Assembly: GCF_900167125.1 (NCBI RefSeq) | Contig: NZ_FUYC01000004.1 | Coordinates: forward strand, 124,001-188,000 | Direction: 5' to 3' | DNA length: 64,000 bases | Source: Paucidesulfovibrio gracilis DSM 16080 | GTDB taxonomy: Bacteria; Desulfobacterota; Desulfovibrionia; Desulfovibrionales; Desulfovibrionaceae | Shown: positions 1 through 64,000 of the stretch, one piece after another | How positions within the stretch are numbered: the stretch's first letter is position 1 | Layout: every line of letters starts with the position of its first letter | Translations under genes and position numbers: made by a program | Notes under the pieces: model-generated | What the model was told of the DNA's origin: nothing | The model's database searches: none | What the model saw: the letters and a program-made list of their open reading frames with translations, nothing else

Positions 1-225
1 ATCAACTTTATGCTTCGTCCGGACATCTCGGCCATGTGCTGCGAGGAGTACGGTTATCCAACTCCCATTCCCGCGGCACAGGAGCTTTTGCCAGAGGAGC
101 TGCGCAACAGCTCGGTGGTCTTCCCTCCGAAGGAGGTCATGGAGCGTTCCGAGTTTCAGGACGACGTGGGGGACGCCATCCTTTTGTATGAGGAATATTG
201 GCAAAAGCTCAAGGTGAGCAAGTAA
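1..225 (+). CDS. potD: Polyamine ABC transporter substrate-binding protein (PotD-like), 3' end only
   Basis: This is the last 74 codons of a gene that begins before the window; the frame is open from base 1 and ends in TAA at 223-225. The fragment begins INFMLRPD, continues through GYPTPIPAA and ends DAILLYEEYWQKLK. This matches the C-terminal end of periplasmic spermidine/putrescine-binding proteins, which bind the polyamine and deliver it to the PotBC permease. A strong terminator follows at 257-288, so it is the last gene of its operon. The family call rests on the C-terminus only, and another extracellular solute-binding protein of the same family is possible. Confidence 0.75.
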   Translation: MNFMLRPDISAMCCEEYGYPTPIPAAQELLPEELRNSSVVFPPKEVMERSEFQDDVGDAILLYEEYWQKLKVSK

Positions 226-256
226 GCTGCCGATCCATTCAGGGACGGTACGCAGA

Positions 257-288
257 GCCGGAGCATCCAACAGATGTTCCGGCTTTTT
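257..288 (+). terminator. Rho-independent terminator after the potD-like gene
   Basis: An 11-bp stem (257-267 with 273-283, one G-U pair) and a 5-base loop are followed by five T's at 284-288. It ends the rightward transcript. Confidence 0.9.
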
Positions 289-304
289 CATTACAACGGA
301 GAGG

Positions 305-338
305 AAAAATCCCCTTCCGAGCGTACGGCCGGAAGGGG
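305..338 (-). terminator. Rho-independent terminator of the leftward ABC/Grx/FTR operon
   Basis: An 8-bp stem of CCCCTTCC (311-318) and GGAAGGGG (331-338) is followed, read leftward, by a T run at 310-306. It lies just downstream of the stop codon at 362. Confidence 0.85.
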
Positions 339-361
339 GAGATGGTTTTTGACTGCTTATC

Positions 362-694
362 TTACCATTGAATTTTTTCAGGCGGGCGGCGTTCTGGAAC
401 CAGCTTTCGTTCGATGCCCCCTTCGTTCCACTCCTTTGAGACATAGAGACCACAGAAGCAGGCTCCATATTCTTTTACGTCAGCCTCTCGGTAGACGCAC
501 GGGCAAACAATGTCTTTGTCCGCGTCAAAGTCGCCGTTGGCCAGCCGGCAGGGGCAAGCCATGTACCCGTACCGTTCCCTGTTCTCCAGCAGGCTTTCTA
601 GCAGGGGCATGGTCATGTCCATGTCTTCGTTGAAGTAGTAGCCTTTGGGTTCCTGGAGTTTTTTCAGCGCCTGATAGAGCTGTTTTGCATCCAT
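362..694 (-). CDS. Ferredoxin-thioredoxin reductase, catalytic (beta-type) subunit
   Basis: This 110-residue protein belongs to the family that uses a [4Fe-4S] cluster next to a redox-active disulfide to pass electrons from ferredoxin to thioredoxin-like proteins. Three Cys-X-Cys pairs are visible at residues 47/49, 64/66 and 79/81, the family signature, and the length matches the beta chain. The start is supported by GGAGGT upstream. No variable (alpha) subunit lies nearby, as in many anaerobes where the catalytic chain works alone. It is the last gene of the leftward operon and follows a glutaredoxin-like gene by about 24 bases, which makes that protein a plausible partner (inference). Confidence 0.88.
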   Translation of the reverse strand: MDAKQLYQALKKLQEPKGYYFNEDMDMTMPLLESLLENRERYGYMACPCRLANGDFDADKDIVCPCVYREADVKEYGACFCGLYVSKEWNEGGIERKLVPERRPPEKIQW

Positions 695-718
695 GCCGCG
701 TACCTCCGTTTGTCGGGG

Positions 719-970
719 TTATTTTCCCAGGGCCGCGTCAATTTTGTCTTTGTTGAATCCCACCACGACTTTTCCGTTGATCACGAGCGTGGGAAACGAG
801 ACAGCGGGGTTGTGCTCCTTGACTTTTGCAATGGTGCTTTTTCGCTCTTCGCCTTCCAGCTTATCGACGAATACGGGATCACAAGCTACTTCACATTCTT
901 CCAGATATTGCAGGGCTTTTTTGCAATGAATGCAGGTTGAAAGCCCATAGAATTCAACATGGTGGGACAT
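719..970 (-). CDS. Glutaredoxin-like / NrdH-type redoxin
   Basis: This 83-residue protein has a thioredoxin fold, with the redox motif CIHC at residues 13-16 and the cis-proline segment SFPTLVING near residues 58-66. An unusual extra Cys-Glu-Cys-type stretch (EECEVAC, residues 24-30) follows the first helix. It probably acts as a cytoplasmic dithiol/disulfide carrier. GGAGG five bases before the ATG supports the start. It is followed by the ferredoxin-thioredoxin-reductase-type gene, which suggests the reductase reduces this redoxin. Whether it accepts glutathione cannot be told from sequence. Confidence 0.85.
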   Translation of the reverse strand: MSHHVEFYGLSTCIHCKKALQYLEECEVACDPVFVDKLEGEERKSTIAKVKEHNPAVSFPTLVINGKVVVGFNKDKIDAALGK

Positions 971-1048
971 AGTTCCTCCAAATGTTTCAGGTTGCGTCCA
1001 TCATGGTGGTTTTGTCGGTGGTTGTCAAAGCCTTGGCGCTTCTCTGCG

Positions 1049-1939
1049 TCATCGTTCATTCCTGTGGCGGTTCATGCGCTGTTCGAGTCTTCGAACGCCG
1101 AGAGAAAGCGGAAAAGTCATGGTAAAATACATGACCAGCACCAACGTCCAGATTTCAAAAGTTCGATATGTGGCCGCCATGAGTTCCTGTCCGGCAAAGG
1201 TCAATTCCTGGATGGAAATGATGGAGACGATGGCTGAATCCTTGATGGTGGAGATGAACTGTCCGGCAAGGGCCGGAATCATGGTGGCGAGAGCCTGCGG
1301 TAGGATGATGTTTCGCAGACAGCCCCAGCGGGTGAATCCCAGTGCGGATGCTGCCTCCCACTGCCCGCGTGGTACGGATTCAATGCCGGCCCGAACGATT
1401 TCAGCGATGTACGCCCCTTCAAAAAGTGCCAGGGTGAGTACGGCGGAAAGGAAGGCTGGGATTTGTTGTGGTGGGCCGAGAAAGAAGCAGAGAATGCATT
1501 GGGAGCGTTCTGGGATACGATATACGAGGTCGTCCACTCCCAAAGCCGTGATGATCTGGTCGCCGAGAAAGAAGTAAAACACGAAGACCAGCACCAGAGG
1601 CGGGGTGTTTCGTACTAAACCGACATAGGCCGCTCCTACCATCTGCTGGAGTGGACTTCGACTGGTGCGGAACAGCCCCATGATGGTGCCGAACAGCGTG
1701 GCCAGCAAACCGGAAAGCAGACTGAGTCGCAGAGTTACGAATAGTCCTTGAAGCAGAAGGCCCGCTTTCCAGGTCTGCTCTTGCTCGTCAAAACGCAGCA
1801 GGTAGTGGGGCATGGACGACCAATTCCAGTCGTAATTTAAGCCGCGGGCTGCTCTGTAGCCGAAGAGAAGGGCCGCCCCGATCAGCAGCGCGAGAATGGC
1901 CGCATCCAGGGGCGTGACCCTGAGTTTTCGATTTCGCAA
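1049..1939 (-). CDS. Polar amino-acid ABC transporter, permease
   Basis: This 296-residue inner-membrane permease is of the HisM/GltK type. It has hydrophobic segments near residues 12-30, 60-90, 105-130, 150-180 and 265-285. The ABC-interaction loop is visible (EAASALGFTRWGCLRNIILP), as is the family stretch LFEGAYIAEIVRAGIES. The start codon appears to be TTG at 1937-1939, preceded by AGGGAAGAG; there is no ATG near the expected N-terminus. It lies 12 bases after the binding-protein gene. Together with the permease at 2826-3632 it would form a heterodimeric channel. No ATPase gene is present in this operon. Confidence 0.88.
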   Translation of the reverse strand: MRNRKLRVTPLDAAILALLIGAALLFGYRAARGLNYDWNWSSMPHYLLRFDEQEQTWKAGLLLQGLFVTLRLSLLSGLLATLFGTIMGLFRTSRSPLQQMVGAAYVGLVRNTPPLVLVFVFYFFLGDQIITALGVDDLVYRIPERSQCILCFFLGPPQQIPAFLSAVLTLALFEGAYIAEIVRAGIESVPRGQWEAASALGFTRWGCLRNIILPQALATMIPALAGQFISTIKDSAIVSIISIQELTFAGQELMAATYRTFEIWTLVLVMYFTMTFPLSLGVRRLEQRMNRHRNER

Positions 1940-1951
1940 TGGGACTCTTCC

Positions 1952-2785
1952 CTACTCCACCTGAGATTTCCATTCTTCTGTGTGGAACCAATGGTCGAAC
2001 CGGGCCGCAAGCCAACCTTCGGCATTGGCTACCCTGATCCAGTTATTGAGGAAGTTCAAGAAGTCAGGATCACCCTTGCGGACGGCAAAGCCGATGGGTT
2101 CCTTGGTGAAGTCTTCATCCAGAGGGAGAAAGAGTTGGTCGGGGTATTTGGCCACCAGATTCCGCGGCAGAGGGTTGGAGGCGACCAGGCAATGTGCTTT
2201 GCCGTTAAGCAGTTCCTGAATGGAAGCGGCCTCGTCGCCGAACTGGCGAAGTTCGGCATGGGGCAGGAAGTTTTTGGCTGCTTTTTCAGCCGTGGTTCCC
2301 AGGCGAACGGCCACGGTGACATCGGAGAGGTTGAACTGCTCAAGGGTCGTCATTCCTGCGGCAAGTTTCTTGTGAGCCACAATGGACATCCCTGTAAACT
2401 CATAGGGATCTGAAAAATTGACCTTGAGGTTTCGGCTTGGTGTGATGCCCATGCCGCCGATGATGATATCAAATTTACCTGCCAGAAGGGCCGGAATGAT
2501 TCCGTCCCACTTGGTGGGGACAAACTGGACGCGAACGCCCATGTCGTTGGCCAGGCGGCGGGCCACATCAATTTCAAAGCCGATGAATTCGCCGTTTTTA
2601 TCCTTCATGGCCCAGGGGACAAAGGTGGAGAAGCCCACTTTGAGAACCCCTCGTTGCATGACTTGTTCCAGAGTGCTGTCTTGGGCCAGTTCCTGGCGGC
2701 TATCTCCGGCCCAGACGGCCGTGGCCAACCCCAGGATGACGATCAGGGCCGTAAGGCCCGTGCGGGTCGTTTGCCATAATGTCAT
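1952..2785 (-). CDS. Amino-acid ABC transporter, periplasmic substrate-binding protein
   Basis: This 277-residue protein has a signal peptide (hydrophobic residues 10-26, ending VWAG) followed by the family-3 solute-binding fold. Typical elements are GVLKVGFSTFVPWA, a GFEIDVARRLA segment and KWDGIIPALLAGKFDIIIGG. Proteins with these features bind polar amino acids such as glutamine, glutamate or histidine; the exact ligand cannot be predicted. It lies between the two permease genes and has an AAGGAGG site before ATG 2785. Confidence 0.9.
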   Translation of the reverse strand: MTLWQTTRTGLTALIVILGLATAVWAGDSRQELAQDSTLEQVMQRGVLKVGFSTFVPWAMKDKNGEFIGFEIDVARRLANDMGVRVQFVPTKWDGIIPALLAGKFDIIIGGMGITPSRNLKVNFSDPYEFTGMSIVAHKKLAAGMTTLEQFNLSDVTVAVRLGTTAEKAAKNFLPHAELRQFGDEAASIQELLNGKAHCLVASNPLPRNLVAKYPDQLFLPLDEDFTKEPIGFAVRKGDPDFLNFLNNWIRVANAEGWLAARFDHWFHTEEWKSQVE

Positions 2786-2825
2786 TGTTCCTCCTTATGG
2801 TTGCGGATGAGTAGAATCTATTTTC

Positions 2826-3632
2826 TCATGCACCGTTGAATGCTCGGTTCATGAAGGAAATGAGTGCGGAAAGGAGCAGAGTGATCGCCAGATAGATGGC
2901 GGCCACGGTGAACCAGACTTCAAAGGTCAAAAAGGTATCTGAAACAATGGATTGTCCCTGCATGGTCAAGTCGTAGACGGCTACGGTACTGACAAGGGCG
3001 GAATCCTTGACCAGCGAAACCGCCTGCCCGGCCAGAGGGGGAAGGATGCGGGGAACAGCCTGAGGCAGGATGACCTCCCGGTAGGTGAACAGGAGATTTC
3101 CCCCAAGACTTTGCGCCGCCTCCCATTGCCCGTCGTCCACGGAGAGGATGCCCGCTCGAAATATTTCAGAAGCGTAGGCTCCTTCGAACAAGGAAAGGGC
3201 TAGGACGGATGCCCAGAAACCGTTAATTCCGAGAATGGGAGCCAGCACGAAGTAAGTGAAAAAAAGTTGGATCAAGAGAGGGGTGTTACGGATCGTTTCC
3301 AGATAGAAGCGCGCCAAGGCATGGGCCAAAAATGAAGAAGAGAGTCGAAAAAGGGCGGTGATCAGCCCAAAGGCGAAGGCCAGGACAAACGCAGCCCCCG
3401 TTATTTGCAGCGTAACCCACAGTCCCTGGAGCAATAAACCGGGATGAAATACTCCATCCTTCCATTCGAAAAGAAATGGAGGGATACGATACCATTGCCA
3501 GTTGTATCCCAGTTGGTCGGTTCCTCGGGCCAGCAGCCAGCCAAGAAGTGCCAACAAAGAGAGAAATATAAGAAAATCGAAAAAAGCCACGCGTTTTCCG
3601 CGCTGCAGAAACCTGGAGTCGGTGTTGATCAT
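2826..3632 (-). CDS. Polar amino-acid ABC transporter, permease
   Basis: This 268-residue inner-membrane protein is homologous in layout to the permease at 1049-1939. It has a first membrane segment at residues 18-36, the stretch SLFEGAYASEIFRAGI, and the coupling loop EAAQSLGGNLLFTYREVILP that contacts the ATPase. It is the first gene of the leftward operon; its promoter should lie in 3633-3720. No clear Shine-Dalgarno site precedes ATG 3632. Confidence 0.88.
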   Translation of the reverse strand: MINTDSRFLQRGKRVAFFDFLIFLSLLALLGWLLARGTDQLGYNWQWYRIPPFLFEWKDGVFHPGLLLQGLWVTLQITGAAFVLAFAFGLITALFRLSSSFLAHALARFYLETIRNTPLLIQLFFTYFVLAPILGINGFWASVLALSLFEGAYASEIFRAGILSVDDGQWEAAQSLGGNLLFTYREVILPQAVPRILPPLAGQAVSLVKDSALVSTVAVYDLTMQGQSIVSDTFLTFEVWFTVAAIYLAITLLLSALISFMNRAFNGA

Positions 3633-3711
3633 AGGGCGTTTTTTGTCGAGAGTTAGAGAACTTGCCGCTTGGTTAAAGCCATATCATAGCGGGTTGGAAA
3701 TTCCAAAGAAT

Positions 3712-3744
3712 AAAAAGAGAAAGCGGTTCCCAATTGGAAACCGC
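3712..3744 (-). terminator. Rho-independent terminator after tmk
   Basis: A 9-bp stem (3723-3731 with 3736-3744, one G-U pair) has an AATT loop. Read leftward it is followed by TTTCTCTTTTTA. It ends the OB/HD-tmk transcript upstream of the ABC operon. Confidence 0.85.
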
Positions 3745-3775
3745 CTTGCGTTCTGCTTTAGAGATGGAGGGTGTA

Positions 3776-4414
3776 TTAGTGGCGCTGTTGAGCGCGGTGA
3801 ATGACGGTTCGAATTGATTCAAACACCTCGTCCGGGCCGGGGGTGGCGTCCACCACTTCAATGCGATCCTGGTGCAGGGCCGCCCAGGTGAGGTAGCCTT
3901 CGCGCACGCGTTTGTGGAATTCCAGACTTTCCGCCTCAAAACGTCCTTCCTCGACGGCCTTCCCTTCCCGAAGGTTGCGCGCCATAGCCCGGTTTAATCC
4001 GGTCTCCGGTTCCAGGTCGAGCAGGATGGTGACATGGGGCCAGCAACCAGCCACGGCCACTTCGTTGAGTTGGTGCAACAACCGAGGGTCCAGTCCTCGG
4101 CCATACCCTTGGTAAACAACGGTGGAATCTGCATATCTATCTGAAATAACAATTTTTCCACTTTGTAAGGCTGGTCGGATAACCTGGGCCGCATGCTGTG
4201 CGCGGTCCGCAAGATACAGAAAAAGCTCTGTTTCCGGCGTGATGTCGCGGCCCTCCAGGTGCAGTAGCATGCGGCGTAGTTCTTTCCCAATCCGACTTCC
4301 CCCCGGCTCCAGGGTGACCATGGCGTCTTGCCCGCGTTGCTTGAAATGCTCAACAAGCATACGAATTTGTGTGGACTTGCCGGTACCCTCTATCCCTTCA
4401 AAGGTAATAAACAT
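3776..4414 (-). CDS. tmk: Thymidylate kinase
   Basis: This 212-residue cytoplasmic enzyme phosphorylates dTMP to dTDP with ATP for DNA precursor supply. It has the P-loop [12 protein letters not shown] at residues 4-15 and the family segment [20 protein letters not shown] around residues 93-112, with the catalytic DR(Y/F). The length is typical of the family. Its start overlaps the 3' end of the OB/HD gene by 25 bases, so the two are probably translationally coupled. It is closed by the terminator at 3712-3744. Confidence 0.97.
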
Positions 4415-5415
4415 TGGTTCTCCGGGGTCTCGTTTTTGTTTTGATTGTTTTTGTCCGGTGTGGGGACAGCCCGGAAGACGGGGCGTTCCAAAAAGCGGAG
4501 ATACGGTGTCCAGGCCAAGCCTTCACCGTCGCCGATTTGTTCTATTGCACCGGAAATAATGTTTAATTTGGAATCCATCATGTCTGCGAGGTGCAAAACG
4601 AACGCTTCCGCACTTTTGGGGCGGATGGGCGCGCCGAATTCATGCTCACCGTGATGACTGAGCACGAGGTGTTTGAGGTGCAGGATGATTTCCGGTTCCA
4701 GGTCGCGGGCCTTGGCAAAGAAGGGGCGGAGCACTTCCAAGCCCAATTCGATGTGGCCCAGGAGTTGGCCCTCGTCGGTATACTGGTTGTCGGGTCCGCC
4801 GGAGAGTTCCCAGGCCTTGCCAATGTCGTGAAACAGGGCGCCGGCCAGGAGAATTTGTCGGTCCAGGTGGGGGTAGAGGTCGCAGGCAGCCATACAGGCT
4901 CGGGCGACCCCCAAGGTGTGCTCCAGCAACCCGCCGACGTATGCATGATGTACCACCTTGGCTCCCATGCCCTGCATCAGCCGCGGTTGGATGTTTTTGT
5001 CCTTGAACACTCGGCGGACCAGCTTTTTAAGCGGGCGATGGGTAATGTGTTCCAGAACCAAATCATCCAGTGCCTCGAAGAGGTCTTCGGGCGGTGTGGC
5101 GCTTCGGGGTAGAAATTCACCCAAATCCGGTGCGTCACCGTTGAGTGTCATCAGTTGGTCCACGCGGAGTTGCAGACGCTCTTTAAAGCTGCCCACCTGG
5201 CCGGAAACCTCGGCAAGGCTGCCTGGCTCCAGTTGCTGAAACTGTTCGCTCAAAGGACTCCAAATGACAGCGTCGATACGGCCGGTGACGTCTTGAAGTT
5301 TGAGTTTCCAGTAGGGACCGTTGCGTGCTTGCGCCCGTTGGGCCTCGGCTAGAAGAAAAATATCCCGCACAGCATGGCCGGGCTGAAGGTCTTTGACGTA
5401 TATGTTCTTTTCCAT
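4390..5415 (-). CDS. OB-fold / HD-domain phosphohydrolase (YhaM-like 3'-5' exoribonuclease family)
   Basis: This 341-residue protein has an OB-fold at residues 1-95 ([18 protein letters not shown], then [18 protein letters not shown]). A metal-dependent HD domain follows at about 150-290, with [20 protein letters not shown] and [19 protein letters not shown]. This order is that of YhaM/CBF1-type 3'-5' exonucleases acting on RNA or single-stranded DNA. I chose ATG 5413-5415, preceded by AGAGAG; an in-frame ATG at 5428-5430 would add five residues. The same frame stays open far upstream but runs antisense through surE, so the longer version is not credible. It is expressed with tmk. Confidence 0.85.
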
Positions 5416-5568
5416 GCTCTCTCTTGCCATTGAATCCGTGATGCAGTACCCCCGCCCTAAGCGGGGCGGCGAAAAGGCCGCCAGCTTGATGTACGCGATT
5501 TCCAGGCGGTTCGCAAACAAGACGCTCGCGCAACGGAGCGTTTCCAGTAGGATGGAGCGGAACGAGAT

Positions 5569-6336
5569 ATGCGCATTCTTTTGACCAACGACGACGGTAT
5601 TCAGGCTCACGGTATCAGGGCGCTCTATGCGGCGATCAAAGAGGCCGGACACGAGGTGGAAGTGGTGGCGCCGGTGGCGGAGCAATCCGCCGTGGGACAC
5701 GCTATTACATTTCACACACCGTTGCGGGTACACACATTTCAGGAAGACGGGTTTTCCGGTATCGGCGTGCATGGTACTCCCGCCGACTGCGTGAAGCTGG
5801 GGTTGAGTTCGCTGGTCCGTGGCGATGTGGATGTGGTTATGTCCGGCATCAACAAGGGAGCCAATGTCGGAGTGGATATCGTTTATTCGGGTACGGTTTC
5901 CGCGGCCACGGAGGCTGCGCTTATGTCGCTTCCGGCCATGGCTGTTTCCATGGACGATTTTACTCCGAGGGATTTGACGGAGCAGGCCCGTTTTGCGGTA
6001 TCCCTGCTCCCCGATATCCCTTGGTCGGAGATTCCTGCCAAGACATTGCTTAATCTTAATTTCCCCTCCTGTGATTTTGCCGAGCACAAAGGACTTAGGC
6101 TGTGTCCACATACTCGGGCCGCATATAGGGACTGGTATGTAGAACGTCAGGATCCCCGGGGAAATCCCTATTACTGGCTGGAAGGAGAGATCCCGCCGGA
6201 AGCGTTGAGTCCGGACCGGGATCGGGCGTTGCTTACTGCAGGGTATGTGACCCTGACCCCCCTGCATTTCGACTTCAACGACCGCGCTACCCTTGCCCGG
6301 CTTCAGGAACGTATGGACAAGGCCAATGGGCGTTGA
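5569..6336 (+). CDS. surE: 5'/3'-nucleotidase SurE (survival protein)
   Basis: This 255-residue metal-dependent nucleotidase dephosphorylates nucleoside 5'- and 3'-monophosphates. The N-terminus MRILLTNDDGIQAHGI carries the metal-binding Asp-Asp pair. The motifs SAVGHAITFH, VHGTPADCVKLG, VMSGINKGANVG and YSGTVSAATEA follow in family order. The start is preceded by GGAGCGG. It is divergent from the OB/HD gene; the 150 bases between them must hold both promoters. Its stop codon overlaps the -35 box of the gap promoter. Confidence 0.97.
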   Translation: MRILLTNDDGIQAHGIRALYAAIKEAGHEVEVVAPVAEQSAVGHAITFHTPLRVHTFQEDGFSGIGVHGTPADCVKLGLSSLVRGDVDVVMSGINKGANVGVDIVYSGTVSAATEAALMSLPAMAVSMDDFTPRDLTEQARFAVSLLPDIPWSEIPAKTLLNLNFPSCDFAEHKGLRLCPHTRAAYRDWYVERQDPRGNPYYWLEGEIPPEALSPDRDRALLTAGYVTLTPLHFDFNDRATLARLQERMDKANGR

Positions 6337-6361
6337 CGCGGCGCATGCTGCGGCATATACA
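6333..6361 (+). promoter_or_regulatory. Sigma-70-type promoter of gap
   Basis: TTGACG at 6333-6338 and TATACA at 6356-6361 are separated by 17 bases. They overlap the surE stop codon and lie about 125 bases before the gap start. Confidence 0.7.
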
Positions 6362-6485
6362 GGGGATCGGACAGATAGTTCGGCTCGGACGAGGCTGAAC
6401 CCCAAAAATAATGGCGACGGATGCCGGGCGTCGTTTCGGTGATCCGTCCGTGACCCGTTGAAAAGGGTAAAGGAGCGTTTGGATT

Positions 6486-7469
6486 ATGGCTGTGAAGGTT
6501 GGATTGAACGGCTTTGGTCGCATCGGTCGCTATTTGACCCGTCTGATGGCGGAAGAAAGCGGATTGGAACTGGTGGCGGTAAACGCCCGGGCCAGCAACG
6601 AGCAGCTTGCCCACCTGTTGAAATATGATTCCGTGCATGGCCGGTTTATGGATGTGGAACCCACGGATGAAGGATTTCGTGTCAAGGGACACGAAGTCAA
6701 GGTTACCCGCAACGCCCCGGGCGAGTGGACCTGGGGGGATCTCGGTTGCGACATGGTTGTGGAAAGCACCGGTAAATTCCGTGATCGGGACAGCTGCGAA
6801 AAGCACCTTGCCTGCGGTGCCAAAAAAGTCGTTATCTCGGCTCCAGGTAAGGAACCGGACGTCACCATCGTAACCGGCGTGAACGACGCGGACCTCAAGC
6901 CGGAACACCGCATCATCTCCAACGCTTCCTGCACCACCAACTGCCTGGCACCCGTGGCCAAGGTCATCAACGACACTTTCGGCATCCGCCACGGCCAGAT
7001 GACCACGGTCCACTCCTACACGATGAGTCAGCGGATTTTGGATGGTTCGCATAAGGATATCCGTCGGGCCCGTGCCTGCGCTGTGAATATGGTGCCCACA
7101 ACGACGGGGGCGGCTAAAGCGGTTGCGCTGGTGATCCCCGAGCTTGACGGAAAGCTGGGCGGCATGGCCGTGCGTGTCCCCACTGCCAACGTGTCCCTTG
7201 TGGATCTCGTGGTGGAGTTGGAAAAGAAGACCACTGCCGAAGAGGTGAATGCCGTGCTCAAGGCCGCTGCCAACGAGCATATGGGCTACACCGAAGAACC
7301 TTTGGTTTCCGTAGATTATATGGGTTCCACCCACGGCGGCGTCGTGGATGCTCCGCTCACTTCCGTGTTCAATGGCACACAGCTTAAATTGATCATCTGG
7401 TACGACAACGAAGCAGGCTTTACCAACCAGTTGTTGCGATTGATGCGCCAGGTCGGAAGTGCAATGTAG
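6486..7469 (+). CDS. gap: Glyceraldehyde-3-phosphate dehydrogenase, type I
   Basis: This 327-residue glycolytic/gluconeogenic enzyme oxidises glyceraldehyde-3-phosphate with NAD+ and phosphate. It has an N-terminal Rossmann motif (VGLNGFGRIGR), the catalytic-cysteine motif SNASCTTNC near residues 145-153, the conserved HSYTMSQRILDG and RRARACAVNMVPTTTGAA stretches, and a C-terminal WYDNEAGFTNQLLRL. AAAGGAG precedes the ATG. It has its own promoter (6333-6361) and terminator (7496-7532), so it is probably monocistronic. Confidence 0.97.
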   Translation: MAVKVGLNGFGRIGRYLTRLMAEESGLELVAVNARASNEQLAHLLKYDSVHGRFMDVEPTDEGFRVKGHEVKVTRNAPGEWTWGDLGCDMVVESTGKFRDRDSCEKHLACGAKKVVISAPGKEPDVTIVTGVNDADLKPEHRIISNASCTTNCLAPVAKVINDTFGIRHGQMTTVHSYTMSQRILDGSHKDIRRARACAVNMVPTTTGAAKAVALVIPELDGKLGGMAVRVPTANVSLVDLVVELEKKTTAEEVNAVLKAAANEHMGYTEEPLVSVDYMGSTHGGVVDAPLTSVFNGTQLKLIIWYDNEAGFTNQLLRLMRQVGSAM

Positions 7470-7495
7470 TTTTTCCTATTTGTAAAATACCATTT

Positions 7496-7532
7496 GGGTT
7501 CAGTGAGTTATGCTCGCTGGACCCTTTTTTTT
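7496..7532 (+). terminator. Rho-independent terminator of gap
   Basis: A 12-bp stem (GGGTTCAGTGAG with CTCGCTGGACCC, two G-U pairs) has a 5-base loop and is followed by eight T's. Confidence 0.9.
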
Positions 7533-7552
7533 ATGAAAAAAAACAGGTTGTG

Positions 7553-7582
7553 TTGACGCAGAAACAAATTTTTTGATAGTGT
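7553..7582 (+). promoter_or_regulatory. Candidate promoter of the CII-like gene
   Basis: TTGACG (7553-7558) is followed after 18 bases by TAGTGT (7577-7582), about 35 bases before the start codon at 7618. Confidence 0.45.
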
Positions 7583-7617
7583 TTCGCCTAAACCGAAAAA
7601 CCGAGGGGGAAAGAAGC

Positions 7618-7911
7618 ATGTATCCCAAAGATGTGACGAAGGTCGTGCAGGATTCGGTACTGGGTGGCGAAATGCAGGCCAAGGAAGTGGCGGAACGGTT
7701 GGGCAAGCCCTATTCCACATTGCTGCGTGAATTGAACCCGTTTGATCTGCGTGCAAAGCTTGGGGTGGAAACATTGTTGGAGATCATGCGCGTCACGCAT
7801 GACACCAAGCCTCTGGCATTCATGGCCAAGCAAATGGGCTATCGTTTGGTGCCGGAAAATTCATCGTCGGAACGTCCGGTGAAGATTTTTCGTCCCGGGG
7901 TGAACGTCTGA
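7618..7911 (+). CDS. Small DNA-binding protein, phage regulatory CII-like (Phage_CP76) family
   Basis: This 97-residue protein has the layout of the phage CII/CP76 regulatory family: an early helix-turn-helix (EVAERLGKPYSTLLRELNP, about residues 23-41) followed by LGVETLLEIMRVTHDTKPLAFMAKQMGYRLV. A strong GAGGGGGAAAG precedes ATG 7618; an in-frame TTG at 7573 lies inside the promoter region and is unlikely. It has its own promoter and terminator, and no other phage gene is nearby, so it looks like a domesticated chromosomal regulator. The target is unknown. Confidence 0.75.
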   Translation: MYPKDVTKVVQDSVLGGEMQAKEVAERLGKPYSTLLRELNPFDLRAKLGVETLLEIMRVTHDTKPLAFMAKQMGYRLVPENSSSERPVKIFRPGVNV

Positions 7912-7972
7912 GGAGCAACAAAACTTCTGCCTGTCGTGCGGTCCCTGACAGGCTGGAACACGAATTTGCGAG

Positions 7973-8011
7973 GCCCGGTTTCGTATCTTTTCGGAGCCGG
8001 GCTTTTCTTTT
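7973..8011 (+). terminator. Rho-independent terminator after the CII-like gene
   Basis: GCCCGGTTTCG (7973-7983) pairs with CGGAGCCGGGC (7992-8002), including wobble pairs. TTTTCTTTT follows. Confidence 0.85.
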
Positions 8012-8086
8012 GGTTGTCAGAATCAAAGGGATTTGCGACGGAACAAAGACGAACTTTGAATACGGGAATTCCACTAGGAGCCGATG

Positions 8087-10351
8087 ATGGCGGGTCAACT
8101 TTGCGTACATGGACATTTCTATCAGCCTCCTCGGGAGGATCCGTGGTTAGGATGCATTCTTCCGGAGGGTACGGCCGCTCCGGCCATGGACTGGAACAGT
8201 CGAATATTGCGTGAATCGTATGCTCCCTTGGCTTTTGCCCGGCGACTTGATGCCCAAGGGCGGATTACCGATATCGTGAATTGTTATGAGTGGATCAGTT
8301 TTAATTTCGGTCCGACGCTGCTTTCCTGGCTGGAACGAGGCGCTCCCCGAGTCTATGCCCGACTCCTGGAAGCGGACAGGCGCTCCCAGGAGCGTTGGGG
8401 ACATGGCAACGCCATGGCACAGGTTTATCATCACGCCATTTTGCCCTTGGCCTCAGCACGGGATCGTATGTTGGAAATCGCCTGGGCGCTGGATGATTTT
8501 GAGTCGAGATTCGGTCGCCGCGCCGAAGGGATGTGGCTTTCCGAGGCCGCCGTGGATACGCCTACCCTGGAGTCCATGTCCGCTCAGGGGGTACGTTTCA
8601 CCATCCTTTCACCGCACCAGGTGCAGGCCATTGCCGGGGAGGATGGCACGTGGCAACCTGTGAGCGGGGATGAGGTGGATCTCTCCAGGCCGTATTCTGT
8701 TGACTTGCCTTCGGAACGCCCGATGGCAGTGTTTTTTTATAATGGGCCGCTTTCCCAGGCCGTAGCCTTTGAGGGGCTGCTCAAGGATGGGGAGCGGTTT
8801 TGGAATCGTCTGACCGGAGTTGGCTCCGAGGGGTTGCTTAGTATCGGCACGGATGGAGAGACATACGGTCACCATTTTCCTTTCGGCGAAATGGCGTTGG
8901 CGTATGTTTTGGAACAAGCCCGTGCCGGACGGCAGGGATGGAGTCTTACCAACTATGCCGCGTATCTTGCGGATAATCCTCCTAAGCAACGGGTACGGCT
9001 GAAGGAGCCGTCCTCCTGGAGTTGTTCCCATGGGGTGGAGCGATGGCGGGCCGATTGTGGGTGCCGTGATGGTGGGCATCCGCAGTGGAATCAGAAATGG
9101 AGAGCGCCGCTTCGTCAGGGGCTGGAAGCCGTTAAACAGAAAGTGGATGAACATTTTGATGCTTTGGGCAAGGAATTGTTTCTTGTTCCTGAAGAGGCTC
9201 TGCGTGCGTATGGGACGTTTTTGTCGGGAAAAAGTGATTCCAAAGTGTTTCAGAACAGCTACATGAAGTCTGGACTTTCTCGTGAAAATATCCAAAAATC
9301 ATGGAAGCTTCTGGAAATGCAGCGTTTTGGGCTTGCCATGTTTGCAAGTTGCGCTTGGTTTTTTGATGATGTTTCCCGAGTGGAACCACGGAACGCGCTC
9401 ACCTACTGCATGCGCGCCATGGAGTGTTGCCGGGCGTCGGGGGGGCCGGATCTTGAATCGGTTTTATGTGATGAATTGAAGAAAATATATCCGAATGAGC
9501 CTCGGTATCCTGATGGCATGGCGCTATACGAGGAAGAAGTCGTTGCCCGTCGGCAAACAACAGCGCGGCTGACGTGCCTCGCCTTGGTACGCCTTCGGTC
9601 CAATGCGGAGATGCCTCCTCCCGGGGGGGAGGCCGAAGTGCGTTGGCCGGGAGTGCACATCACGGTTGCTCGATCCCTGGCTGGGACGCTGGAATCCGGC
9701 ACTGTGGAAGGAACCGCACTCTTACGTATGTGCCATGGTGGGCTGGTGGCCGGAGGCGCCGTGCGTTGCGGTTGGCGCTGGGAGCAGGGAAGAAAGGATG
9801 ACGGTCTTTGCGGGCAAATGTATTTTCAGTTGGATAACGGAACAGAAGAAACCATCCGTCCGGAATCATTACATTGGAAAATGCGGCAAAGTGCGTTGCA
9901 GGAAGCCGTTGAGCTGGCGGCGTCGGAAGATTGGGAAGCCTTGTGGCGACACGCAGAACAGGCGAAGTTTTTCCTGGAATATCGACCACATCAATCCGTT
10001 CCACAGCATCAAGCTTTTTGGGCTGCGCAGTGGCCTGCCTTAGCCTTGGCCGTCATTCGCCAGCCGTGTTTTGAAGATCGGAAGGATTTGTGGAACTTTA
10101 TTCGTTCCATTGGAGAGGGGCATCCGGCGAAGCCCTGGTTGGAGCAGCGGTTGGGGCGCTCCCTACGGGATATGCTGTGCGAGGGAACCGTCCAAAGTGC
10201 AGAACTGGCTGAAATAATTCGTCGCAGCCGCGCCGCAGGATTGGAGGTGGATCTTTGGGGGCTGCAAAATCGGTTTTGGCATGACGCCGAGCTATGGTCC
10301 GATGCGGCGCTCGGCAAAGCACTGGGAATCGCCCCTGGTGCCCGGGGATAA
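8087..10351 (+). CDS. Glycoside hydrolase family 57 / DUF3536 protein
   Basis: This is a cytoplasmic protein of about 754 residues. The N-terminal half is a GH57-type barrel: it opens with CVHGHFYQPPREDPW near residue 5, contains EGMWLSEAAVD (likely region of the catalytic Glu) around 146-156 and SIGTDGETYGHHFPFGEMAL around 247-266. The rest matches the DUF3536 arrangement, with SSWSCSHGVERWRADCGC. GH57 members include alpha-amylases and alpha-glucan branching enzymes, so an alpha-glucan substrate is likely but the activity is not known. AGGAG six bases upstream favours ATG 8087 over the adjacent ATG 8084. It converges with the MBL gene; no terminator is obvious. Confidence 0.85.
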   Translation: MAGQLCVHGHFYQPPREDPWLGCILPEGTAAPAMDWNSRILRESYAPLAFARRLDAQGRITDIVNCYEWISFNFGPTLLSWLERGAPRVYARLLEADRRSQERWGHGNAMAQVYHHAILPLASARDRMLEIAWALDDFESRFGRRAEGMWLSEAAVDTPTLESMSAQGVRFTILSPHQVQAIAGEDGTWQPVSGDEVDLSRPYSVDLPSERPMAVFFYNGPLSQAVAFEGLLKDGERFWNRLTGVGSEGLLSIGTDGETYGHHFPFGEMALAYVLEQARAGRQGWSLTNYAAYLADNPPKQRVRLKEPSSWSCSHGVERWRADCGCRDGGHPQWNQKWRAPLRQGLEAVKQKVDEHFDALGKELFLVPEEALRAYGTFLSGKSDSKVFQNSYMKSGLSRENIQKSWKLLEMQRFGLAMFASCAWFFDDVSRVEPRNALTYCMRAMECCRASGGPDLESVLCDELKKIYPNEPRYPDGMALYEEEVVARRQTTARLTCLALVRLRSNAEMPPPGGEAEVRWPGVHITVARSLAGTLESGTVEGTALLRMCHGGLVAGGAVRCGWRWEQGRKDDGLCGQMYFQLDNGTEETIRPESLHWKMRQSALQEAVELAASEDWEALWRHAEQAKFFLEYRPHQSVPQHQAFWAAQWPALALAVIRQPCFEDRKDLWNFIRSIGEGHPAKPWLEQRLGRSLRDMLCEGTVQSAELAEIIRRSRAAGLEVDLWGLQNRFWHDAELWSDAALGKALGIAPGARG

Positions 10352-10382
10352 GATTTGGATTATGCGAGCCAGTCTGCGGAGC

Positions 10383-11186
10383 TTAGGGCAGGCTCAAGCG
10401 TAAGCCTGAATAGGTTCGAAGGCATTCGCAATTGAGTCGGTTTTCCAAGAATTGGATGGCGTTTTCTCCCGTGCAGTGGCCCATAGCCAGTTTCTGGACG
10501 TGAAAGCGTTCCAGGGCTTGAGCCGTAGCCTCCCATTCCGCTTCGCCAGCGTTATGAAGATGCAGACCGCCGACGACTGCAAAGACCTCGCTCCGGCCGG
10601 TTTGTGCTTGCAGCTCAAGAAGACTGTTTTCCAATCCTGAATGACAGCATCCCAATAAAACCAGCGGTCCCTGGCGTGTTTCCAGCATAAGGAATGCATC
10701 GTCCGGAACAGGGTCGGGGCGTTTTCCCTCCGTATCCAGAGAAAAATCTCGGACTGCCTGGAACAGGCCCGGTTGACGAGGGATATCCGTGATCATGGTC
10801 ATGCCCGGTTCCGGTGTTGCCGTACGTTCCACAGGTGTGAACCGCGGTAGGGGGACCGGAGGCCCAATAGGCCGAAGGGTTTTGCGGTGACTGTACCGCT
10901 GCACTTCTGCCTGTGGGTGTGCCAGGATGTCACCGCGGAAGCCATGCTCCATGAGGGCGCTCAACCCGCCGGTGTGGTCGTAATGACCATGCGAAAGAGC
11001 GAGGCCGTCCGCCTTATGCGGCGTAATTTCTAATTTAGCCGCATTGCGCAGGAACAGGTCGGTTTGTCCTGTGTCCCAAAGCCATAAGTGGCCGTTGTCG
11101 AATTCCAATGCCACGCTGAGTCCCCATTCGCACTCAAGGTGCGGGGCCGCCGTGTTGTCACAGAGAAAAGTCAACTGCTTGAGCAT
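10383..11186 (-). CDS. Metallo-beta-lactamase-fold hydrolase (MJ0301-like / methanopterin-RFAP-synthase-like)
   Basis: This 267-residue protein has the di-metal signature LSHGHYDHTGG near residues 64-74, further metal ligands in LLGCCHSGLEN and GGLHLHNA, and a late MGHCTG. The layout fits the subgroup named after 7,8-dihydropterin-6-methyl-4-(ribofuranosyl)aminobenzene-5'-phosphate synthase, but members of that subgroup in bacteria without methanopterin have no assigned substrate. It lies 26 bases downstream of cimA and is likely co-transcribed with it. Confidence 0.8.
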   Translation of the reverse strand: MLKQLTFLCDNTAAPHLECEWGLSVALEFDNGHLWLWDTGQTDLFLRNAAKLEITPHKADGLALSHGHYDHTGGLSALMEHGFRGDILAHPQAEVQRYSHRKTLRPIGPPVPLPRFTPVERTATPEPGMTMITDIPRQPGLFQAVRDFSLDTEGKRPDPVPDDAFLMLETRQGPLVLLGCCHSGLENSLLELQAQTGRSEVFAVVGGLHLHNAGEAEWEATAQALERFHVQKLAMGHCTGENAIQFLENRLNCECLRTYSGLRLSLP

Positions 11187-11212
11187 GATAATTCCTGGAA
11201 AACGATTATGGA

Positions 11213-12832
11213 TTACGGGGCTCCGGGGTCGCCTTTCCCGGCTTTTGCTTCACATTCGTCGAGGTGGATTTTGTAGTTGATGGAGTCCACCACGGCCTGC
11301 CAGGATGCCTCAATGATGTTGTGGGAAACGCCGACCGTGGTCCAGTGGTTTTGTCCATCGCTGGATTCGACCAGGACACGTACAAAAGAAGCCGTGCCGC
11401 CCGTATCACGAAGTACGCCGGAAACGACGCGTACCTTGAAGTCTTTGAGTCGCACTTCTTTGAGTCGTGGGTAAAAACGTTCCAATGCCTTGCGGACTGC
11501 ACGGTCCAGGGCGTTCACCGGGCCATTGCCCGATGCGGCGGTGTGTGCCCGTTCCCCTCGAACGGAGACGATGACTGTGGCTTCGGACAGCGGGAGTTCG
11601 TCCTCTTCTCGTTTTGAGTCCAGAACAAAGAAATTGTGGAACGTGAAGTACGGATCCGGGCATTCGAGTTTTTCACGCAGGAGCAATTCAAAGCTCGCAT
11701 CGGCCACGGAATATTCGTACCCCATTTCCTCACGAGCCTTAATGTCGTCGAGCAGGATTTCCAGTCGGGGATCATTTCGATCCACATCAAAGCCGCATTG
11801 CTTGGCCTTGAACAGGATGTTGGATTTACCTGCCAGGTCGGAAAGCAGTACCCGCTGATGATTGCCCACGGATTCCGGGCGAATGTGTTCGTATGTTTCG
11901 GAGTCCTTGAGCACGGCGGATACGTGAATGCCGCCCTTGTGGGCAAAAGCGGCCGCGCCCACAAAGGGCTGACGCAGGAAGGGGCGCAGGTTAGCGACTT
12001 CGCTGACATAGTTCGCTGTATCACGCAGCATCTTCAGGCGTTCCGCGCCGAGGCAGTCAAGCCCCATTTTCAATTCAAGACATGGAATGATGGAACAGAG
12101 GTTAGCATTACCGCACCGTTCCCCATATCCGTTGATGGTCCCCTGGACCTGCACCGCCCCATGTTGAACCGCGACCAAAGCGTTGGCCACGGCCAATTCC
12201 GAGTCGTTGTGGGTATGGATACCCAGCTGTGCATCAGGCAGGTGCTTTTGGACATCCGCCATGATCTTGACGATTTCATGGGGCAGGGTGCCGCCATTCG
12301 TATCGCAGAGTACCAGTATGTCCGCACCGGCTTCATGAGCGGTTTTCATGCAGTCGAGTGTAAAAGCCGGGTTCGCCTTGTAGCCGTCAAAGAAATGCTC
12401 GGCATCAAAGAATAATTCGTCCACATGCGGACGCAGATGTTCCAGGCTGGCATGGATTAGTTCGAGATTTCGCTCCAGACTGACGCCTAATGCAGTGCGG
12501 GCGTGCAGATCCCAGGTCTTGCCGAAGATAGTCAAAACCGGGGTCTCCGCCTCCAGCAGGGACGCGAGATTCGGATCCTGCTCCGCACTGGTGCGATGAT
12601 AGTGGGTACTGCCGAAGGCCGTGATCCGAGCCGTGGATAGCCGGTGTTTGCGGATTTCCCGGAAAAACTGCTTGTCCGTGGGGTTGGATCCCGGCCAGCC
12701 GCCTTCAATGTAATGCAGGCCCAACTCATCAAGTTTTCTGGCCACACGGATTTTGTCTTCCGTTGTCAGATTCAATTCTTCGGCCTGCGTCCCGTCCCGC
12801 AGAGTGGTGTCGTAGAGCGATATTTTTTTCAT
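11213..12832 (-). CDS. cimA: (R)-citramalate synthase
   Basis: This 539-residue enzyme condenses acetyl-CoA and pyruvate to citramalate, the first step of the threonine-independent isoleucine route. It begins KKISLYDTTLRDGTQAEELN, the HMGL-like TIM-barrel opening shared with isopropylmalate synthase. It continues with THNDSELAVANALVAVQHGA and ends in a LeuA-type allosteric dimer domain (about residues 400-520), where isoleucine feedback usually acts. The start ATG (12830-12832) overlaps the lysC stop in an ATGA. Coupling of lysC with cimA places aspartate-family and isoleucine synthesis under one control. Confidence 0.92.
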   Translation of the reverse strand: MKKISLYDTTLRDGTQAEELNLTTEDKIRVARKLDELGLHYIEGGWPGSNPTDKQFFREIRKHRLSTARITAFGSTHYHRTSAEQDPNLASLLEAETPVLTIFGKTWDLHARTALGVSLERNLELIHASLEHLRPHVDELFFDAEHFFDGYKANPAFTLDCMKTAHEAGADILVLCDTNGGTLPHEIVKIMADVQKHLPDAQLGIHTHNDSELAVANALVAVQHGAVQVQGTINGYGERCGNANLCSIIPCLELKMGLDCLGAERLKMLRDTANYVSEVANLRPFLRQPFVGAAAFAHKGGIHVSAVLKDSETYEHIRPESVGNHQRVLLSDLAGKSNILFKAKQCGFDVDRNDPRLEILLDDIKAREEMGYEYSVADASFELLLREKLECPDPYFTFHNFFVLDSKREEDELPLSEATVIVSVRGERAHTAASGNGPVNALDRAVRKALERFYPRLKEVRLKDFKVRVVSGVLRDTGGTASFVRVLVESSDGQNHWTTVGVSHNIIEASWQAVVDSINYKIHLDECEAKAGKGDPGAP

Positions 12833-14070
12833 GGGCAACTACAGTTCGGCGTTCCGTTTTCGGAGTCCAGGTCAAAGGCTTTGTGCACCGTGCGAACAGC
12901 CAATTCCGTATATTTTTCTTCGATCAGGCAGGTTACCTTGATTTCCGATGTGGAGATCATAAGGATGTTGATGCCTTCGTCGGAAAGAGCCTGAAAGGCT
13001 TTGGAGGCGACGCCGGAATGGTTGCGCATGCCCACACCGATAACCGAGATTTTGGCCACGTGTTTATCATAGCGCAGATCTCCGAAGCCGATTTCATACT
13101 TCAATCCTTCCAGGATGCGGATGGTCTGCTTCAAATCAGCGCGAGGAACCGTGAAGGTCAGGTCGGTTTTTCCGTCTTTGCTGGGGTTCTGAACGATCAT
13201 GTCCACAAGGATTTTTTTGGCGGCAATGGCAGAAAAGACCTGAGCGGAGACTCCGGGACGGTCCTCCACATGCACAAGTGTGATGCGGGCTTGGTCTTTG
13301 TCGTAGGCAATGCCGGATACGAGCACGGCTTCCATTTGATCCTCCTGGCAGACGATGGTTCCCGGTTCATCACAGAACGTGGACCGGACATGAACGATCA
13401 CATTGTATTTTTTTGCGAATTCAACAGAACGGATTTGCAGTACCTTGGCACCCATGCTCGCCATTTCCAACATTTCGTCATAGGCGACCTTGTCGATTTT
13501 TCGAGCCGTGGAGCAGATGTTCGGATCCGTGGTAAAAACGCCGGAAACATCGGTATAGATTTCACATACATCAGCTTCCAGTGCTGCGGCGAGCGCAACG
13601 GCTGATGTGTCGGAGCCGCCGCGTCCCAGAGTGGTGATGCGTTGGCAGTCGTCACAGCCTTGAAATCCGGCCACAACGAGAACATCGTGTTCGTCAAGCA
13701 TCGTGTGAAGCTTTGAGCCGTCGATGTCCAGGATTCTGGCTTTGCCGTGCGCACAATTCGTGCGGATGGGTACCTGAAATCCGAGCACGGACCTTGCTCT
13801 AATACCTTGAGCCTTCAGGAGAATGGCAAAAAGCGCCACGGAAGCTTGTTCCCCAGTGGAAACCAGGCTGTCGACTTCCGCGGGGTCGGGCTGGGCAGCC
13901 CACTCATCGGCCATGGCAAGCAACCGGTTGGTTTCCCCGGACATGGCCGAAAGGACCACGACCACTTTATCTCCCCGGGAGAGCGGACGCTTCACTTTGG
14001 CCAAGACCTGCCGCATGCACTCCAGGTTGGCCACGGATGTCCCGCCGAATTTTTGAACCACTAAACTCAT
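12829..14070 (-). CDS. lysC: Aspartate kinase
   Basis: This 413-residue enzyme phosphorylates aspartate, the first step to lysine, threonine and methionine. It has an N-terminal VQKFGGTSV, the motif TLGRGGSDTSAVALA near residues 149-163, VSTGEQAS near 70, and two C-terminal ACT domains (about 265-400) where lysine or threonine would bind. AAGGAT precedes the ATG. It lies three bases after tsaE and overlaps cimA by four bases. Confidence 0.97.
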   Translation of the reverse strand: MSLVVQKFGGTSVANLECMRQVLAKVKRPLSRGDKVVVVLSAMSGETNRLLAMADEWAAQPDPAEVDSLVSTGEQASVALFAILLKAQGIRARSVLGFQVPIRTNCAHGKARILDIDGSKLHTMLDEHDVLVVAGFQGCDDCQRITTLGRGGSDTSAVALAAALEADVCEIYTDVSGVFTTDPNICSTARKIDKVAYDEMLEMASMGAKVLQIRSVEFAKKYNVIVHVRSTFCDEPGTIVCQEDQMEAVLVSGIAYDKDQARITLVHVEDRPGVSAQVFSAIAAKKILVDMIVQNPSKDGKTDLTFTVPRADLKQTIRILEGLKYEIGFGDLRYDKHVAKISVIGVGMRNHSGVASKAFQALSDEGINILMISTSEIKVTCLIEEKYTELAVRTVHKAFDLDSENGTPNCSCP

Positions 14071-14073
14071 GCG

Positions 14074-14556
14074 TTATCCTTCATAGTCTTGCAGGAGGAC
14101 TCGAATTGCCTCCTCATCGGATGATACCATTGCCTGGATTCGGGCCGTGCGTCCAGTTTCGGACGCCTCCATTTCGATACGGACGGCACCGGTGGGAACG
14201 TCTTCCGGGTGAAGTCGTTCCGCCCATTCCACCACGCACCAGTTTTCTTCCGAATCCAGTAACTCGAAAATATCGTCGTCCAAACATCCCTGGGCCAATC
14301 GGTAAAGATCGAAATGTGCCACTGGTGGGGTGGTGGGGTATAGGTTGACGATGTTGAAGCTCGGGCTGGTGACTTCGGCCTGGGCGGCTCCCGGCAGGGA
14401 TTCCACCAAGGCACGAATCAGAGTTGTTTTCCCGGCTCCCAACCCTCCGGTGAGCAACAGAGCGGGGGGGCGGCTGCGTCGGGAAAACACGCTGGCGAGG
14501 CTTTGCCCCAGGTGGAGCGTTGCCGCGTGATCGTTCAGTTCAAGGCGCAGGGGCAT
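14074..14556 (-). CDS. tsaE: tRNA threonylcarbamoyladenosine synthesis ATPase TsaE
   Basis: This 160-residue P-loop ATPase works with TsaB and TsaD to make t6A at position 37 of ANN-decoding tRNAs. It has the Walker A GGLGAGKTTLIRALVES around residues 37-53, PSFNIVNLYP (family TSPTF/NxY region) and HFDLYRL. The C-terminal tail is slightly longer than usual. It is four bases from the CBS gene and three from lysC, inside one tight leftward operon. Confidence 0.95.
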   Translation of the reverse strand: MPLRLELNDHAATLHLGQSLASVFSRRSRPPALLLTGGLGAGKTTLIRALVESLPGAAQAEVTSPSFNIVNLYPTTPPVAHFDLYRLAQGCLDDDIFELLDSEENWCVVEWAERLHPEDVPTGAVRIEMEASETGRTARIQAMVSSDEEAIRVLLQDYEG

Positions 14557-14559
14557 GGC

Positions 14560-15006
14560 TCACAAAAGTGTTCTGAGCACGTCTTCTTTGCCCACGACCC
14601 CCACAAGACGGCCCTCGTTCACTACGGGGAGGGTGTAGAGCTTTTTTTCCACCATCAGGGTGGCGATTTCGTCCAACGGGGTGTCCTCGTTCACGTGGAC
14701 GGGATCTGTCGTCATGGCTTTTTCCACTGTGAGTGCGGTCATTTTGTCGACTTCCTTGTCCATTTCTTCCGAGGCCGTAACCGGGAAGAGGCCATCCAGC
14801 AGGGTGAAAAAGGAAGGCAGGGCCACTTTCTTTTGCTGGGCTACAAGGTCGCTTTGGCAGATTACGCCTACGAGTTGCTGCTGCTGATCAACTACGGGGA
14901 GTCCATTGATTTTGTTTTCAAGCATAAGACGTACGGCTTCGCTCACGTCTGCATCCGGAGCCAGGGTGAAAGGATTGATAGTCATGATGTCTTTGGCGGT
15001 CAGCAT
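14560..15006 (-). CDS. Tandem CBS-domain protein
   Basis: This 148-residue protein consists of two CBS motifs: residues 1-60 (AKDIMTINPFTLAPDADVSEA) and residues 85-145 (VEKAMTTDPVHVNEDTPLDEI). Such pairs form a Bateman module that binds adenine nucleotides, but no output domain is attached, so its partner is unknown. A strong AAGGAGG precedes the ATG, and the gene overlaps the 3' end of nnrDE by seven bases. Confidence 0.9.
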   Translation of the reverse strand: MLTAKDIMTINPFTLAPDADVSEAVRLMLENKINGLPVVDQQQQLVGVICQSDLVAQQKKVALPSFFTLLDGLFPVTASEEMDKEVDKMTALTVEKAMTTDPVHVNEDTPLDEIATLMVEKKLYTLPVVNEGRLVGVVGKEDVLRTLL

Positions 15007-16595
15007 GAGGCCTCCTTGTTGTACTGATGGCGGGCGTCGGCAAGAGCGTTGGCAATTTCTCCCGCCAGATGACCCCGATGTCGCAATTGGTCAAGATGTT
15101 TTCCGGCGGATGCATGCCAATATACACCGAGGCAGGCGGCATGCAACGGAGAAAAGCCCATTGCCAGCAGATATCCGGTCAAACCGGTGAGAACGTCGCC
15201 GGAACCCGCTACTGCCAGCGAGGGTACGGCCATATCACAGAGATGGATTCTGCCCGGTGGATCCGCCACCAGGCTCCAAGCCCCTTTGAGCACGGCCACT
15301 GTGTGGAAGAGCGTTGCTAGCTGTCGTGCCGCTGTGATCCGATCGGCCTGGATCTCCCTTGTGGAACACCCCAGCAGACGGGCGGCTTCGCCCGGGTGGG
15401 GAGTGATGACTGCTTGTGCGGGGAGCGTCTGGTGCAGGTTCGACAGGTGGAATAAGGCATCCGCGTCATATACTGTGGGCAGGGTCAGGCTCCGGCCGAT
15501 GACGGAGAGGAAATGTCGAGCGCCGTCAGAGCGACCAAGGCCCGGTCCCACGGCCAATGCGTGGTAGCGTGCGGGATTGTTGTTCAGGTGTGTGACCAGT
15601 TCTTCGGCTAAAGCCGAACTCCACCGGCAATCCTGTCCCAGCGGTAAGGTCATGATTTCCGGGTGATTTAACTTGATATCACGACAGAGCGCAGCAGGCG
15701 CTGCCACCGTCACCAGTCCGCAACCAGCGCGGAGGGCTCCCAACGCAGCGAGATGCGGAGCACCGGTCAACCCCCGACTACCGCCCACGACGAGTAAGGA
15801 GCCGTTTTGTCCTTTATGGGCATTGGGGTTTGCTTTTGGAGCTATGTCGAATATTTCCGGTGCGATGCGGAAGTGCCGTGGCGGTGCGGATTGGAGGCAC
15901 TGATTGGGAATGCCGATATCGCAAGGGGCCACAAGGCCCGTGTACTCCGCAGCTTCCGGGAGTGCGAGTCCCAGCTTGACGGCACCGAAGGTGGCAGTGA
16001 GGTCCGCCCGGATGGCTATGGGCTGGGGCATACCGGTCGCGCCATTCAGACCCGAGGGGATATCCAACGCCAAGACCACGGCATTGGTAGTCATCTGATT
16101 GGCAAGTTGAACAATTTCCAGCATGTCCGCTCGGAGAGAGCCTTCGAACCCTGTACCGAGAAGTCCGTCAATAAGAATCTCCGGGGAACCTGAAAAGGAT
16201 ATTCCGTTCGGCAGGGAAATGGAGCCTTTTTGATGGTAGCGCCTGAACAATGAAGGGGTAAGGCGCCGTATGGGGGTGCCGATGCGTTTCGCCAACCTGA
16301 GATGATAGCCCGCATGGCCTTTATACGCGGACTGGGCGCGGCTGTGGAGTAGCAAAACGTTGGCACCGAGATCATGGAGATGACGGGCCACGACAAAGGC
16401 GTCGCCACCGTTGTTGCCTGGACCGGCCAGAACAAGAACCCGTTTATTGCTCAGGGGGCCACAGGCCTGCCGGAGAACATTCAGAGCTTCCCGGCCGGCG
16501 TTTTCCATGAGCAATTCTCCTCGGATACCGATCTCATGGATGGCGGATTGGTCCCATTCGGCCATTTCCGCTGGGACGGGAAGGGGTTCAAACAT
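15000..16595 (-). CDS. nnrDE: Bifunctional NAD(P)H-hydrate epimerase / ADP-dependent NAD(P)H-hydrate dehydratase
   Basis: This 531-residue repair enzyme restores hydrated NADH and NADPH. The N-terminal YjeF_N epimerase domain (about residues 1-215) shows MENAGREALNVL and VLAGPGNNGGDAFVVARHL. The C-terminal ribokinase-like dehydratase domain (about 230-520) shows HKGQNGSLLVVGGSRGLTGAP, TPHPGEAARLLG and AVAGSGDVLTGLTGYLL. The fusion is the common bacterial form (Nnr, formerly YjeF). AGGAG precedes the ATG. It lies 35 bases after acpS. Confidence 0.96.
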   Translation of the reverse strand: MFEPLPVPAEMAEWDQSAIHEIGIRGELLMENAGREALNVLRQACGPLSNKRVLVLAGPGNNGGDAFVVARHLHDLGANVLLLHSRAQSAYKGHAGYHLRLAKRIGTPIRRLTPSLFRRYHQKGSISLPNGISFSGSPEILIDGLLGTGFEGSLRADMLEIVQLANQMTTNAVVLALDIPSGLNGATGMPQPIAIRADLTATFGAVKLGLALPEAAEYTGLVAPCDIGIPNQCLQSAPPRHFRIAPEIFDIAPKANPNAHKGQNGSLLVVGGSRGLTGAPHLAALGALRAGCGLVTVAAPAALCRDIKLNHPEIMTLPLGQDCRWSSALAEELVTHLNNNPARYHALAVGPGLGRSDGARHFLSVIGRSLTLPTVYDADALFHLSNLHQTLPAQAVITPHPGEAARLLGCSTREIQADRITAARQLATLFHTVAVLKGAWSLVADPPGRIHLCDMAVPSLAVAGSGDVLTGLTGYLLAMGFSPLHAACLGVYWHASAGKHLDQLRHRGHLAGEIANALADARHQYNKEASC

Positions 16596-16630
16596 GGTTT
16601 CGCTCCTGGGGCGGAAAAGCTTTTGAGGAG

Positions 16631-17008
16631 TCAGCCATCGAGCACGACGACGGCCCCGGCTGTATCCCGCGCATGCGTCAGGGAAATATGAGTGGAGGAT
16701 ACACCAAGAGCCTGGGCCACTTCAAGGGCGCGCCCATGCAGGTGCAATTCCGGTTGCCCCGAGGGGAGATGCAGAATCTCCACATTGTGCAGGGTTACTC
16801 CCTGGGCGAAGCCTGTACCCAGCGCCTTCACCGCTGCTTCTTTGGCTGCAAACATGGCGGCCAGATAGGGAACGGGGTCGCGGCGTCCGTTCAAACGAGC
16901 CGTTTCCTGTTTGGTAAGAATTTTTTGGATGAACCTTGTTCCGAACCGTTGGTGGCAATCGCGAATGCGGTCCAATTCTACCAGGTCGATGCCGATGCCG
17001 CGAACCAT
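16631..17008 (-). CDS. acpS: Holo-[acyl-carrier-protein] synthase
   Basis: This 125-residue phosphopantetheinyl transferase moves 4'-phosphopantetheine from CoA to apo-ACP for fatty-acid synthesis. Family motifs are GIGIDLVELDRI at residues 4-15 and MFAAKEAAVKALGTGF around 53-68, with the Mg-binding Asp and Glu. It follows pdxJ by nine bases, a pair conserved in many proteobacteria. Confidence 0.96.
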   Translation of the reverse strand: MVRGIGIDLVELDRIRDCHQRFGTRFIQKILTKQETARLNGRRDPVPYLAAMFAAKEAAVKALGTGFAQGVTLHNVEILHLPSGQPELHLHGRALEVAQALGVSSTHISLTHARDTAGAVVVLDG

Positions 17009-17017
17009 GATTGCTCT

Positions 17018-17743
17018 CTAGTCTGTGAAGGTGCGAACCAGATTCGCCATGTCGCGCACAGCCTGATCCAGTCCGGAAAAAATGGCCCTGGCCATGATGG
17101 AGTGACCGATGGAATATTCCTGGATACCCCGAACACGGGCAAAGGGTTGAATATTGGTATAGTTCAGGCCATGTCCGAGGTTGACGAGCAGTCCGGCTTC
17201 CTGGGCCATGTCGATGCCCCGCAGAATTGCATCCAGCTCTTGCTGCTGTTCGGCATGGGATGCGGCGTCAGCGTAGTGGCCTGTGTGGATTTCTATAAAT
17301 TCTGCTCCGATGGAGGCTGCCGCTGCAACTTGCTTCGGGTCTGCATCCACAAAAAGACTGGAGCGGATTCCGGCCTCGTGCAGCGGGGCAAGAAAGTCGG
17401 CTAGTTCCTGTTCTCTTCCAATGCAGTTGAGGCCGCCTTCCGTTGTGAGTTCCTGCCGTTTTTCCGGTACGAGGCAGACCATTTCCGGCTTGGTCTCCAA
17501 GGCGATTCCCTGCATCTCTTTAGTGGCCGCCATTTCCAGATGCAGCCGTGTGTTCAGGGTTTCCCGTAAGGTGCGTACGTCGCGGTCGCGGATGTGGCGG
17601 CGATCCTCACGCAGATGCACGATGATGCCGTGGGCGCCGGCCAGTTCGCACATGGCGGCGGCAGTGACGGGTTCAGGTTCAATGCCCATCCGGGCGTTGC
17701 GCAGGGTGGCCACATGATCGATATTGACGCAGAGTACGGGCAT
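17018..17743 (-). CDS. pdxJ: Pyridoxine 5'-phosphate synthase
   Basis: This 241-residue TIM-barrel enzyme joins 1-deoxyxylulose-5-phosphate and 3-amino-2-oxopropyl phosphate to make PNP (vitamin B6). Motifs are [26 protein letters not shown] and [11 protein letters not shown], and a late LGHGLNYTN is followed by [22 protein letters not shown] site precedes the ATG. It is the first gene of the leftward operon down to the MBL gene and is divergent from ugd; both promoters should lie in 17744-17935, where I find no convincing pair of boxes. Confidence 0.97.
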
Positions 17744-17935
17744 GACGTTCCTCCGGAGTGGTTTTGAAAGAAAAAATTTCTACGCTCCTTCGAGGCGCAA
17801 TGCAAGACAGAGAACGCTTTCCCCTAGGACGGCAATGGCGCTACAATTGTGGTTTGGACCTTGACTTTTTTCCCAAACCGTATTTTCCCTATGCGCTGGC
17901 GAACCAACGGCTAACCAGATGGAGAACGCAACACG

Positions 17936-19279
17936 ATGAACGTTTGTATTGTTGGAACCGGATATGTAGGCCTTGTCAGTGCGGCCTGTTTTGCGGAGAT
18001 GGGCAATGATGTGGTCTGCGTGGACGTGAATCCGGAAATCGTGGAGACCCTTCGGGCGGGCAAGGTACATATTTTTGAGCCGGGACTGGAGGAGCTGGTA
18101 CGCCGCAACGTGGCGGAGGGCCGCCTCTCTTTTACCTCGAGTCTCGCTGAAGGACTGAAGAACGCTTTGTTCGCCTTCATCACCGTGGGCACGCCCTCCC
18201 GGCCTGATGGTTCGTGTGATCTTTGCTACGTGGACGCTGTGGCCTCAGAGATCGGTCAAACCATGACATCATATAAAATTGTTGTCGACAAATCCACGGT
18301 GCCGGTGGGAACGGCCGACCGCGTGCGCGGGATTATCCAGAAGGAGTTGGATGCCCGGGGAGATTCGCTGGAATTCGATGTGGTTTCCAACCCAGAATTT
18401 TTGAAGGAAGGCGACGCGGTAACGGATTTCATGAAGCCCGACCGTGTGATTGTTGGAACGGAAAACGTCCGCACCGCGGAGTTGTTGCGGGCTCTCTATT
18501 CGCCATTTGCCAGGTCGCGGGAAAAGTTATTGGTTATGAAGACCCGCAGCGCGGAGATGACGAAATACGCAGCGAACTGCATGCTGGCCACCAAGATTAG
18601 TTTCATCAATGAAATGGCTGGCATTTGTGAGCGCGTCGGCGCGGATGTGGGCGAGGTCCGCTTGGGAATCGGCTCGGACCACCGCATTGGGTACCATTTC
18701 ATTTATCCCGGCATGGGATATGGTGGGTCGTGTTTTCCCAAGGATGTAAAAGCACTTATTGATACGGCACGGGATAATGATTTCGAACCTCGACTTATTG
18801 CGGCCGTCGATGAAGTCAATAATCGACAAAAAATTGTGCTGGCGGACAAGATCAAGGACTATTTTGCGGATCAGGGTGGTGTTGCGGGGAAAACGCTGGC
18901 GCTTTGGGGTATAGCCTTTAAGGCCAACACTGACGATATCCGCGAGGCACCGGCCTTGGAGTTGATCCGAGTACTTACTTCGGAGGGCATGCGTGTTCGT
19001 GCTTTTGACCCCGTTGCCGGGGAGCGGGCGCGCCAGGCCTTGCAGGACAACGAGCTTGTGGAGCTTGTGGAGGAACAATACGAAACGCTGACCGGGGCCA
19101 GTGCATTGGCCGTGGTCACGGACTGGAACCAGTTCCGCAATCCTGATTTTGAACGTATTCGCGATGCGCTGCAAGCCCCCCTGTTGTTTGATGGACGCAA
19201 TCTCTATTCGCCTGAATTGATGGCCCAAAGCGGATTCGCATATTTCAGCATCGGCCGTGTGTCCGTGACGCCGGAGTAG
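17936..19279 (+). CDS. ugd: UDP-glucose 6-dehydrogenase
   Basis: This 447-residue enzyme oxidises UDP-glucose to UDP-glucuronate, a precursor of surface polysaccharides. It begins MNVCIVGTGYVGLVSAACFA (NAD-binding Rossmann fold) and contains DKSTVPVGTADRVR. The catalytic cysteine lies in GMGYGGSCFPKD near residues 259-270, and WGIAFKANTDDIREAPALEL opens the C-terminal domain. No other polysaccharide gene is adjacent, so the end product cannot be named. Confidence 0.96.
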   Translation: MNVCIVGTGYVGLVSAACFAEMGNDVVCVDVNPEIVETLRAGKVHIFEPGLEELVRRNVAEGRLSFTSSLAEGLKNALFAFITVGTPSRPDGSCDLCYVDAVASEIGQTMTSYKIVVDKSTVPVGTADRVRGIIQKELDARGDSLEFDVVSNPEFLKEGDAVTDFMKPDRVIVGTENVRTAELLRALYSPFARSREKLLVMKTRSAEMTKYAANCMLATKISFINEMAGICERVGADVGEVRLGIGSDHRIGYHFIYPGMGYGGSCFPKDVKALIDTARDNDFEPRLIAAVDEVNNRQKIVLADKIKDYFADQGGVAGKTLALWGIAFKANTDDIREAPALELIRVLTSEGMRVRAFDPVAGERARQALQDNELVELVEEQYETLTGASALAVVTDWNQFRNPDFERIRDALQAPLLFDGRNLYSPELMAQSGFAYFSIGRVSVTPE

Positions 19280-19321
19280 GTGACGACCGGCTTTTGGCCG
19301 GAGAAGCCCTATTCCACAGGA

Positions 19322-19361
19322 AAAGGCCTTGGACTCCCCATGAGAGGAAGCCAAGGCCTTT
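19322..19361. terminator. Bidirectional terminator between ugd and the small hypothetical gene
   Basis: AAAGGCCTTGG (19322-19332) pairs perfectly with CCAAGGCCTTT (19351-19361) over an 18-base loop. Short T-rich tracts lie on both sides. It separates two converging genes. Confidence 0.75.
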
Positions 19362-19391
19362 CCATTTATTCGGGTCGCCGGGCGGAATCGG

Positions 19392-19613
19392 TTAGATGGA
19401 ACCTACTCGTCTGCAAGAGCGCATCTGCAGCTCCAGCAAGATGATTCGTTCGAATTCCGGGCCGAGTGTGTGGGCGTCGGTATCTTCTTCTGCCTCGGCG
19501 GCTTGCCCCAATTGCTGGGTTTCTTCCCAGAAGTCGAGCAATTCTTCGTCGGCAAGGGTTTTGATCTGATCCTCAAGAGAGACTGTTTCCGGGAGTTGCG
19601 TATATCGCGCCAT
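19392..19613 (-). CDS. Small conserved acidic protein, function unknown
   Basis: This 73-residue protein is rich in Glu, with no signal peptide or membrane segment: [20 protein letters not shown], then [14 protein letters not shown], and a C-terminal cysteine in LQMRSCRR. The start at 19613 is supported by GAGGA five bases upstream; a longer reading starts within the divergent promoter region and is unlikely. Good codon structure and its own ribosome site suggest a real gene, but I do not recognise a family. Confidence 0.6.
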
Positions 19614-19827
19614 GGTTCCTCGCGGGAATGGTAGGGTAAAAGAAAAGGGTCGTAATGAAATTCGTCGCACCGTAGACGTTTTGTTTCTCCCCGTCAATTT
19701 CCCACCAAGCGGATCGGGCCTTCGATACGGTTGTCTTTCTTGGATTCTTATACTACTTCGGTTATGGGAATACGGAATTAAAAATAATCATACGCTTGCA
19801 TCTGTGTCTGTCTTTAGGGGGAGGGTT

Positions 19828-22299
19828 ATGTCCGGCGATTCCTTTTTCGCACGTATTCGCGGTATGAGCATTACGGCGAGGTTGGTGTGCGCCAGCCTGG
19901 TATTCCTTTTGCCCATCGCCATCCTTTCATATTTTTTGGTCTCCGCCAGCTATGATGACATTCGTTTGGCACGGTTGGAGGTACGCGGCAACGCCTATAT
20001 TCGTCCCTTGTCCACCATGCTCCAGCAAATCACCGAGCATGAGCGCTTGGTATCGCTTGCGGTAGCCGGGGGGATTGATGAATCCAGACTCCGCAACCTT
20101 GAGAAAAGCATTGACGCCCGGTTTGAAATTTTGGAGCGCATCCATGCGGATATGGCTCCGGTTTTGGAACTTGACGAAGCCGGGTTGCTTCGTCGGGGCA
20201 AGCAGCGTTTGGCGTTGCAGGCTCTGCTTGAGCGCTGGGAGGAGTTGAAGAAGTGGAAACGGCTTTCACCACGGGCGTCCACGGCCAAGCATTCCGCGTT
20301 GGTACATGACCTGATGGAGCTTATCGCTCTGGTTGGGGGAACCTCCAGGCTTGGGCTTGATCCTGATCAGGATTCTTCGGCTCTGGTTCGGCTCGTTTTG
20401 AAGCGATTGCCCGCTACGCAGGCACTTGTATCCGAAGTTGTGACGCATGCGGAGTTGGCGTTGAATACGGGCAGTGTTTCGAGCATGACGCGTCGGAAAT
20501 TGCTGTTGCTCGGTGCTGAATTGCGTCGTATCGGGTACATTGAAGTGCTGGCCGATGGGCGAACCGCGTTGGAGGAAGATGAGTTTTATTATGACGAGAG
20601 CGCGAGTCTTCAGGAAAATTTGACTCCACTGTTGCGCCGCTATGAGGCGGCTGCCAGAGATTTTCTCGAGTATGTAAACATGCTTTCGGACCCGGCACGA
20701 TGGACCTTGGTCAAGGGGCCGATTTTTATGCAGTCCGCCTTTCAGTTGCGCCGGACAGCGTCGGAGTTGTCCGAGACGGCATCCGCGGAGCTGGATGTGC
20801 TGTTGGAACGGCGACTGGCCGAGTATCGATCCATGCTGTGGATTATTGGGCTGAGTTCCAGTGGAGCACTGGTGGTGGCCTTTGGGCTGGTCCTTCTCAT
20901 TGGCCGGAGCGTCGTGGTGCCGATTGGGCGACTGCGGCGTTTCACCCGGCGTATTGCCCAGGAAGAGTTCAGCGCCACGTTGGACAACCATCTGTATGGT
21001 GAGATGGCGGAGCTTGCCAGCGATATTGAGGCGATGCTTGCCACCCTGAAGCGCCTTGGATTTGCGCAGGGATTGCTGGACGGTATGACGTCTCCCTGCT
21101 TTGTGGTGGACACGAAGTTTTGTCTCACTTTTGTGAATCAACCCATGCTGGATTTGTTGGAACGGGAGGGGAGTCCGGAGGAACAGTTAGGTTCCCACGT
21201 TTCGGAGTTCTTTTATAAGGGGGCAAAAGGGGACATTCTGGCGGAACATGTTCAATCGGCACGCGAAGCGATTGTCAACCATGAGCGTGAATTGCTGACG
21301 GATCGGGGGAATACCCGGTTTATCCGACTGGATGCGGTTCCGCTGTACGATTTGGAAGGCGTGCTGATGGGATCCTGCACCATTGCATCGGATTTGACCG
21401 TTGTGAAAAAGAATGAGCAGGCCGTGCTGCGGCAGTATGAAACCATGTCTCAGGTGGCAGCAAGGGCTGAGACCATAGCCGACGAAGTGGCGTCCGCTTC
21501 CGCCCGTTTGGAGCGGAAGATGGAAAGGGTAACAGCCGGAGCGGATACGCAAAAAAAACGTACAGTGGAAACCGTTACGGCCATGGAACAAATGAACGCC
21601 TCGGTGGCCGAGGTGGCGCGTAATGCCGGAGATGCGGCCCGGGAGGCCCAGGAGGGGATGGGCAAGGCCGAGGAAGGAGAGCGTACCGTTGACGGCGTGA
21701 TTGCGGCTATTCGAGAGGTGCAGGGCCATGCGGACACGCTGCGTGAGTCGATGCGGGCCTTGAATCAGGAAGCCGAAGGAATCGGAACCGTCATGAACGT
21801 CATTGAGGACATTGCCGACCAGACAAATTTGTTGGCGTTGAATGCCGCTATTGAAGCGGCCCGTGCCGGGGAAGCGGGACGTGGTTTCGCCGTGGTCGCG
21901 GACGAGGTGCGGAAGCTGGCGGAAAAAACCATGGAAGCGACCAAACAGGTGGGCCGTGCTGTCGTGAGCATCCAGGGCAGCACGGAAAAAAGTGTGCAGG
22001 CCACGGACAATGCCGCCGGAGCCGTTCGGACCTCCACGGAACAGGCCGCGGTGGCGGGAGTGGCGTTGCAGGAAATTGTGCAGGTTATCGACAGCAACTC
22101 CGTCCAGGTCCGGGCCATTGCCACGGCTGCGGAAGAGCAGGCGGCCACGAGTGAGGAAATCAGCCGCTCGTTAAGTGGAATCGACGCGGAAAGTGACGAT
22201 ACGTTGCGTCATGCGGACGAATCCCGGCAGGCCATTGAACGGCTGGCACGGCTTTCTGAGGATCTGCGTCGGGCTATTCGGGAGATGCGCGAAGAATAG
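19828..22299 (+). CDS. Methyl-accepting chemotaxis protein with periplasmic sensor, HAMP and PAS domains
   Basis: This is an 823-residue chemoreceptor. A first membrane segment (about residues 13-34) is followed by a long periplasmic helical sensor (35-330), a second membrane segment (about 334-358) and HAMP. A PAS domain comes next (about 411-525; [20 protein letters not shown]), then the cytoplasmic signalling rod. The kinase-contact tip shows [20 protein letters not shown] near residue 670. I chose ATG 19828 because AGGGGGAGGG precedes it; the in-frame extension to 19612 lacks a site. There is no C-terminal CheR-docking pentapeptide. cheW follows, so the two may work together. The ligand is unknown. 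Confidence 0.93.
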
Positions 22300-22444
22300 G
22301 ATTGGATGCCTCTTCCCTAGGGTCGTTTCGTGCCAGCTCGGTTGGAGGACGGTATGGGGCGGTTGACAAAGGGGGGACATGTTGCCAATCATTCCCGCTG
22401 AAAGGAATTCAAAAGGCTAAACGTTTGCCAAGGGATTGTGGTCC

Positions 22445-22924
22445 ATGGAAAAGAACCAGATACACCAGGATGATGCTCTGATCCAGTTGGTTACGTTCCG
22501 TATCGGCGAAGAAGAGTTCGGCGTGGATATCCTGGCGGTGCAGGAGATCATCCGGACCATGGCCATAACCAAGGTTCCCAAGGCTCCTGAGTTCGTAGAG
22601 GGCGTGATCAATCTTCGGGGCAAGGTGATCCCGATTGTGGATCTTCGTCGCCGTTTTGGCATGGACCAGCGTGCAACCGACAAACACAATCGTATCATCG
22701 TCATTGAGACCGCCAGTGTGATTGTTGGGTTCATGGTCGATTCCGTGTCCGAGGTGCTTCGGATTCCAGCCAATACCATCGAAGCGCCTCCTGCCGTCGT
22801 GTCTGGGTTGGAGTCTGATTACATTGATGGCGTTGGGAAATTGGATGATCGTCTTTTGATCATGCTGAACCTTGATCGTTTGCTTTCCGGTCAGGAAAAG
22901 GAAGCCCTGAACAAGGTGGGATAA
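22445..22924 (+). CDS. cheW: Chemotaxis coupling protein CheW
   Basis: This 159-residue scaffold protein links chemoreceptors to the kinase CheA. It has the CheW double SH3-like fold: LVTFRIGEEEFGVDILAVQE at the N-terminus, INLRGKVIPIVDLRRRFG near residues 59-76, and VDSVSEVLRI. The ATG at 22445 has AAGGGA upstream; an in-frame TTG at 22436 is less likely. TTGACA at 22363-22368 may be the -35 of its promoter, but the -10 is weak. Confidence 0.95.
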   Translation: MEKNQIHQDDALIQLVTFRIGEEEFGVDILAVQEIIRTMAITKVPKAPEFVEGVINLRGKVIPIVDLRRRFGMDQRATDKHNRIIVIETASVIVGFMVDSVSEVLRIPANTIEAPPAVVSGLESDYIDGVGKLDDRLLIMLNLDRLLSGQEKEALNKVG

Positions 22925-22990
22925 GCCGCACGCCATTGGGCGGATCCGTGTCCGGCCTGCTTGTTTTTTTCGGCGGCTCTTCGTTCTTTT

Positions 22991-23020
22991 CGGCCTGCGA
23001 TGGCCTGCGATGGCCTGCGA
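22991..23020. repeat. Three tandem copies of a 10-bp unit upstream of mfd
   Basis: The unit (C/T)GGCCTGCGA is repeated at 22991-23000, 23001-23010 and 23011-23020, ending about 75 bases before the chosen mfd start. A change in copy number would shift the frame of upstream start codons but leave the ATG at 23097 unaffected. Confidence 0.8.
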
Positions 23021-23096
23021 ATTCTTCTCTTTTTATGAGGCCCGTGCGGAGCTTACCTCGGCACTACATCCTCTCCATTATCTTGGATACATACCC

Positions 23097-26000
23097 ATGA
23101 GTCGATACTCCCTGCCGCCGCTTTTGGCGGAATTTCTTAATGGCCGCGGAAACCATCTGCGTATTTTTAAGAGTGGTCCTGCCGGCCAGGCTGTTGCAGC
23201 GGACGCCTTGTTGCGTTCCGGACATAATGTCGTGCTTATCGCTCCCGGGGCTTCCGAATATCGGGAAATCATCGCGCTGCTGCGTCTTTTTTCCGGTGAC
23301 GATCTGTCACTCCCCGTATGGGATCGGCGTTGGGTTACGTTGGGGACGCATCGTCCGGAGCTTCCCGAAGCCGGGGGGTGGTCCGGGCGTATGGCCACGT
23401 TGCATGCCATGGTCCACGGTTCGCGGCCCAAAGGGCTACTTTTGACTGCCGACAACCTGCTTCCATTTTGGCCGGGCGTGGACACTGTTCGTAACAGCTT
23501 TACAGCTTTGGCGCGCGGCGAAGAACTGTTGCTGGACCAAATGCTGGAGCAGTTGGTGAGTTGGGGCTATCGTCGTCGAAAGGTCGTTTCCGAACCTGGA
23601 GAGATGGCGGTCCGTGGGGATATTCTGGACATTTTCGCCCCAGGCTATACGCAGCCGCTGCGTCTTGACTTCTTTGGCGACACGCTGGAGAGCATTCGCC
23701 TTTTTGATGCCGCGTCCCAGCGCTCCCGACAAGAATTGGAAGAAATAACGCTGTTGCCCGTGACCCCTACTCCCATGACCGGAAGCCGGCCCGATCAGGC
23801 CCGGGCGTGGTGGCGTGAACTCCGTAGCACCGGGGAAATGGGTGCGCTGGATGAGCAGGGCTTGTGCTCGGCTTTGGATGCGGAGGAGCCATGGTTTTTG
23901 CCTGGGTTGTATTCCAAGAAAGCCGTCGCGTTGGAGGAGTTTTTTCCATCGGATGCCGTGTTCGTGCTCAGTTCCGCCGAGAACCTGCGTCAGCGGGTTG
24001 AAGACGCGGGAGAAGCTTGGCGGGGTTTTGTGGAGCGTCGCCAACGTGATGCGCAACAGCGTTGGCCGCTGGTTTCCCTTTGTCGGGGAACGGACTCCGC
24101 CCGCAATGCCTGGATCGGCCGAAGACAGTTGGTGTTCGAGGATTTGACTCTGGGCGTGGAAAAAAATGGGCTTGATTTGGTGGAAGCCCGCTACAGTGAT
24201 TTTTCGGATTTGTTTTGGCGGCCGGATCAAGCGCAACGCCCATGGGCCGCTTTGGTCGAAGCCCTTCGGGAATGGACCCATCAGCAAGGACAAACTGTTC
24301 TTTGTTTTCGCACGGACCGCTCCCGGGCCAAGTTTTTGAGTCTCCTGGAAGGTGAGACACTGGATATCGCTCTGGAGTATCAGCCGGAGCGTAATGGTTT
24401 GTTTGCCTTGACCGCGCCATTGACCAAAGGATTCGAGTTGCCCTGGCTGCGGATGCGGCTGCTGGGCGAGGACGTGATCCAACCACGGCGGGAGAGCCGG
24501 GTTCGGGTTCGTGACAAACGATTTCAGGGGCTGGATCGCTATGATGGTCTGCTCGAAGGGGATTTGTTGGTCCATCGGGACTACGGGTTGGCGCGGTTTG
24601 GCGGGTTGCAGCCTTTACGAACAGGGGAAGTGGAGAACGATTATCTTTTGTTGCAGTTTGACGCCGAGGACAAGCTCTATTTGCCCGTGGATCGGATTAA
24701 CTTGGTCCAACGCTTTAAGGGGCCGGAAGGCACGTCGCCTGCTTTAGACAAGCTTGGCGGCACCCGTTGGGCCAAGACCACGGCTCGGGTGCGTAAGGCT
24801 CTGGAAAAAATCGCGCATGAGTTGGTGGAGATGTATGCCGTTCGTCGGGTGACCAAAGGTTTTGCCTACGGGGAGCCTGGTGAGATGTACCATGAGTTTG
24901 AATCCGGGTTCGGTTTTGATGCTACACCGGATCAGGAAAAGGCCGTTCGGGAAGTCTTTACGGACATGGCCCGACCGGAACCCATGGACAGACTTGTCTG
25001 CGGCGATGTGGGATTTGGCAAAACAGAAGTGGCGTTACGCGCCGCGTTTCGTGCTGTGGAGGAGGGGCGGCAGGTAGCGTTGCTTTGTCCCACCACGGTG
25101 TTGGCGGAACAGCATTACCAGACGTTTAAAAAACGTATGGATCCCTTTGGCGTCAATATCGGGCTTCTTTCGCGATTCGTTCCTCCCAAGCGGCAAAAAA
25201 CTGTTGTCGCCGCCGCCTCAAGAGGGGAAATTGATGTGCTCATCGGAACCCATCGACTGTTGTCCAAAGACGTGGATTTGCCCAATCTGGGACTCATGAT
25301 TCTGGACGAGGAGCAGCGTTTCGGCGTTAAGCACAAAGAACGGCTCAAACATTTTCGCAAGCATATTGATGTATTGACCCTGACAGCCACGCCCATTCCC
25401 CGCACGCTGCAACTTTCATTGTCCGGGTTGCGGGGGCTTTCCGTCATTGAAACACCACCCCAGGACCGCAAACCCGTGCAAACCGCGTTGGTGGAACGCG
25501 ACGAGGCCCAGCTCGCCGAAGCGTTGAAGTTGGAGTTGGATCGTGGGGGGCAGGTCTTTTGGGTTCATAATCGGGTTCAGGGGCTGGAGCGCGTTGCGGA
25601 ATTTGTTCAAAAACTGGCTCCCGAGGCACGTGTGGGCATGGCGCATGGTCAACTGCCTGAACGAGCGCTGGAAGACGTCATGCACCGTTTTTGGCACAAG
25701 GAGCTGGATGTCCTTGTGGCCACGGCCATCATCGAATCGGGCCTGGATTTTCCCAATGTGAACACACTGATTGTGGATCAGGCCCAGATGTTTGGGCTTG
25801 GCCAGTTGTACCAGCTGCGCGGTCGGGTGGGGCGCAGTGAGCGCCAAGCCTATGCGTATTTTGTGGTCTCCTCTCTGGAGGCGTTGCCCGAGACCTCCAA
25901 ACGACGGTTGCGCATTATCCTTGATATGGATTATCTCGGAGCCGGGTTCCGGGTTGCCATGGAAGACTTGCGCTTGCGTGGTGCCGGGAATATCCTTGGG

Positions 26001-26588
26001 GAAGTGCAGTCCGGCAATATCGCCAAAGTGGGACTGGATTTGTTCTTGGAAATGTTGGAGGAAGAGGTTCGCCGGGTGCGCGGCGAAGAACGGCCCGTCC
26101 GGACGGAACCGGAACTTGGGTTCGCTTTCAAGGCGCATATTCCCGGGGAGTACGTTCCGGACGCCAAGGAGCGGCTCGGTTATTACCGGGCACTGTCTTC
26201 TGCCGCGGATGATGCGGCACGAAAGGAAATTGAGGCGGAGTTGCGGGACCGTTTTGGGGCAATTCCCGAATCCGTGCGGAACTTTTTGTCGGTGTTGGAA
26301 TTGAAGGAGCTGTTGGCGACCTTGCAGGTGCAGCGGGCTGATCTTTATCCCGGCCGAGCTGTGATATCCTGGGGAGAAGAGGTCACCGTGGTTACTCCCG
26401 AGCATTTGATCCGCTGGGTTGCCCAGCGGCCGGAATCCGCCAAGCTGCTTCCGCCCGGACGTTTGGAAGTGCGTTGGGCAAGCCCGCAGCCGGATACCGC
26501 TTTGGGGTTGGAATATTTGCGAAATGAATTACAATCTCTGGCCACCGAGTTTACGGAGCCGGAAACAGTACGGACGGAAGCTGAATGA
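23097..26588 (+). CDS. mfd: Transcription-repair coupling factor Mfd
   Basis: This 1163-residue protein displaces RNA polymerase stalled at DNA damage and recruits UvrA. It has a UvrB-like N-terminal region, and an RNA-polymerase-interaction domain around residues 480-560 (LEGDLLVHRDYGLARFGG). RecG-type helicase motors follow, with Walker A GDVGFGKTEVALRA near 637, the DEEQ motif (LDEEQRFGVKHKERLK) near 735, TATPIPRTLQLSLSG, and RGRVGRSERQAYAYF. The C-terminal TRCF domain follows. The start ATG 23097 is a choice: an in-frame ATG at 23010 would add 29 residues encoded partly by the tandem repeat. The stop overlaps the next gene in ATGA. Confidence 0.95.
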   Translation: MSRYSLPPLLAEFLNGRGNHLRIFKSGPAGQAVAADALLRSGHNVVLIAPGASEYREIIALLRLFSGDDLSLPVWDRRWVTLGTHRPELPEAGGWSGRMATLHAMVHGSRPKGLLLTADNLLPFWPGVDTVRNSFTALARGEELLLDQMLEQLVSWGYRRRKVVSEPGEMAVRGDILDIFAPGYTQPLRLDFFGDTLESIRLFDAASQRSRQELEEITLLPVTPTPMTGSRPDQARAWWRELRSTGEMGALDEQGLCSALDAEEPWFLPGLYSKKAVALEEFFPSDAVFVLSSAENLRQRVEDAGEAWRGFVERRQRDAQQRWPLVSLCRGTDSARNAWIGRRQLVFEDLTLGVEKNGLDLVEARYSDFSDLFWRPDQAQRPWAALVEALREWTHQQGQTVLCFRTDRSRAKFLSLLEGETLDIALEYQPERNGLFALTAPLTKGFELPWLRMRLLGEDVIQPRRESRVRVRDKRFQGLDRYDGLLEGDLLVHRDYGLARFGGLQPLRTGEVENDYLLLQFDAEDKLYLPVDRINLVQRFKGPEGTSPALDKLGGTRWAKTTARVRKALEKIAHELVEMYAVRRVTKGFAYGEPGEMYHEFESGFGFDATPDQEKAVREVFTDMARPEPMDRLVCGDVGFGKTEVALRAAFRAVEEGRQVALLCPTTVLAEQHYQTFKKRMDPFGVNIGLLSRFVPPKRQKTVVAAASRGEIDVLIGTHRLLSKDVDLPNLGLMILDEEQRFGVKHKERLKHFRKHIDVLTLTATPIPRTLQLSLSGLRGLSVIETPPQDRKPVQTALVERDEAQLAEALKLELDRGGQVFWVHNRVQGLERVAEFVQKLAPEARVGMAHGQLPERALEDVMHRFWHKELDVLVATAIIESGLDFPNVNTLIVDQAQMFGLGQLYQLRGRVGRSERQAYAYFVVSSLEALPETSKRRLRIILDMDYLGAGFRVAMEDLRLRGAGNILGEVQSGNIAKVGLDLFLEMLEEEVRRVRGEERPVRTEPELGFAFKAHIPGEYVPDAKERLGYYRALSSAADDAARKEIEAELRDRFGAIPESVRNFLSVLELKELLATLQVQRADLYPGRAVISWGEEVTVVTPEHLIRWVAQRPESAKLLPPGRLEVRWASPQPDTALGLEYLRNELQSLATEFTEPETVRTEAE

Positions 26589-27658
26589 AGATCGCCCGCT
26601 TTTTATTGTGGAGTTGTTGTGCTGTGTTGCTTCTGGCTGCCTGTTCTTCGGAAGGGGACGATCTGGGGATCGTGGCCCGGGTGAATGGTGAGCCTATTTA
26701 TCTGTCGCAGCTGGAGTTTCAGCATGATTTGCTGCATATGGACGGGGCCGGAGCATTTGTCCCCACCGTGGAAGCCTTGCGGGACGAGTATGGGAAGATT
26801 TTGGGAGATCTGATCGTACTGGAAATGGTCCACCAGGAACTACGTTCGCGCGGCCTGGAGGTAACCGAAGAAGAACTGGCCGAGCAAGAACGAAAAGTCC
26901 GTTCAGATTACCCCGATGACACTTTTGAACAAGTTCTGGTGGAAGAATATATTGATCTTGCGGCCTGGCGGGAGCGTCTACGCTACCATCGTTCCTTGGA
27001 AAAATTTCATGAACTTGTGCTTCGGCCTCAGGTCAAAATTGATTACCGCGAAGCGGATGCGTATTACCGAGAACACATCAAGGATTTTCAGCTTCCCGAG
27101 ACACTGCGTGTTCTGGTGGTACGTGCGGCAGACAAGTCGTCGCTGCGAAAAGCTTTGAAGATCTGGCGGGACTCCACAGATCCTGAAGCCATGCAGGAAG
27201 TCGGCAACGTGGCCGTGCATGAGATCACCGTGCGGCAACGACAGCTCTCTTCCCCTTGGTTGGAGGCGTTACAGGAACTGCCCGATGGGGAAGCAAGTCA
27301 AATCATAGAAGAAAAATTTGGGTACGAGGCTCTCGTCCTGTTGGAACGGCTTCCAGCCAAATTATTGGACCCCACCCAGGCATATCCTCTTGTTGAGCAG
27401 GCTTTGACGCGGCGTAAAGTGGCGCAGGCCTTTGAAAAGTGGCTTTCAGGAGCCTGGAAGCGATATCACATTGAAGTGAGCCGACATCTGCTGCCTGTGG
27501 AGGAATCCGAAGAAACCGCTGTGGCTGGTTCCGGTCAGGAAGAAGCGGGCGCAGCGTTGGATGCGGCAACCGGGGACTCCGAACATTCGGACGCCGATGC
27601 CGTGTCCCCCGGGGAAACCGAGTCCAGCCCTGCGTCGGCCACGGATGCCGAAGAGTAG
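26585..27658 (+). CDS. Lipoprotein with SurA_N / PpiC-type foldase architecture
   Basis: This 357-residue protein has a lipoprotein signal peptide with lipobox LLAAC (Cys 20). A SurA N-terminal-like chaperone segment follows (VARVNGEPIYLSQLEFQHDL), with a PpiC-like region around residues 150-270 and an acidic Ser/Ala/Glu-rich tail (residues 305-357). It is likely an envelope-anchored peptidyl-prolyl isomerase or chaperone for outer-membrane proteins; the parvulin domain is divergent and may be inactive. The start overlaps the mfd stop in ATGA. Confidence 0.8.
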   Translation: MKIARFLLWSCCAVLLLAACSSEGDDLGIVARVNGEPIYLSQLEFQHDLLHMDGAGAFVPTVEALRDEYGKILGDLIVLEMVHQELRSRGLEVTEEELAEQERKVRSDYPDDTFEQVLVEEYIDLAAWRERLRYHRSLEKFHELVLRPQVKIDYREADAYYREHIKDFQLPETLRVLVVRAADKSSLRKALKIWRDSTDPEAMQEVGNVAVHEITVRQRQLSSPWLEALQELPDGEASQIIEEKFGYEALVLLERLPAKLLDPTQAYPLVEQALTRRKVAQAFEKWLSGAWKRYHIEVSRHLLPVEESEETAVAGSGQEEAGAALDAATGDSEHSDADAVSPGETESSPASATDAEE

Positions 27659-27777
27659 GCTGCATTTTGTACGAACAACATAGGTGAACTTTCAGAGTTG
27701 CCCGGTGCGAGGCAGCCGGTAAACGCAAGGCCGTTTCAGACGGCAAGAGCACCCCGCACGGGGATTCAGGAGTGACG

Positions 27778-28728
27778 ATGCGAAAAGGGATTATTCTGAT
27801 TTTGCTGACATTATTTTTGCTTCCGGGTGGCAAGGCCCAGGCTACGGAAGTTCACTCCATCATGGCTGTCGTCAATGGTGAAATCATCACCAGTTATGAT
27901 TTTCAGCAACGTTGGTCCACAATTTATACCCGTATTAAAAAAGACTATGGTGACCGGTTGCATACGCCGAAGATGCAGGAACAGCTGCGTCAGCTCAAGA
28001 CCAATTTGTTGGAGGAGATGGTCAATGAATTGATCTTTGCCCAGGAGGCGAACCGCATGGGGGTCTCCGTGAGCGAGGATGAGGTCACGGCTTTTATCGA
28101 AGGAATGAAGCGAGACAAGGGACTTGACGAAGAACGGTTCCAGCGTTTTCTGGAAGGCAACGGCATGACCGAGGAGGAGCTGCGCAAGTCGGTGTACGAC
28201 GATATGCTCAAGCGCCGGATCGTTCAAAACAATGTCTCCAGTCGCATTGTTGTTACGGACAAGGAGATTGAGGATGAGTACGCCCAGCGCTCGGGGACGA
28301 CGTTGGGGGAAACCGTTCGCAATGTGACGTTGAGTGTGATCATGGCACCGGACAAGGCTGCCATGGATACTATTTTGGAAGCTATGGATGATGGGATGTC
28401 TTTTGCCGAGGCCGCGGATGAATATTCCGTTGGACCCGCAGTGGGTAATGGCGGCGATCTTGGGCTGTTTGCCATGGGCGACCTGGCCGCCTCGTGGCGC
28501 GAGGCCTTGCAGGGCGTTGAAAAGGATGAGGTGAGCGAACCGTTTGAGGCCGACGGGAAATGGGTGCTTTTGCAGGTTACCGGAGAAAGCGAAGGCGATG
28601 CCGTGGAAGCGATGGATGACCGGACCCGGCAGGCCATTTTTGAGGAGCTGCGTCAGAAGAAGTTTGAAACGTTGTTCGAAGATTTTATGGAGCTTGTTCG
28701 GGAACGGGCCGTTGTGGAGTTCAAATAG
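27778..28728 (+). CDS. Periplasmic peptidyl-prolyl cis-trans isomerase, SurA-like
   Basis: This 316-residue exported protein has a signal peptide at residues 1-22 (hydrophobic core ILILLTLFLL, ending KAQA) and a SurA_N chaperone domain (HSIMAVVNGEIITSYDF). A parvulin/PpiC domain spans about 175-275 and ends in SFAEAADEYSVGP and NGGDLGLFAMGDL. AGGAG five bases before ATG 27778 supports this start over the GTG at 27772. With the preceding lipoprotein it forms an outer-membrane-protein biogenesis pair. Confidence 0.88.
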   Translation: MRKGIILILLTLFLLPGGKAQATEVHSIMAVVNGEIITSYDFQQRWSTIYTRIKKDYGDRLHTPKMQEQLRQLKTNLLEEMVNELIFAQEANRMGVSVSEDEVTAFIEGMKRDKGLDEERFQRFLEGNGMTEEELRKSVYDDMLKRRIVQNNVSSRIVVTDKEIEDEYAQRSGTTLGETVRNVTLSVIMAPDKAAMDTILEAMDDGMSFAEAADEYSVGPAVGNGGDLGLFAMGDLAASWREALQGVEKDEVSEPFEADGKWVLLQVTGESEGDAVEAMDDRTRQAIFEELRQKKFETLFEDFMELVRERAVVEFK

Positions 28729-28763
28729 GCTCGCCTGTGCGTGAGTCCTTTATGGGAGCAGGA

Positions 28764-29648
28764 ATGGATTTGATTCAGCTCGGAGCGCGCATGCGCCAGG
28801 AGCGGGAAGCACGCAAGCTTTCCCTTGCCGATGTGACGGAGGCAACTAAAATCAGCCGTCGCATCCTTGTGGCTTTTGAGGATGGGGATACCGACCACTT
28901 CCCGCACCCTGTGTATGCCAAGGGGTTTCTTCGTAATTATGCCCGGTTGCTCGGCATGGACCCTCAGGAGTGTGTCCGGGTCTTGGAGCGGGAATTTCAT
29001 CCTGACGAGGACGTCGAGACCGGCACCAATGTAGGAATCAGCGTTAAGGACTTGAGCGATCCTTGCAGCAAAGGAGGCGGCAGTGCTCCGAAATGGGGCG
29101 CTGTGGCGGTTGTTTTAGTCCTTCTTGCACTATTGGGCGGCTTGGTATGGTTTATGATGCAGGAAGGAGAAGCTGCCCGTTCCGCAAAGGCTGTTGCGGA
29201 GCCTGAAGTGGAGCAGGTACTGGAATCCGAGAAGCCTTCGGCGAAACCAGAAAGAGCGTCGGAGACCGGTGCTTCGGCATCCGATTCCAACCCGTCCGAT
29301 GCGTTGCCCGTCGCTGTCCAGGAGCCTTCCATAGCCGCTTCAGCCGGTGTGTCATCTTCGGAGGCGGAGCAGGCGGCGTCATCCCGGGAGGCCAAAGAGG
29401 ATCACCTGCTTGAAATTACGGCGGAGGAAGACGTCTGTTGGGTCGGAGTGTTTCACCCCGACGGTGAGGAAATCGGTGACACCCCCTGGGGAGACGAGTT
29501 TACGGTACAGCCGGGGCAGACCGTAAAGTATGCGTTCAACGGGCAGCGAAAGTTCCGGTTTGGACGGTTGGAACGCGTTCAGCTGGTTTTGGATGGAAAG
29601 GAACATCCCGTTACGGGAACGGGTGTTGTCGACGTCGCGTTGCCTTAG
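28764..29648 (+). CDS. RodZ-like protein: cytoplasmic HTH, one membrane span, DUF4115 domain
   Basis: This 294-residue membrane protein has a Cro/C1-type HTH_25 domain at residues 1-75 (LGARMRQEREARKLSLADVT, then FPHPVYAKGFLRNYARLLG). A membrane span follows at about 112-133 (VAVVLVLLALLGGLVWFMM), then a Ser/Ala/Glu-rich linker, then a DUF4115 domain (about 205-294; LLEITAEEDVCWVGVF). This is the layout of RodZ, which ties MreB to the cell wall. GGAG (28755-28758) supports the ATG at 28764 over GTG 28737 and ATG 28752. Confidence 0.85.
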   Translation: MDLIQLGARMRQEREARKLSLADVTEATKISRRILVAFEDGDTDHFPHPVYAKGFLRNYARLLGMDPQECVRVLEREFHPDEDVETGTNVGISVKDLSDPCSKGGGSAPKWGAVAVVLVLLALLGGLVWFMMQEGEAARSAKAVAEPEVEQVLESEKPSAKPERASETGASASDSNPSDALPVAVQEPSIAASAGVSSSEAEQAASSREAKEDHLLEITAEEDVCWVGVFHPDGEEIGDTPWGDEFTVQPGQTVKYAFNGQRKFRFGRLERVQLVLDGKEHPVTGTGVVDVALP

Positions 29649-29735
29649 GCAGTCCATTTGTCGCCCTCGTCAATGCGTCCCCCGTTTTGACGGGTATCCC
29701 TCTTGGGCGTATGGCCGGAAAGCAAAGGAGAGGTG

Positions 29736-30491
29736 TTGCGCGAATTCACCGAAAAGGCCTTGGTACTTCGCGTCGGCCGTTTTCGGGAAGCGGACGCCTG
29801 GGTTCGTCTGTTGACCCCTTCCCGTGGTGTATTGACGGCGTTCGCTTTCGGGGGCATGAAAAGCCGCCGACGGTTTCCCGGATGTCTTGATCCGCTGAAC
29901 CTGGTGCTTTTTCATTTTAACTCGGATCGTCGTGGCCGGTACCTTAACCTGGATGAAGGGACACTGCTGGAAGGACATCCCGGTGTACGCGGCAATCGTC
30001 GTAATCTCGGAGTGGCTGTGAACTGCCTGAAGTTCACCGAGGCCGTGCAGGTGGCGCCGGAAGGCGCGGAGCAAACGTATGATCTGCTGCTGCGGGTGTT
30101 GCATTTGTTGGAAATCCCGCTTGCCTCGCCTGAGGAGATACCACTTCTTTTTCGGGCCAGAGTAGGTTTTTCTCAGGGATATCAACCGCATTTTCTCGGC
30201 TGTGGCGGGTGCGGGCGCTCGCTGGAGGATTTTGACAACCCACGTTTTTTTGTGGAAAAAGGGCAAGTTTTGTGTCCGTCCTGCGTAGGGCCGGAATCGT
30301 TGCGCCGGGGGCTTGTGGTTTCACACGGCGCGTTGCGGGCGTTGGATTGGATAATGACCCACCCGCCGGAAGAGTGGCCTCGTTTGACCGTCCCACCAGC
30401 GGTTCGGGGAGAATTTTCCGAGGCCGTGGAGCGCTTTATGGCCTACCACCTCGGTCTTGAGTGGGACGGCGGATCTTTTCGGAATGTTTAG
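29736..30491 (+). CDS. recO: DNA repair protein RecO
   Basis: This 251-residue RecFOR-pathway mediator loads RecA on SSB-coated DNA. It has an N-terminal OB-fold (FTEKALVLRVGRFREADAWV) and a zinc-finger region with CGGCGRSL and a second CPSC pair near residues 167-190. AAGGAG at 29725-29730 best fits the TTG at 29736 (spacing 5). The GTG at 29733 is the alternative, and no ATG is available nearby. glyQ follows by 13 bases. Confidence 0.9.
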   Translation: MREFTEKALVLRVGRFREADAWVRLLTPSRGVLTAFAFGGMKSRRRFPGCLDPLNLVLFHFNSDRRGRYLNLDEGTLLEGHPGVRGNRRNLGVAVNCLKFTEAVQVAPEGAEQTYDLLLRVLHLLEIPLASPEEIPLLFRARVGFSQGYQPHFLGCGGCGRSLEDFDNPRFFVEKGQVLCPSCVGPESLRRGLVVSHGALRALDWIMTHPPEEWPRLTVPPAVRGEFSEAVERFMAYHLGLEWDGGSFRNV

Positions 30492-30504
30492 AGTGGAGAA
30501 ATAA

Positions 30505-31386
30505 ATGAATTTTCAAGATGTTATCCTGACTCTGCAAAAGTATTGGTCCGAGTACGGCTGTGTTCTCATGCAGCCCATGGATGTAGAATGCGGGGCAGGG
30601 ACTTTTAATCCTTCGACTTTTTTTCGGGTAATCGGCCCGGAACCCTGGCATACGGCGTACGTGGAGCCGTCCCGCCGTCCCACTGATGGACGCTATGGAG
30701 AAAATCCTAACCGGTTGCAGCACTATTACCAGTTTCAGGTTATTCTGAAGCCTTCCCCGGATGACGTACAGGATCTGTATCTGAACAGTCTTAAGGCGTT
30801 GGGCATCGATCCGGCTGCGCACGATATCCGATTTGTGGAAGATGATTGGGAGTCGCCGACTCTTGGTGCCTGGGGGCTGGGCTGGGAAGTTTGGCTCAAT
30901 GGAATGGAAGTGACCCAGTTTACGTATTTCCAGCAGGTTGGCGGCATTGATCTCAAGCCTGTGAGTGTGGAAATCACCTACGGACTGGAACGGCTTTGCA
31001 TGTATTTGCAGGAAAAAGAATCCGTGTACGATCTTTCCTGGAATGGGAACGTTACCTACGGCCAGGTCCACCATCGCAATGAGGTGGAACAATCCCGCTA
31101 TAACTTTGAACTTTCCAACGCCGATATGCTGTTGGACCTGTTCAATAAGTTTGAGGCGGAGTGCTTAAGCCTCTGCGAGGCGGGACTGCCTTGGCCCGCG
31201 TATGACTATTGTCTGAAGTGTTCGCATACGTTCAACCTGCTGGACGCGAGAGGGGCCATTTCCATCACGGAGCGCACCGGCTATATCGGCCGCGTGCGCA
31301 ATCTGGCTTCCTCCATCGCCGCTTTGTATGCGGCGCAACGTGAGGAAATGGGATATCCCATGCTTGGCAATCGAACCAACGTCTAG
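30505..31386 (+). CDS. glyQ: Glycyl-tRNA synthetase, alpha subunit
   Basis: This 293-residue catalytic class II subunit of the alpha2beta2 enzyme charges tRNA-Gly. It shows [20 protein letters not shown] at the start and [20 protein letters not shown] as motif 1, then [20 protein letters not shown] and [10 protein letters not shown], all highly conserved in the family. GGAG precedes the ATG. It lies 16 bases before glyS. Confidence 0.98.
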
Positions 31387-31402
31387 CGAGGATCATAAGA
31401 GA

Positions 31403-33508
31403 ATGGCTGAATTTGTATTTGAAATCGGCACAGAGGAGATGCCTGCGCGTTTCGTGCCGAAGCTTGCGGAACAATTGCGGGAAAGTCTGTCTGTTTTGCT
31501 GGAACAGGCCATGGTTGATCACCGGGACGTGCGCACGTATGCCACGCCTCGCCGTATCGTGGCGTTGATTGCGGACATGGCGGATCAGCAGCGTACTCAG
31601 GAAGAAGAGGTCACCGGACCTCCCAGCGCCATTGCCTACAAGGATGGAGAGCTGACCAAGGCCGGGAGCGGTTTTGCCAAGACTCAGGGGGTCCGCCCTG
31701 AGGATTTGTACACCGTGCAGACTGCCAAGGGAGAATATCTTGCGGCTCGCAAGACCCTTGGGGGGGGCAAGACCGTGGATGTGCTTCCGGGGATTTGCAT
31801 CGAATGCATCAAGAAGATGAGTTTTCCCAAAAAAATGCATTGGGGTGACTATGATTTTACCTTTGGTCGCCCCATTCGCTGGCTTTTGGCCTTGCTGGAC
31901 GAAAACGTCGTGCCGTTTCAGGTCAATACGTTGGAGTCCGGGCGTCAGACGTTCGGCCATCGTGTGATGGGAGCGGGACCGTTTGAAGTGGCCCGGGCCG
32001 GGGACTATGCGCGTATCGCACAGGAAGAATGCCGGGTTATGCTGGATCCGGAAGAGCGTGTGCGCGTGATTCGGGAGCGCGGCGATGCCTTGGCGAAAGA
32101 GAAGGGGGGCGAGATCGTCTGGGATGAAGGGCTGCTCCGCGAGGTAGCCAACCTGGTGGAAATTCCCGTTCCTGTGCTTGGCGATATTGATCCGCTGTAC
32201 TTGGAACTGCCTGCCGAAGTGTTGCTTACATCCATGCAAAGCCACCAGAAGAGTTTTGGTGTGCGGGGAGCTGATGGGCGCCTTTTGCCGCATTTCCTGA
32301 CGACTTTGAACCTGGAACCGTCAGATACCTCTTTGGTGAAAAAAGGCTGGGAGCGCGTGCTCAAGGCCCGCTTGGAAGATGCCCGATTCTTCTGGGAAGC
32401 GGATATCAAGACGGATTTGGGCGTCTGGCTGGATAAGCTGGAACATGTCGTATTTTTGGGACCGCTCGGCTCCATGGGAGATAAATCCCGTCGGCTGGAG
32501 CGGCTTTGTGGAAAACTCGCCGAACGCCTTGGAGAAACCAAGGGGATTGCTCCCGGAGAGCTGGCCGCTTATGCCCGCGCCGGGCGGTTGGCCAAGTCCG
32601 ACCTCGTCTCCGAGATGGTCAACGAGTTTGATTCGCTGCAGGGCGTCATGGGCGGCATCTACGCACATCGGGCCGGGGAAGGCGACGTTGTGGCTGATGC
32701 CATTCGGGAACAATACCGACCGGCCGGACCGGATTCTCCTGTACCGACATCCTTGTCCGGGGCGATTCTTTCCATGGCGGATAAGGCCGATACACTGGCC
32801 GGCTGCTTCGGCCTCGGCAAAATCCCCACCGGCGCCAACGACCCGTATGCTTTGCGTCGGTGCGCCTTGGGGATCGCGCGCATCATTATGGAGCATGGCC
32901 TGAACCTGAACCTTCGGAATTTGCTTTCTGCCGCGTTTGAGGGCTACTCGGACGTCAAATGGAAGATTGCCCCGGATCAGGCTCTGGATAGGTTGATGGA
33001 CTTTTTCGGGCAACGTCTGCGCGCCTTGTTCTCCGGACGCGGAATCAGCGTATTGGTTGCCGAAGCGGCCCTGGGGGCGGGATTTGATGACATTCGCACT
33101 TTGCAATTGCGTATGGAGGCTCTTGAAGCCTTCAGCAAGGATGATGATTTTGAGCAGTCCGTGTTGACTTTCAAGCGCGCCGCCAACATCATCCGTAAGC
33201 AGGGCGCAGAGGCCGACCAGGAGTTGACGGGGCATTTTCGGTCCGACCTTTTGGTCGAGGAGCCGGAGAAGGCACTTGCTGAACGATTGGAGCAAAGTGA
33301 ATCTCGCTTTGAGACGCTTTGGAAGGACGATGATTTTGCCGGACTTCTAGGATCCCTGCGTGATTTGCGGCCTGACGTGGATGCTTTTTTTGATGGGGTG
33401 ATGGTTATGTGTGAGGATGTCGAGCTGCGGCAAAATCGCCTTAATACGTTGAAATCACTCGTAGATCGCTTGGGCCGTCTGGCAGATTTCAGTGCCCTGC
33501 AGGTGTAG
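31403..33508 (+). CDS. glyS: Glycyl-tRNA synthetase, beta subunit
   Basis: This 701-residue tRNA-binding subunit pairs with GlyQ. The N-terminus is AEFVFEIGTEEMPARFVPKL. Other family segments are MSFPKKMHWGDYDFTFGRPI near residue 145, the HD-like HRAGEGD and the anticodon-binding C-terminus. The start at 31403 follows the usual family N-terminus; the frame is open further upstream but there it overlaps glyQ. Confidence 0.98.
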   Translation: MAEFVFEIGTEEMPARFVPKLAEQLRESLSVLLEQAMVDHRDVRTYATPRRIVALIADMADQQRTQEEEVTGPPSAIAYKDGELTKAGSGFAKTQGVRPEDLYTVQTAKGEYLAARKTLGGGKTVDVLPGICIECIKKMSFPKKMHWGDYDFTFGRPIRWLLALLDENVVPFQVNTLESGRQTFGHRVMGAGPFEVARAGDYARIAQEECRVMLDPEERVRVIRERGDALAKEKGGEIVWDEGLLREVANLVEIPVPVLGDIDPLYLELPAEVLLTSMQSHQKSFGVRGADGRLLPHFLTTLNLEPSDTSLVKKGWERVLKARLEDARFFWEADIKTDLGVWLDKLEHVVFLGPLGSMGDKSRRLERLCGKLAERLGETKGIAPGELAAYARAGRLAKSDLVSEMVNEFDSLQGVMGGIYAHRAGEGDVVADAIREQYRPAGPDSPVPTSLSGAILSMADKADTLAGCFGLGKIPTGANDPYALRRCALGIARIIMEHGLNLNLRNLLSAAFEGYSDVKWKIAPDQALDRLMDFFGQRLRALFSGRGISVLVAEAALGAGFDDIRTLQLRMEALEAFSKDDDFEQSVLTFKRAANIIRKQGAEADQELTGHFRSDLLVEEPEKALAERLEQSESRFETLWKDDDFAGLLGSLRDLRPDVDAFFDGVMVMCEDVELRQNRLNTLKSLVDRLGRLADFSALQV

Positions 33509-33537
33509 AAAATTGTTGGGCATCCCCGGTGGTTTTG

Positions 33538-33564
33538 TTGACATTCTGACGAAGAACATATAAT
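33538..33564 (+). promoter_or_regulatory. Promoter of rpsT
   Basis: A perfect TATAAT at 33559-33564 has TTGACA at 33538-33543 (15-base spacer) or the overlapping TTGTTG (18 bases) as -35. It lies about 85 bases before the rpsT start. Confidence 0.65.
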
Positions 33565-33648
33565 GGACCAGTTTCTGTTGAGCGAGTAGTGTGCGCCGCG
33601 CGCATCATAAATAAGATTTGCCTAACGAAAAAGTAGGAGAGAATACTC

Positions 33649-33912
33649 TTGGCCAATCACAAATCCGCCCTGAAGAGGCACCGCCAGAGCTTGAAGCGTC
33701 GTGACCGTAATCGCGCCGCCAAGACCCAGATCAAAAATAAGGTGAAGGCCGTGCGCCTTGCCGTGGAGCAGAAGGACAAGGAGCAGGCCGTTGTGGCGCT
33801 GCGCGATGCCGTGTCCTCTCTTGATAAAGCCGCTGGTAAGAAGACCGTTCACTGGCGCAATGCTTCCCGTCGCATCGGCCGCTTGCAGCAGGCCGTGAAC
33901 AAGCTCGACTAG
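33649..33912 (+). CDS. rpsT: 30S ribosomal protein S20
   Basis: This 87-residue basic protein of the small subunit binds 16S r[23 protein letters not shown] opens the sequence, and the C-terminus [11 protein letters not shown] is typical. The start codon is TTG at 33649-33651 with AGGAGAG upstream. The E. coli gene also starts with UUG, which is part of its translational feedback control, so the same may hold here. It has its own promoter and terminator. Confidence 0.96.
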
Positions 33913-33947
33913 CGTCAGCTGTTTCGGGAAAGAGTTTCGACTTTCCG

Positions 33948-33976
33948 CCCGCTGTGCACGGCACAGCGGGCTTTTT
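33948..33976 (+). terminator. Rho-independent terminator of rpsT
   Basis: A perfect 10-bp stem (CCCGCTGTGC with GCACAGCGGG) has a 3-base loop and is followed by CTTTTT. Confidence 0.93.
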
Positions 33977-34004
33977 GCGTTGGTTGAAAAGGCGTGGCGG
34001 TGAT

Positions 34005-34706
34005 TCAGAGTTGTTGTTGTCCGGAGGCCAGATTTTCCAACTGGCTTTTGTCCAGGATCGAGATATGCCGTCCGCGCATGGCAATGACCTCCTGTTCCGC
34101 CATGCGGCGCAGTGTTCGGGAGAGTGTTTCCTGGATTGTCCCGAGATAAGAGGCGATTTGGCCTTTGGGCAGCTCCAGGCGGAGTTCGTCGGACTCCTGG
34201 GTCGAAGCCAGCAGCAACAGATAGGCGGCCAGCCGTTGCGGGACTTCCTTGAGGCTGAGGGTTGCCACTTGTCCGACAAGCAGGCGGAGTCGTCCGGCCA
34301 GAAGCGCGATCATATTCATACCGAGGTCCGGTTCGTCCCGAATGAGTGACCGGAAGGCCTTGCGCTGAAAAAAAAGCAATTTCGATCGCTGCAACGCCCG
34401 AGCACTTGCAGGAAATGTGGTGCCTTGGAAGACCGGCACTTCGCCGAACATATCCCCCTGGCTCCAGATATGAATGATTTGCTCCTTACCGTTCATGGCG
34501 GCTCGGTAGATTTTGATGGATCCGCTTTTCACCACATAAAAGCCGCGGGCTTCTTCCCCGGCTTGAAAGATTTCTTCTCCCTTTTCAACGAGACGGGGAA
34601 CCGCAATGCGTGTCAATTCCCGTACCTGCTCCTCCGGCAGACCGTGAAATAGAGACACGTTGGAAAGCGAAAAGGGTTGGCCTGCTGTGGTCTCTTGATA
34701 CTCCAT
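34005..34706 (-). CDS. Crp/Fnr-family transcriptional regulator (HcpR/DNR-like)
   Basis: This 233-residue regulator has an N-terminal cyclic-nucleotide-type beta-roll (about residues 20-135; KGEEIFQAGEEARGFYVVKS, GDMFGEVPVF), a dimer helix, and a C-terminal winged helix (about 165-225). The recognition helix reads TIQETLSRTLRRM, carrying the Glu-x-x-Ser-Arg typical of FNR-class readers of TTGA half-sites. It lacks the N-terminal cysteine cluster of FNR, so it does not sense oxygen by an FNR-type [4Fe-4S] cluster. HcpR-type proteins of Desulfovibrio sense NO by heme; I infer a similar role from the neighbours. A palindrome 12 bases before its ATG suggests autoregulation. No clear ribosome site is seen. 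Confidence 0.85.
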   Translation of the reverse strand: MEYQETTAGQPFSLSNVSLFHGLPEEQVRELTRIAVPRLVEKGEEIFQAGEEARGFYVVKSGSIKIYRAAMNGKEQIIHIWSQGDMFGEVPVFQGTTFPASARALQRSKLLFFQRKAFRSLIRDEPDLGMNMIALLAGRLRLLVGQVATLSLKEVPQRLAAYLLLLASTQESDELRLELPKGQIASYLGTIQETLSRTLRRMAEQEVIAMRGRHISILDKSQLENLASGQQQL

Positions 34707-34717
34707 AATGCTTTTTT

Positions 34718-34731
34718 TTGACCCAAGTCAG
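34718..34731. promoter_or_regulatory. FNR-like operator, near-perfect (TTGAC-N4-GTCAG)
   Basis: TTGACCCAAGTCAG lies between the regulator gene (ATG 12 bases away, leftward) and the ferredoxin-type gene starting at 34796. Nine of ten half-site bases match the perfect boxes at 35452 and 39845. Confidence 0.65.
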
Positions 34732-34795
34732 TGCTGCTGTCAAAGTATTTTGCCAATAGTGGGGGGGACAAGGAATTAGACTGCGAGGTAAAGGC

Positions 34796-35455
34796 GTGAG
34801 GAAGCAAGGTGATGGTTGGGATGTGACGTTGTGTCGAGGCTGCACCACACATGATTGCCGTTTCGGATTGCCTATGGAGACAGGGTTCGTGGATCGGTTT
34901 GTTGATGTCGTGCAAAAAACCGGGTGGTCGGAATTTGTTTTGGAACAAGTTGGGAGTGGTGTTTCCGTCCATAAGCGGATTCGCTTTGCGATCGCCGGGT
35001 GTGCCAATGGATGTTCCCGGCCGCAGATTGTGGATTTTGGGTTGTTACGGGCAGTGTTGCCTAACGTTGAACCGGATGCGTGTACCGGCTGCGGATTCTG
35101 TACCGGGGCGTGTCCGGAAGGCAGCGTGTCGATGGAGCCGGCTCATGGAACAGGTGTGTGTGTTCCGCTGATTGATCGGGATCAATGCCTTTTGTGTGGG
35201 CGTTGTTCGGCCGCTTGTCCTGAGGGGGCCATGCGTATGACGGCAACAGGATGGCGTGTGGTTGTGGGGGGACGTCTGGGCCGTTTACCGGTTTTGGCAA
35301 GGGAGTTGCCGGGGCTATACGATGATGACGCGGTGTTGCAGTTGGTCGACGCTTTGGTCCGTTTGTTCATGCAGCATTGGAAGCCGGGATTGCGTTTGGG
35401 GGTGCTTTTGGAGGAATTAGGATTTGAAAATGTTGTTTCCGCCTGCTCCCTTTGA
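34796..35455 (+). CDS. Sulfite/nitrite-reductase-like cysteine motif protein with two-cluster ferredoxin domain
   Basis: This is a 219-residue protein starting at GTG 34796. The N-terminal part has CRGCTTHDC (residues 13-21) and, about 45 residues on, IAGCANGCSRPQIVDFG, which resembles the C-x3-C half of the siroheme/[4Fe-4S] motif of sulfite and nitrite reductases. The first half does not have the canonical C-x5-C spacing. Two [4Fe-4S] ferredoxin motifs follow (CTGCGFCTGACPEG near 96-109; CLLCGRCSAACPEG near 131-144), then an uncharacterised tail. It may be an electron carrier or a stripped-down siroheme protein. It is transcribed away from the Crp/Fnr gene, with an FNR-like box between them. 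Confidence 0.7.
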   Translation: MRKQGDGWDVTLCRGCTTHDCRFGLPMETGFVDRFVDVVQKTGWSEFVLEQVGSGVSVHKRIRFAIAGCANGCSRPQIVDFGLLRAVLPNVEPDACTGCGFCTGACPEGSVSMEPAHGTGVCVPLIDRDQCLLCGRCSAACPEGAMRMTATGWRVVVGGRLGRLPVLARELPGLYDDDAVLQLVDALVRLFMQHWKPGLRLGVLLEELGFENVVSACSL

Positions 35456-35465
35456 CTTTGGTCAA
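35452..35465. promoter_or_regulatory. FNR-like operator, perfect (TTGAC-N4-GTCAA)
   Basis: TTGACTTTGGTCAA overlaps the stop codon of the preceding gene and lies 65 bases before the ferredoxin gene start at 35530. Both half-sites are perfect. Confidence 0.75.
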
Positions 35466-35529
35466 ATACTTTCCTGCTCTGTTGACGCAAGGTGATCTCA
35501 CGTTGAACAAGATGTCAAGGAGTCAAAGT

Positions 35530-36279
35530 ATGGGTATGCAGCGTGAGATAATTCGGATTGACGAGGAAAAGTGCGATGGTTGTGGGCTTTGTGTCCCCAG
35601 TTGCGCCGAGGGAGCCATTCGCATTGTGGATGGAAAAGCTCGCATTGTGGCCGATAAGTATTGTGATGGCCTTGGCGCCTGTTTGGGCCATTGCCCTCAG
35701 GGGGCTTTGAGCATTGAAGTCCGAGAGGCCGAAGCGTTTGATGAGCAGGCCGTCGAAGCGCTGCTTGCAACGGGGCAGCCGGTGCATGCCGCAGAATCCG
35801 CACAGCAATTCAGCGGATGCCCTTCCGCAAATGTTAAGACCCTGTCTCCATGCGAAGGATTCAACAGTCCCCGGATCCGAACGGATAACGAGAAGGGTGC
35901 TTCCGCCCTGTCGCACTGGCCCGTACAGATACGTTTGGTCCCGCCGGATGCTCCCTTTCTCCAGGATGCGGATTTGTTGCTTACGGCTGATTGTGTTGCC
36001 GTGGCATTGCCCGATTTCCATTCCCGTTGGCTCCCTGGACGCGTGGTCCTCATGGGCTGTCCCAAATTTGACGATTCGGAATCGTACGTCGAGCGGCTGT
36101 CGGCACTGTTTCAGACCACTTCCATTCGATCCTTGACCGTGTTGGAAATGGAGGTTCCATGTTGCGCAAATATGAGTCGTATCGTGGCCAAGGCGGTTGC
36201 TCGGGCAGGGGTACCGTTGCGCTTTGAGAGGGTTGTTATTTCCTGTCGCGGACAGGTTGTGGGCCGCGAAACCAGTTGA
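35530..36279 (+). CDS. Ferredoxin with unrecognised cysteine-containing C-terminal domain
   Basis: This 249-residue protein has an N-terminal 2[4Fe-4S] ferredoxin domain: CDGCGLCVPSCAEGAI (residues about 17-32) and CDGLGACLGHCPQGAL (about 49-64). The remaining 170 residues form a separate domain with an MGCPKFDD segment, VPCCANM and a late SCRGQ; the cysteines suggest another metal or redox site. Similar ferredoxins sit beside hybrid-cluster-protein genes in sulfate reducers (family knowledge), but no hcp gene is in this window. AAGGAG seven bases before ATG 35530 fixes the start. The operator at 35452 suggests control by the Crp/Fnr protein. Confidence 0.75.
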   Translation: MGMQREIIRIDEEKCDGCGLCVPSCAEGAIRIVDGKARIVADKYCDGLGACLGHCPQGALSIEVREAEAFDEQAVEALLATGQPVHAAESAQQFSGCPSANVKTLSPCEGFNSPRIRTDNEKGASALSHWPVQIRLVPPDAPFLQDADLLLTADCVAVALPDFHSRWLPGRVVLMGCPKFDDSESYVERLSALFQTTSIRSLTVLEMEVPCCANMSRIVAKAVARAGVPLRFERVVISCRGQVVGRETS

Positions 36280-36471
36280 CGAATAAAATGTGGACGTTAA
36301 CTGAGTGGGCCTATGCTGCATTTTCCGGTTGGTTGACAATACGAAAAATACAACACCGGTGAATGGTAACCTAGATGTTCCAAGATTATTTCGGATTGCA
36401 TCGCCTGTTCAGCAGTGCTGGAGTGGCGGCGGTGAACCGGGTTGGGGCTTTAAAAAAAAGGTAGGAGAACC

Positions 36472-36789
36472 ATGCGGACGATATCTTTGACGGAAGAGAA
36501 TGGATTCAAGGCGGAAACGTTCAGCACGCTGCATGCACATGCATCGCCGTATACCAAGGTGGTTAATTTTAACTTTGAGCCTGGACAGGAATTGCCCTTG
36601 CATTCACATGATATTGAAGGGGAGTTGGTGCTGACCGTGCTTGAAGGCGAAGGAGAATTTCTGGGTGCGGAAGGGATGCGCGTTCCAGCCCGAACCGGAG
36701 ACGTGCTTATCGCTGACATCGCAGAACCGCATGGCGTCCGGGCAATTTCCCGGATGCGGGTGCTTGTGGTCATTGCACCCCCCATCTGA
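36472..36789 (+). CDS. Small cupin-fold protein
   Basis: This 105-residue single-domain cupin has metal-binding histidines in PLHSHDIEGELVLTVLEGEG (residues about 42-61) and a late EPHGVRA. Such proteins may bind a metal and a small ligand or act as sensors; no substrate can be named. AGGAGAACC precedes the ATG. It lies 190 bases after the ferredoxin gene and about 140 before the sulfite reductase, so it probably has its own promoter. No FNR-like box was found directly upstream. Confidence 0.8.
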   Translation: MRTISLTEENGFKAETFSTLHAHASPYTKVVNFNFEPGQELPLHSHDIEGELVLTVLEGEGEFLGAEGMRVPARTGDVLIADIAEPHGVRAISRMRVLVVIAPPI

Positions 36790-36927
36790 TCCCGGCTACA
36801 GGAGATGGATCGGGCGTCCTGTCCTGTTTGGGTTTCCACCTTGTTTCCTTGTGGCGGAAGATGTAACGCTTCCCCGGTCAGCTGGCTGAGTGGCTTATAC
36901 CAACAAGGATGAGAAGGGAGGAATGGA

Positions 36928-37581
36928 ATGAAGGATGCCTTGAAAGGCGCGATATTGCAGCGGGACAAGACGACGTACGCCATTGTTCCCCGGACGCCGG
37001 CCGGGATCATGACTCCGGATCAGTTGGAGTCCATTGCCCATGTGGCTCGGAGGTACGAAGTACCTGTCTTGAAGATCACTTCGGGTCAACGCATGGCGCT
37101 TGTGGGATTGGCGGAACAGGATGTTTCCCGGGCTTGGGACGACTTGCGTATGGAGGTGGGGGAGGCAACTGGGCTTTGCGTGCATTATGTTCAGGCCTGT
37201 CCAGGAACAGCGGTTTGTCGGCTGGGGCTTCGGGATTCTCTTGGGTTGGGGCTGGAGCTGGAACAACTTTATGTTGGGCGCGAACTGCCAGCCAAGGTGA
37301 AGATGGGCGTATCCGGCTGTCCCATGTGCTGTGGTGAGTCCTGGGTAAGAGATATTGGTTTTTTAGGAAAGAAAAACGGTTGGACCATGATTGTGGGCGG
37401 CTCCAGCGCCGGGCGGCCCCGCATTGGGGATCTGCTGGCCGAGGGGCTGGACAGGGAGCAGGCTGTGGAACTGGCGGGACGCTTCTTGGATTATTATGCG
37501 GAGCAGGCTCCCAAACGGCACCGCACGGCAAAGTTTTTGGAAAAGCATGGCATTGAGGCCGTGAAAGAAGCCCTGTTGTAA
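36928..37581 (+). CDS. Assimilatory-type (low-spin) sulfite reductase, siroheme/[4Fe-4S] protein
   Basis: This 217-residue single-subunit enzyme closely matches in length and motifs the small assimilatory-type sulfite reductase known from Desulfovibrio vulgaris, which reduces sulfite to sulfide with siroheme coupled to a [4Fe-4S] cluster. The cluster ligands are visible as CPGTAVC (C-x5-C, residues about 91-97) and CPMCC (C-x3-C, about 131-135). The substrate-side basic residues would be in ITSGQRMALVG. GGAGG precedes the ATG. A terminator follows at 37611. Proteins of this type may also reduce nitrite, which fits the haoCA neighbours (inference). Confidence 0.9.
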   Translation: MKDALKGAILQRDKTTYAIVPRTPAGIMTPDQLESIAHVARRYEVPVLKITSGQRMALVGLAEQDVSRAWDDLRMEVGEATGLCVHYVQACPGTAVCRLGLRDSLGLGLELEQLYVGRELPAKVKMGVSGCPMCCGESWVRDIGFLGKKNGWTMIVGGSSAGRPRIGDLLAEGLDREQAVELAGRFLDYYAEQAPKRHRTAKFLEKHGIEAVKEALL

Positions 37582-37610
37582 GTTCTGGAGTTGCCTCGAC
37601 GTTCCATTGC

Positions 37611-37644
37611 AAAGGCTCCGCACCATATGATGCGGAGCCTTTTT
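37611..37644 (+). terminator. Rho-independent terminator after the sulfite reductase gene
   Basis: AAAGGCTCCGCA pairs with TGCGGAGCCTTT over a short loop, followed by more T's. It sits between converging genes; leftward the T tract is short. Confidence 0.88.
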
Positions 37645-37649
37645 ATGGC

Positions 37650-39041
37650 TTATTGCTTACCGAACAGCTGCGGCGGTCGTGTGGTGTCTCCGCCGGATCC
37701 CGGATACGGGTCGGCCTTATGGGCAGGCTTCCCGGATTTGATCAGTTGCGCGGCTAATTCCATGAACGTGTTGTAGCGGTGCTTGCATTCATAGAATCCA
37801 TGCCACCAGGCATAGTCGGGTGCCATCATGGCCGTACCCATGCGTGCGCGGCGGCCTTCGTGGTGCCAGAGTTCATAGTACTGGACTTCCAGTTCCTCAT
37901 CAAAGAACCGTGACTTATCCAGCAGGTTAGCTTCATAGAGCTTATCCAACATGGCCTTTGCGGGCTTGAAGTATATCTCGTTATAGTTTGCAACGGCTTG
38001 ATCCATGCGTGCGTAGTGACTTTCCGTCCAGGTTTTGGAATGGCACTGGTTGCAGATGTCTTGCATCTTGCCGCGCTCTACCTTCCAGTCGGTCTTTGCC
38101 GGAAACGCCGGGAAGTCTTGTGGCCGAATCGTTAAAGGAGCCTGGAGTTCCCAGGAAAGCCGCTCCGTAACGTCGTGAGTCGTCATCACGGACCCCGATC
38201 CGGACATATGGCACGAAGCGCAGGTGGGACCGCGGTAGTCTACGCCCGGGGTCCAGGTGCCAGGGGCGGAATCCCAATTGTACTCGTCTCCGAAAGCTGT
38301 GTACAGGTCTCCATGTTTGGATTCCATGTAGATTTCAATCTGGGGATGATCCGGACCCAAGTGGCATTGTCCGCAGGCCTCGGGTTTGCGGGCTTCCATG
38401 ACAGAGAAGCGATGGCGGGTATGGCAGCTGGTACATGATCCGAGGCTGCCGTCCAGGTTGACGCGTCCAACGCCGACATTGGGCCAGGTCAGGGGATCAA
38501 GTTTTCCATCTTCATTCTGGCGAAGGATGGTGCCATGGCAAGTATAACAGCCCGTGGAGCGCTCCACGGCGTTGTTCATGCCGTGGTTGAGCCATGGGTC
38601 GATTTTCCAGATGATTTCCATTGTGTTGGCGTGCTTGGAACGGCTGTATTGCATGGCTTCATCGGGATGGCACCGTGAACAGTCTTTGGGTGTGACGACC
38701 CCGGCCACAGCGATTTTATATTCTCCGGTTCCCCACTTGGTGTCGGAGCGTTCGTACTGCTTGAAGTGTTCCTGGCTGATGTCCTTGTCGCCTGTTTGGG
38801 CCTGGTGACAGTCCAGGCAGGTCACATTGGCCGAGGCGTGGCGGCTCATGGCCCAGTCCGTAAACAGTCCGGGACTTTCGGTTTTATGGCATTCGATGCA
38901 GGCTACGGCCTGTGGAGGCATGCCCCGTTCGATGCGAAATTCCTTCGGCTTTGGAAGATTTTGTTGAGCAGCCGAGGCAAATGATGACACGGCAAATGCC
39001 GCCACTGTCAACATGACGGCGATGAAACATTTCTTGTTCAT
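37650..39041 (-). CDS. haoA: Octaheme cytochrome c, hydroxylamine-oxidoreductase (HAO) family
   Basis: This 463-residue periplasmic protein has a signal peptide (residues 1-25, ending FASAA) and eight CxxCH heme sites, in order CIECH, CLDCH, CSRCH, CYTCH, CTSCH, CGQCH, CASCH and CNQCH. Eight hemes, no CxxCK site and the length rule out the pentaheme nitrite reductase NrfA and fit the HAO family. The C-terminal MMAPDYAWWHGFYE motif lies where HAO enzymes carry their P460-region residues. In non-nitrifiers such proteins, paired with HaoC, are thought to act reductively on nitrite or hydroxylamine. Whether the crosslinking tyrosine is conserved needs an alignment. GGAGGG precedes the ATG. Confidence 0.85.
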   Translation of the reverse strand: MNKKCFIAVMLTVAAFAVSSFASAAQQNLPKPKEFRIERGMPPQAVACIECHKTESPGLFTDWAMSRHASANVTCLDCHQAQTGDKDISQEHFKQYERSDTKWGTGEYKIAVAGVVTPKDCSRCHPDEAMQYSRSKHANTMEIIWKIDPWLNHGMNNAVERSTGCYTCHGTILRQNEDGKLDPLTWPNVGVGRVNLDGSLGSCTSCHTRHRFSVMEARKPEACGQCHLGPDHPQIEIYMESKHGDLYTAFGDEYNWDSAPGTWTPGVDYRGPTCASCHMSGSGSVMTTHDVTERLSWELQAPLTIRPQDFPAFPAKTDWKVERGKMQDICNQCHSKTWTESHYARMDQAVANYNEIYFKPAKAMLDKLYEANLLDKSRFFDEELEVQYYELWHHEGRRARMGTAMMAPDYAWWHGFYECKHRYNTFMELAAQLIKSGKPAHKADPYPGSGGDTTRPPQLFGKQ

Positions 39042-39123
39042 TGAAGTCCCTCCTTCCTCCGATTTTTGCTGGTTCGGTCGCTAAACGGAAAATATTCGCC
39101 ATGTGCCGGAGCACGGAAACGCA

Positions 39124-39720
39124 CTACGGAATTTCATCCGGGTCAAACCGCACCAGCTTGTGCAGCCCTGTGGCACGGTAGGGGGGAAGATCTTGTTTGT
39201 AGCCATAGTAGGGACGGTCCACGTGAACGAGGTTCCGATGACAGTCCGTACAGTTTTTTTCGTATCCAGGAAGCGGGTGCAGAGCGCTTTTATGGGCAAG
39301 CATGGCTCCGCGCTGATCCGGCATGGACAAGAGATTGCGATGACACTTCAGGCATTGGGCATTTTTGATGCTTTGGTAGGCTTTTTCCCGTTGTTCTTTG
39401 CGGACGTAGTCGTTGCCTCCGGTGGCTATGTGAACGGCCACGTCCTTGATGCCGTGCCAGGTTTTGGTGAAAAAGAAATTCATCGTGTCATGCGGAGCCG
39501 GCAGGTGGCAGTCCATGCAATCGGCCACCAACCCCTGTGGATTGTTCACATGCGTTGATACCTGCCAGGCCTGAACCGCAGGTTCGATTTCGTGGCAGCT
39601 CGCACAGAACTCAGGAGTGGAGGTGCGCACCATCGTGTAATAGGTCATGCTGAACACGGGAAAGGCGATCAGGATACCGACGGTTGTCCAAAGGATCGGC
39701 GCTATGGCGCGTTTTTTCAT
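39124..39720 (-). CDS. haoC: Tetraheme NapC/NirT/NrfH-family membrane cytochrome, partner of HaoA
   Basis: This 198-residue protein has one N-terminal membrane anchor (residues 7-27) and four CxxCH sites: CASCH, CMDCH, CLKCH and CTDCH. It is the quinol-dehydrogenase type that passes electrons from menaquinol to a periplasmic multiheme reductase. It is first in the leftward pair with the octaheme gene 82 bases downstream, the haoC-haoA order known from non-nitrifying bacteria. GGAGA precedes the ATG. A perfect 20-bp palindrome lies about 120 bases upstream. Confidence 0.87.
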   Translation of the reverse strand: MKKRAIAPILWTTVGILIAFPVFSMTYYTMVRTSTPEFCASCHEIEPAVQAWQVSTHVNNPQGLVADCMDCHLPAPHDTMNFFFTKTWHGIKDVAVHIATGGNDYVRKEQREKAYQSIKNAQCLKCHRNLLSMPDQRGAMLAHKSALHPLPGYEKNCTDCHRNLVHVDRPYYGYKQDLPPYRATGLHKLVRFDPDEIP

Positions 39721-39841
39721 GCGTTCTCCAGAGGTTGATGTCCTTACGGAAAAAACGGAGCGGCCATGATCCGCATGAAGGAAGGGCCGTTTCCAGCCGT
39801 TTATGGATGGTTCTATTCGGTATCATTGATTTGATGTTTGT

Positions 39842-39861
39842 TTTTTGACTTAAGTCAAAAA
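39842..39861. promoter_or_regulatory. FNR-like operator, perfect 20-bp palindrome
   Basis: TTTTTGACTTAAGTCAAAAA is a complete inverted repeat with core TTGAC-N4-GTCAA (39845-39858). It lies between the divergent haoC (start 39720) and trkA (start 39961). It most likely controls haoCA; an effect on trkA is possible. Confidence 0.8.
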
Positions 39862-39960
39862 CAGGTGTGAAATTCGATGATCCGGGGCGGTTGCTTCCCG
39901 TGTGAAACGCGGTTACAAATCACGTCTTACGCTATGTCGTCTGCCGGGGAGGAGGCTGTC

Positions 39961-41325
39961 GTGCGGATTATTATTGTGGGTGCTGGAGAAGTCGGTTTTC
40001 ATATTGCCCGGCGTCTTGCCGTGGAAAATAAAGAAGTTATTGTCATCGACAAGAACCCGGCTGCCTTGAAAAAGGTATCCGAGTCCACGGATGTTCAGAC
40101 GTTTGAAGGCTCGGGATGCAGTCCGCGTGTGCTGCAGGAGGCCGGTGTGGCCGGAGGAGATATCCTCCTGGCGGTAACGGATTCGGACGAAATCAACATT
40201 ATGGCTTGTGTCTACGCGGGCAAGCTGGCTGACGACATCACCTTGTTGGCCAGGGTTCGCGGCGAGGACTATACTCAGTACAAGCATTTGATCACCGAAG
40301 GGGAACCGGGCATCCATCGGATCATCAACCCTGATCAGGAAGTGGTTGACTCGGTTCTTCGCCTTATGAGTGTGCCGGGGGCTGTGGAGATCAACGAGTT
40401 CGCCGCAGGAAAAATTCGGCTCATCGGTGTGCGCCTGCCCGTGGGCAGTCCTGTTGTGGGGCGTCAGCTTTTTGATTTGCGGGACGTTATCGGGGAGCTG
40501 GGGGTGGTTATTGCGGCTTTGGTGCGCAATGATGAGCTGATCATTCCCACTGGTGAGGACGTGATCAATGGTTCGGACACTGTTTATTTTGCATGCGACA
40601 TTCGGGACCAGGATGAAATTTTAAAGCGGTTCGGCATCCGCCCCGCACCCATCAAGACCGTGTTTATTGTCGGCGGTGGTAACATTGGTTATAAATTGGC
40701 AAAATCGCTCGATAATAAATTCTATCATACTCGGCTTTTGGATGCGAATCCGGAACGGTGTGGTTTTTTGGCCGAACAACTCAACCGGCCCATCGTGCTG
40801 CAGGGAGACGCCCGCGACCAGGATTTGCTCCGCGAAGAGAATGTAGGGGAACTGGATCTGGTCATCTCCGTGACCGGCGATGAGGAGACAAATATCCTGG
40901 CATGCTTGTTGGCAAAGAATTTGGGTGCGCGGGAAACCATCACTCGGATCAACAATTTTGCTTATATGCCGCTCATTGAACCGATCGGCATTGATCATCT
41001 GGTATGTCCCCGCCTTTCCGCCATCAACTCCATTCTGCATTTCATCCGTCGGGGCAAGGTCATGTCCACGGCTTCCATCAAGGGAGAAGATGCCGAAGCG
41101 TTGGAAGCCATTGCCCAGGACCATTCCTCTGTGGTCGGCAAGCCGCTTAAGGACATCAAGTTCCCGAAGGGAGCGCTGATTCTTTGTTTCCAACGGGGGG
41201 ACGAAGTGGTCATCCCTCGCGGCGATACGGTCATTGAGCCAAACGACCGTTTGGTGATTATTTCCACAAGACAAAATATTACCAAGGTGGAAAAGGCCTT
41301 GGATGTAAAAGTGGAGTTCTTCTAA
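39961..41325 (+). CDS. trkA: Trk potassium-uptake regulatory NAD-binding subunit TrkA
   Basis: This 454-residue cytoplasmic ring protein gates TrkH. Two RCK units are seen: an N-terminal Rossmann motif IIIVGAGEVGFHIARRL, and a second, FIVGGGNIGYKLAKSL, near residue 235, each followed by a RCK_C ligand domain. The start is GTG 39961 with GGGGAGGAGG upstream; the in-frame ATG at 39877 has no site and would give an odd N-terminus. trkH begins directly after its stop. Confidence 0.95.
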   Translation: MRIIIVGAGEVGFHIARRLAVENKEVIVIDKNPAALKKVSESTDVQTFEGSGCSPRVLQEAGVAGGDILLAVTDSDEINIMACVYAGKLADDITLLARVRGEDYTQYKHLITEGEPGIHRIINPDQEVVDSVLRLMSVPGAVEINEFAAGKIRLIGVRLPVGSPVVGRQLFDLRDVIGELGVVIAALVRNDELIIPTGEDVINGSDTVYFACDIRDQDEILKRFGIRPAPIKTVFIVGGGNIGYKLAKSLDNKFYHTRLLDANPERCGFLAEQLNRPIVLQGDARDQDLLREENVGELDLVISVTGDEETNILACLLAKNLGARETITRINNFAYMPLIEPIGIDHLVCPRLSAINSILHFIRRGKVMSTASIKGEDAEALEAIAQDHSSVVGKPLKDIKFPKGALILCFQRGDEVVIPRGDTVIEPNDRLVIISTRQNITKVEKALDVKVEFF

Positions 41326-42780
41326 GTGCGTCTGCGTTACGTTCTGCACGTCATCGGAGCGCTGGTCTTCTGTGTCGGCCTGACTATGGCCTGGCCTTTG
41401 GCTTTTTCTCTGTATTACGGGGACGCCGGAGTGATGCCGCTTTTGGGATCCATGGTGGCGACTTTGTGCGCCGGAGCATTCATGTTCGGAGTGTTTCGGA
41501 ACTCCCGTATGGAACGTGGCCTGAGCCATCGGGAGGGAATGGCCATTGTGGGCATTGGCTGGTTGGCAGCTGGTCTCTTTGGCGCGTTGCCGTTTCTTTT
41601 GTCCGGGATTTTCGGTGGTTCGTTGGTGGACTGTGTTTTCGAATCCTTGTCGGGATTTACGACCACCGGGGCCAGTGTGTTGTCCGACATCGAAGCCGTA
41701 CCCCGGGGACTATTGTTCTGGCGTAGTCTGACTCACTGGCTTGGGGGCATGGGGATAATCGTGTTGTCCCTAGCGATTTTGCCTTTTTTGGGCGTGGGAG
41801 GAATGCAGCTCTATAAGGCGGAGGTGCCGGGACCGGTTCCGGATAAGCTCAAGCCGCGTATTAAGGACACGGCGTTGTTGCTCTGGAAGGTGTACGTCCT
41901 GTTTTCCGCCGTGGAGACTGTTTTGTTGATGCTGGGTGGAATGGATTTGTTTGACGCCCTTTGCCATACCTTCGGCACCATGGCCACAGGCGGTTTTTCA
42001 ACCCGGAACACCTCGGTGGCGGCCTTTGATTCCGCGTATATCGACTGGGTCATCACCGTATTTATGCTCATCGCAGGCATCAACTTTACACTGCATTTTT
42101 TGGCCTTGCGCGGGCGAATCCGGGATGTGCTACAGGATTCCGAATTACGTCTTTTTCTGGCTCTCTTTGGCGTGTGTTCTCTGGTTATCACCGTGGATGT
42201 ACTCCGCGTCGATTATTCCAGCGTGTCCGACGCGGTGCGGTATACGGCGTTTCAGGTGGCCTCCATTTTGACGACAACCGGCTATGCTACTGCGGACTAT
42301 GAGCTTTGGCCTTCGTTATGCCAAGCATTGTTGCTGGTCTGTATGTTCGTGGGGGGATGCGCCGGTTCCACCGGTGGCGGTATGAAGGTCATGCGCATCC
42401 AACTGTTGGTCAAGCATTCGTATAAAGAGTTGATTCAATTGATTCACCCCCGGAGCGTGAAACAGGTCAAAGTCGGCGGTAAGGCCATTCCGCATGGCGT
42501 TGTTTCCGGCGTGTGGGCTTTTTTTGTGCTCTGGTTGTTGCTGTTCGTGCTTTCTGCTCTGGTCGTCGCGGCAACGGGCGTGGATTTGATGAGCAGTTTT
42601 GCCGCTTCGTTGGCCTGTATCGGCAATATTGGTCCGGGTGTGGGCATCGTTGGTCCCACGGACAACTATGCGGGGCTGCCGGATTTGGCCAAATGGGTGC
42701 TGGTGTTATGCATGCTGCTCGGCAGGTTGGAGATTTATACTGTCGTCATTTTGTTCGTGCCGGAGTTTTGGCGTAAGTAG
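41326..42780 (+). CDS. trkH: Trk potassium-uptake channel subunit TrkH
   Basis: This 484-residue inner-membrane potassium channel/transporter has about ten hydrophobic segments. It shows the SKT-family repeats with selectivity-loop glycines: SLSGFTTTGASVL near residue 107, TFGTMATGGFSTRN near 218, ILTTTGYATADY near 313 and CIGNIGPGVGIVG near 429. It starts at GTG 41326, with no gap after the trkA stop. A bidirectional terminator follows. Confidence 0.95.
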   Translation: MRLRYVLHVIGALVFCVGLTMAWPLAFSLYYGDAGVMPLLGSMVATLCAGAFMFGVFRNSRMERGLSHREGMAIVGIGWLAAGLFGALPFLLSGIFGGSLVDCVFESLSGFTTTGASVLSDIEAVPRGLLFWRSLTHWLGGMGIIVLSLAILPFLGVGGMQLYKAEVPGPVPDKLKPRIKDTALLLWKVYVLFSAVETVLLMLGGMDLFDALCHTFGTMATGGFSTRNTSVAAFDSAYIDWVITVFMLIAGINFTLHFLALRGRIRDVLQDSELRLFLALFGVCSLVITVDVLRVDYSSVSDAVRYTAFQVASILTTTGYATADYELWPSLCQALLLVCMFVGGCAGSTGGGMKVMRIQLLVKHSYKELIQLIHPRSVKQVKVGGKAIPHGVVSGVWAFFVLWLLLFVLSALVVAATGVDLMSSFAASLACIGNIGPGVGIVGPTDNYAGLPDLAKWVLVLCMLLGRLEIYTVVILFVPEFWRK

Positions 42781-42798
42781 TTTTTTCTGTGCTGCACA

Positions 42799-42841
42799 AA
42801 AATAACGCCGTCTGTTGAATAAACAGGCGGCGTTACTTTTG
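42799..42841. terminator. Bidirectional terminator between trkH and nadB
   Basis: AACGCCGTCTGTT (42804-42816) pairs with AACAGGCGGCGTT (42822-42834). ACTTTTGTT follows rightward and ATTTTTGTG leftward. Confidence 0.9.
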
Positions 42842-42858
42842 TTAGGCAACAAAGTGAA

Positions 42859-44451
42859 TCAGTCTACACGATAGTGACATCCCTGACTTTCCTTATTGCG
42901 AAGAGCCGCGGCCGTTATGCAGTAGGACGCTTGGCAACCATGGAACAGGTCGATGAGGGGTTTGCTGATGGGAGTCTTTTTATAAAAGTCGTGCAGGTTT
43001 TTGGAGAGCTTGCGCAGATCGGAAAAAGCCCGGCTCAGACGTGCGGTGTTGCGTGCAATGCCGACGTAGTTCCACATGGTGTGGCGGATGGAGGCCCAGT
43101 CCTGGGCGATCAGAGCCGGGTCTTCGTTTTGGATGTCTCCGGGGCTTTCCCAGTCCGGGATGGACTCCATGAGTTTGCGTGAAAGGTGGGAGTTACGATT
43201 GAAGCGTTTTTGAATATCTCTGGCCGCGCTGTGACCCCAAACCAGGCTTTCCAGAAGGGAAGTGGAAGCCAGTCTGTTGGCACCGTGAAGGCCGGTGCAG
43301 GCGCATTCGCCGGCGGCGTATAAGCGCTCCAGTGTGGTGCGGCTGCGCGTGTCCGAAAGGATTCCCCCGCAGAAGTAGTGAGCCGCCGGAACCACGGGGA
43401 TGGGTTCGCGGTTCATGTCGACGCCGACCTCACGGCACCGGGTATAGATGGTGGGGAAGCGCTCCTGAAGGTTTTTTTCTACGTTTCCGGCGACATCCAG
43501 ATACACGCAGTCTTCACCGGTCTGGAGTAGTTCATCCATGATGGCCCGTGTCACGATATCTCGCGGTGCGAGGTCGGCCCGGGAATCATATCGGGTCATG
43601 AAGGCCTCACCCGAAGAGTTGATCAGCTTGGCACCCTCGCCGCGAACCGCTTCCGAGATCAGGAAACGTCGATCTTTTTTCTTGGACCCCGCATACATGG
43701 CAGTGGGATGAAACTGAATATATTCCGCGTTGAAGATGCGGGCACCGGCGCGGAAGGCCATGGACAGTCCGGAGCCGATGGAAACGCGGGTGTTGGTCGT
43801 GTGGAGAAAAACCTGCCCAACACCTCCGGTGGCCAGAAGAGTATAGTCGGATAGGATGGTTTCCACTTGACCGGAATCACCGTTGAAGACGTATGCCCCC
43901 ACACAATGGTTGGCCAAGCTGTATTTGTATTCCAATTTCCCCGCGTGGTGGTGCGTGGTCAGCAGGTCCACGGCGGTGCGGCGCGTCAGGGTACGGATGT
44001 TTGGATGCTTTTCCAAAGCGGCATGCAGCGATTCCACGATGTTTCGCCCGGTATGGTCCGCGCAGCAAAGGATACGGGATACGCTGTGGCCGCCTTCACG
44101 GGTCAGATACCAGTCTCCGGGCTGGCGTTCATCAAAATGAACACCGTATTTTTCAATGAGGGTTTCGCGAACCACTTCCGGGCCTTTTCGGCAGAGGTAG
44201 CGCACGGCCCGAGTGTAATTTTGTTTCCACCCGGCGGTAAGGATGTCCCGCTCCAAGATGCGGGGATCGTCACCCGGACCGGTGTAGACGATGCCGCCTT
44301 GGGCAAGGCGGGAGTTGCCGGAGGCCAATTTTTCGCCCGCTGTGATCAAGGTCACATCCAGGCCGGATTCGGCCAGGGTCAGGGCGGCGATACTGCCGGC
44401 AATGCCGGAGCCGATAATCAGAATGTCTGTTTTGAGGCGGTACCCGTTCAC
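42859..44451 (-). CDS. nadB: L-aspartate oxidase
   Basis: This 530-residue FAD enzyme oxidises aspartate to iminoaspartate for quinolinate synthesis. It has the FAD-binding ILIIGSGIAGSIAALTLAES at the N-terminus, SGNSRLAQGGI near residue 43, the succinate-dehydrogenase-like active-site stretch EYIQFHPTAMY, and GECACTGLHGANRLASTSL near the FAD. The start is GTG 44451 with GAGAGG upstream. It is the last gene of the nadC-nadA-nadB operon. Confidence 0.97.
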   Translation of the reverse strand: MNGYRLKTDILIIGSGIAGSIAALTLAESGLDVTLITAGEKLASGNSRLAQGGIVYTGPGDDPRILERDILTAGWKQNYTRAVRYLCRKGPEVVRETLIEKYGVHFDERQPGDWYLTREGGHSVSRILCCADHTGRNIVESLHAALEKHPNIRTLTRRTAVDLLTTHHHAGKLEYKYSLANHCVGAYVFNGDSGQVETILSDYTLLATGGVGQVFLHTTNTRVSIGSGLSMAFRAGARIFNAEYIQFHPTAMYAGSKKKDRRFLISEAVRGEGAKLINSSGEAFMTRYDSRADLAPRDIVTRAIMDELLQTGEDCVYLDVAGNVEKNLQERFPTIYTRCREVGVDMNREPIPVVPAAHYFCGGILSDTRSRTTLERLYAAGECACTGLHGANRLASTSLLESLVWGHSAARDIQKRFNRNSHLSRKLMESIPDWESPGDIQNEDPALIAQDWASIRHTMWNYVGIARNTARLSRAFSDLRKLSKNLHDFYKKTPISKPLIDLFHGCQASYCITAAALRNKESQGCHYRVD

Positions 44452-44491
44452 GGTTTCCTCTCAAGGCTGCGGCGGGAAGGTGCGCCGATGA

Positions 44492-45505
44492 TCAGGAACA
44501 AGCCTGGAGCATGCGTTCCAGGGCGGTACGCGCGGGGAACTTGACGTGTTCGGCCACGTCCTCGGCCGGTTCCTGGGCAATGTTCTCCAGCAGGTCGGCA
44601 ACTTTTTCGGGCGTGATTTTGCGCATGTCCTCGCACCAGCCCATGTCCAGGTGCAGGATGGTCTTGCGCCCTTCATACCGTTTTGCCAGCCGATTGACCA
44701 GACTGGCTTCTGTACCCACAATGAGCGTAGAGCCTTCGGGCGCTTCTTCGCACCAGCGGATCAAAAACGAGGTGGAGCCATCCGCATCGGCTGCCTGAAC
44801 GACCGAGGCCGGACTTTCCGGGTGCACTGCGATGCGGCATCCTGGATATTCGCGGCGTAATTGCTCCACACGGCCCATGTCGTAGACGTCATGCACGGGG
44901 CAATGACCGGGCCAGAGCAGGAGACGCGCATTTTTTGCTGTTTCCGGTGTGATGGTGTCCGGGTCAATGATCAATCTTTCGGATTCAGGGAGTCCCAGCT
45001 TGTCAGCCGTGTTCCATCCCAGGTGCCGATCAGGGAGAAACAGAACCGCGTCGCCACGGTCCATGGCCCAACGGAGCATGGTGGAGGCGTTGGCCGAGGT
45101 GCAGACAGAACCGCCCGCCTCGCCGACGACAGCTTTTACTTCCGCTGAAGAGTTGACGTAGGTCAAGGGTACGACGCGCCGGGTCGACCCGATTGCCTGC
45201 AAAACGTTGCGCACGTCATCGGGGTCGGCCATGTCCGCCATGGGGCAAGAGGCCTCGGGCTCGGGGGTAAAGATTTGTTGATCCGGACGGCGAAGGATGG
45301 CGGCTGATTCGGCCATGAAGTAGACGCCGCAAAAAACGATCAGTTCCGCTTCCAGATGCTCGATATGGCGGGCCAGTTCCAGAGAGTCGCCGGTAATGTC
45401 GGCAACCTCTACAACGGGATCGGTCTGATAGTGGTGGGCCAGGATCGCAAGTCGGTCTCCCAGCTGTTCTTTTTTGTTTAGGATTCTGTTCAAAGAATGG
45501 GTCAT
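44492..45505 (-). CDS. nadA: Quinolinate synthase
   Basis: This 337-residue [4Fe-4S] enzyme condenses iminoaspartate with dihydroxyacetone phosphate. Visible motifs are LAHHYQTDPVVEVADITGDS, FCGVYFMAESA with the first cluster cysteine, CTSANASTM, and LLWPGHCPVHD. I chose ATG 45505, which starts shortly after the nadC stop; a TTG at 45535 would overlap nadC. Confidence 0.97.
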   Translation of the reverse strand: MTHSLNRILNKKEQLGDRLAILAHHYQTDPVVEVADITGDSLELARHIEHLEAELIVFCGVYFMAESAAILRRPDQQIFTPEPEASCPMADMADPDDVRNVLQAIGSTRRVVPLTYVNSSAEVKAVVGEAGGSVCTSANASTMLRWAMDRGDAVLFLPDRHLGWNTADKLGLPESERLIIDPDTITPETAKNARLLLWPGHCPVHDVYDMGRVEQLRREYPGCRIAVHPESPASVVQAADADGSTSFLIRWCEEAPEGSTLIVGTEASLVNRLAKRYEGRKTILHLDMGWCEDMRKITPEKVADLLENIAQEPAEDVAEHVKFPARTALERMLQACS

Positions 45506-45521
45506 GATATTGTCTCGCGGG

Positions 45522-46388
45522 TTAGAGCGGTTCAATGCGCATGCTGAAATCCGAGGCTGGAGCCGAGTGCGTCAAGCGTCCCACGGAGATGAAGTCCGGT
45601 CCGAGTTGCGCGAGGTCGTGAATGGTGTCCAAATTCACTCCTCCTGAAACTTCGGTTTCTATTTTGTCCGGAATCAAGTCCAGACATTCGCGTATTTCTT
45701 CAGTGTGCATGTTGTCCAGCATGATACGCTGTACATCGCAGGTTACGGCTTCCTCCACCTCGGTACGGGTGCGGCACTCCACCTCAACGGGCGGGCAGGG
45801 GGAGTGCGCGGAGCGGAGTTGTGCAACGGCTTGTGTGATGCCTCCGGCGCGGTCGATGTGGTTGTCTTTGAGCATGCACATCTCAACAAGGTTTTTGCGG
45901 TGGTTGTGGCCCCCACCGCAGAGTACCGCGTATTTTTCCGGGTAGCGCAAACCCGGGAGGGTTTTGCGGGTATCGAGGAGTTTGGTCTTGGTTCCCCGGA
46001 GCGACTCGACATACCGAGATGTCAATTCCGCGATGCCGGAAAGGTGGCAGAGGAAGTTGAGCATGACGCGTTCGGCTTTGAGCAGCTTGGCTGCCGGACC
46101 TTGCATCACGGCCACCAGTGTGCCGGGTGAAACGCGGTCTCCATCGTCCACATTAAGGTGAATCCGACAGGTTCCGTCGCCAAACTCCAGCACCAGGGGC
46201 AGGATGGGCAATCCGGCCACGATGGTAGACTGTTTGGCCACAATTTGAGCCTGGGCCGTGTCCTCCGGAGCGAAGATGCCTGTGGAGGTCAGGTCCGGTC
46301 CATCTTCGGACAGGGCGATACGTATGGAGGCCAGCAAAAACATGCGGGCCTCGTCCTGGAAAAACGTCTCGAATTGGTTTGGTTCCAT
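45522..46388 (-). CDS. nadC: Nicotinate-nucleotide pyrophosphorylase (carboxylating)
   Basis: This 288-residue enzyme converts quinolinate and PRPP to nicotinate mononucleotide. It has DLTSTGIFAPEDTAQA near residue 32, the PRPP/quinolinate-binding TRKTLPGLRYPEKYAVLCGG, LKDNHI near 172, and MLDNMHTEEIRE. It is the first gene of the NAD operon. The 157 bases between it and the divergent mgtE must hold its promoter. Confidence 0.97.
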   Translation of the reverse strand: MEPNQFETFFQDEARMFLLASIRIALSEDGPDLTSTGIFAPEDTAQAQIVAKQSTIVAGLPILPLVLEFGDGTCRIHLNVDDGDRVSPGTLVAVMQGPAAKLLKAERVMLNFLCHLSGIAELTSRYVESLRGTKTKLLDTRKTLPGLRYPEKYAVLCGGGHNHRKNLVEMCMLKDNHIDRAGGITQAVAQLRSAHSPCPPVEVECRTRTEVEEAVTCDVQRIMLDNMHTEEIRECLDLIPDKIETEVSGGVNLDTIHDLAQLGPDFISVGRLTHSAPASDFSMRIEPL

Positions 46389-46545
46389 GATGTTCCGACA
46401 AGGTTAGAATGTGTCGAATCAGCGTCCCTACGTGGCAGAGTTTTTTTCGTCAAGTCCACGTCGGCTTAGGGAAACTGCGGCCTTGTAATGGCTTGATTCG
46501 CCTTGCGCCTTTGACGTTGCCGGGCATTTAGGCTAGACACCGCCA

Positions 46546-47904
46546 ATGACCGAAAATAAGGCTCCATACGAGATGCAACAGCCGCCTGAAGAGGAGTCTC
46601 TGACGCACGCCGTCGGTACTCCTTCACCGGTGGAGGTTGATGAAGAAACCCACCCAGCCGATGCCGCTGAGCATATTGAACGGCTCGGAGTGGAGGAGCA
46701 GGTCAAATTCGTCAAACAACTTCCGATTAAGGATGCGGCGGATTCCATCGCTGAGATGGATCGCCATGAGCAGCAAAGCCTTTTTCAGAATCTGAATTAC
46801 GGGTTTGCCGCTAAAATTTTGGAGCAGATGGCTCCCGACGATGCGACCGACATCCTGGAAGGCCTGGATGAGGAACATCGTAAGGGTCTTTTGCGCCGCG
46901 TCAAGGCCAAAGAACGCGCCGAGCTTCGAAATCTCCTGACCTTCCATCCCGACTCCGCCGGTGGGGCCATGAACACCGAGGTGGTCATCCTGGACCAGTC
47001 TCTTACCGTGGACCAGGCCATCACAAAAATGCGTGATGAGGTGGAAGACAAGGAAATTCCCTATTATGCCTATCTGGTGGATTCTGCCGGCCGGCTCACA
47101 GGCGTGGTCTCCCTTCGCGATATGCTCGTGGCCCGTCACGGGAAACTTTTGCGCGAGTTGGTCAAGGCCCAGAATCTCGTATCCGTGACCTACGATACGG
47201 ACCGGGAGGAAGTGGCCCGCCTTATCGGCCACTACAATCTGTTGGCCATGCCCGTGTTGGACTTTGGCGATCGTATGCTCGGTGTCGTGACCGTGGACGA
47301 TGTCATTGACATCATTCAGGAAGAAGCTTCCGAGGACATGCAAGCCATGGTGGGTGCTGGTGCGGACGAAACCACGGATTCTCCCGTGCTGTATTCCGTG
47401 AAGAAACGGCTGCCCTGGCTGATCTTGAATGTCATGAACTCTGCGGTCTCCGCCTTTGTGGTGCATCTGTTTCAGGGGACGATTGCCCAGATGGCAGTAC
47501 TTGCCGTGCTTATGCCCATCGTGGCGAACCAGGCTGGTAATACCGGGCAGCAGGCCTTGGCGGTGATGATTCGTCAGTTGGCAATGGAACGTTTTGATCG
47601 AAAGCGTTCTTGGCTGGCCGTGCTTCGTGAAATGCGGATCGGCATGATCAACGGTTTCTTTATCTGTGCTTTGGTTTGGGGAGCCGTGCTTGGACTGACA
47701 CAGCACTTCATGCTGGCCAACGTCATGACCGCTGCTCTGGCGATCGACATATGTTTCGGTGCGTTCGCAGGTGCTGCTATCCCACTGGTCTTGCGAGAGA
47801 TCGGAAGGGATCCCGCTCAGGCTTCCTCTATTTTCCTGACAGCCATTACCGACTCTCTGGGCTTTTTTACTTTGCTCGGCCTAGCGGTTTTGGTGTTGTT
47901 CTAG
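46546..47904 (+). CDS. mgtE: Magnesium transporter MgtE
   Basis: This 452-residue inner-membrane Mg2+ channel has a cytoplasmic N domain (about residues 35-135), two CBS domains (about 140-260; PDSAGGAMNTEVVILDQSLT and GVVTVDDVIDIIQEEA) that sense Mg2+, and five membrane helices with MPIVANQAGNTGQQALAVMIRQ, the family pore motif. The start ATG 46546 has no clear ribosome site; ATG 46573 would shorten it by nine residues. I see no M-box-like leader in the 157 bases upstream. Confidence 0.95.
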   Translation: MTENKAPYEMQQPPEEESLTHAVGTPSPVEVDEETHPADAAEHIERLGVEEQVKFVKQLPIKDAADSIAEMDRHEQQSLFQNLNYGFAAKILEQMAPDDATDILEGLDEEHRKGLLRRVKAKERAELRNLLTFHPDSAGGAMNTEVVILDQSLTVDQAITKMRDEVEDKEIPYYAYLVDSAGRLTGVVSLRDMLVARHGKLLRELVKAQNLVSVTYDTDREEVARLIGHYNLLAMPVLDFGDRMLGVVTVDDVIDIIQEEASEDMQAMVGAGADETTDSPVLYSVKKRLPWLILNVMNSAVSAFVVHLFQGTIAQMAVLAVLMPIVANQAGNTGQQALAVMIRQLAMERFDRKRSWLAVLREMRIGMINGFFICALVWGAVLGLTQHFMLANVMTAALAIDICFGAFAGAAIPLVLREIGRDPAQASSIFLTAITDSLGFFTLLGLAVLVLF

Positions 47905-47944
47905 CTACAAGCTGTGGGCGTTATCCACTCTGCTTTGTTGTGAT

Positions 47945-47986
47945 GCAAAAGGCCGCCTCCCTGGAAAATAGGGAGGCGGCCTTTTT
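47945..47986. terminator. Bidirectional terminator between mgtE and cheZ
   Basis: AAGGCCGCCTCCCT (47949-47962) pairs perfectly with AGGGAGGCGGCCTT (47970-47983). T runs lie on both sides. Confidence 0.93.
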
Positions 47987-48004
47987 GAGCTGAGCAGATG
48001 AGGA

Positions 48005-48760
48005 TCAGAGTCCGAATTGTGAGAGCAGGTCGTCCACATTTTGCTGATCTGTTTCCATGCTCGGTCCATTGAGTTGCGTGGTCCGCGACTTCACCTCTTC
48101 TTCGATTTCCTCCAGATTTTTGTCTGGCGCCGCAGCGCGGGTCTGAATCATCAAGCCAGTGGAAACAATGAGGTGTTGCACTATTTGTTCAATCTTTTTA
48201 AGCGAGTCGATGATGATTTTGATGCGTTGGCCCGTGAGATCCTGGAAGCTCATGGTGACCATAATTTGAGAAAGGTCATTGCCGAGGGTGGTGTTTATTT
48301 CCTTGAGCCGTTCTCTGTCGTGCCGAGTAACGCCACCGGACTCAAATCCTTTGACGATTTTGTCAACAACACCTTGCATTTCCTGAAGCTGTTCCACGAT
48401 TTCGATGATATCGACAGCAGCTTTTTCCGTGGTCTGGAGTACGGCGTCCAGCTGGTCCGAAGCCTGGTTGAACAGTTCTTCCGGGTCGGCCTCCGCAACG
48501 ATCTGTGGAACAACACTTTCGCCGCCCTTGGCGGTTTTAATCTCGGCGTAAATATCCTTCAGGCCCGTTTGCATGTCATCGTTGAGGCGCCGGTACAGTT
48601 CGCCGTCCATCAGCGCTTTGGAAAGCTTGGCGTTGATTTCTCCGCGTAGGGCATTGGTCACGGCTTCAATGATGGTCGGTGCTACGGTTTCCGCCAAGTC
48701 GCCCACAAGGCCGTCAAGCAGTTCTCTGGTCATTTCGTCAAGCTGTTGTTCCGGCGTCAT
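48005..48760 (-). CDS. cheZ: Chemotaxis protein phosphatase CheZ-like
   Basis: This 251-residue helical protein contains the CheZ active-site segment MVTMSFQDLTGQRIKIIIDS (residues about 164-183), which holds the Gln that orients water to dephosphorylate CheY-P. It ends in NVDDLLSQFGL, the CheY-docking tail. GGAG before ATG 48760 supports this start; a longer reading begins at 48820 inside the PilZ gene. It is the last gene of the leftward run, closed by the terminator at 47945. Confidence 0.87.
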   Translation of the reverse strand: MTPEQQLDEMTRELLDGLVGDLAETVAPTIIEAVTNALRGEINAKLSKALMDGELYRRLNDDMQTGLKDIYAEIKTAKGGESVVPQIVAEADPEELFNQASDQLDAVLQTTEKAAVDIIEIVEQLQEMQGVVDKIVKGFESGGVTRHDRERLKEINTTLGNDLSQIMVTMSFQDLTGQRIKIIIDSLKKIEQIVQHLIVSTGLMIQTRAAAPDKNLEEIEEEVKSRTTQLNGPSMETDQQNVDDLLSQFGL

Positions 48761-48810
48761 GTTGTGTTCTCCGAGCGGCGGGCCGCTGTTTTTTTCGTTC
48801 AGGATCCGCC

Positions 48811-49326
48811 TCAGGCCCATTTTTCCCGGCGGATTTGCTCCCGTTCCTCCTGAAAGACAAACTGGACCACTCTTTCCAGATCATGTTCACGAATATTCGT
48901 GAAGACAAAATGATATTCTTGTTCGGGTCCGCATTCTACGATCCTACCTACCGCAGCGGCGGTCTGGAGCGGGGCGTCGCATAAGGTGATGACGATTTCC
49001 AGGACATCTCCTTTTGCAAAATTTTCGTCTGAATAGAAGATTACCCCACCGCCGGAGATATCCCGTATTTCCAGGCGGTGCGGATACTCCTGAAAAATTT
49101 GATCTTGTCCCTGGAGCGCCAGGAGCATGTCCAATTTTTGATCCAGAGCCGTAAGAAAGCGGATCAGCGTATGCGGAACCTGCGCTTCCAGCAGTTCTTT
49201 TTCCGTGGGACGCTCCACGTGCGCAGCCGACCAGCGATACATCGCCGATGAATCCGCCTTCCGCAGAGGCCGGGCGCACGCCCGAAGGCGGGCTTTGACT
49301 CGGGAAAAGGCGCGCCGATCAGTCAT
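48811..49326 (-). CDS. PilZ-domain protein (c-di-GMP effector candidate)
   Basis: This 171-residue protein begins DRRAFSRVKARLRA, giving the RxxxR half of the c-di-GMP site. About 90 residues on it has EIRDISGGGVIF, the (D/N)xSxxG half, with a helical insertion between. FVFTNIREHDLERVVQFVFQ closes the barrel. It lies next to cheZ, so c-di-GMP may influence motility here (inference). GGAG precedes the ATG. Confidence 0.82.
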   Translation of the reverse strand: MTDRRAFSRVKARLRACARPLRKADSSAMYRWSAAHVERPTEKELLEAQVPHTLIRFLTALDQKLDMLLALQGQDQIFQEYPHRLEIRDISGGGVIFYSDENFAKGDVLEIVITLCDAPLQTAAAVGRIVECGPEQEYHFVFTNIREHDLERVVQFVFQEEREQIRREKWA

Positions 49327-49338
49327 GCGGGCAAGCTC

Positions 49339-49785
49339 CTATTCCATGCCTCCATTGTTATCCAGGTCCACGGTCATGGCTCGCACCGGACAGACGCGCG
49401 TACACATGCCGCAGGCCGAACATTTGTCGACGTCAAAGCAAACTTCACGCGTGGCCCGGTCCAGGAACAAGGCTCCAGTCGCACACATGGCCGTGCAAAT
49501 CCCACAATGCATGCAGGTTTCTTCGTCACGGAAAATTTTTTGCGCAACCGGTGTGATGCGGACATTGTTTTCTTTAAGGTAATTGATGCCTTTTTCAAAA
49601 TCTTCCTCCAAGCCACTGATTTCCAGCGTCATGGCGCCGTCCTGACGGGGGCTGATTTCGGCCTTGAGAATATTAAAACTCAGGTCGAATCGTCTCGCCA
49701 GATTGCAGACTACGGGTCTGCCGGAGACTTCCGGCGGGAAGGAGAGATATACGATTTTCCGAAAACCTTTGATGACGTCTTTCAT
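49339..49785 (-). CDS. NIL-domain / 2[4Fe-4S] ferredoxin protein
   Basis: This 148-residue protein has an N-terminal NIL domain (about residues 8-80; ligand-binding fold also found on methionine ABC ATPases) and a C-terminal ferredoxin with CMHCGICTAMCATGA (about 90-104) and CSACGMCTRVCPVRA (about 121-135). Related NIL-ferredoxins work in homocysteine formation from aspartate semialdehyde in anaerobes, together with a DUF39 partner. No such partner is in this window. Confidence 0.87.
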   Translation of the reverse strand: MKDVIKGFRKIVYLSFPPEVSGRPVVCNLARRFDLSFNILKAEISPRQDGAMTLEISGLEEDFEKGINYLKENNVRITPVAQKIFRDEETCMHCGICTAMCATGALFLDRATREVCFDVDKCSACGMCTRVCPVRAMTVDLDNNGGME

Positions 49786-49847
49786 TGGAATAAAACCTTA
49801 TTGTCTTATGTCACGGCAGGGACGACGGCGCAAGAGCAGACCGAATG

Positions 49848-50801
49848 TCATTGTTCCTGCATGAATTGTTTGGCCCGAGCCGCTTCCGGCGTGGATGGAT
49901 ACTTATCCACAAGGTCTTGAAGCACGACTTTACCAAGATCGGACCGACCGAGCTTATAAAGGGATATCCCTTGCTTGAGCAAAGCGTATTTGAATTTGGA
50001 ACTCTTGGGGAATTTTTTGATGACATCCTGGTAGGCGAGGACGGCACGTTTGTAGTCCTGGAGTTGGTAAAAGCATTCTCCCTGCCAGAACACGGCGTTG
50101 GGAACCAAGAAGTGATTTGGGAAGGTGGTGACGAATTCCGCCCAGTCCTGACGTGCTTGTTCGTATTTGCGTTCCCCGAAGGCACTGTAGGCCTTGTCGT
50201 ATAGTGCCTGAGCCGGATCGGCTACGGGTTGCGATGTCGCCGAAGGGCTTTGCTGCTGTTCCGCATCGGTCAGAGCCTGCTCGGCACGCTGCTCCGGGGT
50301 CAGGGATGGCGATTCTGCTCCGGTCGGGCCTTCCACTCCGCTGGTGGCATCAGGGATGGCTGGAGTGGTGAAGGTGTCTTTGGGGGCCACCTGTTCACGG
50401 ACTTTGTCCATATCAATGGCGAGTTGGTGTTCAAGTGCAAAGGTTACAGCCTTCATATCCAGGGCCAGGGCGGGCAGTGAAGCAGCCGTGTCGCCTGAGC
50501 CGCTCAGTTGGTCCAGGCGAAGAGAAAGGTCGTCCATCTGCCCCTGAAGCATATTCAGATCCGCACGCAGAGCATTCAACTCCACCCATATGTCGGCCTG
50601 TTTTTCGCGTACTGGCGAATTGCTGCTTTCAATGCGGGTGTTGAACTCTTGTTCCATTTGGCGCAACAGCTTGCGGGCTTCTTCACGATCTCGGCGAGCC
50701 TGCATTTCCAGGGTTTCCACTTCGGATTTAGTGGCGCATCCAGAAAGGATGGTCGCGGCGATCATCAAGACGGTCAAAAAAATGGTGACGGGCTGTTTCA
50801 T
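49848..50801 (-). CDS. ybgF: Tol-Pal-associated lipoprotein, YbgF/CpoB-like
   Basis: This 317-residue protein has a lipoprotein signal (lipobox LSGC, Cys near 22), a coiled-coil segment (about residues 27-100) and an Ala/Pro/Gln linker. Three TPR-like repeats form the C-terminus (about 205-317; ALYDKAYSAFGERKYEQARQ, NAVFWQGECFYQLQDYKRA). CpoB coordinates outer-membrane constriction with septal cell-wall synthesis. The lipid anchor differs from E. coli CpoB. Its start overlaps the upstream gene in ATGA. No tol or pal gene is adjacent. Confidence 0.82.
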   Translation of the reverse strand: MKQPVTIFLTVLMIAATILSGCATKSEVETLEMQARRDREEARKLLRQMEQEFNTRIESSNSPVREKQADIWVELNALRADLNMLQGQMDDLSLRLDQLSGSGDTAASLPALALDMKAVTFALEHQLAIDMDKVREQVAPKDTFTTPAIPDATSGVEGPTGAESPSLTPEQRAEQALTDAEQQQSPSATSQPVADPAQALYDKAYSAFGERKYEQARQDWAEFVTTFPNHFLVPNAVFWQGECFYQLQDYKRAVLAYQDVIKKFPKSSKFKYALLKQGISLYKLGRSDLGKVVLQDLVDKYPSTPEAARAKQFMQEQ

Positions 50802-51016
50802 CGGATTCGTTCTCCTCTGCGTTTTCCAAAAATGAGATACGCGAGTCCGCCCAAAAAGGGAACCAGCACGGACACCTGGACCCAGGCCATTTTTTCACCG
50901 GTGGATTTGAACTGGCGATGGAAGGCATCCCAGATGGAGTAAAGGCTTAAGGCGGCGAAGATCCCGACCACGCCGAGCAAAATAAGCCACTGTTGCGGCG
51001 TCAGATCAACGTTCAT
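50798..51016 (-). CDS. Small membrane protein with PLDc_N domain
   Basis: This 72-residue protein has two membrane helices (residues 10-28 and 44-63) and the PLDc_N signature (PFLGGLAYLIFGKRRGER) found at the N-terminus of cardiolipin synthases. No catalytic domain is present. It overlaps lgt by 11 bases and ybgF by four. The function of stand-alone PLDc_N proteins is not known. Confidence 0.8.
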   Translation of the reverse strand: MNVDLTPQQWLILLGVVGIFAALSLYSIWDAFHRQFKSTGEKMAWVQVSVLVPFLGGLAYLIFGKRRGERIR

Positions 51017-51773
51017 AATGGTGTTCCCTTTTGGAGTTGCGGAGCAGGAGCCAAAGCCCCAGGCAGAAAAACAGGATAGCCATGACTTGTGTAAGACTTA
51101 TCGGTCCCACTGCTCCCCGGTGGTCGTTGCGGAAAAATTCGATGATGAACCGAAGAACAGGGTAGCAGACCAGGTAGACGCCCAGACGTTGCCCCGGCAT
51201 CTTGAGAGGGCGGCGGAACAGAACGAGGAGAAGGAAACAAAACAGGGAGGCCAGGGCATGGTAGATTTGAGTCGGGTGGAGGGCTATCCCTGTGGGGGCC
51301 AGGCTGTTTGGAGCGTTGAAGACGATGCTCCAGGGCAGTTCCGTGGGTTTGCCGTAGCAGCAACCCGCACCGAGGCAGCCAAGCCGTCCGATGGCCTGGC
51401 CCAAGGCGATGGCCGGGGCGGCGGCGTCGCACCAACGCAGGGGGGATTGTCCTTTGCGTTGAACCACAAACCATCCTACAACGATTGCCAAGGCCAGTCC
51501 CCCGGAAAAAACAAGGCCTCCACGCCAAAACATGAAGGCATGGAGCGGGTTTTCCAAAAAAAAGGGGAACTCGATGATGACATAGACAAGGCGTGCGCCA
51601 AGAATGGCGGAAAAACAGATCGCAAGGGCCAAATCGGGTACCAGGGAAGCGTCAAGTCCTGCGAGACGAGCCTCCCGTTGACCCCACCAGATCGAAATGA
51701 GGAAGGCCAGAGCCACAAAGAGACCGTAGGTGTGGATGGTCAGCGGCCCCAGTTCAATCAGGATCGGGTGCAT
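51006..51773 (-). CDS. lgt: Prolipoprotein diacylglyceryl transferase
   Basis: This 255-residue inner-membrane enzyme adds diacylglycerol to the lipobox cysteine of prolipoproteins. It has seven hydrophobic segments and the family signature region GQAIGRLGCLGAGCCYGKPT near residues 128-147; IGPISLTQVMAILFF resembles the late Lgt motif. It overlaps lspA by 20 bases, placing two consecutive steps of lipoprotein maturation together. Confidence 0.95.
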   Translation of the reverse strand: MHPILIELGPLTIHTYGLFVALAFLISIWWGQREARLAGLDASLVPDLALAICFSAILGARLVYVIIEFPFFLENPLHAFMFWRGGLVFSGGLALAIVVGWFVVQRKGQSPLRWCDAAAPAIALGQAIGRLGCLGAGCCYGKPTELPWSIVFNAPNSLAPTGIALHPTQIYHALASLFCFLLLVLFRRPLKMPGQRLGVYLVCYPVLRFIIEFFRNDHRGAVGPISLTQVMAILFFCLGLWLLLRNSKREHHYER

Positions 51774-52248
51774 TGCGTTGCCTTGTCCAGTAGTTCAGAA
51801 GAACGAGTCCCGCCCCTATGGTGATGCCGCAATCCGCGATATTGAATGCGGGCCAGTGCCATCCTGCCAGGTGAAAATCGAAAAAGTCGATGACGTACCG
51901 ATGACTGAGGCGATCAATGAGATTGCCTACGGCTCCGCCAAGGATCAATCCAAGTCCAGTGATGCCGGTGTGTCCCAGTTCGTCTTCCTGCCGCACCAAC
52001 CAGAGGATGAAGAGCATGGCAAAAAGGGTGGCGGCCACGAAAAAAGGTGTTTGCCAGTCGATCTGGCTGTTGTTGAGGAATCCAAAAGCCGCGCCCATAT
52101 TGTGCACGAGGGTGAGGTTGAAGAAGCCGGGAATGATCTCCCGGCTTTCCCACAGGGTAAAGCTTTTTTGAACCAGAGCCTTGGTGACCAGGTCAGGAAT
52201 CAGAATCACCAAGGCCCAGGTAATGGTCGTAAGAAAACGTTTTTTCAA
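51754..52248 (-). CDS. lspA: Signal peptidase II (lipoprotein signal peptidase)
   Basis: This 164-residue inner-membrane aspartyl protease has four helices and catalytic aspartates in GAVGNLIDRLSHRYVIDFF (about residue 115) and AFNIADCGITIG (about 142). The N-terminus is KKRFLTTITW; its start codon is TTG at 52246-52248, one base after the ileS stop, with GAGG upstream. It is in the conserved ileS-lspA pair, followed by lgt. Confidence 0.95.
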   Translation of the reverse strand: MKKRFLTTITWALVILIPDLVTKALVQKSFTLWESREIIPGFFNLTLVHNMGAAFGFLNNSQIDWQTPFFVAATLFAMLFILWLVRQEDELGHTGITGLGLILGGAVGNLIDRLSHRYVIDFFDFHLAGWHWPAFNIADCGITIGAGLVLLNYWTRQRNAPDPD

Positions 52249-52249
52249 G

Positions 52250-55054
52250 TTATGCCTCGGTCAGAACAGCGGTACACCTGGGGCAGACATCCGGGTATTC
52301 CGAATTGGTGCCGAGTTGGTCGTCAAAACGCCAGCAGCGCTGGCATTTTTCACCCTGGGCGTGCTCCACCACAACGCCGAGTCCCTCGATTTCCTCAGAT
52401 CGGTAGGCTCCTTTCGGGATGTTGGCCTCAGGCTGCAACTCCACACGCGAGACAATGAAGAATTCCAACAGATCCAGACCGTCCAGCCGATCCAGCAATT
52501 CATTCGAGCCGTAGAGCGTGATCTTGGCGTCCAGCGATTTGCCGACAAGCCCTTCTTTGCGTTTCGGCTCAATGGCCTTGGTGACCTCACCGCGAAGTTC
52601 CAGCAGCAGTTCCCAACGGGAACGCTCCTCATCGCTGATTTCCGCTTCAAGCGGGTCAAAGCGCAGAGAGAAAACCGTGGGCAGGGCAGGTTTCAGCGAC
52701 TGAGGAAGGTGCGAGAACGCTTCTTCCGCAGTAAATGAAAGGATTGGTGCCATGTCTCTGATCAGCGTGAGCAGGGCTTGCCAAGCTACGGTTTGGGCGC
52801 TGCGACGCTTGAGTCCATCCTGGGACTCGCAATAGAGGCGGTCTTTGACAATATCAAGCCAAAAGGAGGAAAGCTCCACTACGCAGGTGTTGTGCAGTGT
52901 ATGATACACCTTGTGGAATTCATACTCCGTATACGCCTGCTGCATTTCCTCGTGGCGGCGCGCCATGACGTCCAGCAGGAATCGGTCGGGACCGAGCAGC
53001 TGTTTGACGGGGACGGCGTTTTCCGGCCCGAAATCATTGAGAACGGAGAGCAGGAATTTGCAGGTGTTGCGGATGCGTCGGTAGGCGTCCACAAGCCGGT
53101 CCAAGGTTTCAGTCGAGAGACGCACATCCTCTTGATAGTTGGAGGAGGCAACCCACATACGCAGGATTTCCGCGCCGTACTTGTCGATGATTTCTTTTGG
53201 AGCAACAACGTTTCCAATAGATTTCGACATTTTGCGCCCGTCGCCATCCACGACGTATCCGTGGGTGAGCACGGACTTGTACGGCGGTTTGCCCCGCGTC
53301 CCCATGCTGGCCAGCAGTGAGCTGTGGAACCAACCACGGTGCTGGTCAGAGCCTTCAAGGTACAGGTCCGCGGGGTATCCCACGTCCTTACGCTGTTCGC
53401 ATACTGCGGCAAAGCTGGTGCCGGAATCAAACCAGACGTCCAAAATGTCGGACTCCCGTTTCCACTTGCGAGCGCCGCATTTGGGACAAACGGGAACGCC
53501 TTCGGTAATTTCCTCCATGGGAGCATCAAACCAATAGTCGCATCCGTGCTCGTGTTCGGCAAAACGGTCTACGATTCGAAACACCCATTCAGGGTCGTGC
53601 CAAGCCTCATCGCATTCCTCGCAGATCAACGCCACAATGGGAACGCCCCAGTTGCGTTGGCGGGAGATGCACCAGTCAGGGCGTTTTTCGATCATGCCGT
53701 AGATGCGTTCCTCGCCCCAGGCTGGAATCCAGCGCACATCGTTACGGATGGCCTTGAGGGCACGCTCCCGCAGATCGTTGGCGGCCATGCTGATGAACCA
53801 CTGGGTCGTGGCCCGGAAAATGACCGGCTTTTTGCATCGCCAGCAGTGGGGGTAGGAGTGGGTGATTTTTTGAGAGGCCAGGAGTTTGCCCAGCTCTTTC
53901 AATTTTTCGATGACCTTGGGGTTGGCGTCCCAGACATTGAGTCCGGCAAAGAATTCCACTTCCTTGCGGAAAACGCCCGCGTCATCCATGGGGGAATAAA
54001 TTTCCAGTCCGTACCGTTGGCCGGTTTCAAAGTCTTCGCGACCATGCCCCGGTGCGGTGTGCACACAACCGGTACCCGTGTCCAGGGTTACGTAGTCAGC
54101 CAGTACGATGGGGGAAGGGCGCCCGTAGATGGGGTGCTCAGCCTGGAGTCCTTCAAGTTCGGCCCCCTTGACCCGTTTGATGATCCCATGCTCGTTCCAG
54201 CCGAACAGCTCTGCACAGGATTCCAGGAGTTCTTCGGCTAGGATGTAGGTGCCGCTTTCGGTCTGGACGAAGACATAGTCAAAGTCAGGATGCACAGCCA
54301 CGGCCATGTTGTCAGGGATGGTCCAGGGCGTGGTGGTCCAGATGGCGATCCAGGTGGCGGCCGGGTCGGCCTGGGGGCAGATTTGGGAAAGGTCGGCGTT
54401 CTTCAAGGGAAAACGCACGTAAATGGATGGGGAGGTGTGGTCCTCGTATTCAACTTCTGCCTCAGCCAATGCGGTGTGACAATCACAACACCAATGCACA
54501 GGCTTCTTACCGCGAACCACAGACCCCTCGGCCATGAACCGACCCAATTCCCTGGCAGTTGCGGCTTCGTACTCCGGGGTCATGGTTACATACGGATTAT
54601 CCCATTGGCCCAGAACACCGAGGCGTTTGAAATCTTTGCGCTGAACGTCCAACCACTTGGTAGCGTACTCGCGGCAGAGCCGACGGATAACCGTGGTCGG
54701 CAGGTCGGTTTTGCCCTTTTCTTTGAGCTGTTGTTCGACCTTGTGTTCAATGGGCAGGCCGTGGCAATCCCAGCCGGGAACATATTCGGCTTGGAACCCC
54801 TGCATGTTGCGGGATTTAACCACGATGTCCTTGATGATTTTGTTCAGGGCGGTACCCATATGAATATTGCCGTTGGCATAGGGAGGACCGTCATGCAGCA
54901 CGAAACGTTCCGCGCCGTTATTGGACTCCGTCATGCGGGCGTAGGTCTGGTTTTCTTCCCAGCGTGCCAGGGCTTCAGGCTCGCGTTGGCGCAGGTTGGC
55001 CTTCATGGGAAAGCTGGTCTTCGGCAGCAGCAGGGTGGATTTGTAATCACTCAT
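52250..55054 (-). CDS. ileS: Isoleucyl-tRNA synthetase
   Basis: This 934-residue class I synthetase charges tRNA-Ile. It has the HIGH-type motif [15 protein letters not shown] near residues 58-72, the editing domain in the middle, KMSKS as [16 protein letters not shown] near 597, and a C-terminal zinc finger CQRCW with CPRC near residues 894-925. I chose ATG 55054 ([20 protein letters not shown] follows), the usual family start. The frame stays open 39 codons further but without family similarity. Confidence 0.97.
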
Positions 55055-55192
55055 GATAGAAGTTGGTCCTCCAGGGCGGTAATGGCGGCGAAGTGCCGCA
55101 AAAAATCGCTGAATAGCTTGGGGCAAGCGGCCCAGGAAGTCAAGACTGGGTCGGCGCGGCCAGGGGGCCAAACAGTTGTTACCGCATTTGAA

Positions 55193-55456
55193 TCACAGGC
55201 AAATGAGTCCCTTGATGTTGTGCGCTTTGCGGTATACGTCAAGAACGTCCTCGGCGCATTGCACGGTTATTTCCGCGGTGACTCCTATGTATTTCCCTGT
55301 CCGGGAGGGTCTCTTGCTGACGCTTTCCTTGGGGAAAAGGTCGGCCGCTTCCCTTGCGCAGGCTTCTGGGCCGATAAATTTGAATGTGTATTTGCAGGGC
55401 CACTCGTGACATTCATTCAGCGTGTCGCGGAAAGAATCGAATGTGGTTTCGCTCAT
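55193..55456 (-). CDS. DUF493 (YbeD-like) protein
   Basis: This 87-residue protein matches the DUF493/YbeD family of ACT-like small regulators: YTFKFIGPEACAREAADLF in the first half and SRTGKYIGVTAEITVQ with DVYRKAHNIKGL in the second. AGGAG before ATG 55456 supports the start. It precedes ileS by 138 bases. The molecular role of the family is not established. Confidence 0.82.
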   Translation of the reverse strand: MSETTFDSFRDTLNECHEWPCKYTFKFIGPEACAREAADLFPKESVSKRPSRTGKYIGVTAEITVQCAEDVLDVYRKAHNIKGLICL

Positions 55457-55764
55457 GGGCAACTCCTGCCGGTTTTTCCGGCTGCCTTCGCCGGGTGGGT
55501 GGGGCGATTGTGTTGTCGTCTTCGGGGACCATGTGCCGAGCAGTTCCTGTTGTCAGGAGCGATCCACAGGCTTCCGTGCTTGTGTAAAAGCAGACGCGAG
55601 GCCGGGTGGAGTCGGCTTCCTTGGCAACTAGTTTCATTGTCACCGGCTGTCAATGCGCAGGAAACGAAAATACATCTTCGGCCGCTTTGATGACTTCCAC
55701 AAAGGTTTGTCCTGTGCTAGGTTCAACATGCAGAATGCTTGGCGATATGCGAAAGAGGAGCACA
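55457..55764. other. 308-base intergenic region without a recognised gene
   Basis: The region lies between two divergent genes (DUF493 and the REC-GGDEF-EAL gene), so it should hold both promoters. I found no convincing -35/-10 pair, operator or RNA gene. Short open frames exist on both strands but have no family similarity or ribosome site. Confidence 0.6.
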
Positions 55765-57885
55765 ATGCCTTCGGAAGCTGGTGAGACGACGTACGACAAG
55801 GCCAAAATACTGATTGTTGACGATGACAGGGTCAACCTGAAGGTTCTTGAGGGAATGCTGCGTGGACTTGATGCAGAGATCCATCTTGCGCTTTCGGGTG
55901 AGGAAGCCCTTGAATTGGCGATGCAGCACCATTTTGTCCTTGTTCTGCTGGACGTTATGATGCCCGGAATTGACGGGTTTCAGACGGCGGAGCAGTTGCG
56001 CTCCCGAGGTGGGACCGAGGACATTCCAATTATCTTCGTTACCGCCATCAGTAAAGAGCAGCGGCACGTTTTTAAGGGGTACGAACTCGGTGCCGTTGAT
56101 TATTTGTTCAAGCCCGTTGAGCCGGAAATTCTGCAAAGCAAGGTCCGGGTTTTTCTTGATCTATACGCTCAGCGCCAGGCGTTGCAGGCCTCGGAAGAGC
56201 GTTACCGGACGGTGGCTGACTACAATTACGACTGGGAAATTTGGTTTTCTCCCAACGATAAGATTCTTTACTGTAGCCCTTCCTGTGAGCGGATCAGCGG
56301 GTACACTGCAGACGAGATTATTGACGGAGAGGACATCTTCCGCCGGATTATTCTGGATGAGGATTACGATTCCTGGCGTCATTTCATGGCGGATGAAATG
56401 CGGGTGGACGGCGACTCCTTCGACTTCAGGATTTTTCGCAAAGATGGTCGGGAGCGCTGGATCAGCCTGGTTAAATTCGACGTGCGGAAGGATGATGGAA
56501 AATCCCTTGGGCTGCGGTGTTCTCTGCGGGATATTACCGACCGTAAAAAGATGGAGATTCAGCTCCGCCATCAAGCGTTGCATGACCCGTTGACAGCGCT
56601 TGCCAACCGTACGTTGCTTATGGACCGGGTGGCCCGGGCCATGGAACGCGCCAATCGACACGAAGACTTCCACTTTGCCCTGGTGTTTTTGGATCTGGAT
56701 CGTTTCAAGGTAGTGAACGACAGCCTGGGGCATATTTTCGGGGATTCGCTTTTGGTCGAGGTCAGCAAGCGGCTCTGGGAATGTGTGCGAGGTATGGATA
56801 CGGTGGCCCGCTTCGGAGGTGACGAATTTGTTTTGCTTCTTGAGGAGCTGGATGCTCCGAGAGAAGCGTTCACGGTGATCCGTCGTGTGCTGGATCAACT
56901 TCGTGAGCCGTTTCTTATCGAGGGACATCAGGTCCAGACGACGGTGAGCATCGGCGTGGTTCTCGGCGCCCAGGAGGATGACCGTCCAAGCGACTTGTTG
57001 CAGAAGGCCAACATTGCCATGTACCGGGCCAAAGAGTCCGGGCGGGATCGATTCGATATCTATAATGATCGAATGCTGCAGCGGGCCGTGGACCTTATGC
57101 ACCTGGAAAACGATTTGCGGAAAGCGGTGCAGGAGCGGGAGTTTCGGGTCTACTATCAGCCGATTGTTTCGTTGGAACACGGTGGGCTGGCAGGCTTTGA
57201 GGCTTTGGTGCGCTGGGAGCACCCTGAGCGTGGTATCGTCAGTCCCGGAGAGTTTATCCCCTTGGCTGAAGAGACCGGATTGATCATTGATCTTGGACGA
57301 CAGGTGCTGGAGGAGTCCACCCGGACTTTGGCCCGGTGGGGCAGGGAGCATGAGCAAGCCGAGAAATTGCAGCTTTCCGTGAACATTTCCGCCCGTCAAT
57401 TCCGGAATAACGATTTGGTGCAAGACGTCATCACCGCGTTGCAAAAGTCCGGCCTGCAGCCTGGGCGTCTTAAGCTGGAGATCACGGAATCCACGGTCAT
57501 GGATAACGTGGAAACTTCGCTGCTGCGTCTGCAACGGCTTAAGGAAGAGGGGATCCGTATCTCCATGGACGACTTTGGTACCGGTTATTCGTCCATGAGT
57601 TATCTGCAAAAATTTCCTTTGGATCAGCTGAAGGTCGATTTGAGTTTTGTTCGCCGCATTCTTGACTCTACTGAAAATGCGGAAATCGTCCGGGCCATCA
57701 TCACATTGGCGCATAGTTTGCGCATGGCCGTAGTGGCGGAGGGCATTGAATTGGAAGAACAGGCCGACCTGCTGCATTCCCTGCATTGCGAATTAGGACA
57801 GGGGTATTTGTACTCTCCGCCTGTGCCAGCCAAGCAGGCCGAAGAGCTGTTGCTTAAGGGAATTCCAGCGGCTCGGCCGAGGTAG
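55765..57885 (+). CDS. Response regulator with PAS, GGDEF and EAL domains (c-di-GMP turnover)
   Basis: This 706-residue cytoplasmic protein has a receiver domain (residues 12-130; acidic pocket VDDD, phospho-Asp in LLDVMMPGIDG, Lys in YLFKP) and a PAS domain (about 142-258). A GGDEF diguanylate-cyclase domain follows (about 265-430; intact FGGDEF), then an EAL phosphodiesterase domain (about 450-695; FEALVRW, DDFGTGYSSMSYL, VAEGIE). Both catalytic motifs look intact, so it may make or break c-di-GMP. AGGAG before ATG 55765 supports the start. No sensor kinase is adjacent. Confidence 0.93.
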   Translation: MPSEAGETTYDKAKILIVDDDRVNLKVLEGMLRGLDAEIHLALSGEEALELAMQHHFVLVLLDVMMPGIDGFQTAEQLRSRGGTEDIPIIFVTAISKEQRHVFKGYELGAVDYLFKPVEPEILQSKVRVFLDLYAQRQALQASEERYRTVADYNYDWEIWFSPNDKILYCSPSCERISGYTADEIIDGEDIFRRIILDEDYDSWRHFMADEMRVDGDSFDFRIFRKDGRERWISLVKFDVRKDDGKSLGLRCSLRDITDRKKMEIQLRHQALHDPLTALANRTLLMDRVARAMERANRHEDFHFALVFLDLDRFKVVNDSLGHIFGDSLLVEVSKRLWECVRGMDTVARFGGDEFVLLLEELDAPREAFTVIRRVLDQLREPFLIEGHQVQTTVSIGVVLGAQEDDRPSDLLQKANIAMYRAKESGRDRFDIYNDRMLQRAVDLMHLENDLRKAVQEREFRVYYQPIVSLEHGGLAGFEALVRWEHPERGIVSPGEFIPLAEETGLIIDLGRQVLEESTRTLARWGREHEQAEKLQLSVNISARQFRNNDLVQDVITALQKSGLQPGRLKLEITESTVMDNVETSLLRLQRLKEEGIRISMDDFGTGYSSMSYLQKFPLDQLKVDLSFVRRILDSTENAEIVRAIITLAHSLRMAVVAEGIELEEQADLLHSLHCELGQGYLYSPPVPAKQAEELLLKGIPAARPR

Positions 57886-57929
57886 ATCTTGAACCGGTCA
57901 CCATTGGGAATTTATTTGTCTTTTGGTTT

Positions 57930-60161
57930 TTATTTTGTGGCGTGCGTGTATACGCCATCCCAATTCCTTGGGCAGGCCGTTTCAAGTTCCGCACAGCGTT
58001 TGTGCAATATTTTATAGAGCCGCGAATCCGGGTGGTCGCGTTGTAAAAGTGCGAAGGCTTCTTGTGCCTCAGCGAATCGACCATTGCAGTAATATTGTTT
58101 TGCCTGGGCATATCGGTTCAGCTCAGTTTCCCTTTTGACCCTGTCCTCTTGAGAAATCGGCGCATATATAGTCAAAGGATTCTCCCGGCCCTTGACCCGT
58201 ACTCTGTCTATTTCCCAGAATGCCGCATAATTTTCGCAGGCTTTTGCCACCTCTTCACTGACGAGCAGGGGCAGTCCGTAATATTTGGTCAGCCCCTCCA
58301 GACGGGAGGCAAGGTTTACGTTGTCCCCGATAAGGGTATAGTCAAACAAATCCGCCGACCCCATGTTTCCTACACGGACGATTCCACTGTGTAGGCCAAT
58401 ACCTATTTCAAGCCGCAGTCCAAAGTTCTGTTCGAACTGCTGGTTGAGTTTTCCAAGAATTTGTAATTGCGTCAGCGCGGCATCCAGTGCCTTTTGAGGG
58501 TGCAACGGGACGTTCAACGGAGCGTTCCAAAAAGCCATAACCGCATCTCCGATAAATTTGTCCAACGTGCCATCTCGTTCTGTAATGATTCTGGTCATTG
58601 GGGTGAGATATTCTCTGAGCAGTTCACTCACCTGTGAAGGGGGGAGTTGTTCGGAAAGTGAGGTAAAGTTCCGAATATCGGAAAAAAGGATCGTAACTTC
58701 CCTTTCTTCGCCGTCCAGAGTCAGCGTGTTTGGATTCTTGACGATCCGTTGGATGACTGCGGGGGCAAGATAGTGGGAGAAGGCTCCTTCGATGAACTGT
58801 TTTTGGCGCTCTTCGCGCCAGAATTTGACGATGGTCATGGCTGTAAAGGTCAGCACCAGGCAGAGAAGCGGATAGAACGGTGAAACAAAATAATGATACT
58901 CGGCAAACAAATGGTCGGCACCATACCAGATGCCTACACCCAGCCCCAGCAAGGGAGGCAGTAGCCACGCTGCTCGCGCCTTGGCAAGGAGAACCACGGT
59001 CAGAAGTCCGCAACCCAGTAACGCCAACATTTCCAGACCGGGAGCCCATGGTGGAATACGAATGAAATCCTGGCTGAGGATGTTGTCTACAATGGTGGCA
59101 TGCGTTTCCACTCCGGGAAAGTTCTGACTGAAGGGAGTTGTACGAATGTCTTTGAGACCGGCTGCGGACGTGCCGACAAAAACGATTTTGTTATTCACGG
59201 CCTGGAACGCTTCGGGAGAGCCGCGCAGGATCGCTTCTGCGCTGACATACGGATAGGTATTTTCCGGGCCTCGGTAATTAACGAGAAAATTAGCGGAAGT
59301 GCCGAGGGGGATATTGGTTCCTGCTACGGCAAGGCTTTCTGTGCCGCGTTCTGAATAGTTCAGTATGACGGTTTGCGTGTCCGAAGCCTGGAGCAACGTC
59401 GCCAAAGCCAGGCTGGGATAGGCCTTGCCATTGAATCGAACCAATAGAGGAACACGCCGAACAGTGCCGTCCGGGTCGGTGCGCGTCGTGAAATATCCCG
59501 AAGCCGGAGCAGCTCGGGCAAGTATGGCCAATGGCGGGGTGATCTCCCGGGCCGTGGGCAACAGTTTTTCTGGAGCCATGACGAGTTGCGGTGTCAGGCT
59601 TCGAGTTACCAGCCCCACAGAGGGAACGGAGGATACTGTCTGTGTGGCTTGGGCCGGGGCGTCAAATCGAAATGCATAGCCAAGTACATAGGGACCGGTA
59701 GCAAGCGTCTGCGCCAGGAGTTGATCATTGTCGCGCAAGATGTCGGGAACTCCCTGAATGGACGGCGTCTCTTCCAGGTACGGGCCGAAAGACGTTTCCA
59801 GGTCGCTTAGGATGCGCTGGGGAGAGGTGCGGTCCGGTTCGGCAAAGAGGATATCCAACCCAACAACAACGGCTCCGGCCTGGTTCAGCCGGTCCACAAG
59901 CCGGGCAATGCGATGCCGCGGCCATGGCCATTGGCCCAGGCGCCGGAGGCTGTCCTCATCGATATCAACTATGGCCAGCGCAGGGTGCGGCGTATTGGCG
60001 GCATTGGTGCGCAGCAAGTGGTCATATATTCGTAGGTCGATCAGTGAGAGCGTTCGAGGGTGTCGAACGTACAACGCGGCCACAAGCAGCACGGATACAA
60101 GACCTACCAAGGGGACAATGAACCGTAAACGTGGGTTTTTGACCATTCGCTGATACGCCAT
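57930..60161 (-). CDS. Adenylate/guanylate cyclase with CHASE2 sensor
   Basis: This 743-residue membrane protein has one N-terminal helix (about 12-30), an extracytoplasmic CHASE2 domain (about 35-345) and three helices (about 358-435). A class III cyclase domain occupies about 485-650: FSDIRNFTSLSE and KFIGDAVMAFWNAP carry the metal-binding aspartates, and IGDNVNLASRLEG the transition-state Asn/Arg. The KFIGDA(V)MAFW form suggests cAMP rather than cGMP. It converges with the GGDEF/EAL gene. The signal sensed is unknown. Confidence 0.9.
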   Translation of the reverse strand: MAYQRMVKNPRLRFIVPLVGLVSVLLVAALYVRHPRTLSLIDLRIYDHLLRTNAANTPHPALAIVDIDEDSLRRLGQWPWPRHRIARLVDRLNQAGAVVVGLDILFAEPDRTSPQRILSDLETSFGPYLEETPSIQGVPDILRDNDQLLAQTLATGPYVLGYAFRFDAPAQATQTVSSVPSVGLVTRSLTPQLVMAPEKLLPTAREITPPLAILARAAPASGYFTTRTDPDGTVRRVPLLVRFNGKAYPSLALATLLQASDTQTVILNYSERGTESLAVAGTNIPLGTSANFLVNYRGPENTYPYVSAEAILRGSPEAFQAVNNKIVFVGTSAAGLKDIRTTPFSQNFPGVETHATIVDNILSQDFIRIPPWAPGLEMLALLGCGLLTVVLLAKARAAWLLPPLLGLGVGIWYGADHLFAEYHYFVSPFYPLLCLVLTFTAMTIVKFWREERQKQFIEGAFSHYLAPAVIQRIVKNPNTLTLDGEEREVTILFSDIRNFTSLSEQLPPSQVSELLREYLTPMTRIITERDGTLDKFIGDAVMAFWNAPLNVPLHPQKALDAALTQLQILGKLNQQFEQNFGLRLEIGIGLHSGIVRVGNMGSADLFDYTLIGDNVNLASRLEGLTKYYGLPLLVSEEVAKACENYAAFWEIDRVRVKGRENPLTIYAPISQEDRVKRETELNRYAQAKQYYCNGRFAEAQEAFALLQRDHPDSRLYKILHKRCAELETACPRNWDGVYTHATK

Positions 60162-60271
60162 CCGTTTTGCCTTGCTGGGGTGTGAAGCGCGAAGCCCTCA
60201 TTCGAAGGCGAACAAAATTATGCCATCAATGGGCAAGAAGTCCAGGTAACTATAGCGGACTGTTTTCTCTT

Positions 60272-60300
60272 TTGACAATGTGTTCAACCGAGGCTATCCA
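60272..60300 (+). promoter_or_regulatory. Sigma-70-type promoter of the HD-GYP/FUSC operon
   Basis: TTGACA (60272-60277) is followed after 17 bases by TATCCA (60295-60300), about 40 bases before the start codon. Confidence 0.6.
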
Positions 60301-60342
60301 ACCTTGCCTTTTTGCGGGATACAATTGTGTAGGGAGATAAGA

Positions 60343-61590
60343 ATGGCACCTCTGCAGAATGTGGCGTTGGTGGATTTTATCCATTGTCTGTCACGAACCA
60401 TGGATTTGGTGAGTAAGGCCGTAGTGGACCACCATGTCCGTGTGGGCTACTTCGCGTTTCGGCTCGCTACGGACGCCGGGTTTTCCAGTGGAGTTTGTCG
60501 TGATCTTTTGGTGGCAGGGCTGCTCCATGATGCCGGGGCGTTGTCCTTGACCAGCCGTTTGGACGCATTGCAGTTTGAGCATGACGGAACAGTCCATGCC
60601 GAGGCCGGATACCGGCTCCTTCGGCCGTATCCGCGACTGCGCCGTCCCGCGGAGTATGTCCGGCTGCACCATACCTCCTATCTGGATATGCGGGAAATGA
60701 GTGAAGTCCTTCCTGGAGCCGGTATTTTGCAGCTGGCCGATAGGGTTGATGCCCTTATCGACAGGGGGGGACCCTTGCATATGCAGATACAGAGTATTCG
60801 TGAGCGTATCCGGCTCCAGGCAGGGCGACTTCTTGACCCTGAGCACGTGGATTTGTTTTTATCCTATGCTCCGGAACATACTTTTTGGACGGAAGCAGAG
60901 CGACCTCAGGAGCGCTTGCGTTCCATGGCCTCTTCACAGCTCCCGCCGGAGATGTTGGAGCCTCCCGAGGTTTTGGAGCTTTCATTGCTTTTTTCTCAGA
61001 TTATTGATTTTCGGAGCCGTTTTACCTCGACTCATTCCAGCGGCGTGGCGGAATGCGCTACCGTTCTGGCCCGTATGATCGGATTTGATGATCAACGTTT
61101 GCGGCTCATGCGGGTTGCCGGTAATCTGCATGATTTGGGCAAACTCGCTGTTCCCAGGGAAATATTGGATAAACCTGGGCTGTTGGATGAACGGGAATGG
61201 CAGATTATGCGTGATCACGCCATGTATACGGAGCAGGTCTTGGCAGATTTGCCCGGCATGGAGCGCATTGCCCGATGGGCCGGGGATCATCATGAACGTT
61301 TGGATGGTCGGGGCTACCCCTCCGGCCTGGGGAGTGACGAGTTGTCTTTGGGCAGCCGCATCGTGGCGGTGGCCGATGTATTCACCGCCCTGAGCGAAGA
61401 TCGGCCGTACCGTGCTGGAATGCAACAGTCCGATGTCTTGAATGTCATGCGCGATATGGCGGGAACCGCCCTGGACGGGGATGTGGTTGCGCTTTTGGAT
61501 CGAAACCATGAAGAAATCAATGGGCTGCGAAGAGCGGCTCAACAACGTGCGGCTCGGCTGTTTTCCGGGTTTGACTCCGAGGTTCTATGA
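60343..61590 (+). CDS. HD-GYP domain protein (c-di-GMP phosphodiesterase candidate), two HD modules
   Basis: This 415-residue protein has an N-terminal HD-like module (about 18-135; VDHHVRVGY, LLHDAGAL, LHHTSYLDM) followed by a complete HD-GYP domain (about 220-390): NLHDLGKLAVPREIL, DHAMYTEQVL, GDHHERLDGRGYP (the GYP motif), then VADVFTALSEDRPYR. HD-GYP proteins hydrolyse c-di-GMP. AGGGAG six bases before ATG 60343 supports the start. The stop overlaps the next gene in ATGA. Confidence 0.9.
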   Translation: MAPLQNVALVDFIHCLSRTMDLVSKAVVDHHVRVGYFAFRLATDAGFSSGVCRDLLVAGLLHDAGALSLTSRLDALQFEHDGTVHAEAGYRLLRPYPRLRRPAEYVRLHHTSYLDMREMSEVLPGAGILQLADRVDALIDRGGPLHMQIQSIRERIRLQAGRLLDPEHVDLFLSYAPEHTFWTEAERPQERLRSMASSQLPPEMLEPPEVLELSLLFSQIIDFRSRFTSTHSSGVAECATVLARMIGFDDQRLRLMRVAGNLHDLGKLAVPREILDKPGLLDEREWQIMRDHAMYTEQVLADLPGMERIARWAGDHHERLDGRGYPSGLGSDELSLGSRIVAVADVFTALSEDRPYRAGMQQSDVLNVMRDMAGTALDGDVVALLDRNHEEINGLRRAAQQRAARLFSGFDSEVL

Positions 61591-62651
61591 GTTTTTCTTT
61601 TCGTCGTTATCTGCCCACCAAACAAATGATGCGGCATGCCTTCAAGACTGCGTTGGCCGCCTACATTTCTCTATTGGTGTCGGATTGGGTCGGTCTTGAG
61701 TATGGATACTGGGCGGCCATCTCCGCCGTCATCGTCATGCAGGCCGACCTTGGCGGCTCCATTCGTATGGGGCTGTGGCGGCTCATGGGGACATTTGTCG
61801 GAGCGCTGATAGGTATTTTATGTCTGACCATTTATCCAGCATCGGCACTGCTTTTGTCCGTGGGTGTATTTGTGGTCATCCTGATTTGTTCCAGTGTGCC
61901 GGCCCTGCGAGCCAGCTTTCGGATCGGCGGAATCACCGTGGCCATCGTTGTTTTGGGGTCACCAGCTGAAGTGACGCCGTTTTTTGTCGGCATGGAGCGT
62001 TTTTTGGAAATTGCAGTGGGAGTCTTTGCTGCGGTTTTTGTATCCGGGCTGCTGTGGCCCTCCCATGCGGCCGGGTTACTCCGTACCGAGCTGTCCATTC
62101 AGCTGTTGGAAGCGGCCTCTTTATATCGAAGTGCTCTGGAGCACCTCTTGTCCGGTGCGCCGGCTGTGGAAAGAAAGCGTTTGGATAAGCTCCTGGAAAT
62201 GACACGCGCCAATAGGGAGTTGTTGGATAAAGCCCGTAAGGAGTCCGCCCCATTCAGTGGAAAGCGGGTGCAGGTGCTGCATCGTTTTGTCGATACGTTG
62301 GAGCGGCTGACCGGACATGCGCGGGCTTTGGACCGACTCGCCCGTTCGCTCCCACGCATGGGATATCACCAGGAAGTTCGGGAGGATTTGCTGGTGGTTG
62401 TGGAGGCTTTGGAAGGCAATCTTCGGCATATGGCCGGAGAATTGAGCAAGCGTCCTGAGGCTGTCGTCCCAAAAGAAATTCGACCCTATATCCACCGGGT
62501 GGAAGAACATTTACTGGAACTGCGCAATAGCGGCGTACCCAAAGGGTATCCTTTGGATGCCGTAGCGAATCTCTATTCCTTATTTGAGCATCTCAAGGCG
62601 CTTGCCCGGGAGGTGGCTGCCTTGCGTGAAGCGTTGGTCCGCGGTCAGTAA
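61587..62651 (+). CDS. FUSC-family (aromatic-acid-exporter-like) inner-membrane protein
   Basis: This 354-residue protein has an N-terminal half of about six hydrophobic segments (residues 20-165), with YGYWAAISAVIVMQADLGGS, the typical FUSC opening. The C-terminal helical cytoplasmic half (170-354) has no recognised motif. The family includes exporters of aromatic acids; the substrate here is unknown. It is translationally coupled to the HD-GYP gene by a four-base overlap. Confidence 0.82.
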   Translation: MSFSFRRYLPTKQMMRHAFKTALAAYISLLVSDWVGLEYGYWAAISAVIVMQADLGGSIRMGLWRLMGTFVGALIGILCLTIYPASALLLSVGVFVVILICSSVPALRASFRIGGITVAIVVLGSPAEVTPFFVGMERFLEIAVGVFAAVFVSGLLWPSHAAGLLRTELSIQLLEAASLYRSALEHLLSGAPAVERKRLDKLLEMTRANRELLDKARKESAPFSGKRVQVLHRFVDTLERLTGHARALDRLARSLPRMGYHQEVREDLLVVVEALEGNLRHMAGELSKRPEAVVPKEIRPYIHRVEEHLLELRNSGVPKGYPLDAVANLYSLFEHLKALAREVAALREALVRGQ

Positions 62652-62669
62652 GCAGGGAAAGTCCTTCGA

Positions 62670-63080
62670 TCAGGGCGCACCAAAGGTGGGCGTCCAGACT
62701 TCCCAACCCAGCTCTTTGGGGGACTCGCTGAAAACCCAACTTCCGGCGAGGTTGTCTATGTTGATTTTGAGGACGGTTAGTCCATTCCCATCCGTACCGT
62801 TGAATTGCAGAGCCAACACCCCCTTGTCCGGATCCAGCAATCCCACGCCTGTATATCTTTGGCCGTCGATATCTGCTTCAAAGAGATAGGTAGCGCCAAT
62901 GCTCCAGATGCGGCCTGTTCCGGCATAGTCCGGCGGGCCGTCCGGGGGGATGGTGTTCCAGCCTTCCACAACATAGTTGCCTTCAAGGGACGTTCCATTA
63001 CCTGCGTCCGCCGCCACAAGGCAGGGAAGCAGGACCGACAAGAGAAGACCGGCCGTAAAAAGAATGATTCTTCCATTCAT
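62670..63080 (-). CDS. Secreted protein of unknown function
   Basis: This 136-residue protein has a signal peptide (residues 1-24, core LFTAGLLLSVLLPCLV, cleavage after VAA). The mature part is about 110 residues, rich in Gly/Asp and predicted beta (LEGNYVVEGWNTIPPDGPPD, TYLFEADIDGQRYTGVGLLD). The strands look like a small lipocalin- or avidin-like barrel, but this is impression only. It converges with the FUSC gene, 18 bases apart. Confidence 0.65.
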   Translation of the reverse strand: MNGRIILFTAGLLLSVLLPCLVAADAGNGTSLEGNYVVEGWNTIPPDGPPDYAGTGRIWSIGATYLFEADIDGQRYTGVGLLDPDKGVLALQFNGTDGNGLTVLKINIDNLAGSWVFSESPKELGWEVWTPTFGAP

Positions 63081-63183
63081 GGATTGAACATATCAATCCG
63101 TGACAATACCGTCTACCCAAAGGGAGATGTGTTTCCATGTTTCAACAAAATTTCCTTTTTTTAATAAAAACAGCGCAAGCGTA

Positions 63184-63212
63184 TTGACATGTATTCGTGA
63201 TTGGGAATACCG
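63184..63212 (+). promoter_or_regulatory. Promoter of the ilvB leader transcript
   Basis: A consensus TTGACA is at 63184-63189, with a weak -10 (ATACCG at 63207-63212) after 17 bases, about 30 bases before the leader peptide. Confidence 0.45.
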
Positions 63213-63240
63213 TGTCTCAAACATCAAAGGTGGTTTTTGC

Positions 63241-63327
63241 ATGAATCGCGTCAGACTATCCGCTTCGGCTCTCTTCTCCGCCCTCGTAGGCGTAGTAGTA
63301 AGCGTAGTAGTTATCGACGCGTCGTAG
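63241..63327 (+). CDS. Valine-rich attenuation leader peptide of ilvB
   Basis: This 28-codon open frame (ATG 63241, TAG 63325-63327) has AAAGGTGG upstream. The last half encodes LVGVVVSVVVID; seven of the eight valines fall in codons 16-24, and six of these are GTA. Ribosome stalling at the valine codons when charged tRNA-Val is scarce would prevent the terminator at 63356-63385 from forming, the logic of ivbL-type attenuation. Unlike E. coli ivbL there are only three Leu codons and one Ile. The stop lies 28 bases before the terminator stem. Confidence 0.88.
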   Translation: MNRVRLSASALFSALVGVVVSVVVIDAS

Positions 63328-63355
63328 CGGGACCGCTCATTTTTTGCACCATCCT

Positions 63356-63385
63356 CCCTGCCGACGCTGGTCGGCGGGGTTTTTT
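63356..63385 (+). terminator. Attenuator terminator before ilvB
   Basis: A 10-bp stem CCCTGCCGAC (63356-63365) with GTCGGCGGGG (63370-63379) has a 4-base loop and is followed by six T's. It lies between the leader peptide and ilvB. Confidence 0.88.
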
Positions 63386-63450
63386 ATTAGAAAAATCCAA
63401 AATGGTTACCGCCGGCAAGCGCTTTCAGGGACAACCCGAGGAGGCGAGAC

Positions 63451-64000
63451 ATGTTTCGCATGACCGGCGCAGAAATTCTTATCCGCCTGCTGGAACGGCA
63501 GGGCATCCAAACTATTCCCGGCATCCCTGGAGGGGCGAACCTGCCCCTGTACGACGCACTGTCGCGTAGTCCTGTTATTCGTCATGTCTTGGCTCGCCAC
63601 GAACAAGGGGCAGGCTTTATGGCGCAAGGCATGGCCCGTGTCACAGGGAAACCGCAGGTCTTTTTTGCGACCTCCGGCCCCGGAGCTACCAATACGCTCA
63701 CGGCGTTAGCAGATGCCAAGCTTGATTCCGTTCCCGTGATATGCATCACCGGACAGGTGCCCAGCGCCATGATCGGCACGGATGCATTTCAGGAAGTGGA
63801 TATCTACGGCATGAGCATTCCTGCGACAAAGCACAATTTTTTGGTTCGATCCGTGGAAGAACTGCTCCAGGTCATCCCGGAGGCGTTTCGAATTGCCGCT
63901 TCCGGGCGGCCCGGTCCCGTGCTGGTGGATATTCCCAAGGATGTTCAAACCGGGGAACTGGATATGACTTCCTGGCCTGAGCCGGGCTTGCCGGATGCCC
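63451..64000 (+). CDS. ilvB: Acetolactate synthase, large (catalytic) subunit, 5' part
   Basis: This is the first 183 codons of a gene running out of the window. The start is ATG 63451 with GAGGAGG upstream. [20 protein letters not shown] opens the ThDP-binding domain. [14 protein letters not shown] and [16 protein letters not shown] carry the catalytic Glu that activates ThDP, and [20 protein letters not shown] and [18 protein letters not shown] are typical of acetolactate synthase rather than other ThDP enzymes. The enzyme makes acetolactate for valine, isoleucine and leucine. Expression is likely controlled by the valine leader upstream. Confidence 0.95.

Follow-up and report, generated by a model that had tools for sequence, protein, structure and literature searches.

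Which regulator, and through it which signal, the cytochrome genes haoCA answer to is the question raised by a small gene cluster of Paucidesulfovibrio gracilis. The cluster lies in a 64,000-nt stretch of DNA, here called the window, and begins on the minus strand with the gene (34005..34706) of a 233-aa Crp/Fnr regulator, which has a cNMP-binding domain and an HTH_Crp_2 domain, both expected of the HcpR class. Divergent from it, on the plus strand, gene 34796 (34796..35455) encodes an iron-sulfur protein of 219 aa with a NIR_SIR half domain and two 4Fe-4S motifs, and is followed on the same strand by genes for a two-cluster ferredoxin of 249 aa (35530..36279), a cupin of 105 aa (36472..36789) and a small siroheme reductase-like protein with NIR_SIR_ferr and NIR_SIR domains, similar to the C-terminal part of NirB (36928..37581). 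On the minus strand, haoC (39124..39720) encodes a tetraheme NapC/NrfH-type cytochrome of the NapC/NirT family with four CxxCH motifs, and haoA (37650..39041) an octaheme cytochrome c of the multi-haem Hao-like family with eight. A first-pass annotation had already called the ferredoxin, the haoCA pair and the Crp/Fnr regulator, and the domains and CxxCH counts bear these calls out. Eight CxxCH hemes beside a NapC/NrfH-type partner are the features of an epsilon-Hao-type system; the alignments of HaoA to the hydroxylamine oxidoreductase chains 1fgj and 4fas end short of the C-terminal region, to which the tyrosine cross-link criterion applies. In at least 20 of 79 genomes, no more than 1 kb separates the best match of the ferredoxin from a PF03063 (Hcp-type) gene, and because of this linkage, not from the D. 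vulgaris FrdX sequence, the protein is called FrdX-type.

The first-pass annotation had placed two perfect TTGAC-N4-GTCAA palindromes and one with a single mismatch in this cluster, and a scan of the window recovered all three. One perfect operator, TTGACTTTGGTCAA (35452-35465), is centred about 71 bp 5′ of the 35530 start and overlaps the 3′ end of gene 34796, and the other, TTGACTTAAGTCAA (39845-39858), is centred about 131 bp 5′ of haoC; none of the three is assigned a strand. The one-mismatch operator, TTGACCCAAGTCAG (34718-34731), lies between the regulator gene and 34796 and is placed so that either could be served; it had been described correctly as upstream of the regulator, with no mention of the divergent gene. 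Three perfect boxes were observed in the whole window against 0.05 expected from 100 dinucleotide shuffles, whose maximum was 1 (the first-pass estimate had been about 0.06), and boxes with at most one mismatch number eight against 2.13 expected. The third perfect box, missing from the earlier count of two, lies within the coding sequence of nadA (45153-45166). It was rejected as an operator, being intragenic and without such a perfect box in the congener G001; because the one perfect box of the G001 genome is that of haoC, the nadA box is probably a chance occurrence.

Five perfect boxes occur in the whole genome of the strain (a 3.18 Mb assembly, 99.85% complete), against none for a reversed control pattern. 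Three stand in promoters, namely those of 35530, haoC and a second Crp/Fnr gene on contig C5, and two inside genes: the one in nadA, and another at C4:9037, rejected as an operator for its position within an ORF read as KdsD-like. With up to one mismatch the excess becomes modest, 72 sites including the five perfect ones against 46 for the control. Among the sites listed, which extend as far as contig C8, 39 stretches outside the window were scanned with sites in ORFs of at least 180 aa masked, which left 15 rows, and no further regulon targets of this genome are claimed from these stretches. Perfect boxes and reversed controls number 1 and 0 in G001, 4 and 0 in the second congener G002, 2 and 5 in G009, 5 and 1 in G004, and 8 and 3 in G028. 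Since the control outnumbers the motif in G009, raw genome-wide counts among the genomes compared are weak evidence, and it is the position of a box that carries weight.

The operator itself has been known since 2004-2005, when it appeared in print as the HcpR motif of deltaproteobacteria, given as wyTTGACnnnnGTCAArw for those other than Desulfovibrio; in HcpR proteins with this TTGAC motif Ser or Pro replaces Arg180 of CRP (Rodionov 2005, PMC1274295). The window regulator has Gln at the equivalent position 180, and several of its orthologues have Pro. Two orthologues carry Arg before ETLSR, one (L013) with a TGTGA-like site and one (L014) without any, a pattern that faintly recalls the covariation of helix and motif described in print. 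The first-pass annotation did not connect the regulator, the box, the ferredoxin and the sulfite/nitrite-reductase-like gene with the HcpR regulon described in those years.

That annotation had also noted an E-x-x-S-R reading helix and no FNR cysteine cluster, and indeed the recognition helix reads GTIQETLSR and the 233-aa protein has no cysteine at all. The cluster of cysteines that FNR uses for its 4Fe-4S sensor is therefore missing, and the regulator cannot hold an Fe-S cluster on cysteines of its own. Its orthologues have 0 to 3 cysteines each, none of them common with the cysteine-free window protein. The closest solved relative is DNR (PDB 3dkw, E 2.6e-33), and this would suit a regulator of the DNR or FNR kind that governs anaerobic or nitrite respiration, with haoCA as its main target and the ferredoxin as an incidental one. 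The lack of cysteines speaks against the FNR side of this proposal and the operators against both, for the published FNR and DNR boxes read TTGAT-N4-ATCAA, and in place of the DNR operator TTGATnnnnATCAA the window boxes have TTGAC half-sites. A single histidine of the window protein, His79, is kept in at least 90% of the orthologues, and in fact in 28 of 28; three paralogues in the same genome lack it, as does the CooA-like protein of G002. This residue stands just after the flap, near the position of the CRP effector pocket, and offers a lead to the sensor site, short of proof.

A lack of the boxes in relatives had been named beforehand as one finding that would refute the regulon, and the comparison with other genomes did not refute it. 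The order glyS, rpsT, regulator, 34796, 35530, cupin, haoA, haoC, trkA is common to G001 and G002 (glyS and rpsT are labels that we presume from reading), and both congeners have all three boxes, in keeping with the small regulon around a Crp/Fnr regulator that had been proposed. The 14 bases of box 34718-34731 are identical in both, and the box before 35530 is weakened to one mismatch in G001. Over a wider range of genomes, 59 permuted half-sites served as controls for the motif at three promoter classes, and it stood well above them. Among 28 promoters of regulator orthologues, 7 have a perfect box and 14 a box of at most one mismatch (control maxima 0 and 1), the other 14 having none at that level. 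Among 29 frdX promoters the numbers are 5 and 18 (control maxima again 0 and 1), one of the 30 loci, L081 at a contig end, being left out. The operator published for deltaproteobacterial HcpR is thus found before frdX, as this gene is named by linkage.

The haoCA class behaves differently. It was drawn from 106 loci, 95 of which have at least 700 nt upstream, 13 of them with a perfect box; dropping six duplicate contigs left 89 regions, and for one locus, L195, the script found no haoC start. Eleven of the 89 have a perfect box and 22 a box with at most one mismatch, against control maxima of 1 and 17, so that the perfect boxes alone are the decisive class here; a near-match to the motif recurs at a position read as inside haoC. 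The eleven regions include those of three members of the genus, and Desulfobacterales, Desulfobacteraceae, Salidesulfovibrio and Syntrophobacteria are among the others. With no perfect box in 78 of the 89 regions, the link between haoCA and the box is real but patchy.

The spacing between box and promoter gives the operators a probable function. Matches to a -10 element were scored at 38 offsets downstream of the box in the haoCA set and in a frdX set of 18 chosen loci, 17 with a box (L076 and L081, both with a box, were left out), and the best of the 38 offsets was 22 nt after the box in both sets alike. At this spacing A stands at the second -10 position in 11 of 11 haoCA and 15 of 17 frdX promoters. 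In the window, the putative -10 of 35530 is CAAGGT (35488..35493, plus strand) and that of haoCA is TACCGA, preceded by TGA (39817..39822, minus strand), each 22 nt after its box. For 34796 a possible but weaker -10 candidate, CAATAG with TG just 5′ of it (34754..34759, plus strand), has the same 22-nt spacing in the window and in both congeners. A spacing of 22 nt puts the box centre at -41.5, as at 35530, and this is the class II activator position in Crp/Fnr promoters. The centre of the regulator's own box lies about 18 bp 5′ of its ATG.

By comparison of coordinates, 14 of 28 genomes, that of the strain included, have the orthologue of the window regulator no more than 6 kb from hcp, frdX or both, which again argues against a DNR- or FNR-like respiratory regulator. 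In a tree of 34 rows, four of them on long branches, the window regulator falls within a clade of 15 rows (98/98), 12 of which are linked to hcp or frdX and which leaves its own paralogues outside; the hcp/frdX-linked regulators as a whole group are set apart by a single branch in just 52% of the bootstrap trees. Two of the paralogues in the same genome have similar reading helices, and the boxes might serve a paralogue instead. The protein encoded on contig C5 is 40% identical to the window regulator, has the helix ATPETLSR, and its gene carries the perfect box TTGACATGCGTCAA beginning 34 bp 5′ of the ATG; the one on C15, near catalase, has TTGATGGGCGTCAA at -124. On the other hand, all three boxes persist in G001, where the Crp/Fnr protein second in similarity to the window regulator is only 31% identical to it. 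Lacking a close second match, this genome shows that a paralogue of the C5 type is not needed for the boxes; these are, moreover, syntenic with the orthologue of the window regulator, which in 14 of 28 cases has such a box, with no more than one mismatch, in its own promoter. Control by a paralogue is therefore an improbable substitute for control by the window regulator, with which it would nevertheless be compatible, as cross-binding is possible.

We accordingly read the locus, with a probability of about 0.78, as an HcpR-type regulon in which the window regulator acts on the TTGAC boxes by class II activation, most likely upon a signal of the NO type. It would bind the TTGAC-N4-GTCAA boxes as a dimer and, from -41.5, touch RNA polymerase at the promoters of frdX (35530) and haoCA and probably of 34796, activation being the direction that the geometry suggests. 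Its own box points to probable autoregulation, more likely repression. HaoC would be the quinol-linked tetraheme donor of HaoA, a presumably periplasmic octaheme reductase of nitrite, NO or hydroxylamine, and the other products would be Fe-S and siroheme redox proteins. The sensing of NO, nitrite or hydroxylamine, as already suggested in the first-pass annotation, is inferred from the genes present and from the family, the likeliest signal being NO or some other reactive nitrogen species. Sulfur oxides had been included there in the name of the regulon, and nothing was found in support of them as signal or substrate. A response to sulfite or another sulfur oxide could draw on the NIR_SIR domains of 34796 and 36928 and on the prediction of aps and sat as HcpR targets in Desulfovibrio (Rodionov 2004, PMC545781); 36928 is closest to NirB, its homologue occurs in G001, the G002 contig gave no match to it while retaining the rest of the cluster genes, and nitrogen oxides are what the haoCA and hcp neighbours suggest, so that this response is very improbable.

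The name HcpR-type, and not HcpR in the strict sense, was chosen because the genome of the strain, at 99.85% completeness, has no PF03063 match and thus no candidate hcp for the regulator to control. It has no NrfA-family match either. Three Hcp-type genes fetched from the congeners (two from G001, one from G002) lie outside the cluster, and the stretches scanned contain no box, even allowing one mismatch; two more PF03063 matches of G001 stood outside this check. PF03063 matches occur in 68 of 79 genomes, a tally that overstates Hcp, since the strongest matches (about 620 bits) include a G002 gene read as CooS beside CooA. Around 80 named haoA loci, with flanks of up to 10 kb that often end at contig ends, hcp was found 15 times (once as a short piece), the cupin 13, frdX 8 and the regulator 7 times (identity thresholds 45% for Hcp, 38% for FrdX and 33% for the regulator), and the control genes trkA (above 70%), glyS and rpsT 3, 2 and 2 times, all in Desulfovibrio or Salidesulfovibrio. 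Few genomes have both haoA and nrfA: 3 of 79 (Fisher p 3e-7, from lists compiled by hand) or, counted by genus, 2 of 57 (p 1.4e-5), with kinship above the genus uncorrected. Here haoA was counted at 65% identity or more (26 genomes, one gene being split over two frames) and nrfA as full-length matches (41 genomes); the weak above-cut-off nrfA matches of G030 and G077 were left out, and counting that of G077 would raise the overlap to 4 of 79. The rarity of the overlap is what one would expect if Hao takes the place of NrfA, and agrees with the proposal made for Nautilia (PMC3701875). It would fit a respiratory role as well, and together with the missing Hcp it speaks for a DNR- or FNR-like regulator; in view of the boxes, the lack of cysteines and the hcp/frdX linkage, we nevertheless regard such a regulator as unlikely.

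Within the HcpR-type reading, we tentatively consider that the regulon has outlived hcp in this lineage, although this particular scenario is rather doubtful. The regulator, the ferredoxin gene and the operators would have persisted, HaoCA would have become the main output as a periplasmic sink for NO or nitrite in place of Hcp and NrfA, and NO would be sensed without cysteine, through a heme or other cofactor at His79. For haoCA of sulfate reducers and their relatives, whose role is unsettled, the HcpR-type reading gives a tie to a defined regulon of the NO-stress type, and the locus suggests, in a form open to test, what Hao may do in organisms that lack NrfA. Here nature also provides an HcpR-type regulator without Hcp, with which one can ask what proteins of this type sense.

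Among the closest known systems is the HcpR regulon of the two studies by Rodionov (2004, PMC545781; 2005, PMC1274295), with which the window shares the palindrome, a ferredoxin target, a sulfite/nitrite-reductase-like target, a non-Arg residue at position 180 and a regulator whose orthologues are linked to hcp or frdX. The targets listed there include hcp, frdX and an unnamed cytochrome c gene, and an operon for a sulfite/nitrite reductase and a polyferredoxin that has the Desulfovibrio motif (Rodionov 2004, PMC545781). Gene 34796 resembles the D. vulgaris target ‘putative sulfite/nitrite reductase’ by description only, and its weak relatives in G004 and G028 (32-33% identity) stand downstream of TTGAC boxes. 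The window differs in that its genome has no Hcp match and in that octaheme haoCA is unnamed among the targets in the available text. In a relative, Desulfovibrio desulfuricans 27774, the Crp/Fnr proteins HcpR1 and HcpR2 regulate the response to NO; unlike the window regulator with its TTGAC boxes, HcpR1 binds TGTGA-N6-TCACA, and an Fe-S cluster is part of the model for HcpR2, whereas the window protein is free of cysteine (PMC5701242). HcpR of Porphyromonas gingivalis is also a Crp/Fnr protein linked to NO, and its heme ligand Met68 corresponds to Arg68 of the window protein when the flap is aligned by hand (PMC12750200). In Nautilia profundicola, one of the Campylobacterota, reverse-HURM nitrite ammonification would explain a common regulator for hao and hcp, though the abstract does not mention HcpR and the window genome has no Hcp match for the second step (PMC3701875).

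No link from HcpR to an octaheme Hao was found in the literature searched, which was largely non-subscription text. Relative to that literature, what is new is the octaheme Hao and its donor as a patchy HcpR-type target, the frequent proximity of hcp to haoA, the rarity of haoA and nrfA together, and a genome, that of the strain, with neither an Hcp nor an NrfA match. The same hao link may have been present, unnamed, in the 2004 study, where Desulfuromonas gene 390999, ‘Cytochrome c (heme-binding protein)’, is numbered next to frdX1 and has an HcpR-type box (PMC545781).

The genome of P. gracilis encodes a second Crp/Fnr regulator, 40% identical to the HcpR-type regulator of the window and located on another contig (C5:34892-35521; positions 7875-8540 of the extracted stretch L035), and a perfect TTGAC-N4-GTCAA box lies a short way 5′ of its ATG (C5:34840-34853; L035:7841-7854). 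This gene and that of an SBF-family transporter form a divergent pair, and a peroxiredoxin-type gene is found close by. Another Crp/Fnr paralogue of the same genome (positions 5450-6205 of stretch L037) is encoded in the vicinity of a catalase gene, with TTGATGGGCGTCAA about 124 bp on its 5′ side. The window itself contains a third perfect box within nadA (45153-45166), which is absent from the first-pass annotation.

A search of the whole P. gracilis genome gave no match to PF03063, a family that takes in both Hcp and CooS, whereas both congeners have such matches. Among the 79 genomes compared, haoA and full-length nrfA are present together in three, or in four if a weak match in genome G077 is included.

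A small cupin gene (36472-36789 in the window) recurs around haoA, being found in 13 of 80 haoA loci, and its product is possibly an unrecognised partner. In several of these loci the cupin gene also adjoins hcp or frdX, and a figure legend on the hcp/hcpR region of D. gigas likewise names a cupin.
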